DNA of 35,242 nt from Prevotella sp. Its GTDB lineage: Bacteria; Bacteroidota; Bacteroidia; Bacteroidales; Bacteroidaceae. The DNA lies in NCBI GenBank assembly GCA_017417465.1, contig JAFPZD010000007.1:1-35242 (forward strand), given 5' to 3'. Below, one piece after another: positions 1-35,242 of this stretch. The notes beneath the pieces were generated by a model that did no database searches, had not been told where the DNA came from, and saw nothing but the letters and a program-made list of their open reading frames with translations. The translations under genes were made by a program, and so were the position numbers. Each line of letters opens with the position of its first letter. Within the stretch, counting starts at the first letter, position 1.

Positions 1-24
1 ACTCCTAACTCCTAACTCCTAACT
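1..24. repeat. ACTCCTA heptamer repeat at the left edge
   Basis: Three head-to-tail copies of ACTCCTA begin the window, followed by a degenerate copy. The array may continue to the left. It belongs to the CTCC-rich repeats that recur near 3740, 4160-4215 and 5720-5840. Confidence 0.85.
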
Positions 25-102
25 CTCCTGCCCTCGGGATGTTGTCACCACATTAATAAAATGATCATCGGACAAGGGATTACGACAAAAAATGGAGAAA
101 TG

Positions 103-134
103 TTTGGCGTAATCGGAAATAATGTGTAACTTTG
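103..134 (+). promoter_or_regulatory. Bacteroidetes-type promoter for the first AAA-ATPase gene
   Basis: TTTG at 103-106 is followed after 20 nt by TAACTTTG at 127-134, matching the Bacteroidetes -33/-7 pattern (TTTG, TAnnTTTG). Transcription would start near 140. This rules out the TTG at 132 as translation start and supports the ATG at 156. Confidence 0.75.
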
Positions 135-155
135 CAACGGACAACGCAATTGAGA

Positions 156-1721
156 ATGGACACAAACAACATGATACGCAAATATCCAATAGGGATACAG
201 AACTTTGAGAAGATAAGACGTGAAGGGTATGCGTACGTCGACAAGACGGCACTGATGTACAAGATGGTGTCGGAGGGCTCATATTACTTCCTGAGCCGTC
301 CACGCCGCTTCGGCAAGTCGCTGATGCTCTCCACGTTAGAGGCGTTCTTCGAGGGGAAGAAAGAGCTGTTTCAAGGACTGGCGGTGGAACAGGCTGACTG
401 GGAGTGGAAGAAATATCCTATCATGCACCTGGACCTGAACGTCAAAAAATATGAGACCAAGGAGGACTTATATAAAATCCTGAACCGACATCTTGAGCAG
501 TGGGAACTGTCGTTTGACAGTCCGTACGCTGACCGTGATCTGGAGGAGCGCTTCCTGCATGTTGTGGAACGTGCCTATCGGAAGACTGGAACAGAGGTCG
601 TGATTCTGGTGGATGAATATGACAAGCCTTTGTTACAAGCCATTGGCAATGATGCTCTTCAAACGGAATACCGCAACACGCTGAAAGCATTCTATGGCGT
701 ATTGAAGTCGTGCGACCGCTATATCAAGTTTGCATTCCTGACGGGTGTAACGAAGTTTGGCAAGGTAAGTGTGTTCAGCGACTTGAACAACCTGATTGAT
801 ATTTCGATGTTGCCCCAGTATGGCAGCATTTGCGGTATCAGCGAGCAGGAGCTTCGGAAGAATTTCGATAGTGCCGTCACTGAGTTGGCAGATGCCAATA
901 ACATGACGAAAGAGGAATGCTACGATCGGCTGCGCCTTGACTTTGACGGCTACCGTTTTAACGAGTATACGAATGAAGGGATGTACAACCCCTTCAGCGT
1001 GCTCAACACGCTTTCCTACAAGGTGTTCCGCGACTACTGGTTCGAGACGGGCACACCGTCGTTCCTCGTCTACCAGCTGAAGAAGACGGGCTATTCCCTG
1101 GAAGCGATGACCCAAGAAGAACTGTCGGCAGACACGCTGAACAGCATTGATATTATGGACGAGAACCCGCTGCCGCTGCTCTACCAGAGTGGATACCTGA
1201 CGCTGAAGAGCTACGACCGCAGGTTTGGCACTTACCAGTTGGGGTTCCCAAACCGTGAGGTGGAGGAAGGATTTATCAAGTATTTGTTGCCGTTCTATAT
1301 GCCAAAGGTAAATGATAAAAATGCCTTTTCTGTTATTAGTTTTGTTAAGGACGTTGAACGTGGTGACGCCGAGGGATTCATGCGCAGACTCGAGGGGTTC
1401 TTTGCCAATGGCGACTATCAGGTAATGGGAAACATGGAGATCTATTTCCAGAACACGCTCTATGTGTTCTTCCGATTGTTGGGGTTCTATGTGGATGTGG
1501 AAAGGCACACCTCCAATGGCCGCATGGACATCCTGATTCAAACGCCCCAATATGTCTATATCCTTGAACTGAAACTTGACCAGAATGCTGACGTTGCCCT
1601 CAGGCAGATAGAGGAGAAAGGCTATGCCCTACCCTTCGCCTCCGACCCGCGCAAGCTGTTCAAGATCGGCATCAATTTCTCTACGGAGAAGAAGTTGATT
1701 GACGACTGGAAAATCTCTTAG
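156..1721 (+). CDS. AAA-ATPase-like / PD-(D/E)XK nuclease-domain protein, copy 1
   Basis: The 521-residue product has the architecture of the Bacteroidetes AAA-ATPase-like family (N-terminal AAA_ATPase-like domain, C-terminal PDDEXK_9-type domain). A degenerate P-loop, RPRRFGKS, lies at residues 48-55. A Walker B, VVILVDEYDK, has D153-E154, and a sensor-like FLTGVTKF follows at 194-201. Near the C-terminus GRMDI (D458) and ELK (E471, K473) give the D...E-x-K signature of the PD-(D/E)XK fold. The ATG at 156 is chosen because the paralogue begins with the same residues (MDTNN) and the promoter covers the earlier TTG. The family is abundant in gut Bacteroidetes but its biological role is not established; defence and mobile-element functions are speculation. 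There is no signal peptide, so it is probably cytoplasmic. Confidence 0.9.
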   Translation: MDTNNMIRKYPIGIQNFEKIRREGYAYVDKTALMYKMVSEGSYYFLSRPRRFGKSLMLSTLEAFFEGKKELFQGLAVEQADWEWKKYPIMHLDLNVKKYETKEDLYKILNRHLEQWELSFDSPYADRDLEERFLHVVERAYRKTGTEVVILVDEYDKPLLQAIGNDALQTEYRNTLKAFYGVLKSCDRYIKFAFLTGVTKFGKVSVFSDLNNLIDISMLPQYGSICGISEQELRKNFDSAVTELADANNMTKEECYDRLRLDFDGYRFNEYTNEGMYNPFSVLNTLSYKVFRDYWFETGTPSFLVYQLKKTGYSLEAMTQEELSADTLNSIDIMDENPLPLLYQSGYLTLKSYDRRFGTYQLGFPNREVEEGFIKYLLPFYMPKVNDKNAFSVISFVKDVERGDAEGFMRRLEGFFANGDYQVMGNMEIYFQNTLYVFFRLLGFYVDVERHTSNGRMDILIQTPQYVYILELKLDQNADVALRQIEEKGYALPFASDPRKLFKIGINFSTEKKLIDDWKIS

Positions 1722-1726
1722 TAATT

Positions 1727-1831
1727 CAACTTTCTCAAGTTGAGTAGTAAGTAAGGAGTAAAAAGGAGTAAAAAGTCAATAGACTTGACGCTACGATGCA
1801 ACTGAGAGGGCTATACCAAGTAACAGTTAAA
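1727..1831 (+). repeat. Dispersed ~100-bp repeat, copy A
   Basis: Begins just after the stop codon with a small hairpin (CAACTTTCTCAAGTTG), then a purine-rich stretch of AGGAGTAA units, then the core TAGACTTGACGC...CTGAGAGGGCTATA. Other copies lie at 3504-3607, 3818-3900, 33327-33426 and, reversed, 35030-35098. No ORF is supported inside it. Confidence 0.85.
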
Positions 1832-1857
1832 CAACAAGTTATTAGGAAGTACAAGTC

Positions 1858-3498
1858 ATGGACACAAACAACAAGATACGCAAATATCCAATAGGGATAC
1901 AGAACTTTGAGAAGATAAGACGTGAAGGGTATGCTTACGTCGACAAGACGGCACTGATGTATAAGATGGTGTCAGAGGGCTCGTATTACTTCCTGAGCCG
2001 TCCACGCCGCTTCGGCAAGTCGCTGATGCTCTCCACATTAGAGGCGTTCTTCGAGGGGAAGAAAGAGCTGTTTCAAGGACTGGCGGTGGAACAGGCTGAC
2101 TGGGAGTGGAAGAATTATCCTATCATGCACCTGGACCTGAACACAGCAAAGTATGATAGTGAAGTGGCTTTGGACCATATGCTTGAAGAATTCCTCGCTC
2201 GGCAAGAAGATCTCTTTGGACGTAACGAGCATGAACGCTCTTACGGTTTGCGATTCCAAGGGGTGTTACGAAGAGCTTTTGAAAAGACGGGATTGCGAGT
2301 GGTCGTCTTGGTAGATGAATACGACAAGCCCCTTTTGCAGTCTATCGGTAACGAGGCGTTGCAAACGGCATACCGCAACGCGCTGAAGGCTTTTTACGGT
2401 GCTCTGAAGTCGTGCGACCGCTATATCAAGTTTGCATTCCTGACGGGTGTAACGAAGTTTGGAAAGGCTGCGATTAAGCGAGAGCAGAGTGGAGCTTGCT
2501 CCAACTCTGCCGAGCGTGAGCAGGCTCGACCGGAGGTCAAGGTAAGCGTGTTCAGCGACCTGAACAACCTGATTGATATTTCGATGTTGCCCCAGTATGG
2601 CGGCATTTGCGGTATCAGCGAGCAGGAGCTTCGGAAGAATTTCGACAGTGCTGTAGTTGAATTGGCAGATGCTAATAACATGACGAAGGAGGAGTGCTAC
2701 GATCGGCTGCGCCTTGACTTCGACGGCTACCGCTTTAACGAGTATACGAATGAAGGGATGTACAACCCCTTCAGCGTGCTCAACACGCTTTCCTACAAGG
2801 TGTTCCGCGACTACTGGTTCGAGACGGGCACGCCGTCGTTCCTCGTCTACCAACTAAAGAAGACGGGCTATCCTTTGGAAGCGATGACCCAAGAAGAGCT
2901 GTCGGCAGACACGCTCAACAGCATCGATATCATGGACGAGAACCCGCTACCGCTGCTCTACCAAAGTGGATACCTGACGCTGAAGAACTACGACCGTGAG
3001 TTTGGCACTTACCAGCTGGGGTTTCCAAACCGTGAGGTGGAGAATGGGTTCATTAGGTACCTGCTACCATTCTACACGCCGAAAACGAAAGATAAGAACA
3101 CCTTCGCCATACCACAGTTCATCAAGGATGTGAGGAATGGTGACGCCGAGGGATTCATGCGCAGACTTGAGGGGTTCTTTGCCAATGGCGACTATCAGGT
3201 AATGGGCAACATGGAGATCTATTTCCAGAACACGCTCTATGTGTTCTTCCGTTTGTTGGGGTTCTATGTGGATGTTGAAAGGCACACCTCCAACGGGCGC
3301 ATGGACATCCTGATTCAAACGCCCCAATATGTCTATATCCTTGAACTGAAACTTGACCAGAATGCTGACGTTGCCCTCAGGCAGATAGAGGAGAAAGGCT
3401 ATGCCCTACCCTTCGCCTCCGACCCGCGTAAGCTGTTCAAGATCGGCATCAATTTCTCTACGGAGAAGAAGTTGATTGACGACTGGAAAATCTCTTAG
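1858..3498 (+). CDS. AAA-ATPase-like / PD-(D/E)XK nuclease-domain protein, copy 2 with a 25-residue insertion
   Basis: A 546-residue tandem paralogue of the gene at 156-1721 with the same P-loop (RPRRFGKS), Walker B (VVVLVDEYDK) and C-terminal D...ELK nuclease signature. The first ~95 residues and the last ~120 are nearly identical to copy 1. Two windows differ strongly: roughly residues 96-148, between the P-loop and Walker B, and ~20 residues before the nuclease domain. The whole 25-residue length difference is one insertion after the lysine of TKFGK, encoded by 2467-2541. Identity continues into the 3' non-coding repeat, so the duplicated unit includes that tail. The pattern suggests tandem duplication followed by gene conversion of the ends. 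Start ATG has AGGAAG upstream. Function is unknown, as for copy 1. Confidence 0.9.
   Translation: MDTNNKIRKYPIGIQNFEKIRREGYAYVDKTALMYKMVSEGSYYFLSRPRRFGKSLMLSTLEAFFEGKKELFQGLAVEQADWEWKNYPIMHLDLNTAKYDSEVALDHMLEEFLARQEDLFGRNEHERSYGLRFQGVLRRAFEKTGLRVVVLVDEYDKPLLQSIGNEALQTAYRNALKAFYGALKSCDRYIKFAFLTGVTKFGKAAIKREQSGACSNSAEREQARPEVKVSVFSDLNNLIDISMLPQYGGICGISEQELRKNFDSAVVELADANNMTKEECYDRLRLDFDGYRFNEYTNEGMYNPFSVLNTLSYKVFRDYWFETGTPSFLVYQLKKTGYPLEAMTQEELSADTLNSIDIMDENPLPLLYQSGYLTLKNYDREFGTYQLGFPNREVENGFIRYLLPFYTPKTKDKNTFAIPQFIKDVRNGDAEGFMRRLEGFFANGDYQVMGNMEIYFQNTLYVFFRLLGFYVDVERHTSNGRMDILIQTPQYVYILELKLDQNADVALRQIEEKGYALPFASDPRKLFKIGINFSTEKKLIDDWKIS
2467..2541 (+). repeat. 75-bp palindromic insertion, in frame within copy 2
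   Basis: Present in copy 2 and absent from copy 1 at the same codon boundary. It carries a hairpin: GCAGAGTGGAGC (2484-2495) pairs with GCTCCAACTCTGC (2498-2510) with one bulged A. It is flanked by AAG on both sides and adds exactly 25 codons. Its core GGAGCTTGCTCC resembles the GAGCTTGCTCG core of the 89-bp repeats near 28.7 kb, and its end (GGAGGTCAAG) resembles theirs (GGAGCGCAAG). Confidence 0.8.
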
Positions 3499-3503
3499 TA
3501 ATT

Positions 3504-3607
3504 CAACTTTCTCTAGTTGAATAGTAAGAAGTGGTAAAAAGGAGTAAAAAGTCAATAGACTTGACGCTACGATGCAACTGAGAGGGCTATACCAAGTAAC
3601 AGTTAAA
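3504..3607 (+). repeat. Dispersed ~100-bp repeat, copy B
   Basis: Nearly identical to copy A at 1727-1831 and in the same place, directly behind the stop codon of the paralogue. It holds the hairpin, the AGGAGTAA tract and the TAGACTTGACGC core. It was probably duplicated together with the upstream gene. Confidence 0.85.
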
Positions 3608-3817
3608 AACAAGTTGGTACAAATGGCTTTATTTCTCACACAGAGGCACGGAGAACACAGAGGCTCCGCATAGCAAGGAAGAACAACTCTGTGTCTTAGA
3701 TGGAAGCATCAGGCTGCATCTGGCGCCTTCCCTTCTCCTCTACTCCTAACTTCTAACTCTCCAGCCCCATGGGGCAGAAATCTTTCAAATCTCTACAAAT
3801 CAGACAAATAATTTGAT
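3608..3817. other. Non-coding gap, part of the 746-bp stretch between convergent genes
   Basis: No supported gene. It contains a CACAGAGGCACGGAG-type direct repeat (3640-3662), a 20-bp stretch at 3699-3718 identical to part of the PHP phosphatase gene at 6097-6116, and CTCCTAAC-type units near 3740-3760. Confidence 0.7.
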
Positions 3818-3900
3818 TCAAGTTTCGCAAGTTGAGTAAGGAGTTGAGGAGGTAAAGTAGTATAGACTTGATGCCACAATACACCTGAGAGGGTTATACT
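3818..3900 (+). repeat. Dispersed repeat, copy C
   Basis: Shares the TTTCGCAAGTTGAGTAAGGAG start, the GAGGTAAAGTAG tract and the core TAGACTTGATGCCACAATACACCTGAGAGGG with the other copies. It is more diverged than A and B. It stands alone in the gap rather than directly behind a stop codon. Confidence 0.8.
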
Positions 3901-3922
3901 AATGGTAACGGGTGTTTTTTTT

Positions 3923-4135
3923 AAAGACACAGTAACAGAGTAACAAAAGTAACAGGTGATTTTTAAAGACACAGTAACAAGAGTAACAATAGTGATAGGT
4001 GGTTTTTAAAGACACAGTAACAGAGTAACAAAAGTAACGGTTTTTTTTAAAAAAGACACAGTAACAAAGTAACAAAAGTAACAGGTGATTTTTAAAGACA
4101 CAGTAACAGAGTAACAGAGATAGTAACAGAAGAAG
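3923..4135. repeat. 42-44 bp tandem repeats (AAAGACACAGTAACA...)
   Basis: Five units start at about 3923, 3965, 4008, 4052 and 4094. Each consists of AAAGACACAGTAAC, GAGTAACAAAAGTAAC and a T-rich run. The units abut without unique spacers, so this is a minisatellite and not a CRISPR array. The T-rich runs vary in length. Confidence 0.85.
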
Positions 4136-4154
4136 AACTTTACCTGCACATCTA

Positions 4155-4223
4155 CTCAACTCCTAATTCCTAACTCCTACTCCTTTACTCCTTTACTCCT
4201 TTACCTCCACTCCTTTACTCCTG
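4155..4223. repeat. CTCCTTTA-type repeat
   Basis: Pyrimidine-rich units such as ACTCCTAA and CTCCTTTA lie at the 3' side of the DUF4143 gene. A longer array of the same kind lies beyond its 5' side (5722-5840), so the gene is bracketed by direct repeats. Confidence 0.8.
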
Positions 4224-4244
4224 AAAGTGGACTCAATAAGATTA

Positions 4245-5561
4245 TCAGAGATAATGTTTCATCCAATCAGCAAGGAATATAGGTAGGTTAAGTAGGTTGC
4301 CGTCACGTTTGACATTACGAAGTGAGAAACGGAGGCGTAAATCAGGATGATACTTTTCGTCGAACACAGCGAAACTTTTCCCACTGATGCGCTCGTCGCT
4401 CTTCACTTCGATTGGGAGGATGCTGAGACCATTTGGAACAAGGAAGTCAACCTCAGCCCTATTACCTTGCAGCGTCCAGTAGTGGGGTAGTTCTACACCT
4501 TGAGCCAACAAAGAGTTAAGAATGAAATTTTCGGCCAAGGCTCCCTTGAACTCCTTGAACAGTTCCCCATTGGCAATGATTACCTCACGAGGCAGACCCG
4601 CCAGTCGACGAAGAAGGGCAATGTCAAGGAGATAGACTTTGAAAGCAGTAGTGTCTTCATAGAAAGAAAGAGGCATGAGTGGTGTCTCGCTGACAAATAT
4701 CTTATATATCATGCCAGACAGACTAAGCCAGTCGAGCGCAGCCTCGTATTCACGTGCTCTGGCACCTGTACGGATAATGCGGAAGATGAATTTTTTGTTT
4801 TCGCGACTCAACTGAGAAGGTATGCTACGCCAAATCTCATGAATGCGCGGTACATCTTTATTGTCTATGTGTTTGCTGAAATCACTGGCGTAAGCTTTCA
4901 GAATGTCGGTTAGGATTTCTTCTACTGCGTCTGAGCCCTCGCCCGAAAGGAATGCACTTGCAGCACGTGGCAGGCCACCACACATCTGGTAGGAATGATA
5001 ATATTGCAACAGCTGACTGAACACTATATCTGGCAAAGCAACTCCATCGGTGACAATCTGGCAGGTCCGATTATAAAGCGTTGAATCGGCAGCACGCAGG
5101 AACTCCTTGAACGTTACTGGAAAAAGCTGGTCGAAATGTACTTTTCCAACAGGAAAACCTGCACCACTTTTATTAAGGGCAACTCCTAACAGCGAACCCG
5201 CACAAACGACATGGTGATCAGGTGCTTCCTCGCTGAAGTATTTCAGTGCATTTAAAGCGTTCTGACATTCCTGAATCTCGTCGAAGAAAAGAAGCGTCTT
5301 TCCTTGTATAAGAGGAACGCCAGTGTAGAAAGTCAACTCTTGAAGAATGCGTCTGACGTCTTTTGTCTTTTCAAAAACAGAAGCCAATTCCGTCTGCCTG
5401 TCGAAGTTGAATACAGCTACATGCTCATAGTGTTGGCGGCCGAACTCAGTGAGCGTATAACTCTTTCCAGTCTGACGAGCTCCTTGAAGCACCAGAGGCT
5501 GCCTGTGGTCGCTCTTCTTCCATTGGAGCAACCTCTTGTTGATGTCTCTTTCGATATGCAT
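4245..5561 (-). CDS. ATPase with DUF4143 domain (AAA_14 + DUF4143)
   Basis: A 438-residue ATP-binding protein of the widespread AAA_14/DUF4143 family. The P-loop GARQTGKS is at residues 27-34 and the Walker B FFDEIQ at 92-97. A sensor-like CAGSLLGVAL follows the DEIQ motif. The C-terminal half holds the DUF4143 region, ending in AEVDFLV (D372) and IEVKS (E385, K387), a D...E-x-K arrangement like a restriction-endonuclease fold. Length is normal for the family. The start ATG lies about 70 bp downstream of a good promoter. The family's function is unresolved. It is oriented against the two AAA/PD-(D/E)XK paralogues and shares their ATPase-plus-nuclease-fold layout although the sequences differ. 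Confidence 0.9.
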   Translation of the reverse strand: MHIERDINKRLLQWKKSDHRQPLVLQGARQTGKSYTLTEFGRQHYEHVAVFNFDRQTELASVFEKTKDVRRILQELTFYTGVPLIQGKTLLFFDEIQECQNALNALKYFSEEAPDHHVVCAGSLLGVALNKSGAGFPVGKVHFDQLFPVTFKEFLRAADSTLYNRTCQIVTDGVALPDIVFSQLLQYYHSYQMCGGLPRAASAFLSGEGSDAVEEILTDILKAYASDFSKHIDNKDVPRIHEIWRSIPSQLSRENKKFIFRIIRTGARAREYEAALDWLSLSGMIYKIFVSETPLMPLSFYEDTTAFKVYLLDIALLRRLAGLPREVIIANGELFKEFKGALAENFILNSLLAQGVELPHYWTLQGNRAEVDFLVPNGLSILPIEVKSDERISGKSFAVFDEKYHPDLRLRFSLRNVKRDGNLLNLPIFLADWMKHYL

Positions 5562-5631
5562 AATAATAGCGATTTCACGTTCTATCGGGCAAAAGTGTGA
5601 TTTTTCTCACATTTTTCTCAGATAACTGGTG

Positions 5632-5663
5632 CAAAGGTAGGCATTTTAATTGGAATAAACAAA
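5632..5663 (-). promoter_or_regulatory. Bacteroidetes-type promoter for the DUF4143 ATPase
   Basis: On the minus strand TTTG (5660-5663) precedes TACCTTTG (5632-5639) by exactly 20 nt. The predicted leader to the ATG at 5561 is about 65 nt. Confidence 0.75.
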
Positions 5664-5721
5664 TTTTTCGAAAGGTTTTTAGATTCAATTCAAATTTCGC
5701 ATTTGATCAGCTTTCAGAGGT

Positions 5722-5840
5722 GACTCCTTTACCTCCTTTAACTCCTTTACCTCCTCTACCTCCTCTACTCCTTTACTCCTTTACTCCTTTTACTCCTTTA
5801 CTCCTTTTACTCCTTTACCTCCTCTACTCCTTTACTCCTA
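5722..5840. repeat. CTCCTTTAC pyrimidine-rich array
   Basis: About 120 bp of CTCCTTTA, CTCCTTTAC and CTCCTCTAC units, ending 8 bp before the start codon of the PHP phosphatase. The strand is almost purely pyrimidine, so the transcript would be C/U-rich immediately upstream of the start codon with no obvious Shine-Dalgarno site. Confidence 0.85.
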
Positions 5841-5847
5841 AAAAAAC

Positions 5848-6567
5848 ATGTGGTTATTAACTGAGAAAACAACAGTGAGAGACAGCGGCCTGATGGATGG
5901 GTTCTGCGATTGGCACTGCCATCTGCTGCCGGGCGTCGACGATGGCGTGCAGGAGACTGCAGAGACGGTGAGGATTCTGCATGAGTGGCAGGCGGTGGGT
6001 GTGAAAGAGGCATGGCTGACGCCGCACATCATGGAGGACATCCCCAACAAGCCGGAAGAGCTGAAGACGAGGTTCGAGACGCTGCTGGGTGTCTATGATG
6101 GAAGCATCAGGCTGCACCTTGCGGCGGAGCACATGATGGACGGGCTGTTCGTGAGACGGCTGGCGGCTGACGACGTGGTGCCCATCGGCACGGACGGGAC
6201 ACGGCTGCTGGTGGAGACGTCGTACTACATCCCGCCAATGAACATGGAGGCGATCATCGACAGCGTGAAGAGGAATGGCTATGACCCGCTGCTGGCACAC
6301 CCGGAACGCTACCAGTATATGGACAAGGATGACTACAGGCGGTGGAGGGAGAGAGGGGTGCTGCTGCAACTGAACCTGCCATCGCTCGTAGGGGCTTACG
6401 GCACGGAGGTACAGCGGAAGGCAGAGTGGCTGCTGCGGGAGGAAATGTACGACTGTTGCGGCACGGACACCCACTCGGAGGATCAGATGGAACTGTTCCT
6501 TGATGGTGTCATCAGCAAAAAGGTAGTCAAGAAGGTGCGCAGACTTATGATGGAGGACGCATCGTGA
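5848..6567 (+). CDS. PHP-type protein-tyrosine phosphatase (CpsB/YwqE-like)
   Basis: A 239-residue PHP-domain protein of the CpsB/CapC/YwqE tyrosine phosphatase family, metal-dependent enzymes that often control capsule export. Metal-ligand motifs are visible in order: DWHCHLLPGVDDG (HxH), TPHIM, AAEHMMDG, LAHPERY and GTDTHS. Length fits the family. The ATG at 5848 (MWLL...) keeps the usual N-terminal leader before the first motif. No capsule genes or tyrosine kinase lie nearby, so its substrate cannot be read from context. It precedes grpE by 63 bp on the same strand, but the strong sigma-54 site in between suggests a separate transcription unit. Confidence 0.88.
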   Translation: MWLLTEKTTVRDSGLMDGFCDWHCHLLPGVDDGVQETAETVRILHEWQAVGVKEAWLTPHIMEDIPNKPEELKTRFETLLGVYDGSIRLHLAAEHMMDGLFVRRLAADDVVPIGTDGTRLLVETSYYIPPMNMEAIIDSVKRNGYDPLLAHPERYQYMDKDDYRRWRERGVLLQLNLPSLVGAYGTEVQRKAEWLLREEMYDCCGTDTHSEDQMELFLDGVISKKVVKKVRRLMMEDAS

Positions 6568-6580
6568 CAGGACACGGCAT

Positions 6581-6596
6581 TGGCACGGTTTTTGCT
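6581..6596 (+). promoter_or_regulatory. Consensus sigma-54 (RpoN) promoter upstream of grpE
   Basis: TGGCACGGTTTTTGCT matches the RpoN consensus TGGCACG-N4-TTGC(A/T) at every fixed position, with GG and GC separated by the required 10 nt. The start point would be near 6607, 24 nt before the grpE ATG. No TAnnTTTG box is visible in this gap. Confidence 0.7.
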
Positions 6597-6630
6597 GTAG
6601 GTAGGAAAACGATTAAAATAACCGATTATC

Positions 6631-7203
6631 ATGAAAGAAAAGGATATTAACATTGAGGGCGAGGAGCAGAAGACGGACGAAATGTCAGTCGAAGCACCCG
6701 CTGACGAAGTGACAGCAACCGCCGAAGAGGAGAAGGCTGTCGAAGAAGAGAAAGACCCGCTGGCTGAGGCCCAGCAGCAGATAGAAGAGTTGAAGGACAA
6801 GTACCTGCGCCAGGTGGCTGAGTTTGACAACTACCGCAAACGCACACTGAAAGAGCGCTCAGAGCTGATCCTGAACGGTGGCGAGAAGACGATTACGGCC
6901 CTGCTGCCCGTCATCGACGACATGGAACGTGCACTGCAGAACGGTCAGAACACTGACGATGTAAAGGTGTTGCGCGAGGGTATGGAGCTCATTTACCAGA
7001 AACTGATGAAGGTGCTGGAGTCACAGGGCGTGAAGAAGATTGACACTACAGATGCCGACTTCGACACAAACCTGCATGAGGCTGTAGCCCTGGTCCCCGG
7101 TATGGGTGATGACAAGAAAGGAAAAGTAATAGACTGCATGGCAACTGGTTATAAGCTGAACGATAAAGTAATACGTTACGCCAAGGTGGCAGTGGGACAG
7201 TAA
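6631..7203 (+). CDS. grpE: Nucleotide exchange factor GrpE
   Basis: A 190-residue GrpE, which releases ADP from DnaK and resets the chaperone cycle in the cytoplasm. The first ~50 residues are acidic and low in complexity (many E, A). A long helix follows with [28 protein letters not shown], quoted here as its two halves [16 protein letters not shown] and [12 protein letters not shown], the typical GrpE coiled coil and head boundary. The C-terminal beta domain carries [10 protein letters not shown] and [16 protein letters not shown]. It is directly followed by dnaJ after 56 bp, the usual co-chaperone pairing, while dnaK is absent from the window. The sigma-54 type promoter in front is unexpected for a heat-shock gene. 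Confidence 0.96.
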
Positions 7204-7206
7204 GAA

Positions 7207-7243
7207 GTGAAACCCCTCCCGACCTCCCCGGGAGAGGAGTAGG
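7207..7243 (-). repeat. CCCCTCC-type intergenic repeat between grpE and dnaJ
   Basis: AAACCCCTCCCGACCTCCCC and the following GGGAGAGGAG are close to the reverse complement of 14494-14530 in front of dnaB. The segment can also form a short CTCCC/GGGAG hairpin. It occupies most of the gap inside an otherwise ordinary operon. Confidence 0.65.
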
Positions 7244-7259
7244 AAGCAAAAAACAAAGA

Positions 7260-8420
7260 ATGGATAAGAGAGACTACTACGAGGTGCTCGGCGTTGACAA
7301 GAAGGCCTCGGAAGACGAGATAAAGAAGGCGTACCGCAAGATAGCCATCAAGTATCACCCCGACCGCAACCCCGGCGACAAAGAGGCCGAGGCGAAGTTC
7401 AAGGAGGCCGCCGAGGCTTACAACGTGCTGCATGACCCACAGAAGCGGCAGCAGTATGACACGTTCGGCTTCAATGCTCCGGGCGGTGGCTTCGGTGGCT
7501 TCGAAGGCATGTCGATGGACCTTAACGACATCTTCTCGATGTTCGGCGACGTGTTCGGCGGTCGTGGATTCAGTGGCTTTGGAGGCTTTGGTGGAGACCG
7601 TGGCGGCACACGCCGGGCACAGCACCGTGGCAACGACCTGCGACTGAAGGTGCGCCTATCATTGAAAGAGATCAGGGATGGCGTCACCAAGAAGTTCAAA
7701 GTGCGCAAGGACATCGCCTGCGAGCACTGCCACGGCACAGGTGCCGAGGCGGGCAGTGGCACAGAGACCTGTCCCACCTGTCACGGACATGGCTTCGTGA
7801 CACGCACGCAGCAGAGTCTCTTCGGCATGATGCAGACACAGAGCGTCTGTCCTACCTGTGGTGGCGAGGGGCAGATCATCAAGAACAAATGCCATGCTTG
7901 TGGTGGCACGGGCATCGTCAAGGGCGAGGAAGTAGTAGAAATAAAAATTCCTGCCGGTGTGGCTCAGGACATGGTGGTGAACGTTCCTGGAAAGGGCAAT
8001 GCCGGACAGCGCAACGGTATCAATGGTGACATTCAGGTGTTGATAGAGGAAGAAACGAACGACACGTTTATTCGTGATGGTAACGACCTGATATACAATC
8101 TTCTACTGGACTTCCCTACAGCAGCACTTGGAGGCGATGTCAACATCCCCACCCTCGACGATAAGACGGTGAAGATTAAGATTGACCCCGGCACGCAGCC
8201 CGGTAAGACCATGCGTCTGCGTGACAAGGGACTGCCCTCCGTCAGGGGCTATGGTGTAGGACGTGGTGACCTCGTCGTGAACATCAGCGTCTATGTGCCG
8301 AAGGCCCTTAGCCGTGATGAGCGGAAGGCTCTGGAGGAGATGCAACAGAGCGACAACTTCAAGGGTGACAACAAGACGCGTGAATCGATCTTCAATAGGT
8401 TCAAGAATTACTTTTCGTGA
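7260..8420 (+). CDS. dnaJ: Molecular chaperone DnaJ (Hsp40)
   Basis: A 386-residue class I DnaJ that delivers clients to DnaK and stimulates its ATPase. The J domain has the invariant HPD at residues 33-35 (KYHPDRNPG). A Gly/Phe-rich linker runs to about residue 120. Four zinc-binding CxxCxGxG repeats ([32 protein letters not shown]) span about residues 154-217. The C-terminal substrate-binding domain includes GDLVV near the end. All zinc cysteines are present, so the protein looks functional. It is probably cotranscribed with grpE. Confidence 0.97.
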
Positions 8421-8461
8421 TTTGAGAATTGAGATTTCCTCCATAAATAGTAGCCGGGGAT

Positions 8462-8517
8462 GCGTGCCTTTAGGTACGCGACCAAAACGTGGTGTTGTCG
8501 CGTACCTAAAGGCACGC
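8462..8517. repeat. Perfect 21-bp inverted repeat
   Basis: The arms at 8462-8482 and 8497-8517 are exact reverse complements around a 14-nt loop. No T-run follows, so it is not a textbook terminator, though it could end grpE-dnaJ transcripts. It opens a run of three palindromes reaching 8611 in the 291-bp gap after dnaJ. Confidence 0.85.
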
Positions 8518-8542
8518 TTGTCGCATTATTGCTTACCATATC

Positions 8543-8611
8543 CCAGCCATTTCGCAGCCCCTAAAGGGGCAGCTGTATGGCTGGCTACCAATATCTGATG
8601 CCTACGGCATC
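8543..8611. repeat. Two further palindromes (REP-like cluster)
   Basis: CCAGCCAT (8543-8550) pairs with ATGGCTGG (8577-8584), enclosing GCAGCCCC/GGGGCAGC (8554-8561, 8566-8573). A second hairpin, GATGCC-TAC-GGCATC, follows at 8597-8611. The CTAAAGG motif is shared with the 21-bp inverted repeat just upstream. The arrangement resembles mosaic REP elements. Confidence 0.65.
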
Positions 8612-8644
8612 GGGCTTCGGAACTTGCAAAGTTTGTAACTATAA

Positions 8645-8706
8645 TCAAATCTCAAACCTCAAACCTCATATTTAAATCTCAATTCTCAAATCTCAAACCT
8701 CAAATC
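8645..8706. repeat. YCTCAAA heptamer repeats before folC
   Basis: Copies of TCTCAAA and CCTCAAA fill the last 60 bp before folC. The same heptamer lies between the permease and galK (12521-12550) and behind galK (13737-13812). Confidence 0.8.
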
Positions 8707-8712
8707 AACAAG

Positions 8713-10002
8713 ATGACCTATAAAGAGGTATGTGACTATCTGTTCCAGCAGACGCCGAGCTTTGAAAAGAACGGGCGGACTGGATTCAACGAGGGACTGG
8801 CAAACACGCTGGCCCTCGACGAGCATTATGGGCACCCCCATCGACAGTTCAAGACCATCCATGTGGCAGGCACCAACGGCAAGGGGTCGGTCAGTCACAC
8901 GCTGGCCGCCCAGCTACAGGCACAGGGACTGCGTGTCGGCCTCTACACTTCGCCACACCTTATTGATTTTCGCGAGCGCATACGCATAAACGGGGAGATG
9001 ATTCCCGAGGACCGCGTCATCAGCTTCGTAGAGGAATTCATAATTCATAATTCACAATTCACAATTCAGGCTCCCTCCTTCTTTGAGCTTACCACAGCGC
9101 TGGCCTTCAAACACTTCGCCGAGGAGCGAGTAGACATCGCCGTCATCGAGGTGGGACTGGGTGGACGTCTCGACTGCACGAACATCATCACACCGGTGCT
9201 CAGCATCATCACCAACATCTCACTCGACCATACCGACATGCTCGGTGACACATTGGCACTGATAGCCGCTGAAAAGGCAGGCATCATCAAACCGCATGTG
9301 CCTGTCGTCATCGGCGAGACTATTGCCGAGACCCGTCCCGTCTTCGAACAAGTGGCAGAGGAGCGTCACGCCCCCATCACGTTTGCCGAGGACAGTCCCA
9401 TCGTGGCCAGTGCCGAGCCCACAGCTACCGGCGGCATGCACTACACGCTGACCGACGGCCAGATGTTCGATGGCGAGCTAGGAGGCTATTATCAGGCCAA
9501 GAACACCAACACCGCCTTACATGCCATTCGTCAGCTGCAGGCGCTGGGCATCATCGGTGACACCGACTATGGCGCCTTTATGCACATCGGTACGATGACG
9601 GGCCTCATGGGGCGTTGGCAGAAGATGGGCGAGCAGCCCACCATCGTCTGCGACACCGGTCATAACACCGGCGGCTGGCACTACCTCAGTCAGCAGCTGC
9701 AGGCAGTGGAGTGCCGACAGCTGCGCATCGTCTTCGGCATGGTCAGCGACAAGGATGTGCGCACGGTGGTCAGCATGCTGCCACACAAAGCCATCTACTA
9801 TTTTACCAAGGCCAGCACCCACCGCGCCCTGTCAGAGCAGCTACTGAAGCAGATGGGCGACGAACGGGGACTGACGAGCCAGTGCTTCCCAACAGTTGCA
9901 GAGGCCTATGCCGCGGCACGCCGCGACGCCTCACCTGACGACTGTATTTTCGTAGGCGGCAGCACCTATCTTGTCGCCGATTGGCTGAAAACAGCCTTTT
10001 AG
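8713..10002 (+). CDS. folC: Bifunctional folylpolyglutamate / dihydrofolate synthase
   Basis: A 429-residue FolC that ligates glutamate to dihydropteroate or tetrahydrofolate with ATP in the cytoplasm. The Mur-ligase P-loop VAGTNGKGSVSHT is at residues 51-63, with LYTSPHLIDFRERI next and VIEVGLGGRLDCTN and ITNISLDHTDMLG downstream. The C-terminal domain has CDTGHNTGG. Length is normal. Residues about 108-119 (FIIHNSQFTIQ region) are encoded by five consecutive AATTCAN heptamers, the reverse complement of an intergenic repeat seen at 20.9 and 26.4 kb. This replaces an ordinary helix-loop segment before PSFFELTTALAF. The reading frame stays open and the catalytic motifs are intact, so the enzyme is probably active. 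A strong terminator follows 23 bp after the stop. Confidence 0.95.
   Translation: MTYKEVCDYLFQQTPSFEKNGRTGFNEGLANTLALDEHYGHPHRQFKTIHVAGTNGKGSVSHTLAAQLQAQGLRVGLYTSPHLIDFRERIRINGEMIPEDRVISFVEEFIIHNSQFTIQAPSFFELTTALAFKHFAEERVDIAVIEVGLGGRLDCTNIITPVLSIITNISLDHTDMLGDTLALIAAEKAGIIKPHVPVVIGETIAETRPVFEQVAEERHAPITFAEDSPIVASAEPTATGGMHYTLTDGQMFDGELGGYYQAKNTNTALHAIRQLQALGIIGDTDYGAFMHIGTMTGLMGRWQKMGEQPTIVCDTGHNTGGWHYLSQQLQAVECRQLRIVFGMVSDKDVRTVVSMLPHKAIYYFTKASTHRALSEQLLKQMGDERGLTSQCFPTVAEAYAAARRDASPDDCIFVGGSTYLVADWLKTAF
9035..9069 (+). repeat. AATTCAN heptamers inside the folC coding sequence
   Basis: Five consecutive units (AATTCAT twice, AATTCAC twice, AATTCAG) total 35 nt and are translated in frame. 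They are the reverse complement of the TGAATTR arrays at 20858-21004 and 26343-26503. Confidence 0.9.
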
Positions 10003-10025
10003 GTGTTTTTAACAACACTTTTTTG

Positions 10026-10056
10026 CCGATATGTTTGCACATATCGGTTTTTTTTT
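10026..10056 (+). terminator. Rho-independent terminator after folC
   Basis: CCGATATGT (10026-10034) and ACATATCGG (10039-10047) form a perfect 9-bp stem with a TTGC loop, followed by nine T residues. This is the clearest intrinsic terminator in the window. Confidence 0.92.
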
Positions 10057-10065
10057 GTTATTTTG
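10034..10065 (+). promoter_or_regulatory. Probable promoter of the galactose operon, overlapping the terminator
   Basis: TTTG in the terminator loop (10034-10037) lies 20 nt before TTATTTTG (10058-10065), one mismatch from TAnnTTTG. The galM ATG is 35 nt further on. The overlap is inferred; only the spacing and boxes are seen. Confidence 0.45.
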
Positions 10066-10099
10066 CAAGCAATTTACAGCAACCATAAATATTAAGCTT

Positions 10100-11191
10100 A
10101 TGACAAACCTAACCGAAAATGCGAATCTCTGTGGTCTGAAGCGTGAAAACTTCCAGACCACGATCAATGGTAAGAAAACCGACCTCTACATCCTGCGCAA
10201 CCGTGCAGGCTATGAGGTAGCCATCACAAACTACGGCGGCGCCATCTGCGCCATCATGGTACCTGACAAGGACGGTAAGATTGCCAACGTCATTCAGGGA
10301 CATGACAACATCCAATCAGTCATTAACTCACCGGAGCCATTCCTCTCGACACTCATCGGACGCTATGGCAACCGCATCTGCAAGGGGCAGTTCACGCTGA
10401 ATGGCAAGGACTACCAGCTGGCTATCAACAACGGTCCCAACGCCCTGCACGGCGGTCCCACCGGCTTCCATGCCCGTGTGTGGGAGGCTCGTCAGATGGG
10501 GCCCCGTTCGCTGGCCCTGCACCGCATCTCCTCGTATGGCGAGGAAGGTTTCACCGGTGAGGTCGACGTCACCGTCGAGTTCACATGGAGTGATGACAAT
10601 GAGCTGATTATCGAGTACATGGCCTCGACCAACAAGAAGACCATCGTCAACCTGACACACCACGGCTTCTTCTCACTGGCAGGCACCGCCAATCCGACGC
10701 CGACCATCGACGACCTGGAGTGTGAGATCAATGCCGACTTCTACATCCCCATCGATGAGAACAGCATCCCCACGGGCGAGATCCTGAAGGTTGCCGGCAC
10801 ACCTTTCGACTTCCGCACACCGAAGCCAGTAGGCCGCGACATCGATGCCGATGACGAGCAGATCAAGAACGGCGCCGGCTACGACCACTGCTTCGTGCTG
10901 AACAAAAAAGAGGAGGGCGAACTGAGCTTCGCCGCACGCATCACCGAGCCCAAGAGCGGCCGTACCATGGAGGTCTATACCACCGAGCCTGGTGTGCAGG
11001 TCTACAGCGACAACTGGGCTACAGGCTATAGCGGTGCCAACGGTGCCACCTTCCCTCGCCGCTCGGCTATCTGCTTCGAGTGCCAGCACTTCCCTGACAG
11101 CCCCAACCGGCCGTACTTCCCCAGCATCGTGTTGAACCCTCACCATCGCTACAAGCAGAAGACGATTTACAGGTTTGGAGTAACAGCCTGA
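10100..11191 (+). CDS. galM: Aldose 1-epimerase (galactose mutarotase)
   Basis: A 363-residue mutarotase that interconverts alpha and beta anomers of galactose or glucose. Recognisable family sites are NNGPNALHGG (catalytic His), LTHHGFFSLAG (second His), GYDHCFVL, and the late FECQHFPDSPN with the catalytic Glu. Other motifs such as GRYGNRI also fit GalM. The ATG at 10100 is chosen because an upstream in-frame start would begin inside the terminator. No signal peptide is visible, so it is cytoplasmic. It is the first gene of a galM-permease-galK operon with gaps of about 45 bp. Confidence 0.94.
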   Translation: MTNLTENANLCGLKRENFQTTINGKKTDLYILRNRAGYEVAITNYGGAICAIMVPDKDGKIANVIQGHDNIQSVINSPEPFLSTLIGRYGNRICKGQFTLNGKDYQLAINNGPNALHGGPTGFHARVWEARQMGPRSLALHRISSYGEEGFTGEVDVTVEFTWSDDNELIIEYMASTNKKTIVNLTHHGFFSLAGTANPTPTIDDLECEINADFYIPIDENSIPTGEILKVAGTPFDFRTPKPVGRDIDADDEQIKNGAGYDHCFVLNKKEEGELSFAARITEPKSGRTMEVYTTEPGVQVYSDNWATGYSGANGATFPRRSAICFECQHFPDSPNRPYFPSIVLNPHHRYKQKTIYRFGVTA

Positions 11192-11235
11192 TATAGAGCC
11201 AATAGAAAGACTAACAATAAACAAAAACAGAAACA

Positions 11236-12510
11236 ATGACACAACAGAAAAACAATGGCAAGCTGATTGCCATTATCACCATGTGCTTCATCTTCGCGAT
11301 GATCTCGTTCGTGACCAACATGGGTGCTCCGTTTGGCAACATCTGGGGCTTCACCTATCCTTTCGCAAAGGCATGGGGTAACCTGATGAACTTCGCCGCT
11401 TACCTCTTCATGGGTATTCCGGCCGGTAAGATGCTCATCAAGTACGGCTACAAGAAAACCGCCCTCATCGCACTCATCGTGGGTATCGTCGGTCTGGCAC
11501 TACAGTATCTGTCGAGCATCGCCGGTGCCGGCACGAAGGTCTTCACCTACGACAACATCCCCGTGGCCCTCAACCTGATCATCTACCTGCTGGGCGCCTT
11601 CATCTGCGGCTTCTGCGTCTGCATGCTCAACACAGTGGTCAACCCCATGCTGAACCTCCTCGGCGGTGGTGGTAACAAGGGCAACCAGCTGATTCAGATT
11701 GGTGGTACGATGAACTCACTGACAGCAACGCTCACCCCGCTGCTCACGGGTATCCTCGTGGGAACGGTGACGGCAGAGACCAGCATGACCGACGTCTCAC
11801 CGCTGCTGTTCATCGGCATGGCCGTCTTCGCCATCTCGTTTGTCATCATCAGCCGCGTCTCTATCCCCGAGCCTACACTCGGTAAGGTGCAGCCGGTCTA
11901 CGAGCACAGCCCTCTGGCTTTCCGCCACTGCCTGCTGGGCGTCATCGCCATCTTCTTCTATGTGGGTATCGAGATTGGTATCCCCATGGAGTTGAATTTC
12001 TACATCGTCAACCTCGGCTTCGAAGGATCGGCAGCCGTCGGCGGCACCCTGGCAGCCAGCTACTGGCTGATGATGCTCGTGGGACGTGCCTCGTCGAGCG
12101 CCATCAGTGGCAAGGTGTCGACCAAGCTGCAGCTCACCGTCGTCTCGTCGGTGGCTATCTGTCTGCTGCTCATCGGTATCTTCCTGCCTGAGAGCGTCAG
12201 CTTCACCATGAGCGGCCATGCCGTACCCATGAAGGCTGTGTTCATCGCCCTCTGCGGTCTTTGCACCAGCATCATGTGGGGTGGCATCTTCAACCTCTCT
12301 GTCGAGGGTCTCGGCAAGTACACTGAGGCTGCCTCCGGCATCTTCATGACGATGGTCGTCGGTGGTGGCATCATGCCCCTCATCCAGGAGGCTATTGCCA
12401 AGAATGCCGGTCCCATCGCCAGCTACTGGCTCGTCATCGCCATGCTTGCCTACATCCTCTATTACGCCGTCATCGGCTGTAAGAATGTGAACAAGGACAT
12501 CGAAGTATGA
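11236..12510 (+). CDS. MFS sugar permease (FucP/GGP-like), probably galactose or glucose
   Basis: A 424-residue membrane protein with about 12 hydrophobic segments, resembling the FucP / glucose-galactose porter branch of the major facilitator superfamily, which are proton- or sodium-coupled sugar symporters in the inner membrane. The first segment (MCFIFAMISFVTNMGAPFG) and the hydrophobic NLIIYLLGAFICGFCVCMLN are typical. Length fits FucP-like proteins. Its position between galM and galK, 44 and 46 bp away, makes galactose the most likely substrate. That is inference from context; glucose or another hexose cannot be excluded. Confidence 0.85.
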   Translation: MTQQKNNGKLIAIITMCFIFAMISFVTNMGAPFGNIWGFTYPFAKAWGNLMNFAAYLFMGIPAGKMLIKYGYKKTALIALIVGIVGLALQYLSSIAGAGTKVFTYDNIPVALNLIIYLLGAFICGFCVCMLNTVVNPMLNLLGGGGNKGNQLIQIGGTMNSLTATLTPLLTGILVGTVTAETSMTDVSPLLFIGMAVFAISFVIISRVSIPEPTLGKVQPVYEHSPLAFRHCLLGVIAIFFYVGIEIGIPMELNFYIVNLGFEGSAAVGGTLAASYWLMMLVGRASSSAISGKVSTKLQLTVVSSVAICLLLIGIFLPESVSFTMSGHAVPMKAVFIALCGLCTSIMWGGIFNLSVEGLGKYTEAASGIFMTMVVGGGIMPLIQEAIAKNAGPIASYWLVIAMLAYILYYAVIGCKNVNKDIEV

Positions 12511-12520
12511 TTATTAAAAA

Positions 12521-12550
12521 TCTCAAACCTCAAATCTCAAATCTCAAATC
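12521..12550. repeat. YCTCAAA heptamers between permease and galK
   Basis: TCTCAAA, CCTCAAA, TCTCAAA, TCTCAAA and a partial unit fill the gap inside the galactose operon, ending six bases before the galK ATG. Confidence 0.9.
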
Positions 12551-12556
12551 AAAAAA

Positions 12557-13723
12557 ATGTTGGATATTGAATTTGTAAGAAGCCGCTTTGTAAAGCACTT
12601 CGACGGAAAGACGGGCAACGTCTACACATCGCCCGGACGTATTAACCTCATTGGTGAGCACACCGACTACAATGGCGGTTTCGTGTTCCCAGGAGCAGTG
12701 GACAAGGGAATCCTGGCCGAGATGCGTGCCAACGGTACCGAAGACACCGTCATGGCTTATGCCATCGACCTGAAGGACCGTGTGGACTTCCACCTCAACG
12801 ACCCCGCAGGCCCCAAGGCCTCATGGGCCCGCTATATCTATGGCATCGCTAAGGAGATGCAGAAGCTGGGCGTGCCTGTGAAGGGCTTCAACATCGCCTT
12901 CGCCGGTGATGTGCCCCTCGGTGCCGGTATGTCGTCGAGTGCTGCCATGGAGAGCTGCTTCGCCTGTGGTCTTAACGACATCTTCGGTGAGAACAAGGTG
13001 TCGAAATGGGACATGGCACTTGCCGGTCAGGCCACTGAGCACAACTACTGTGGTGTGAACTGCGGCATCATGGACCAGTTCGCATCGGTGTTCGGCAAAG
13101 AGGGCTGCCTGATGCGCCTTGACTGCCGTAGTCGTGAGTTCGAATACTTCCCCTTCAAGCCCGAGGGCTACCGTCTGGTGCTCCTCGACAGCGTGGTGAA
13201 GCATGAGCTGGCAGGATCGCCCTATAACGACCGCCGTAACTCGTGTGAGAACGTGGTGAAGCACATCGCTGCCCACCATCCCGAAGGCAACTTCGAGACA
13301 CTGCGCGACTGCACATGGGAGCAGCTTGAGGAGGTACGTGCCGAGGTCGGCGAGGAAGACTACACCCGTGCACACTTCGTCCTCGGTGAGAAAGACCGCG
13401 TGCTGGCCGTCTGCGACGCTCTGCTGGCTGGTGACTATGAGACCGTCGGTAAGAAGATGTACGAGACCCACTACGGTCTGTCGAAAGAGTACGAGGTCAG
13501 CTGCGAGGAGCTTGACTTCCTGAACGACGTCGCCAAGGAGAATGGCGTCACCGGCAGCCGCATCATGGGTGGCGGATTCGGCGGATGCACCATCAACCTG
13601 GTGAAAGACGAGCTTTACGACAAGTTCGTTGCCGATGCCAAGCAGAAGTTCGCCGCCAAGTATGGCCATGAGCCGAAGGTCTACGACGTCGTTATCGGCG
13701 ACGGCTCACGCCGCCTCTGCTAA
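12557..13723 (+). CDS. galK: Galactokinase
   Basis: A 388-residue GHMP-family kinase that makes galactose-1-phosphate from galactose and ATP, the entry step of the Leloir pathway. The galactokinase signature GRINLIGEHTDYNGG is at residues 28-42. The GHMP motif VPLGAGMSSSAA is near residues 119-130. GIMDQFASVFG contains the predicted catalytic Asp, and GSRIMGGGFGGCTIN is the third conserved motif. Length is normal. The start ATG follows an A-rich run. It is last in the galM-permease-galK operon; galT and galE are not in the window. Confidence 0.97.
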   Translation: MLDIEFVRSRFVKHFDGKTGNVYTSPGRINLIGEHTDYNGGFVFPGAVDKGILAEMRANGTEDTVMAYAIDLKDRVDFHLNDPAGPKASWARYIYGIAKEMQKLGVPVKGFNIAFAGDVPLGAGMSSSAAMESCFACGLNDIFGENKVSKWDMALAGQATEHNYCGVNCGIMDQFASVFGKEGCLMRLDCRSREFEYFPFKPEGYRLVLLDSVVKHELAGSPYNDRRNSCENVVKHIAAHHPEGNFETLRDCTWEQLEEVRAEVGEEDYTRAHFVLGEKDRVLAVCDALLAGDYETVGKKMYETHYGLSKEYEVSCEELDFLNDVAKENGVTGSRIMGGGFGGCTINLVKDELYDKFVADAKQKFAAKYGHEPKVYDVVIGDGSRRLC

Positions 13724-13736
13724 TCGCTGTCTGTTT

Positions 13737-13812
13737 ATTTGAGATTTGAGATTTGAGGTTTGAGATTTGTATCAAATAGACTTATCTCACCTTAAATCTC
13801 AAATCTCAATTT
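13737..13812. repeat. Inverted YCTCAAA / TTTGAGR heptamers after galK
   Basis: Four TTTGAGR units (13737-13769) are followed by two TCTCAAA units (13796-13810) in the opposite orientation, so the transcript could fold back on itself. Codons of an in-frame N-terminal extension of the next gene would come from this repeat, so that extension is not adopted. Confidence 0.75.
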
Positions 13813-13832
13813 TCAACCCCCAACTGCAAACC

Positions 13833-14264
13833 ATGTTTTCCATCGACCGCTCATACATAGAACCCATCAACCTGGAGTCGCTGCAAGGACACATCTGGGA
13901 CATCCGTACCGACTACAAGGACGACCCCACCCTGCCAAAGATTGAGAACTACAACATCACCGAGGAGGCGTTCGAGAAATACCTCGACCGCAAACAGGAC
14001 TTCGAGGACTTCAAAGCCTCATGGAAGAAGAACCGTCTCGTCATCCTCGGCGTAGCCTTCTGCGTCCCCCTGGCCATCATCAGCCTGCTCATCCGCGGCA
14101 CCAAAGGCATGCTGCCAGCCTACATCGCCGGCTTCCTGCTATGCCTGCTCATCTACCTCATCTACACAGTCATCGAGGCCTTCCGTGCAAGGGAGTTCCG
14201 CAACAACCCCTGCGAGACTTTCATCAAGGCCCTCCTCTCGTGGGAGGAGTATCATAAAAAGTAG
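13833..14264 (+). CDS. Small two-helix membrane protein, function unknown
   Basis: A 143-residue protein that I do not recognise. The first ~67 residues are polar and acidic (IENYNITEEAFEKYLDRKQ). Two hydrophobic helices follow at about residues 69-87 (LVILGVAFCVPLAIISLLI) and 93-115. A short polar tail is rich in charged residues. Both termini are probably on the same side of the inner membrane. The ATG at 13833 is chosen because a longer reading begins inside a heptamer repeat. It lies between galK and dnaB without an obvious link to either. Confidence 0.75.
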   Translation: MFSIDRSYIEPINLESLQGHIWDIRTDYKDDPTLPKIENYNITEEAFEKYLDRKQDFEDFKASWKKNRLVILGVAFCVPLAIISLLIRGTKGMLPAYIAGFLLCLLIYLIYTVIEAFRAREFRNNPCETFIKALLSWEEYHKK

Positions 14265-14303
14265 CACACAAAGTCCCACTTCCCTCCGCTCATCTCCTCC
14301 CCT

Positions 14304-14476
14304 CCGGTTGAGACATGGCCATCTCCTCCACATCGGTTGAGACTGGGCTATCTTCTCCACATCGGTTGAGGCTGGGCCATCTCCTCCACATCGGTTGAGA
14401 CAGGGCCAGCTCCTCCACATCGGTTGAGACAGGGCCATCTCCTCCACATCGGTTGAGACAGGGCCATCTCCTTCCC
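14304..14476. repeat. 29-bp tandem repeats upstream of dnaB
   Basis: The motif ATCGGTTGAG recurs at 14332, 14361, 14390, 14419 and 14448, exactly 29 bp apart, with degenerate units at both ends. The remainder of each unit reads ACAGGGCCATCTCCTCCAC. Units abut with no spacers. Confidence 0.9.
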
Positions 14477-14493
14477 CTCGGGAAGGCTGTGTC

Positions 14494-14530
14494 ATCTCCT
14501 CCCCTCCGGGGAGGTTGGGAGGGGTTTAAC
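14494..14530 (+). repeat. CCCCTCC-type intergenic repeat before dnaB
   Basis: CTCCTCCCCTCCGGGGAGG followed by TTGGGAGGGGTTT is the inverse of the element between grpE and dnaJ (7207-7243). It contains a CCTCCGGGGAGG hairpin. Its CATCTCCTCC lead-in is also part of the 29-bp tandem unit, so the array may have grown from this element. Confidence 0.65.
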
Positions 14531-14547
14531 TTATCATTTCCATATTC

Positions 14548-16101
14548 ATGCCAGATACACCCACCACTCGCCGCCCGCAGAGGCGGCAACAACCCGTCGA
14601 TAACACCTACGCCCACCTCCAGCCGCAGGCCACCGACATCGAGCGTGCCGTCCTCGGCGCACTCCTCGTCGACAAGGATGCCTATGCCGTGGTCTGTGAG
14701 ATGCTCTACCCCGAGAGCTTCTACGAGCCACGCAACCAGATGGTCTATACAGCCATCCGCGACCTCTCCATGAAGGAGCAGCCTGTCGACGTGCTCACCG
14801 TCACCGAGCAGCTGGCCCGTAACGGACAGCTGGAAGAGGTCGGCGGTCCTGCCTACATCGCTGAGATATCATCGCGTGTAGCTTCCAGTGCTCATATCGA
14901 ATACCATGCGCGCATCGTCGCCCAGAAGTTCCTCTCACGCCAGCTCATCCAGTTTGCCAGCGACATCGAGACGAAAGCCTACGATGAGACTATCGACGTC
15001 GACGACCTGATGCAGCATGCCGAAGGCTCCCTCTTCGAACTCTCACAGAAGAATATGAAGAAGGAGTACACCCAGATAGACCCCGTCATCAAGAACGCCC
15101 TCGACGTCATTCAGAAAGCTGCCGCTAACACCGACGGTCTGACTGGCGTCCCCACCGGCTACCATAAGCTCGACGACATCACCAGCGGCTGGCAAGCCTC
15201 CGACCTTGTGATTATAGCCGGACGTCCTGCCATGGGTAAGACATCGTTCGCCCTGTCCATGGCCAAGAACATCGCCGCCGACTACCAAGTGCCCATGGCT
15301 TTCTTCTCGCTTGAAATGTCGAACGTCCAACTCGTCAACCGCCTCATCTCCAACTGCTGTGAGATTCAAGGTTCCAAGATCCTGAACGGACAACTACAGC
15401 CCGACGAGTGGGACCGTCTTGACAAGCGTGTGAACACCCTCCTTGGTGCACCACTTTACATCGACGACACCCCCGGCCTATCGGTTTTCGAACTACGTAC
15501 CAAGGCCCGCCGCCTCGTCCGTGAGCATGGTGTGAAAATCATTATGATTGACTACTTACAGCTGATGAACGCCAACGGCATGCGCTTCTCGTCACGACAA
15601 GAGGAGGTGAGCACCATCTCACGCTCGCTGAAAGGTCTCGCCAAGGAACTTGACATCCCCATCCTCGCACTATCACAGCTGAACCGTGGTGTAGAAGCGC
15701 GTGAAGGACTCGAAGGCAAACGTCCACAGCTCAGCGACTTACGCGAGTCGGGCGCTATCGAGCAGGATGCCGATATGGTGCTGTTTGTCCACCGTCCCGA
15801 GTACTATCACATCTATCAAGACGAGAATGGTCGCGACCTCCACGGCATGGCACAGATCATCATCGCCAAGCACCGTAAGGGTGCCACCGGCGACGTGCTG
15901 CTCACCTTCCGTGGGGAGTTCACACGCTTCGAGAATCCAGAGGACACACGCATCGGCAACCGTGCCCCAGCGACAGGTGGCGAGATTCTCGGCTCACGCA
16001 TCAACGGCGGCGATGGCAACATGCCGCCAGCGCCTTTCGACCCGTTCGCGGGCAGTCCCCTGCCACCACCAACAGACGATGGCGGTGTCGTGCCATTCTA
16101 A
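14548..16101 (+). CDS. dnaB: Replicative DNA helicase DnaB
   Basis: A 517-residue hexameric helicase that unwinds DNA 5'-3' ahead of the replication fork. The N-terminal primase-interacting domain (IERAVLGALLVDKDAY) is followed by the RecA-like domain: Walker A AGRPAMGKTSFAL, Walker B IIMIDYLQLM, LSQLNRGVEAR, and SDLRESGAIEQDADMV. Walker A lies near residues 226-238. The tail from about residue 470 is rich in Gly and Pro and ends TDDGGVVPF. No intein is present. The stop codon sits in the loop of a 17-bp hairpin shared with the convergent pantothenate kinase gene. Confidence 0.97.
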   Translation: MPDTPTTRRPQRRQQPVDNTYAHLQPQATDIERAVLGALLVDKDAYAVVCEMLYPESFYEPRNQMVYTAIRDLSMKEQPVDVLTVTEQLARNGQLEEVGGPAYIAEISSRVASSAHIEYHARIVAQKFLSRQLIQFASDIETKAYDETIDVDDLMQHAEGSLFELSQKNMKKEYTQIDPVIKNALDVIQKAAANTDGLTGVPTGYHKLDDITSGWQASDLVIIAGRPAMGKTSFALSMAKNIAADYQVPMAFFSLEMSNVQLVNRLISNCCEIQGSKILNGQLQPDEWDRLDKRVNTLLGAPLYIDDTPGLSVFELRTKARRLVREHGVKIIMIDYLQLMNANGMRFSSRQEEVSTISRSLKGLAKELDIPILALSQLNRGVEAREGLEGKRPQLSDLRESGAIEQDADMVLFVHRPEYYHIYQDENGRDLHGMAQIIIAKHRKGATGDVLLTFRGEFTRFENPEDTRIGNRAPATGGEILGSRINGGDGNMPPAPFDPFAGSPLPPPTDDGGVVPF

Positions 16102-16118
16102 GCACGACACCGCCATCG
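16077..16118. terminator. Bidirectional hairpin spanning the dnaB stop codon
   Basis: Arms at 16077-16093 and 16102-16118 are perfect 17-bp complements with the 8-nt loop CATTCTAA containing the dnaB TAA. It lies between convergent genes and ends 40 bp before the minus-strand gene's stop. There is no clean T-run, so intrinsic termination is inferred. Confidence 0.75.
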
Positions 16119-16157
16119 CGGGCTTATTACGGTCACCATGCCATAAACGAACAGCCG

Positions 16158-16979
16158 TCAGCGCCGCTGATAAGCGAGGGCGGCACCAATGGCCGTACAG
16201 TACTGCGAGTACTTGGGGATATGGAAACGCACGCCGTAGAGTTTCTCAAGGGCAGGGAACACCTCGTCGCACTGCGGTAGCAGTGAGAGGTTACCGATGA
16301 GCACCATGTCACGGCAGTCGGTGCCTTGGGCGGCCAGCACAGAGGCAGAACCGATGGTCTGGAGCACCATCGAGATGATGCCGCAGGCGATGTCGGCCTT
16401 CGAGGCGTCGCTTTGAGCACGGGCAAAGATGCTGGCGGTGGCCTCCATGGGCAGCCCCGGCAGAGGATTGGCCGAGATGTCGCCAATCAGGAGGTTGACA
16501 TTGCCGATGTTACCCTCCTTGGCCAGTGCCGACACCTGGCGGATATCACTGGTGTTGAGCATGAGGCGTGAAAGGCCCTGAAGCGTACCGCCACCGATGC
16601 CAATGCCGCCAATGTGACGAATGTCGTCGCCATCAGCCATGACGAAAGAGGTGCCAGTACCCATGGAGACAACGATGATATGATCGAGCTGCGACTCGTA
16701 ACGGGCGCCGAGTGCGTCGGCGATGAACTCATCGCAACGACTGGTGTTGACACCGTAGACATCGTTCTTGACGTAGCCTGCCCCCACGCCGGTGAGCATG
16801 ACGTGCTGAACGTCCTCAAGCTGTATGTTGTTGTCGTGGAGATATTTGCCGAAGGCTCCGTAGAGCGAAGTGATGGGGTCGGCGGCCGTGATACGAATAG
16901 GTGCCGACGGTTTGCCGTCACGCATTCCGACGATTTTTGTGGTTGAGATGCCCACATCGATTCCAATAATGATGCCCAT
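16158..16979 (-). CDS. coaW: Type II pantothenate kinase (CoaW-like)
   Basis: A 273-residue protein of the type II pantothenate kinase (Fumble/CoaW) family, which phosphorylates pantothenate in the first step of coenzyme A synthesis. The ASKHA phosphate-1 motif IIIGIDVGISTTKIVG is at the N-terminus. VVSMGTGTSFV and GIGGGTLQGLSRLM correspond to the phosphate-2 and following nucleotide-binding segments. The length is close to bacterial CoaW. The ATG at 16979 is chosen because the MGIII start matches the fold; the in-frame extension upstream crosses the -7 promoter box at 17009-17016. It is monocistronic as far as can be seen. Confidence 0.86.
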   Translation of the reverse strand: MGIIIGIDVGISTTKIVGMRDGKPSAPIRITAADPITSLYGAFGKYLHDNNIQLEDVQHVMLTGVGAGYVKNDVYGVNTSRCDEFIADALGARYESQLDHIIVVSMGTGTSFVMADGDDIRHIGGIGIGGGTLQGLSRLMLNTSDIRQVSALAKEGNIGNVNLLIGDISANPLPGLPMEATASIFARAQSDASKADIACGIISMVLQTIGSASVLAAQGTDCRDMVLIGNLSLLPQCDEVFPALEKLYGVRFHIPKYSQYCTAIGAALAYQRR

Positions 16980-17008
16980 GTATTTGCAAATGGTTAGAAT
17001 TGTGGCGG

Positions 17009-17016
17009 CAAAGGTA
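17009..17016 (-). promoter_or_regulatory. -7 box for the pantothenate kinase gene
   Basis: TACCTTTG on the minus strand matches TAnnTTTG and lies 30 bp upstream of the ATG. The nearest TTTG (17041-17044) is 24 bp away, longer than usual, so the -33 element is uncertain. Confidence 0.55.
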
Positions 17017-17093
17017 CGAAAGATTTTTGGATTATGAGTGCAAAAGGCCAGCAAAGTCGTTAATAATTATAAATTTTAAGGTAAAAAAGCCGA

Positions 17094-17130
17094 TTTGGGG
17101 ACGTAAAGTCCCCCCAAAAGTGTAACTTTG
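17094..17130 (+). promoter_or_regulatory. -7 box with an upstream inverted repeat before the DUF3887 gene
   Basis: TAACTTTG (17123-17130) is a clean -7 box 20 bp before the ATG at 17150. Directly upstream TTTGGGGAC (17094-17102) and GTCCCCCCAAA (17108-17118) form an imperfect inverted repeat over the -33 region, which could be an operator. No regulator is known. Confidence 0.5.
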
Positions 17131-17149
17131 CACTATCTTAGAAAAAACT

Positions 17150-17548
17150 ATGAAGCGAATGAAGAAATTATTGCTGATGCTCCTGATGGCCTGCCCGCTG
17201 ATGGCTGTTGCCCAGGAAACCATTGACCCCGGTGTGGCCCGTGCCGAAAAGATGCTTGGCTTCGTACTTCAGAACCAGGCCGACAGTCTCTATGCCAACT
17301 TGTCAGACAAGGTGAAGGGCATGGTACAGAAAGAACAGTTGGAGAATGTCCTCGAACAAGTGGAGGCACAGGTGGGCAAGTACCAGAAGCACGGCCCGTG
17401 GGAGATACAAGAGATGATGGGCGTCAAAGCCTATGTGGCACCTGCCACCTTCGAGAAAGGCGAGATGGCTGCACTCGTTGTCTTCGACCCGGAAGGCAAG
17501 ATGCTGGCTATTCAGATTGTCCCTGCCGAAGCTATCAAGAAAGGGTGA
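17150..17548 (+). CDS. Secreted DUF3887-type protein
   Basis: A 132-residue protein with a signal peptide (MKRMKKLLLMLLMACPLMAVAQ, cleavage expected after VAQ) and a small alpha+beta domain like DUF3887, in which residues such as AEKMLGFVLQNQADSLYANL and VKGMVQKEQLENV form helices before a beta sheet (AYVAPATFEKGEMAALVVF). DUF3887 domains occur in secreted or periplasmic proteins with no established activity. It is followed after 4 bp by the first deoxynucleoside kinase, so the two are likely translationally coupled. That link may be only genomic convenience. Confidence 0.75.
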   Translation: MKRMKKLLLMLLMACPLMAVAQETIDPGVARAEKMLGFVLQNQADSLYANLSDKVKGMVQKEQLENVLEQVEAQVGKYQKHGPWEIQEMMGVKAYVAPATFEKGEMAALVVFDPEGKMLAIQIVPAEAIKKG

Positions 17549-17552
17549 CGCC

Positions 17553-18182
17553 GTGCATATAGCCATCGCAGGAAACATCGGCAGCGGCAAGTCGACACTT
17601 ACGAAGATGCTTGCCAAGCACTACGGATGGGAGGCACGCTACGAGGCAGTGACCGACAACCCCTATCTGGAGGACTACTACCGTGACATCCACCGGTGGT
17701 CGTTCAACCTTGAGGTGTACTTCCTAAAGGAGCGCTTCCGTGACCTCCTTGACATCAAGCACGCCAAGCATACGGTTGTACAGGACCGCACCATCTTCGA
17801 AGGCGTCTATGTGTTCATGGCAAACAACAAGGCGATGGGCAACCTCAGCGACCGCGACTACGAGACCTATATGGAGCTGTTCGAACAGATGGTGGCGGTG
17901 GTGAGCTATCCCGACCTGATGATCTACCTGCGGGCATCGGTGCCTCACCTTGTGGGCAACATCCAGAAACGTGGACGTGACTATGAGCAGACCATGCAGC
18001 TGGACTACCTGGAGAACCTGAACCGGCGCTACGACGACTTCATCTTTAATAAATATAAGGGCCGCGTAATGGTCATCGACAAGGACCCGCTCGACTTCCA
18101 GAACAATCCGAAAGACTTTGCGCAGATTGTCGACCGCATCGACCAAACCCTCTTCGGACTCTTCCCCGACATCCTTCCATAA
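17553..18182 (+). CDS. Deoxynucleoside kinase, first of a tandem pair
   Basis: A 209-residue kinase of the dNK/dGK-dAK family, which phosphorylates deoxynucleosides for salvage. The P-loop GNIGSGKST is at residues 7-15, YEAV carries the likely catalytic Glu, QDRTIFE is the DRS-type substrate/catalytic motif, and the lid is QKRGRDYE. The GTG at 17553 is chosen because it gives VHIAIAGNIG, matching MHIAVAGNIG in the paralogue; the longer reading would overlap the previous gene out of frame. AAAGGG at 17540-17545 is a possible ribosome site. Tandem dNK genes in Lactobacillus encode a dAK/dGK heterodimer; the same is possible here but unproven. Confidence 0.88.
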   Translation: MHIAIAGNIGSGKSTLTKMLAKHYGWEARYEAVTDNPYLEDYYRDIHRWSFNLEVYFLKERFRDLLDIKHAKHTVVQDRTIFEGVYVFMANNKAMGNLSDRDYETYMELFEQMVAVVSYPDLMIYLRASVPHLVGNIQKRGRDYEQTMQLDYLENLNRRYDDFIFNKYKGRVMVIDKDPLDFQNNPKDFAQIVDRIDQTLFGLFPDILP

Positions 18183-18191
18183 AAAGCTATC

Positions 18192-18246
18192 GTCCCTTAA
18201 CTTCCCCTAACTCCCCTTAACTCCCCCTAACTCCCCTTAACTCCCC
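18192..18246. repeat. AACTCCCCTT-type repeats between the two kinase genes
   Basis: Five AACTCCCC units separated by CT or TT fill the 71-bp gap between the kinase genes. The unit is a C-rich relative of the CTCC arrays elsewhere. Confidence 0.85.
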
Positions 18247-18253
18247 CAAAATC

Positions 18254-18874
18254 ATGCACATCGCAGTAGCAGGTAATATTGGCAGTGGCAAGACAACACT
18301 GACGCAGATGCTGGCTCACCGTTACGGATGGACGCCACGTTACGAACCCGTAGACAACAACCCCTACCTGGCCGACTTCTATGCCGACATGCAGCGGTGG
18401 TCGTTCAACCTTCAGGTGTACTTCCTCAACAAGCGCTTCAAGGAGGTGGTGGAGATATCGAAGTCGACCGACACCATCATCCAGGACCGCACGATTTTCG
18501 AGGATGCCTGCATCTTTGCCCCCAACCTGCACGGGCAGGGCATGATGAGCGACCGCGACTTCAAGAACTACCGCGACCTGTTCGACCTGATGATGTCGCT
18601 GGTGAAGCTGCCCGACCTGATGATTTACATCCGTTCGAGCATCCCCACCCTCGTGGCACAGATTCAGAAGCGTGGCCGCGAGTATGAGCAGTCGATGCGT
18701 CTTGACTATCTCGAGGGTCTGAGCCGCCGTTACGAGGAATGGATCAGCGGCTACAAGGGCCAGCTCATCATCATCGACGGCGACCATTGTAAGTTTGGAG
18801 AGAATTCCGACCACTTCAAGCAGGTCACCGACATGATCGACGCCAAGCTCTACGGACTGTTCCCCATGGAGTGA
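18254..18874 (+). CDS. Deoxynucleoside kinase, second of a tandem pair
   Basis: A 206-residue paralogue of the preceding kinase. The P-loop GNIGSGKTT is at residues 7-15, YEPV holds the likely catalytic Glu, QDRTIFED is the DRS-type motif, and QKRGREYEQSM is the lid. RWSFNLQVYFLNKRF is shared almost fully with the first kinase. Differences cluster in the substrate-side loops (EDACIFAPNLHGQG against EGVYVFMANNKAMG), consistent with different base preference. Start ATG follows a C-rich repeat. It is 39 bp upstream of a fimbrial lipoprotein gene, to which no functional link is apparent. Confidence 0.9.
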   Translation: MHIAVAGNIGSGKTTLTQMLAHRYGWTPRYEPVDNNPYLADFYADMQRWSFNLQVYFLNKRFKEVVEISKSTDTIIQDRTIFEDACIFAPNLHGQGMMSDRDFKNYRDLFDLMMSLVKLPDLMIYIRSSIPTLVAQIQKRGREYEQSMRLDYLEGLSRRYEEWISGYKGQLIIIDGDHCKFGENSDHFKQVTDMIDAKLYGLFPME

Positions 18875-18913
18875 GGGGCTATTTAAACGATAAACCATAA
18901 AACGTATACTAAT

Positions 18914-19810
18914 ATGAAAAAGACATTGTTTGAGGGACTGCTGTTGATAGCAGTCTGCATGCTGCTGAGCGCCTGCGAGAAAATGCCGACAGACGACGAA
19001 ATTACTACGGTGGAAAACGCCACATTGACACTGAACGTCACCACCGACGGCATTACCCCCTTTGGCAGCACACGCGCTGGAAGCTACTGGACACACCTGA
19101 ACTTCGTGGTCTACCAGAACGGCTCGAAAGTGGCTGGCGTCAACCAGGCAGAGGGCGACGACAACTACGGCCACGCCAGCATGCAGCTATCGCCAGGCAC
19201 CTACCAAGTGCTGGTACTTGCCCACAGCAGCGAGAGCAACCCCACGCTGACCAATCCCGAGAAGCTGCAGTTCACCAATGCCATGGGATTTACCGACACC
19301 TTTTATTATTATGACGGCATCACCGTCACCAGCGAGCCCAAGACGCACAACATTACCCTGGAGCGGGCAACGGCCTTGCTGCGCTTCATCATCGACGACG
19401 ACATGCCCGACGGCATCAGCTACCTGCGCTTCTACTATACGGGCGGCAGCGGTGCCCTCAATGCCCGGACGGGCTATGGCTGTGTGGACTCGAAGCAGAC
19501 GGTGAACATCGATGCCGACCCTGCCGCCACCAAGCCCTACGTCTTCGACCTCTATACCATTCCCAAGGAACAGCAGGGCAGTCTGAACCTGACAGTGACG
19601 GCCTATGGTGAGGATGGTGTGGAAATTGTCAAGGAGCGGGTGTTCAAGGGTATCAGCATCGAGCGTAACAAAATTACGGAGCTGAAAGGCAGTTTTTTTA
19701 CGGAGAGCCCCAATGACGACCCTAACGACAACCCTTCGTCGCCCACGTCCGACACGTTTGTCATTACGGCCAACACCGAGTGGGGCGGCACCATCACACA
19801 GACCTACTGA
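18914..19810 (+). CDS. FimB/Mfa2-family fimbrial anchor-type lipoprotein
   Basis: A 298-residue lipoprotein with a signal peptide ending in the lipobox LLSAC (Cys near residue 19). Beta-rich sequence with VENATLTLNVT, YGHASMQLSPGTYQVLVLAH and HNITLERATALLRFIIDD fits the FimB/Mfa2 (Bacteroidetes fimbrillin-anchor) family, in which an outer-membrane lipoprotein caps or anchors fimbriae assembled after Arg-gingipain-like cleavage. Length matches the family. No major fimbrillin or other fim genes lie beside it, so it may act with subunits encoded elsewhere or belong to the wider Mfa-like group. The C-terminal linker SPNDDPNDNPSSPTSD is low-complexity. Confidence 0.78.
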   Translation: MKKTLFEGLLLIAVCMLLSACEKMPTDDEITTVENATLTLNVTTDGITPFGSTRAGSYWTHLNFVVYQNGSKVAGVNQAEGDDNYGHASMQLSPGTYQVLVLAHSSESNPTLTNPEKLQFTNAMGFTDTFYYYDGITVTSEPKTHNITLERATALLRFIIDDDMPDGISYLRFYYTGGSGALNARTGYGCVDSKQTVNIDADPAATKPYVFDLYTIPKEQQGSLNLTVTAYGEDGVEIVKERVFKGISIERNKITELKGSFFTESPNDDPNDNPSSPTSDTFVITANTEWGGTITQTY

Positions 19811-19828
19811 CCCATTGAAGGTTACATA

Positions 19829-20860
19829 TTGAGTGAGAACAGGACATACGCCATCAAGCTGACGGGCATCAGCTCGCTGCTCCATTTCCTGGTCGACGGG
19901 CTGTGCGCCAGCACTCTCTATCAGGTGTTTGCCGTCTATGCGCAGTCCCCTCACGTGACGACTGACGTTTCGTCACTCACCCCTCTCACGTGCTTCCTGA
20001 CCTATAACGTGCTGGCCTTTCTCACCCAGCCGTTGACGGGTATGCTCGCCGACCGTCTGCGCCATACGCACCTGCTGCTGATAGCGTCGGTGGCCATGCT
20101 GGCCGCAGCGGTGCTCGCTGCAGGGCTGTTGGCGGCCATCACGTCGTTACACGCCTCACTGGTCGGTGTGCTGGTAGTGGCCGCACTGTTAGGTATGGGC
20201 AACTCACTGTTTCATGTCTGGGGCGGCAAGCTTACCGCCACCGTTACAGGCAACGACATCCGTGCCCTCGGCATCTTCGTGGCGACGGGCGCCATGGGGC
20301 TAAGTGTAGGTTTCCTGTTCTTCTCATGGCCGCTGCTCATCGCCATGCTACTGGCCATCTGCCTGCTGACGGGCTTGTGTCTGCAGCGCTCCGATTCCCA
20401 AATTTACGACTCGACCCAGTCGCACCCGGAGGTTGAGAGTCGTGACACGCGGCATCTCCTGCCGACGTTATTGGTTGTGTGTTTCATCGTGCTTCTCATG
20501 ATGGCCGTCATGCTCCGCTCGTTTGTCGGTGAGACCTTTTCTGCGGCCATCACGAAAAGTCAGGCCATGGTTCTCGCTATCGCTGCTGTGGCCATGGGCG
20601 GGAAGATGGCAGGCGGCTTCATTGCCCGCCGTACCGACATCGTCAGGGCACTGGTGCTGATGGTGCTGATCGTCGCCGTCTGCCTCGTCTTCTCAAAATC
20701 GACAGGCACGGCGATTCCCCTTCTAGGGCTTTTCGTGGTGAACTGCACCATGCCCGTCACGCTCTATCTTGCCAACCTATTGCTACCAGGGCACGAAGGC
20801 CTCGCCTTCGGACTGCTCGCCGCAGCCCTGATGCCCGGCTACCTCATGGCAATGCTATGA
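19829..20860 (+). CDS. MFS transporter, substrate unknown
   Basis: A 343-residue membrane protein with about ten hydrophobic segments, consistent with a shortened major facilitator. Features include LLHFLVDGLCASTLYQVFAVYA at the first segment, LTQPLTGMLADRLRH between early segments (a motif-A-like GMLADRLRH) and AALLGMGNSLFHVWGGKL. The latter resembles the fosmidomycin-resistance (Fsr) branch, in which FH.GG is typical. The TTG at 19829 is the only early in-frame start seen, with GAAGG just upstream. The stop codon TGA is the first unit of a TGAATTR heptamer array. It lies 18 bp behind the fimbrial gene. The substrate is not deducible. Confidence 0.75.
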   Translation: MSENRTYAIKLTGISSLLHFLVDGLCASTLYQVFAVYAQSPHVTTDVSSLTPLTCFLTYNVLAFLTQPLTGMLADRLRHTHLLLIASVAMLAAAVLAAGLLAAITSLHASLVGVLVVAALLGMGNSLFHVWGGKLTATVTGNDIRALGIFVATGAMGLSVGFLFFSWPLLIAMLLAICLLTGLCLQRSDSQIYDSTQSHPEVESRDTRHLLPTLLVVCFIVLLMMAVMLRSFVGETFSAAITKSQAMVLAIAAVAMGGKMAGGFIARRTDIVRALVLMVLIVAVCLVFSKSTGTAIPLLGLFVVNCTMPVTLYLANLLLPGHEGLAFGLLAAALMPGYLMAML

Positions 20861-21004
20861 ATTATGAATTGTGAATTATGAATTGTGAATTATGAATTAT
20901 GAATTGTGAATTATGAATTGTGAATTATGAATTATGAATTGTGAATTATGAATTGTGAATTGTGAATTATGAATTGTGAATTATGAATTGTGAATTATGA
21001 ATTG
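20858..21004. repeat. TGAATTR heptamer array, 21 units
   Basis: Exactly 21 consecutive copies of TGAATTA or TGAATTG (147 bp). The first unit supplies the TGA stop of the MFS gene; the final units supply the GTG start of the next ORF. A related array (23 units of GAATTRW) lies at 26343-26503. Confidence 0.95.
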
Positions 21005-21316
21005 ATTGCCACCCTCCTTCCCACCATTCTCATAGAACTGGTGGTGCTCTGGCTCCTCGGTGAGAGGCGCCCGATGGTGCTGTGGAGCTCGGTGGCCGTC
21101 AACACCCTGACCAACATCCCACTGAACCTCTATGTGCAGCACGTTCATCCCTCCATCGGCGTCATGGCATTGGCCGAGGTCGGCGTCGTCATCGTCGAGG
21201 CTGTGTGGTATGTATGGTTCGTCCGTAACCTGCGCCAAGCCATGGTCTACAGTCTACTATGCAACACTGTCAGCATACTCACAGGTCTCTTGGTAGTGCT
21301 TGTCAGACTGCTTTAA
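20990..21316 (+). CDS. Small hydrophobic membrane protein, start within repeat
   Basis: A 108-residue protein with three likely membrane helices (near residues 5-23, 57-77 and 84-106) and short charged loops. I do not recognise the family. The frame opens inside the heptamer array: GTG at 20990 is the first usable start, and TTG at 21002 is the alternative; TGA precedes it at 20984. No Shine-Dalgarno site is possible within the repeat. Codon use downstream resembles the neighbouring genes, so it looks real, and it is 35 bp upstream of another small membrane protein. Confidence 0.6.
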   Translation: MNYELIATLLPTILIELVVLWLLGERRPMVLWSSVAVNTLTNIPLNLYVQHVHPSIGVMALAEVGVVIVEAVWYVWFVRNLRQAMVYSLLCNTVSILTGLLVVLVRLL

Positions 21317-21351
21317 CTTTCGAAACATAAAACTCTAAACCATCAATAATT

Positions 21352-21615
21352 ATGCTGTTTATAGACATTCTACCCTATCGTGAGGTCGAGGAGAAAATCC
21401 ATCACGTCATTCCCAAAGAAGTCAACGACACCGTTGACACGATTGTTGGTCTCGGCCAACAAGTTACTGACAATGTCACAATGAACGGCAACGGCACCAC
21501 GGGATTCATCATCAGTGCCATCGTTGCCGCACTTGCCGCCTTAGGCATCTGCCTAATGTTTGTCAACAACTACCGGCAAGCAAAGCAGTTGAAAGTGAAC
21601 GGAGCAGAGTTGTAG
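21352..21615 (+). CDS. Small single-helix membrane protein
   Basis: An 87-residue protein with an amphipathic N-terminal half (VEEKIHHVIPKEVNDTVDT) and one hydrophobic helix at about residues 50-71, followed by a short basic tail. I do not recognise it. The ATG at 21352 follows an AT-rich leader. It may be cotranscribed with the small membrane protein upstream. Function unknown. Confidence 0.6.
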   Translation: MLFIDILPYREVEEKIHHVIPKEVNDTVDTIVGLGQQVTDNVTMNGNGTTGFIISAIVAALAALGICLMFVNNYRQAKQLKVNGAEL

Positions 21616-21692
21616 TGAAAAGTGAATAGTAAAAAGTGAATAGTGGGCTTGCCCAAGCAGTCCGTTACAGGGAGCGGCGTGGTGAGAGTCAG

Positions 21693-21848
21693 CTCGGAGA
21701 AGTGTGGCAGTCCCCTCTCGGAGAAGTGTGGCAGTCCCCTCGGAGAAGTGTGGCAGTCCTCTCGGAGAAGTGTGGCAGTCCCCTCGAAGAAGTGTGGCAG
21801 TCCTCTCGGAGCAGACTGGCAGTCCTCTCGGAGCGGAGTGCCCTCTGT
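21693..21848. repeat. 22-bp tandem repeats (CTCGGAGAAGTGTGGCAGTCC)
   Basis: Units start at 21693, 21717, 21739, 21761, 21783, 21805 and 21827. After the first, the period is 22 bp. No spacers, so not CRISPR. The 355-bp gap between convergent genes also holds GTGAATAG copies on both sides of this array. Confidence 0.9.
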
Positions 21849-21890
21849 AAGAAGAACTATTCGGACTAATCCTGAAGAGTGAATAGCAAG

Positions 21891-21947
21891 AAAGTGAATA
21901 GGTATGGTTAGTTTCTAAGCTTGGAGCTAACCATACCTATTCACTTT
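21891..21947. terminator. Perfect 21-bp inverted repeat between convergent genes
   Basis: Arms at 21891-21911 and 21927-21947 pair completely around a 15-nt loop. The outer ends are AAAGTG and CACTTTT, so either strand's transcript would have an A-start and U-end stem. Its place 24 bp beyond the glnA stop suits a bidirectional terminator. Confidence 0.75.
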
Positions 21948-21970
21948 TCACTATCAACTATTCACTACAC

Positions 21971-23476
21971 TTATCCGCAGTGGAAGTACTGGTTGACGAG
22001 CTTGAGAATTTCCTTGTGCTTGTCCATGATGTCGCGACGCAGCGTGCGGTCGTTGAAGGCACGCAGCTGGGCGATGATGCCATCGATCATGGCGGGGCTG
22101 AACACACCATACTCCTCGAAGACAGCACGCTGGCGTTCCAAGCAGTCGGCGGAGGCCACACAGGAGTCGGGCAGCTGTGCCAGCTGTGCCAAACGGCTGG
22201 CGTTCTGTGCGTCGTGGATGTTCACATTGACATAGTTACGCTCTGCCACCTCTAGCGCATCGGGCATCTCGAAGCCATGGCGGCAAGCCACGCAGAGGCC
22301 TGCCAGCAGCTGGTAGAGGTCGGCAGAACCGTCGGGAGAGCGCATCTCCACGGTCTGCTTGCCACTCATGTCACGCACCTGCTTCTGCTCCAGCGGGTTG
22401 GCGAGAGCCGCCATGTCGCCGCCAGCCGACCAGCCGAGGGGCACGCGGACAAGCACCGAGCGGTTGCGGTCGCCCCAGCAGACGTTGGTGGGTGCCTCCT
22501 GATGGGGCACAAGGCGGAAGTAGCTGGTGGGATTCTTATTGCCAAAGGCAGTGATGGCCGGTGCAACGTCCATCATACCGGCAATCATGCGGCGGGCACT
22601 CTCTGAGAGCACGCCATTGTCGAGCATCTGGTTCTTGCCGTCCTTCGTCATGCGCATGTGGATGTGCAGGCCACTGCCGGCCTTTCCGGAGGTAATCTTC
22701 GGGGCGAAGGTTACATTGAAGCCCTGCTCGTAGGCCAGGTTACGGATGACCCACTTGGCCAGCATCAGCTGGTCGGCGGCCTGCTCCACGGGAACAGGTA
22801 GGAACTCTATCTCGTTCTGCTCATAAGTCAGCTTGTCAAGGGTGAAGTTGCCCACCTCTGAGTGGCCATACTTGATCTGTCCACCCGTCTGGGCAATATA
22901 TTCCATGCACTGTGTGCGGAAATGGTTCGTCTTGGCGTAGGGCGCCGACTCGTGGTAGCCGTGCTGGTCGACGGCGGGGAACACGTCCTCCTCTTCAGAG
23001 ATGACGTAGTACTCCAGCTCGCCCATGGCTTCGAACTGCATGCCCGTCACCTTCGTGAAGGCCTCGGCAGCCTTGTGAAGGGTCTGCTCAGGGGCACTGG
23101 CCAGCGGCTGGCCGTCCTTGTCGAAGAACGAGCAGAGCATCGACAGCGTGGGAATCACGGCAAAGGGGTCGAGGAAGGCCGTGCGGTAGCGGGGCAGCAC
23201 GTAGAGGTCGCTGCTGCCAGCCTCGATGAACGAGAAGAGGCTGCTGCCATCGACACGCTCACCACACGTGAGGATGGTGTCGAGATAGGCCAGGTTGGTG
23301 ATGACGAAGTTCAGCGTCTTCAGCTTGCCGTCGCCGCCGGGGTACATGAAGTTCACCATGCGGATGTCGTTCTCAAGCACGTACTTCATGATGTCTTCCT
23401 TTGTGAACTCTTCGGCGGGCTTCTGCAAGAAAGCCACCACAGGATTGGCGTTGTGAGCCAGGATGTTTTGTTCCAT
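21971..23476 (-). CDS. glnA: Glutamine synthetase, type I family
   Basis: A 501-residue glutamine synthetase that condenses glutamate and ammonia with ATP in the cytoplasm. Family motifs seen are MNFMYPGGDG-like N-terminal beta-grasp, MGELEYYVISEEED (metal Glu residues), SGKAGSGLHIHMRM (metal/ATP His), NPTSYFRLVP, NRSVLVRVPLG and VEMRSPDGSADLYQLLAG. The adenylylation-loop tyrosine context of enterobacterial GlnA (NLYDLPPEE) is not evident. Length is between short GSI and the much longer GSIII, so it is a GSI-type enzyme. A strong promoter with 20-bp spacing lies 58 bp upstream of the ATG. Its leader contains degenerate TTTGAGR heptamers. No regulator or transporter is adjacent. Confidence 0.92.
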   Translation of the reverse strand: MEQNILAHNANPVVAFLQKPAEEFTKEDIMKYVLENDIRMVNFMYPGGDGKLKTLNFVITNLAYLDTILTCGERVDGSSLFSFIEAGSSDLYVLPRYRTAFLDPFAVIPTLSMLCSFFDKDGQPLASAPEQTLHKAAEAFTKVTGMQFEAMGELEYYVISEEEDVFPAVDQHGYHESAPYAKTNHFRTQCMEYIAQTGGQIKYGHSEVGNFTLDKLTYEQNEIEFLPVPVEQAADQLMLAKWVIRNLAYEQGFNVTFAPKITSGKAGSGLHIHMRMTKDGKNQMLDNGVLSESARRMIAGMMDVAPAITAFGNKNPTSYFRLVPHQEAPTNVCWGDRNRSVLVRVPLGWSAGGDMAALANPLEQKQVRDMSGKQTVEMRSPDGSADLYQLLAGLCVACRHGFEMPDALEVAERNYVNVNIHDAQNASRLAQLAQLPDSCVASADCLERQRAVFEEYGVFSPAMIDGIIAQLRAFNDRTLRRDIMDKHKEILKLVNQYFHCG

Positions 23477-23533
23477 AGTCAGTTGTGATTTGAGATTAGA
23501 AATTTGAGGTTAGATGTTTTGATATTTGTGGCG

Positions 23534-23565
23534 CAAAGGTAGCCATTATTTTTCATACGACCAAA
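23534..23565 (-). promoter_or_regulatory. Promoter of glnA
   Basis: On the minus strand TTTG (23562-23565) precedes TACCTTTG (23534-23541) by 20 nt. The leader to the ATG at 23476 would be about 50 nt. Confidence 0.8.
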
Positions 23566-23613
23566 TAAAAACGGCTTTTTTAGCCGCCCGCCTCCTTTTT
23601 TTCTTTCCTTTTC

Positions 23614-23645
23614 TTTGTCCGTTCTATATTTTTTTCGTATCTTTG
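23614..23645 (+). promoter_or_regulatory. Promoter of the toxin-antitoxin pair
   Basis: TTTG (23614-23617), 20 nt, then TATCTTTG (23638-23645). It is divergent from the glnA promoter; the two -33 elements are about 50 bp apart. Confidence 0.8.
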
Positions 23646-23698
23646 CAGCCGTGAATAAACAAATCCAATATTTAGGAAGGCTTATCAGATAAAGATAT

Positions 23699-23974
23699 AT
23701 GGAAGCAACATTATCCTCCAGACAGTTGCTTGTCACTGTTGACGGCAGCGTAAACATATCAAACGTAACACGGGCTATTAAGATGCTTCGCGGCGTTACG
23801 GCCATTAAGCCTGCCAAGCAAACAGTCAAGAAACCGCGTCTCTATGACCCAGAGACCGGCGAATACCTCAACGACAAGACAATGAGAGTCATTGAGAACG
23901 TTCGTAAAGGCAAAGAAGAGATGTATCATTTTGATTCTATCGAGGACTTTAAGTCCTGGTGTGAGGCTCTCTAA
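23699..23974 (+). CDS. Antitoxin of a YafQ-type toxin-antitoxin pair
   Basis: A 91-residue protein placed three bases upstream of a YafQ-like toxin, as antitoxins usually are. The first half has a predicted short beta strand and helix (QLLVTVDGSVNISNVTRAIKML), which could form the DNA-binding part, and the C-terminal half (EEMYHFDSIEDFKSWCEAL) is acidic and likely wraps the toxin. It is not an obvious DinJ or RelB by sequence, so the call rests on context. It may repress its own promoter at 23614-23645. Confidence 0.75.
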   Translation: MEATLSSRQLLVTVDGSVNISNVTRAIKMLRGVTAIKPAKQTVKKPRLYDPETGEYLNDKTMRVIENVRKGKEEMYHFDSIEDFKSWCEAL

Positions 23975-23977
23975 CTT

Positions 23978-24274
23978 ATGGCTCTATACAAAGTAGTACC
24001 AACTAACTCGTTTCGTAAAGACCTGAAATTGGCAAAGAAGAGAGGATTGCCCTTGGGTGACCTTTACGAAGTTGTCACTATGCTCGCAGAAGAGAAGTCA
24101 CTTCCCGCCAAGCTGCACAATCACATGCTTTCGGGTGATTATAAAGGCTATTGGGAATGCCACATAAATCCAGACTGGCTGCTTCTCTATGAGAAAGACA
24201 CCGAAATACGAATAATATCCTTATACCGTACAGGCAGCCATTCTGATATATTCGGAAAAGGCAAGAAACGTTAG
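23978..24274 (+). CDS. YafQ/RelE-family mRNA interferase toxin
   Basis: A 98-residue toxin of the RelE superfamily, YafQ subgroup. Characteristic are the N-terminal FRKDLKLAKKRG, the segment LSGDYKGYWECHINPDWLLLY and the end SLYRTGSHSDIFG, which include the His and Asp residues typical of YafQ. Such toxins cleave mRNA at the ribosome. The gene is separated from its antitoxin by only three bases. A promoter for the next gene lies about 70 bp downstream. Confidence 0.9.
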   Translation: MALYKVVPTNSFRKDLKLAKKRGLPLGDLYEVVTMLAEEKSLPAKLHNHMLSGDYKGYWECHINPDWLLLYEKDTEIRIISLYRTGSHSDIFGKGKKR

Positions 24275-24345
24275 GAGTTAGGATATACAGCCAAAGAAAT
24301 AGAATAAGAAAAAAAGTGCGTCGAATTCGAATAATTGTTGATTTA

Positions 24346-24377
24346 TTTGGTTGTTTGCATAATTCTCCGTATCTTTG
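24346..24377 (+). promoter_or_regulatory. Promoter of the ABC-F gene
   Basis: TTTG (24346-24349), 20 nt, then TATCTTTG (24370-24377). It covers an upstream in-frame TTG, supporting the ATG at 24399 as the true start with a leader of about 15 nt. Confidence 0.8.
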
Positions 24378-24398
24378 CAGCCATTATATCGAGAAACA

Positions 24399-26363
24399 AT
24401 GATTTCCGTAGAAGGACTTAAGGTTGAATTCGGCGTGAAGCCCTTGTTCAGCGACGCCAGTTTTGTCATCAACGGGCGTGATCGCATTGCGCTGGTGGGC
24501 AAGAACGGCGCCGGCAAATCGACGTTGCTAAAGATTCTCTGTGGGCAGGAGAAGCCCACTGAGGGCCGCGTTGCCGTGGCTACCGACACCACCATCGGCT
24601 ACCTGCCGCAGGTGATGCGGCTCTCTGACGATACGACCGTGTGTGATGAGGCCCGCAAGGCCTTTGCCGACGTGTTTCGCCTGAAGGAGCACCTCGACCA
24701 TCTGGAGCGACAGATGAGCGAGCGCACCGACTATGAGAGTGCCGACTACATGGCGCTGGTCGAGAAGTACACTGCCGAGCACGACCGCTACCTGATGATC
24801 GGTCCTGAGAGTCAGGAGGCCGAGTTGGAGCGCACCCTCGTAGGCCTCGGCTTCGAGCGTACCGACTTCTGTCGCCCCACGAGCGAGTTCAGCGGTGGCT
24901 GGCGTATGCGCATCGAACTGGCCAAGATACTGCTGCAACGCCCCGACGTGTTGCTGCTCGATGAGCCTACTAACCACCTCGATATTGAGTCCATCCAGTG
25001 GCTGGAGCAGCTGCTGGCGCAGTGGAAGGGTGCGGTGGTGCTGGTGAGTCACGACCGTGCGTTTATCAATAATGTGTCGAACCGCACGCTGGAGATTAGC
25101 TGTGGCCAGATTATCGATTACCGCGTGAAGTACAACGAGTACGTCGTGCTCAGGAGAGAGCGCCGCGAGCAACAGTTGCGTGCCTACGAGAACCAGCAGC
25201 GCGAGATGCAGGAGATGCGTCAGTTCATCGAACGCTTCCGCTATCAGGCCACGAAGGCTGTGCAGGTGCAGCAGAAGGTGAAGCAGTTGGAGAAGATTGT
25301 ACCCATCGAGGTCGACGAGGTTGACAACTCGGCCATGCACCTGAAGTTCCCGCCCTGCCTGCGCTCGGGCGACTATCCCGTCATCTGCGACGAGGTGCGG
25401 AAAGCGTATGGCGACCATCTCGTCTTCGACCATGTCAACCTGACCATCAAGCGTGGCGAGAAGGTGGCCTTTGTCGGTAAGAACGGTGAGGGCAAGACGA
25501 CGCTGGTGAAGTGCATCATGGACGAGATACCTTTCGACGGGCGGCTGCAGATAGGCCACAATGTGCAGATTGGCTACTTCGCCCAGAACCAGGCACAGCT
25601 GCTCGACGAGTCGCTGACGGTGTTCCAGACCATCGACTATGTAGCCAAAGGCGACATCCGACTGAGAATCAACGATATATTGGGCGCGTTCATGTTCGGT
25701 GGCGAGGCCTCCGACAAGCGTGTAAAAGTGCTTAGCGGCGGTGAGCGCAGCCGTCTGGCCATGATCCGCCTGCTGTTGGAACCCGTCAACCTGCTTATCC
25801 TCGACGAGCCCACAAACCACCTCGACATGCCGTCGAAGGATGTGCTGAAGGAAGCCATTCGAGCCTTCGATGGCACGGCTATCATTGTCAGCCATGACCG
25901 TGAGTTCCTCGACGGCTTGGTGACAAAGGTCTTTGAGTTTGGTGGCGGACGGGTGCGTGAGCATATCGGCGGCATCTACGACTTCCTGAGAGAGAAAGCC
26001 CCGCTTTCGTCAACGGAGGGAACCACGATAGACACTGTCCTTCATCTTAAAGACAAAACGAATGAGCCCCCCACGGTAGCCATAGAGAAAACGCCCTCAG
26101 GTGGTGGCCAAGCCTACGCCGCCCATAAGGAGCAGCAGAAACGACTGCGGAAGGCTGAGCGTGCCGTTGAGGATTCGGAGATGAAGATTGCCCGCATGGA
26201 GCAACGGCTGAAAGAGCTCGACCAGCTGCTGATGGACCCCGAGAAGGCTTCCGACATGGTGCTCGTCACGGAGTACACCGACGTGAAACGCCAGCTCGAC
26301 GAGGAGGTGGAGCGCTGGGAACAGCTGTCAGAAGAACTGGAGGAATTGAGAATTGAGAATTGA
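24399..26363 (+). CDS. ABC-F family ATPase (ribosome-associated type)
   Basis: A 654-residue soluble protein with two ABC domains and no membrane segment, the ABC-F layout (EttA/Uup/YheS relatives) that works on the ribosome. Domain 1 has GKNGAGKST, SGGWRMRIELAKIL and LLLDEPTNHLD. The arm/linker region (YENQQREMQEMRQFIERFRY) lies between domains. Domain 2 has GKNGEGKTT, LSGGERSRLAMIRLLL and LLILDEPTNHLD. A charged coiled coil (AERAVEDSEMKIARMEQRL) forms the C-terminus, as in Uup/YheS-like members. The last codons and the TGA come from the first units of the GAATTRW heptamer array, so the tail sequence may vary between strains. Whether it gives antibiotic protection cannot be told. Confidence 0.93.
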   Translation: MISVEGLKVEFGVKPLFSDASFVINGRDRIALVGKNGAGKSTLLKILCGQEKPTEGRVAVATDTTIGYLPQVMRLSDDTTVCDEARKAFADVFRLKEHLDHLERQMSERTDYESADYMALVEKYTAEHDRYLMIGPESQEAELERTLVGLGFERTDFCRPTSEFSGGWRMRIELAKILLQRPDVLLLDEPTNHLDIESIQWLEQLLAQWKGAVVLVSHDRAFINNVSNRTLEISCGQIIDYRVKYNEYVVLRRERREQQLRAYENQQREMQEMRQFIERFRYQATKAVQVQQKVKQLEKIVPIEVDEVDNSAMHLKFPPCLRSGDYPVICDEVRKAYGDHLVFDHVNLTIKRGEKVAFVGKNGEGKTTLVKCIMDEIPFDGRLQIGHNVQIGYFAQNQAQLLDESLTVFQTIDYVAKGDIRLRINDILGAFMFGGEASDKRVKVLSGGERSRLAMIRLLLEPVNLLILDEPTNHLDMPSKDVLKEAIRAFDGTAIIVSHDREFLDGLVTKVFEFGGGRVREHIGGIYDFLREKAPLSSTEGTTIDTVLHLKDKTNEPPTVAIEKTPSGGGQAYAAHKEQQKRLRKAERAVEDSEMKIARMEQRLKELDQLLMDPEKASDMVLVTEYTDVKRQLDEEVERWEQLSEELEELRIEN

Positions 26364-26503
26364 GAATTGTGAATTATGAATTGTGAATTGTGAATTGAGA
26401 ATTATGAATTGTGAATTATGAATTGTGAATTATGAATTGTGAATTGTGAATTGTGAATTGAGAATTGAGAATTATGAATTGTGAATTGTGAATTGTGAAT
26501 TAT
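26343..26503. repeat. GAATTRW heptamer array, 23 units
   Basis: Exactly 23 consecutive heptamers (161 bp), mostly GAATTGT, GAATTAT or GAATTGA. It overlaps the last seven codons of the ABC-F gene and fills nearly the whole gap before the M13 peptidase. Confidence 0.95.
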
Positions 26504-26533
26504 TATATACCATTAACAACAAACATCAAATCT

Positions 26534-28564
26534 ATGAAAGCAAAACTTATGATTGCAGTTGCATCACTGGCACTTGCTGCCTGTGGCACAAACGGGCTGA
26601 AGTCGGGCATCGACTTAGGCAATCTTGACACCACGGCACAGCCTGGTGAGAATTTCTACCAGTACGCTTGCGGCGGATGGATGGAGAAGAATCCGCTGCC
26701 CGCAGCTTACTCACGTTATGGTTCCTTCGACGCCCTCGCCGAGGAGAACACGAAGCGCGTCAACGGTATTCTCGACGAACTGCTGAAGAACACTTACGAG
26801 CAGGGCACGCCCGAGCAAAAGCTCAGCGACCTGTACAAACTGGCCATGGACAGCGTGCGTCGTGACCAGGAGGGTATAGCCCCCGTCATGGGTATCATCG
26901 AACAGCTTGAGGCTGCCAAGACGAAGGACGACCTGTTCCAGATTCAGCTGGCCATGGCTCCCTACGGCGATTCCGAGTTCTTTGGTGCTGGTCTTGGTGC
27001 TGACGAGAAAGACGCTAAGAACAACATCCTCGGCGTAAGCCAGGGTGGACTGGTGCTCGGCCAGAAGGACTATTACCTTGAGAACGACTCCGCTACGGCC
27101 AACATCCGTGAGGAGTACAAGAAGCACATCGTGCGCATGTTCCAGCTCTTCGGCTTCAGCGAGGAGCAGGCACAGGTGAAGCGCGACAACATCATGCGCC
27201 TTGAGACGGCCCTCGCCCTGGTGTCGCGTTCACGCACCGAGCTGCGTGACCCACAGCGCAACTACAACAAGACCACCCTGCAGGAGTTCCAGAAGAACTA
27301 CCCCAACCTGCAGCTTGAGAAGCTGATGAACGCTCAGGGCATCGACAGCAAGTTCTTCCAGACGCTGGTCGTCGGACAGCCGGAATTCATGGCAGGTGCC
27401 GACAAGATTATCGCCACGATGAACGCCGATGAGTATCGCGACTACATGGAGTGGGGACAGATACTGAGTGCAGCCGGCATGCTGAGCGACGAGGTGCGTG
27501 CTGCCAACTTCGAGTTCTTTGGCAAGGTGCTCTCCGGACGCAAGGAGGACCATCCTCTGTGGCGTCGTTCCACCCAGCAGCTCGAGGGACAGATGGGTGA
27601 GGCTCTCGGCAAGATCTACGCCGAGAAGTACTTCCCCGCCGAGGCCAAGGAGCGCATGGTGAAGCTCATCGGCAACCTGCAGACAGCCCTTGCCGAGCGT
27701 ATCAAGGCTCAGGACTGGATGAGTGACTCAACAAAGCAGAACGCCCTGGAGAAGCTCTCGACCTTCTATGTCAAGGTTGGCTATCCCGACAAGTGGACCG
27801 ACTTCTCCGACCTGAACATCGACCCCACCAAGTCGTACTACGAGAACGTCAAGGAGTGCCGCCGCTTCTGGAATGCTTGGAACATCGAGCATAAGGCCGG
27901 CAAGCCCGTCGACCGCGACGAGTGGTACATGTTCCCACAGACCGTCAACGCCTACTACAACCCGACGACCAACGAGATCTGCTTCCCCGCAGGCATCCTG
28001 CAGCCTCCCTTCTTCGACATGCAGGCCGACGATGCCTTTAACTACGGTGCCATCGGCGTGGTCATTGGCCATGAGATGACCCACGGCTTTGACGACCAGG
28101 GCCGCCAGTACGACAAGGACGGTAACATGCACGACTGGTGGACGGAGCAAGACGGCGAGAACTTCAAGGAGCGCACCGACAAGTATGCCGACTTCTTCTC
28201 GGCCATCGAGGTGCTGCCTGGCCTCAATGCCAACGGACGACTGACACTGGGTGAGAACCTGGCCGACCACGGTGGACTGCAGGTGGCCTTCACCGCTTTT
28301 AAGAACGCCACCGCCGAGGTTCCTCTCGGCGACATCGACGGCTTTACGCCCGAGCAGCGCTTCTTCCTGGCATACGCTGGTGTATGGGCCGGCAACGTCA
28401 ACGAGGAGGAGATTCGTAACCGCACGAAGAGCGACCCCCACGCCCTTGGCAAGTGGCGTGTCAACGGTGCCCTGCCTCACATTGACGCCTGGTACGAGGC
28501 CTTCAACATTCAGCCCACTGACAAGCTGTATATCCCCAAGGAGGAGCGTCTGCCCCTGTGGTGA
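26534..28564 (+). CDS. M13-family zinc metallopeptidase lipoprotein (PepO/neprilysin-like)
   Basis: A 676-residue M13 peptidase, a zinc endopeptidase of the PepO/neprilysin type. The signal peptide MKAKLMIAVASLALAAC ends in a lipobox, so it is probably outer-membrane or periplasmic. The N-terminal domain begins PGENFYQYACGGWMEKNPLP, typical of M13. The zinc site is HEMTH (H513, E514, H517) followed by GFDDQGRQYDKDG; the third ligand is in GENLADHGG (E574). VNAYYNP and the final segment also fit. Length is normal. ATG 26534 is chosen because the in-frame extension is encoded by the repeat. No partner gene is apparent. Confidence 0.94.
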   Translation: MKAKLMIAVASLALAACGTNGLKSGIDLGNLDTTAQPGENFYQYACGGWMEKNPLPAAYSRYGSFDALAEENTKRVNGILDELLKNTYEQGTPEQKLSDLYKLAMDSVRRDQEGIAPVMGIIEQLEAAKTKDDLFQIQLAMAPYGDSEFFGAGLGADEKDAKNNILGVSQGGLVLGQKDYYLENDSATANIREEYKKHIVRMFQLFGFSEEQAQVKRDNIMRLETALALVSRSRTELRDPQRNYNKTTLQEFQKNYPNLQLEKLMNAQGIDSKFFQTLVVGQPEFMAGADKIIATMNADEYRDYMEWGQILSAAGMLSDEVRAANFEFFGKVLSGRKEDHPLWRRSTQQLEGQMGEALGKIYAEKYFPAEAKERMVKLIGNLQTALAERIKAQDWMSDSTKQNALEKLSTFYVKVGYPDKWTDFSDLNIDPTKSYYENVKECRRFWNAWNIEHKAGKPVDRDEWYMFPQTVNAYYNPTTNEICFPAGILQPPFFDMQADDAFNYGAIGVVIGHEMTHGFDDQGRQYDKDGNMHDWWTEQDGENFKERTDKYADFFSAIEVLPGLNANGRLTLGENLADHGGLQVAFTAFKNATAEVPLGDIDGFTPEQRFFLAYAGVWAGNVNEEEIRNRTKSDPHALGKWRVNGALPHIDAWYEAFNIQPTDKLYIPKEERLPLW

Positions 28565-28568
28565 TTCT

Positions 28569-28650
28569 TTGAGGAGATGATTCTTTGAGGAGATGAGGAG
28601 ATGAGGAGATGAGGAGGTGAAGTAGAATAGCGCCTCCCCTCCTCTACTCC
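28569..28650. repeat. GAGGAGATGAGGAG purine-rich repeat
   Basis: Units of GAGGAGAT follow the M13 peptidase stop, then a CTCC-rich stretch. It is related to the polypurine part of the dispersed ~100-bp repeat (GAGGTGAAGTAGAATAG). Confidence 0.7.
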
Positions 28651-28664
28651 TTACAGCGTAGCCC

Positions 28665-28862
28665 AAATCGTCAAATCGTAAATTACTTTCGGCGCAGCCC
28701 AAATTGTAAATTGGACTCCGAGCTTGCTCGCCTGAGCACCTACGGAGCGCAAGAAATCGTCAAATCGTAAATTACTTTCGGCGCAGCCCAAATTGTAAAT
28801 TGAACTCCGAGCTTGCTCGCCTGAGCACCTACGGAGCGCAAGAAATCGTCAAATTGTAAATT
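28665..28862. repeat. 89-bp tandem duplication upstream of metA
   Basis: Two full units (28665-28753, 28754-28842) and the start of a third. Each contains AAATCGTCAAATCGTAAATT, GGCGCAGCCCAAATTGTAAA and the palindromic core GAGCTTGCTCG followed by ACGGAGCGCAAG. The third unit ends just before the metA start. This fills the 304-bp gap; no riboswitch is recognisable. Confidence 0.9.
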
Positions 28863-28868
28863 ACTTCG

Positions 28869-29786
28869 ATGCCATTAAGACTCCCCGACCGTTTGCCAGC
28901 CATTGACCTGCTGAAACGCGAGAATATCTTCGTGATGAGCACCACACGTGCTCATCACCAGGATATTCGACCGCTACGCATCGTCATCCTCAACCTCATG
29001 CCGCTGAAGATCACCACCGAGACCGACCTCATCCGTCTGCTGTCAAACACGCCGTTACAGATCGACATCAGCTTCATGAAGCTGAAGAGCCATACGCCGA
29101 AGAACACCCCGGTGGAGCACATGATGATGTTCTACCGCGACTTCTCCTCCATGCGTGAGGAGAAGTTCGACGGTATGATCATCACAGGAGCTCCCGTCGA
29201 GGCCATGCCTTTCGAGGAGGTGACCTATTGGGAGGAGATGGTCGACATCTTCCAGTGGGCGCGTACCCACGTCACCTCGACACTCTACATCTGCTGGGCG
29301 GCACAAGCAGGCCTCTACTATTATTACAACATCCCGAAGTATGCCCTACCCCAGAAGATGTTCGGCATCTTCCCGCAAAGCATTCTTGAGCCGCTACTCC
29401 CCATCTTTCGTGGTTTCGACGAGACGTTCATGATGCCCCACAGCCGCCACTCAGAGATTCGCCGCGACGACATCCTCGCAAACGATGCGCTCCAGCTCAT
29501 TGCCGAGGGCGACACCTGCGGCCCCAGCATCATCATGGCACGTGGTGGCCGTGAGTTCTTCATTACTGGGCACTTGGAGTATGCACCCAACACATTAGAC
29601 ACTGAGTACCGCCGCGACCGCGACCAGCGCCCCGACGTGCTGCTGCCCCGCAACTACTACCGCGACGACAATCCTGAGCAACCGCCAATAGTTACCTGGC
29701 GTGCTCACGCGAACCTCTTTTATAGTAATTGGATAAACTACTACGTCTATCAGGAGACGCCTTACGACATCTCGGCCATTCAATGA
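28869..29786 (+). CDS. metA: Homoserine O-acyltransferase, MetA family (predicted acetyl-CoA type)
   Basis: A 305-residue MetA-family enzyme that acylates homoserine in methionine synthesis. The catalytic Cys is in YICWAAQAGLYYYY (C142), with K47 (LMPLK), H235 and E237 (GHLEY) at their expected places. Residue 111, which in characterised MetA proteins tracks acyl-donor choice (Gly for succinyl-CoA, Glu for acetyl-CoA), is Glu in TGAPVEAMPFEEV. So it is more likely an acetyltransferase, although annotation pipelines usually write succinyltransferase. Length is normal and the N-terminus PLRLPDRLPA is typical. The start ATG follows a repeat. Confidence 0.93.
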   Translation: MPLRLPDRLPAIDLLKRENIFVMSTTRAHHQDIRPLRIVILNLMPLKITTETDLIRLLSNTPLQIDISFMKLKSHTPKNTPVEHMMMFYRDFSSMREEKFDGMIITGAPVEAMPFEEVTYWEEMVDIFQWARTHVTSTLYICWAAQAGLYYYYNIPKYALPQKMFGIFPQSILEPLLPIFRGFDETFMMPHSRHSEIRRDDILANDALQLIAEGDTCGPSIIMARGGREFFITGHLEYAPNTLDTEYRRDRDQRPDVLLPRNYYRDDNPEQPPIVTWRAHANLFYSNWINYYVYQETPYDISAIQ

Positions 29787-29908
29787 GGAGTTGAGGAGAT
29801 GGGGAGGTGAGGAAATAAGGAGTTGGGGAGGTGAGGAGATGAGGAGGTGAGGAGGTAAAGTAGGATAGAAGCTATATATCTACTTTACCTCCCCAACTCC
29901 CCAACTCC
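29784..29908. repeat. Purine-rich repeat and hairpin between convergent genes
   Basis: GAGGAGTTGAGGAG-type units run from the metA stop. GGAGGTAAAGTAG (29851-29863) pairs perfectly with CTACTTTACCTCC (29880-29892) around a 16-nt loop. The remainder of the arms is partly complementary. It may be a bidirectional terminator and shares the GAGGTAAAGTAGGATAGA core of the dispersed repeat. Confidence 0.7.
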
Positions 29909-29913
29909 TCAGA

Positions 29914-30327
29914 TTAGTATCCGAAGAAATCAAAGAAGAAGATGACGGCGGCGTCACGCATCGACACGCCCTCCACCCTGCCAATGGTCGAGTTGTTGCG
30001 GTCGCGCACGGTGCCGTCGCGATCGACCTTGCCCAGTGTCGAGTTGTTACGATCACGGACGGTACCATCGCTCGCTATCTTACCTATCGTCGAGTTGTTG
30101 CGGTCACGCACAGTGCCGTCGCGATCGACCTTGCCCAGTGTCGAGTTGTTACGATCACGGATGGTACCGTCGCTCTCTATCTTTCCAAGTGTTGAATTGT
30201 TGCGGTCACGCACCGTCCCGTTGCTGTCCACTTTGCCCATCGTGGCATTATGGCGGTCACGCACAGTCTGGGCCATCCCCGTGGTCACACAGCCCATCAT
30301 CAGCAGAACTAACAGAATCTTTTTCAT
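29914..30327 (-). CDS. Secreted 17-residue-repeat protein (beta-flower-like)
   Basis: A 137-residue protein with a signal peptide (MKKILLVLLMMGCVTTGMAQ) and six tandem copies of a 17-residue motif, consensus TVRDRNNSTLGKVDRDG. The first copy is TVRDRHNATMGKVDSNG. The DNA is a matching 51-bp repeat with very few changes, so copy number may vary. Repeated NG/DG turns and alternating polar-hydrophobic residues suggest a beta-solenoid or closed beta-flower; from memory it resembles Bacteroidetes proteins annotated as '5-fold beta-flower'. The C-terminus is a short hydrophobic tail, AAVIFFFDFFGY. Function unknown, likely periplasmic or surface-located. Confidence 0.75.
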   Translation of the reverse strand: MKKILLVLLMMGCVTTGMAQTVRDRHNATMGKVDSNGTVRDRNNSTLGKIESDGTIRDRNNSTLGKVDRDGTVRDRNNSTIGKIASDGTVRDRNNSTLGKVDRDGTVRDRNNSTIGRVEGVSMRDAAVIFFFDFFGY

Positions 30328-30399
30328 ACGCCATTCATTTTTTATTTTTCATCTTTAAGTAACTATTCAAATTGAGTTTATAACAACTACACCATTTCT

Positions 30400-30552
30400 A
30401 ACAACGAATTTTACGAATTGCACGAATTGTACGAATTTGTACGAAATTCAATGCGCAGCAATTCGTTTCATTCGTTTAATTCGTTGTTTATATAAAACAA
30501 TTCAAGTTTCAATGCGCAGCATTTCGTGTCATTCGTTTAATTCGTTGTTTTC
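30400..30552. repeat. ACGAATT repeats and a 61-bp direct repeat
   Basis: AACAACGAATTTTACGAATT (from 30400) is largely complementary to TTCGTTTAATTCGTTGTT (to 30488). The segment from CAATGCGCAGCA through ATTCGTTTAATTCGTTGTTT occurs at 30449 and again at 30510. The 307-bp gap holds this and the terminator at 30569-30616 only. Confidence 0.8.
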
Positions 30553-30568
30553 AAAAATAATTAAAAAC

Positions 30569-30616
30569 ATCCTACCCATCTATCACCTGACGACTCAGGT
30601 GCGGGATGGGTAGGAT
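30569..30616 (-). terminator. Rho-independent terminator of the carboxyltransferase gene
   Basis: ATCCTACCCATC (30569-30580) pairs with GATGGGTAGGAT (30605-30616), and CACCTGA (30584-30590) with TCAGGTG (30595-30601), around a 3-nt internal loop. On the minus strand the stem is followed by GTTTTTAATT. It ends 19 bp beyond the gene. Confidence 0.88.
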
Positions 30617-30634
30617 CATCATTGTTTGTGCGTA

Positions 30635-32413
30635 TTACTTAGCGTCGCGCTCAATCCATGCCAGAGTGTCACCCTTACGGACCTTGGCGCCCTGCTTGGC
30701 ACTGACTTCGACCAGCTTGCCGCCGAGTGCTGCGGGGATAGGACGAATCTCGCCCCACTTCTCGACGAGGTAGCAGAAGGTCTGACCCTCTTCATACTTC
30801 TGACCGATGAACGGCTCGAGGCAGGGAGCGCACTCGCCATCACCATTGAACTCGTAGAAGATCTGTCCGGCTGACGGGCAAACCAGTGCGTCGGCCTTTG
30901 CGTGCTTGAAGGCAGCCAGCTCCTCAGGCGAAACCTTGGCACCGATCTTGGCGTCCTTAGCCTTCTGGATATCTGCGAGCAGCTGCTTCTTGGCCTGTCC
31001 GCTCTTGAAGGGACGATACTGCTCGGGGTGCATAGCCAGCTCGAAGAGCTCCTCGTTGTCTGGGCCGTAGTCCCATCCGTTCTCGTCCATCTCCTTCTTG
31101 AAGCCATCGAGGGCGTTAGGAATAAGCGTGTGCGGATCAGCCGTGGTGAACTCTCGGTTCTGCTTCTTGGCCAGCTCGACGAACTCGGGATCGATGGTGC
31201 CGGGCACCTTGCCGCTCTTGCCGAGGATCATGCCCCAGATGGCATCGTCCATCATAACATAGCGTCCCTTGCCCTGCTCCATGGTGAGGAGGTTCATCAG
31301 AGCGATGTTCTTGGTGTACTGCGAGAACGGCGTCACCAGTGGGGGATAACCGACGCGCGGCCATACGTACTCAACCTCGTTGAAGAGCTTCACGAGCATG
31401 TCGTCCATCGTGAGCGTGGGCTCACCCTTCTTCTCGCGCAGCTTGTTGATCATCGTCTGGATGGGGCCAAGGTCAGCCATCATCGAGCCCATCATGCCGC
31501 CGGGCAGTCCGCTACCGAGCAACAGCGACGACATGTGCTTGTTGGCGGGATTAATGAAGTAGCCGAGCCAGTCGTCGATAAACTCCTGCGTAAGCGTACG
31601 CGCCTGCATATAGGCATTCATATTGATATCAGCAACCTCGAAGCCTTCGTTCTTCAGCATCGACTGCACAGAGATGATATCGGGATGAACCTTACCCCAG
31701 CTGAGTGGCTCGATAGCCGTGTCGATGATGTCGGCACCATTGTTACACACCTCAAGGATGCTGGCCATGGAGAGGCCGGGGCCTGAGTGGCCGTGGTACT
31801 GGATGATGACCTCGGGATGCTTGTCCTTGATGCTCTTCGTCAGGGCACCGAGAAGGGCGGGCTGACCGATACCGGCCATGTCCTTCAGACAGATTTCCTC
31901 AGCACCGGCAGCAATCACATCGTCAGCAATGGCGCTGTAGTACTCGACGGTGTGGACGGGCGAAGTGGTGATGCAAAGGGTGGCCTGTGGAATCATGCCA
32001 GCAGCCTTTGCCCACTTAATGCTGGGGATGATATTACGGGTGTCGTTAAGACCGCAGAAGATGCGGGGGATGTCGACGCCCTGGGCGTGCTTCACCTTGT
32101 ACATCAGCTCGCGGACGTCGTCGGGCACGGGGTACATGCGCAGGGCGTTAAGGCCACGGTCGAGCATGTGGGTCTGTATGCCCACCTCGTTGAACGGCTT
32201 GCAGAAAGCACGCACGGCGTGGTTGGGGTTCTCGCCGGCCATGAGGTTGACCTGCTCGAAGGCGCCACCGTTGGTCTCCACACGTGCGAAGCAACCCATG
32301 TCGATGATCACGGGTGCAATGCGCTCTAACTGATCCTTGCGCGGCTGGAACTTGCCGCTCGACTGCCACATGTCACGATAGACAAGGCTGAACTTAATTT
32401 TTTTCTTTCCCAT
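30635..32413 (-). CDS. Carboxyltransferase subunit (oxaloacetate decarboxylase alpha / pyruvate carboxylase B type)
   Basis: A 592-residue protein with an N-terminal carboxyltransferase TIM barrel (LVYRDMWQSSG, CLKDMAGIG with the probable carbamylated Lys, YHGHSGPG with the metal His pair), a central PYC_OADA domain (LPGGMMGSM, VGYPPLVTPFSQY) and a C-terminal biotinyl-like domain. These enzymes move CO2 between biotin and pyruvate or oxaloacetate. In the biotinyl-like domain the usual EAMKM is replaced by EKWGE: at the biotin-lysine position G554 is found. So it may not be biotinylated and may need a separate carrier. The ATG at 32413 (MGKKKIKFSLVYRD) is chosen because the in-frame extension crosses the -7 promoter box. 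Decarboxylase versus carboxylase role is open. Confidence 0.88.
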   Translation of the reverse strand: MGKKKIKFSLVYRDMWQSSGKFQPRKDQLERIAPVIIDMGCFARVETNGGAFEQVNLMAGENPNHAVRAFCKPFNEVGIQTHMLDRGLNALRMYPVPDDVRELMYKVKHAQGVDIPRIFCGLNDTRNIIPSIKWAKAAGMIPQATLCITTSPVHTVEYYSAIADDVIAAGAEEICLKDMAGIGQPALLGALTKSIKDKHPEVIIQYHGHSGPGLSMASILEVCNNGADIIDTAIEPLSWGKVHPDIISVQSMLKNEGFEVADINMNAYMQARTLTQEFIDDWLGYFINPANKHMSSLLLGSGLPGGMMGSMMADLGPIQTMINKLREKKGEPTLTMDDMLVKLFNEVEYVWPRVGYPPLVTPFSQYTKNIALMNLLTMEQGKGRYVMMDDAIWGMILGKSGKVPGTIDPEFVELAKKQNREFTTADPHTLIPNALDGFKKEMDENGWDYGPDNEELFELAMHPEQYRPFKSGQAKKQLLADIQKAKDAKIGAKVSPEELAAFKHAKADALVCPSAGQIFYEFNGDGECAPCLEPFIGQKYEEGQTFCYLVEKWGEIRPIPAALGGKLVEVSAKQGAKVRKGDTLAWIERDAK

Positions 32414-32449
32414 AGTTAAATTTAAATGGTTATGTAGAATATTTGCCTG

Positions 32450-32457
32450 CAAAGGTA
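32450..32457 (-). promoter_or_regulatory. -7 box of the carboxyltransferase gene
   Basis: Minus-strand TACCTTTG 37 bp upstream of the ATG matches TAnnTTTG. A TGATAAA heptamer run (32468-32495) lies directly upstream, where a -33 element would be; no TTTG with normal spacing was found. Confidence 0.6.
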
Positions 32458-32467
32458 CGAAAAAAAG

Positions 32468-32495
32468 TGATAAATGATAAATGATAAATGATAAA
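32468..32495. repeat. TGATAAA heptamer repeat, four units
   Basis: Four exact copies of TGATAAA sit between the divergent carboxyltransferase and lipoprotein genes, just upstream of the minus-strand -7 box. Another heptamer family in the window. Confidence 0.9.
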
Positions 32496-32541
32496 TTTTC
32501 AAAAAACTTTGTTTCTTGCCATGTTTGCACGCAAAAATTAG

Positions 32542-32549
32542 TACCTTTG
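32542..32549 (+). promoter_or_regulatory. -7 box for the lipoprotein gene
   Basis: TACCTTTG lies 20 bp before the ATG at 32570. The closest -33 candidate is CTTG at 32515-32518, 23 nt upstream, slightly longer than in the five best promoters here. Confidence 0.6.
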
Positions 32550-32569
32550 CACCAAAAATTGAACCCGAC

Positions 32570-33322
32570 ATGACAAAACGGATAACTTTTCTCTCACTTC
32601 TTGCCACGCTGGCGATGACAGTGGCATGCTCCGGAGGGGCACCGGCACCAGGCGACACGACAGCGACCACTGAGGCGAATGACACCACCGGTGCGGCCGA
32701 CAATTCGATTTACGGATTGGCGTGCGACGGTTGTAACGACACAATCGTAGTCTTCCTCCGGATGCCCTACCGCGACAGCGACCCCGACACCCTCGACGTC
32801 TTAGAGGCATCGCGGGCAGGACACATCTATGGAACACCGCGCATCGGCGACAAGCTGGCCATCATCCGCAATGTTGACGACACGACGGTCGCCGATATGG
32901 TCGTGAGCACCAATGCCTTACAGGCAGAGTGGTGCTACCGTGTGAAACCAACCTTGCGTGAGCGCGCCGACGGCCGCCACTTGCAACTGACCGACAGCCT
33001 TCGGCAGATGCTGATGGTAGAACGTGAGTACAGCCTCGTGATAAAGCCCGACAGCCTTGTCTTCTCGAAAGGCTTTGGTAACTCGCCACGCACCAGCGAC
33101 GACAGGTCAGACGTGGTTTATCCCAAACCGCGGCGCTACCGACAGTGGTACGTCAGGAACGGTCGTCTGATGCTCGCCGAAGCAGCACTCGACTCCGTTG
33201 GCGGTGTGAAGACGCTAACGGTGGACACTGCCGACTTCGTGAAACTGACGGAGGACACACTCGTCCTGCGTTTCGCCGACGGTGAGCACGGATACTATAA
33301 GAAAGTGGAAAGTGAAGAGTGA
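32570..33322 (+). CDS. Lipoprotein of unknown function
   Basis: A 250-residue lipoprotein with signal peptide MTKRITFLSLLATLAMTVAC and a Cys lipobox, followed by a Thr/Ala-rich linker (TTATTEANDTTGAADN). The mature part is beta-rich with repeated DTLVL-type segments (LVLRFADGEHGYYKKV near the end) and two cysteines in GLACDGC. I do not recognise a named family; lipocalin-like folds are possible. The ATG at 32570 is chosen because the longer frame crosses the promoter. A ~100-bp dispersed repeat begins immediately after the stop. Confidence 0.72.
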   Translation: MTKRITFLSLLATLAMTVACSGGAPAPGDTTATTEANDTTGAADNSIYGLACDGCNDTIVVFLRMPYRDSDPDTLDVLEASRAGHIYGTPRIGDKLAIIRNVDDTTVADMVVSTNALQAEWCYRVKPTLRERADGRHLQLTDSLRQMLMVEREYSLVIKPDSLVFSKGFGNSPRTSDDRSDVVYPKPRRYRQWYVRNGRLMLAEAALDSVGGVKTLTVDTADFVKLTEDTLVLRFADGEHGYYKKVESEE

Positions 33323-33326
33323 ATAA

Positions 33327-33426
33327 CTCAACTTTCGCAAGTTGAGTAAGGAGGTGAGGAGTAAGGAGATGAGGAGGTAAAGTAGGATAGACTTGACGCC
33401 ACGATACACCTGAGAGGGCTATACTA
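33327..33426 (+). repeat. Dispersed ~100-bp repeat, copy D
   Basis: The most complete copy: AACTTTCGCAAGTT hairpin, GAGGTGAGGAGTAAGGAGAT purine tract, GAGGTAAAGTAGGATAGACT and the core ending CACCTGAGAGGGCTATACTA. As with copies A and B it begins within a few bases of a stop codon. Confidence 0.88.
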
Positions 33427-33525
33427 ACTACTTCTCGCTCGAGCTCTGTTCGCTTGCTACCAGAGGGACGCAAGAACTACTTCTCGCTCGAGCTCTGCTC
33501 GCTTGCTACCAGAGGGACGCAAGAA
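33427..33525. repeat. 49-bp tandem repeat before aroB
   Basis: Two units, 33427-33475 and 33476-33524, with the core CTTCTCGCTCGAGCTCTG then TCGCTTGCTACCAGAGGGAC and GCAAG. A third partial copy follows. Shares the ACGCAAG end and palindromic GAGC-type core with the 89-bp units at 28.7 kb. Confidence 0.9.
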
Positions 33526-33613
33526 CTACTTCTAATTCGCGCTTTCTCTCGAGAGGGCCGGCGCAGCCAAATAGTGAAATTGTAAATAGTCAATTTGTCA
33601 AATAGTAAAGGTT

Positions 33614-34684
33614 GTGGATAAACAGGAGATTTTATTTGTAAGCATTGCCGATGGCGATGAAGGGCAACGGACGCCGTTGAGCGACCTCTGCCAGGAAGCC
33701 GACCGGCTGTTCGTACTCACCGACGAGAACACGCGACAGCTGTGTCTGCCTATATTATTAAAAAGGTACGCGCGTGAGCTGAGCGACGCAGCAGTCATCA
33801 CCATTGCTGCCGGCGACACGCACAAAACGATAGAGAGCGCCAGCCACGTATGGAGCGAGCTGCAGCGACTGGGAGCCACGCGCCACTCGCTATTGGTATG
33901 CCTCGGCGGTGGCATGGTCACCGACCTGGGAGGCTTCGCCGCCTCGACATTCAAACGTGGCTTGCGGTTCGTCAACATCCCCACGACGCTGCTCGCCATG
34001 GTCGATGCCAGCATCGGCGGCAAAACGGGCATCAACTTCGGCGGTTTGAAAAACGAGGTCGGCGTGTTCAGCAATGCCGCCACCGTCGTCATCGACACAT
34101 GTTTTCTGAAGACGCTCGACAGCGTCAACCTACGCTCTGGCTATGCCGAGATGCTCAAGCACGGCCTTCTCGCCAACGATGTGATGCTCGCACGGCTGTT
34201 GACATTCGACATCATGGCTCCCGACCTCGACCAGCTACAGCTGATGGTCGCCGAGAGCCTGCAGGTGAAACAGCGCATCGTTAGCGAAGACCCCACCGAG
34301 CAAGGGCTGCGCAAAGCCCTGAACTTAGGACACACCATCGGCCACGCCTTCGAGTCACTGGCCATGCAGCGGCAGCCAGTGCTCCATGGCTATGCCGTCG
34401 CGTGGGGTCTCGTCTGCGAGCTCTATCTAAGCGTCGTCAAGACTGGTTTCCCTGTTGACCGCCTTCGTCAGGTGGCCACCTTCGTCAGTGAGCATTACGG
34501 CCGTATGGACTTCACTTGCAACGACTACCCCACCCTACTCGAGCTGATGACCCACGACAAGAAGAATACCGCCGGCACCATCAACTTCACCCTCCTGGGT
34601 GGCGTCGGCGACATACGCATCAACCAGACAGCCGATAAAAAGGAGATCGAGGAAGCCCTGGACTTCCTCCGCGAAGGCTGCTAA
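33614..34684 (+). CDS. aroB: 3-dehydroquinate synthase
   Basis: A 356-residue AroB, which converts DAHP to 3-dehydroquinate with NAD and a divalent metal in the shikimate pathway. Motifs in order: GDTHKTIES, LVCLGGGMVTDLGGFAAST (NAD-binding), FVNIPTTLLAMVDASIGGKTGINFG (read here as its halves FVNIPTTLLAMVDASIGGKT and GINFG), LNLGHTIGHAFE (metal His pair) and HGYAVAWG. Length is normal. The GTG at 33614 is chosen: AAAGG lies 3-7 bp upstream and the residues MDKQEILF lead straight into the domain. Other shikimate genes are not in the window. Confidence 0.96.
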   Translation: MDKQEILFVSIADGDEGQRTPLSDLCQEADRLFVLTDENTRQLCLPILLKRYARELSDAAVITIAAGDTHKTIESASHVWSELQRLGATRHSLLVCLGGGMVTDLGGFAASTFKRGLRFVNIPTTLLAMVDASIGGKTGINFGGLKNEVGVFSNAATVVIDTCFLKTLDSVNLRSGYAEMLKHGLLANDVMLARLLTFDIMAPDLDQLQLMVAESLQVKQRIVSEDPTEQGLRKALNLGHTIGHAFESLAMQRQPVLHGYAVAWGLVCELYLSVVKTGFPVDRLRQVATFVSEHYGRMDFTCNDYPTLLELMTHDKKNTAGTINFTLLGGVGDIRINQTADKKEIEEALDFLREGC

Positions 34685-34741
34685 ACGCTACACCTGATTA
34701 GCTTGATTGTTCACCAGCAACGAAGAACCGATGTTCGGTGA

Positions 34742-34853
34742 TACCGTGTCGAACCGATGCCACAAACAAACCGTGTCGAACCGATGCCCGAATTGATGTG
34801 TCCGACATTAAGAATTGATGTGTCCGACATTTCGAATTGATGTGTCCGACACT
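34742..34853. repeat. ACCGTGTCGAACCGATG and GAATTGATGTGTCCGACA repeats
   Basis: ACCGTGTCGAACCGATGCC occurs twice (near 34743 and 34770). GAATTGATGTGTCCGACA occurs three times with a spacing of about 22 bp (34791-34853). They lie just after aroB. No gene is supported from 34685 to the end. Confidence 0.85.
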
Positions 34854-34875
34854 TCGAGGACGTAACATTGTAAAT

Positions 34876-35196
34876 GACACCTTCTAAGTGTGCCAAGTGT
34901 GCCCTTTCCGCTTTCCCCAGTAAACACTGGGGTTTCCAGCGTTTTAACCCCCAAAATACACCTTAGGTATACCTGCGCATTCCGCACGCGCGTGGGGTCA
35001 TTTTCGGTTATTTTTCGCAATTTTACCCCCCTCAGGTGTATCGTAGCGTCAAGTCTATCTACTTTACCTCCACATCTCCTCACCTCCTTACTCCTTTTCT
35101 CTTTACAAAAAATTTACATATTACAAAATTCGCTTCTGAAGACACCTTGCAGGGTGCTCTGCGGAAGAGGCACACTTGGCACACTTAGCAGGTGTC
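34876..35196. mobile_element. 321-bp element with 28-bp terminal inverted repeats (MITE-like)
   Basis: The ends 34876-34903 and 35169-35196 are reverse complements over 28 bp with one mismatch (GACACCTTCTAAGTGTGCCA at the left end). Each end contains two AAGTGTGCC copies. Inside lie a CCCCAGT-AAAC-ACTGGGG hairpin (34915-34932) and a reversed copy of the dispersed ~100-bp repeat (35030-35098). No coding capacity for a transposase is seen and no clear target duplication is visible. Confidence 0.65.
35030..35098 (-). repeat. Dispersed repeat, copy E (reverse orientation)
   Basis: Reads in the minus direction as AAGGAGTAAGGAGGTGAGGA, then GAGGTAAAGTAGATAGACTT, then the core GACGCTACGATACACCTGAG. 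It lacks the leading AACTTTCGCAAGTT hairpin of the other copies and is nested in the 321-bp element. Confidence 0.8.
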
Positions 35197-35242
35197 TTTT
35201 CACTGAAACGGCACCTTGGCTTTTAATATTATATATATAATA
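35197..35242. other. AT-rich right end
   Basis: Beyond the inverted repeat the sequence holds GCACCTTGGC and ends in ATATATATA-like bases. No feature is supported. Confidence 0.5.

Follow-up and report, generated by a model that had tools for sequence, protein, structure and literature searches.

A 75-bp three-hairpin repeat of Prevotella and related genera that occurs in frame within conserved genes

Of two tandem paralogous genes in a Prevotella genome, one is longer by exactly 75 nt. The segment responsible is with high probability a copy of a palindromic repeat of the Prevotella group that is small, mobile and non-autonomous and would persist within genes by the mechanism proposed below. 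The window analysed here (35,242 nt) is one entire contig (G000:C249) of a 4.4-Mb genome in 278 contigs, labelled G000. Direct comparison of the two ORFs confirms the preliminary description of this DNA, according to which the paralogues can be aligned and their whole length difference is a single insertion that is flanked by AAG on both sides, adds 25 codons and leaves the frame intact. The insert lies after residue 203 of the longer protein, at the extreme end of the ATPase-domain match. The junction reads TTTGGCAAG/GTAAGTGTG in copy 1 and TTTGGAAAG[GCTGCG...GGTCAAG]GTAAGCGTG in copy 2. The register of the insert is ambiguous, and a comparison of 58 copies favours the first of the two placements given in Table 1, in which the right AAG belongs to the host; a covariance model matches the window element at 2461-2545 with 109.5 bits.

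Table 1. Coordinates of the paralogous genes, the inserted element and its hairpins in the window
Feature	Positions	Strand	Description
Tandem paralogue without insert (copy 1)	156..1721	+	521 aa; AAA-ATPase_like + PDDEXK_9
Host gene (copy 2)	1858..3498	+	546 aa; AAA-ATPase_like (PF09820) + PDDEXK_9 (PF08011)
Palindromic coding element	2464..2538	+	75 bp, AAGGCTGCG...GGTC; from paralogue comparison and 58-copy alignment
Same element, register of the preliminary description	2467..2541	+	Alternative placement of the ambiguous ends
Hairpin 1	2484..2510	+	GCAGAGT-GGAG-CTTG-CTCC-A-ACTCTGC; apical stem most variable, covaries
Hairpin 2	2511..2528	+	CGAGC-GTGAGCAG-GCTCG
Hairpin 3	2529..2537	+	ACC-GGA-GGT
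Host AAG (Lys) codon, right junction	2539..2541	+	Insertion target is AA; from 58 copies and empty sites

The 75-bp segment is a derived insertion in copy 2. The site is covered by all 80 relatives fetched for the empty paralogue (86 matching segments), without a single inserted residue, and because none of them carries the segment and copy 1 is empty, the segment represents a gain in copy 2. Relatives of the window protein belong for the most part to Prevotella and further Bacteroidales, with many rumen MAGs among them, and the best of those fetched shows 82% identity, in a set from which records very close to the window's genome are possibly absent. The reverse history considered in the preliminary description, in which the protein family had the segment ancestrally and copy 1 lost it by deletion, has a negligible probability: the segment is missing from all 80 relatives, the same DNA is present in unrelated genes, and nothing was found in its favour.

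The preliminary description also proposed a search for empty sites in orthologues, and these were found at all three host genes examined, i.e., the window gene, a glutamine synthetase III gene and a PurF-like gene. The glutamine synthetase III gene of genome G022 carries the element; among 30 fetched loci, 28 are empty, one is the filled gene itself and one contains another 30-nt stretch. In G000, the PurF-like gene contains a family member of 72 nt. Here, the 30 fetched loci comprise one filled site, four empty ones (L306, L307, L333 and L334), one with 27 nt and 24 with an unrelated 75-78-nt stretch. The empty loci include the closest relatives of the filled gene, so the stretch counts as an insertion with respect to these nearest relatives and not to the whole genus; the PurF-like protein thus varies naturally at this site. 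PurF-like relatives are present in 51 of 60 genomes, and in about 20 further genomes the PurF-like match is split at the insert point with its halves adjacent in the DNA, according to match coordinates only.

The ends and the target of the element were defined in an alignment composed of the window copy and 57 of 59 references, L070 and L105 being excluded as near-copies of L038 and L104. The element measures 75 bp in 54 of 59 full-length copies, begins with AAGGCTGCG and ends with GGTC; these two ends are not inverted relative to each other in the 58-copy alignment, i.e., the element has no visible terminal inverted repeats. The left triplet is AAG in 51/58 copies, while the right side starts with AA in 56/58, followed by G (34 copies), A (15), T (5) or C (4). 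Because the third bases on the left and on the right differ in many copies, at most AA is duplicated, and a classical MITE was discarded as an identity on account of this and of the lack of inverted ends. Insertion is directly before a host AA dinucleotide. Copies in genome G055 lie within host repeats, where the sequence runs ...attg/AAGGCTG...CATC/AACattg. Subfamilies with the left end AAAGGTACG or AAAGTTACG are found at several loci (among L206, L208, L209, L212, L214, L216, L221 and L222) at TGCAAAGGTACG/TGCAAAGTTACG or similar sequences. The promoter box of Bacteroidota is TAnnTTTG, and the TGCAAAGGTACG/TGCAAAGTTACG target resembles it on the other strand; the element may thus insert at promoters.

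The hairpin announced in the preliminary description is present, in the form of three adjacent hairpins and not of a single palindrome. Over the 58 copies, changes on both sides of the stem occur in 10/11 pairs of hairpin 1 (93.5% of cells paired), in 1/5 pairs of hairpin 2 (95.8%) and in 3/3 pairs of hairpin 3 (97.1%), whose stem reads AAC/GTT, AGC/GCT, GCC/GGC, TCC/GGA or ATC/GAT in other copies. The three hairpins together display compensatory change in 14 of 19 pairs, with 94.7% of cells paired. Slid control structures reach 21-35% pairing, and none of 500 shuffles attains any of the five measures; the structure was drawn from the same 58 sequences, which gives it an advantage over its slid versions in pairing but not in compensatory change. 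The folding energy of the single window copy is unexceptional (z -1.18, with 24/200 shuffles folding equally well) and was dropped as proof of structure. It is too weak for this purpose, so the evidence for the structure is the covariation over the 58 copies.

The element belongs to a dispersed hairpin-repeat family which combines, as protein-coding palindromic repeats do, a hairpin with many copies. The 75-bp query finds 11 places in its own genome by BLAST (E <= 0.01) and matches 118 of 200 genomes of the genus, its own included (E <= 1e-4). The covariance model built from the 58 copies, with 150 candidates scored per genome, returns 50 matches in G000, 60 in G178, 54 in G055, 22 in G044, 132 in G049 and 98 in G063 (E <= 0.01). 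At the level of the taxonomic family, it matches 63/151 genomes and 16/30 genera at E <= 1e-6, under stricter filters than those of the genus search; many of the genomes sampled are fragmented MAGs. Several copies are arranged in tandem at 75-bp intervals. In a viral collection, four stretches contain an exact piece of the element, while no match was detected in a plasmid collection at E <= 1e-5, nor any known RNA family of Rfam in positions 2300-2700 of the window. Three related viral stretches (L385, L386 and L388) contain the element in frame +0 of an ORF whose N-terminal part, by eye, resembles the MutS N-terminal domain. In G208, a genome of another genus, a region of 8.5 kb without any 100-aa ORF (L335, 3316-11850) is made up of long direct repeats in a mosaic arrangement, and several of these repeats include a family member; the model matches this cluster seven times in L335 and twice more in L336. 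An integron-like (attC-type) array was considered for this region and rejected, since the stretch lacks 100-aa ORFs and consists of a repeated mosaic instead.

Kinship within the window itself is not borne out. The preliminary description related the insert to non-coding repeats of 89 bp and 49 bp, the former present at 28665-28842 as two tandem copies (99% alike) with a GAGCTTGCTC palindrome. The best local match between the element and the 89-bp repeat is the 10-mer GAGCTTGCTC alone, and 34 of 1000 shuffles of that repeat score as high. The covariance model gives no second match in the whole window up to E = 5, and by this model the 89-bp repeat is not a member of the family; for the 49-bp repeat, this same whole-window search is the only evidence.

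The distribution of the element over reading frames is strongly biased within recognisable genes. A first set of 108 matches was reduced to 77 unique elements, some of them partial matches (both copies of L016, and L017) or assembly-edge repeats. Candidate ORFs were required to extend at least 10 codons on both sides of the element and to contain at least 120 codons in all, and the 60 ORFs obtained were all scanned with Pfam (E <= 0.001). Those with a Pfam hit carry the element in frame +0 in 27 cases, in -1 in three, in -2 in one and in +1 in one, against six in +0 and 22 in other frames for those without; no other-frame ORF overlapping a Pfam-hit +0 gene has a Pfam hit of its own. Once the three UmuC and the two GltB loci are merged by their common sites and the window gene is added, the distinct hosts with a Pfam hit number 30, with the element in +0 in 25 of them and in other frames in five (binomial p = 4e-12 relative to the frame openness of 37 full-length copies). 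The +0 peptide is KAAIKREQSxACxxSAEREQARPKVK. Its hosts in this set include Eco57I, PurF-like, FecR, outer-membrane barrel, UmuC (three loci, one site), BT4734-like, SNF2, ApbA, HATPase_c_4, NuoB-type Oxidored_q6, glutamine synthetase III, M28 peptidase, LysR, 5'-nucleotidase, AsnB, aldo/keto reductase, methyltransferase, GltB (two loci, one site), DUF2779, acyl-ACP thioesterase, LPG synthase C, metallo-beta-lactamase fold, DUF2023 and DUF4298 proteins, the PurF-like Pfam hits being below Pfam's own cut-off in both sets. Copies in other frames of real genes occur in UmuC (L020), AlkZ-like (L027), GNAT (L058) and DUF2271 (L106) genes. In some hosts the insert is close to the end of the ORF, as in the NuoB-type gene (13 codons before the stop), and in the DUF2023 host and a +1 FecCD host it is near the ORF start, possibly upstream of the true start codon.

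A second set yielded the same picture. It consists of 40 further loci taken in list order from the search of the 200 genomes of the genus, places at contig ends or already fetched being skipped, and provided 44 matches. From these, 27 distinct candidate ORFs were obtained, each of which was scanned with Pfam. The element is in +0 in 16 of the 17 ORFs with a Pfam hit, the exception being L407 (+1, 14 codons from the ORF start), and in +0 in one and in other frames in nine of those without. The check proposed in the preliminary description, for further copies in the same frame within genes, thus has a positive outcome in both sets. New +0 hosts are M3 peptidase, type I restriction protein, DUF3987, thioredoxin-like, AAA_14/DUF4143, GH43, GNAT, NUDIX, LMW phosphatase, IspD, Vsr (with two tandem elements) and SnoaL proteins. 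PurF-like, GltB and M28 genes were hit again at sites other than those of the first set, and LPG synthase at a similar one; the insert is near the ORF end in L392 and L398. Both sets stem from a survey seeded from one +0 coding copy, and some ascertainment is possible. Six of 18 copies from other genera lie in longer +0 ORFs; they are outside the Pfam scan and enter none of these counts.

Stop codons do not explain the bias, since the three other open frames are about as open as +0: among 37 full-length copies outside Pfam-verified +0 genes, some of which lie within other ORFs, frame +0 is open in 73%, +1 in 84% and two minus frames in 89% and 68%. The +0 frame is the most hydrophilic, with a mean GRAVY of -1.25 versus -0.37, 0.15 and 0.47 for the other open frames. 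A length divisible by three was rejected as evidence of coding constraint, given that 33 of these 37 copies are also 75 bp long. The bias is demonstrated only for the AAGGCTGCG subfamily, to which the copies of the two sets are close. In a sample of 67 model-found copies, mostly of other subfamilies (73 matches from G000, G055, G063, G044 and G178, minus the weakest six), only 17 lie in a longer ORF, assigned without a Pfam scan, and these are distributed as three in +0, 11 in -2, one in -1 and two in +1. Subfamilies other than AAGGCTGCG look mostly intergenic, and many of the -2 ORFs may be due to chance, as nearly all -2 ORFs of the first two sets lack a Pfam hit.

These observations are most simply accounted for by the purging of frames that would add a less hydrophilic stretch. 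The element would insert in any orientation and phase; where the AA opens a codon for Lys or Asn and the element runs in the sense direction, 24-25 very hydrophilic residues (K-AAIKREQSxACxxSAEREQARPKV-K/N) would be added. Proteins would tolerate this +0 stretch, allowing such insertions to survive, while insertions in other frames would bring in either a stop codon or a peptide of lower hydrophilicity, and most of them would be lost. The insert would then be translated, and its hairpins would be kept by selection for mobility rather than for the protein. An alternative in which the insert is skipped in translation or removed from the RNA, and is hence absent from the protein, could draw on the conserved hairpins within coding sequence and on the precedent of the bypassing elements of yeast mitochondria. 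It is nevertheless very improbable, since the frame would not matter if the insert were skipped, whereas +0 is used in most hosts although other frames are about as open, and this is the most hydrophilic frame; the absence of an Rfam match in the region also speaks against it.

Conservation of the insert at shared sites adds a complication to the proposed tolerance and purging. Four pairs of copies share a gene site between different genomes, and in every pair the insert is less diverged than the host codons upstream of it: 4/25 versus 23/60 codons in GltB, 5/25 versus 37/60 in UmuC, 1/25 versus 8/60 in the HATPase_c_4 type, and 0/25 versus 31/60 in a sigma-factor-like pair, recognised by eye, from two genera (L345 1457-1541 and L348 1525-1609). 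The comparison is ungapped, and the downstream part of GltB is out of register. Such low change does not follow from simple neutral tolerance. It could reflect recurrent insertion into one site, conversion among copies, transfer of the gene, or constraint acting on DNA and peptide. One might also suppose that the insert confers a useful property on host proteins and is positively selected, as low change in all four pairs would suggest. This is improbable, given that host functions are very diverse, that most examined orthologues have no insert, and that the structural constraint on the DNA lowers change as well.

Mobility, which we infer for the element, would be due to a transposase supplied in trans, possibly an enzyme of the single-strand (HUH/Y1) type. 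Searches for PF01797 in the own genome, in 20 element-bearing genomes and in 200 genomes of the genus, along with an examination of RAYT flanks, did not reveal a mobiliser. One specific form of this idea identifies the element as a REP-type repeat that would be moved by a transposase of the Y1/HUH family, a RAYT (TnpA_REP). The hairpins, the lack of terminal inverted repeats, the duplication of AA at most and the fixed junction dinucleotide are all in keeping with it, and RAYT subclasses 2.4 and 2.6 occur in Bacteroidetes, REP insertions within tnpA_REP genes being reported for subclass 2.4 in the part of the source available (PMC6006769). Moreover, the element is present in 76/111 RAYT-positive versus 42/89 RAYT-negative genomes (odds ratio 2.4, p = 0.004, kinship among genomes being ignored), i.e., 76 of the 200 genomes have both, 42 the element only, 35 RAYT only and 47 neither. 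Against a RAYT stands the fact that these 42 of the 118 element-bearing genomes have no PF01797 match, including G063 and G178 with their 98 and 60 model matches. The element was found at E < 1e-10 in only two of 30 RAYT loci, away from the RAYT ends, and several RAYT loci display, by eye, other palindromes beside the gene. No RAYT gene flanked by the element was seen among the 30 loci; two further weak matches (E 0.07 and 0.28) were obtained there, and L129 and L132, RAYT loci with an element nearby, were judged on reading to be chance neighbours. Mobilisation by RAYT is unlikely. In the genome of the window, two PF01797 (Y1, RAYT-like) genes (L009 800-2380 and L010) lie, by eye, among different palindromic repeats.

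The likeness to the protein-coding palindromic elements of Rickettsia, drawn in the preliminary description for a different bacterial group, is supported by the same-frame copies and the empty sites. Like the Rickettsia and Wolbachia elements (RPE and WPE), the Prevotella-group element is a short hairpin-forming repeat that occurs both in intergenic DNA and in frame within conserved genes; on sequence grounds, it shares with protein-coding palindromic repeats their in-frame position in such genes and their empty sites in orthologues. In the accessible portion of PMC2229807, RPEs are described as stem-loops of 105-146 bp with terminal inverted repeats, and the insert in Rickettsia gmk is reported to be translated in a host protein that works; the RPE/WPE type of coding palindrome is also covered in the excerpt of PMC4224334. 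The Prevotella-group element differs in its length of about 75 bp, its three side-by-side hairpins, its lack of terminal inverted repeats, its fixed AA junction and its tandem arrays, and it resides in Bacteroidota rather than in obligate intracellular Alphaproteobacteria. As far as these partial sources describe the RPE families, it is outside them by length, architecture and host group.

Other known repeats are also only partly comparable. REPs share small hairpins, high copy number and the lack of terminal inverted repeats, but they measure only 20-40 bp and are tagged GTAG or CGTC in the available part of PMC3733652, and no examined RAYT locus is bounded by the Prevotella-group element. 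The enterobacterial MITEs ERIC/RU-1 and YPAL/RU-2 are small non-autonomous repeats that sometimes form in-frame gene fusions (PMC2229807, in part); they have other sequences and lengths of about 100-200 bp, and most have terminal inverted repeats and/or target duplications. The coding palindromes of Methanocaldococcus jannaschii (Suyama 2005) and PARCELs are, like the Prevotella-group element, palindromic DNA with coding potential, according to the portion available of PMC2996958, a text in which 'prevotella' and 'bacteroid' occur 0 times. Within Bacteroidales, a MITE of Porphyromonas gingivalis is likewise a small non-autonomous repeat, yet it has a minisatellite inside an inverted-repeat element, and is not a three-hairpin unit, as far as the description in its title goes (PMC4596501); a repeat survey of P. 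gingivalis also exists (PMC5771137). No description of the element or of Prevotella coding palindromes was found in literature titles and the starts of abstracts, a scope that excludes most subscription papers and the original RPE papers.

In the available parts of PMC2229807 and PMC2996958, the discussion of in-frame palindromic elements centres on Rickettsia and Wolbachia, along with one archaeon and certain enterobacterial MITEs. With its size and its filled and empty versions of widespread enzymes, the Bacteroidota family offers many natural before/after experiments on how proteins absorb inserts, and the question of how such elements move would become testable in another bacterial group. 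For annotators, the family would account for the odd 25-aa insertions that recur in Prevotella-type proteins. A broader reading is tentatively entertained, with somewhat less than even confidence: the element may represent a mobile lineage spread across an entire taxonomic family within Bacteroidota, independent in origin of the Rickettsiales elements and possibly still active, that adds one and the same hydrophilic 25-residue peptide again and again to enzymes of core metabolism and DNA repair, at the same gene sites in different genera. If true, this reading would imply a site-preferring mobilising enzyme.
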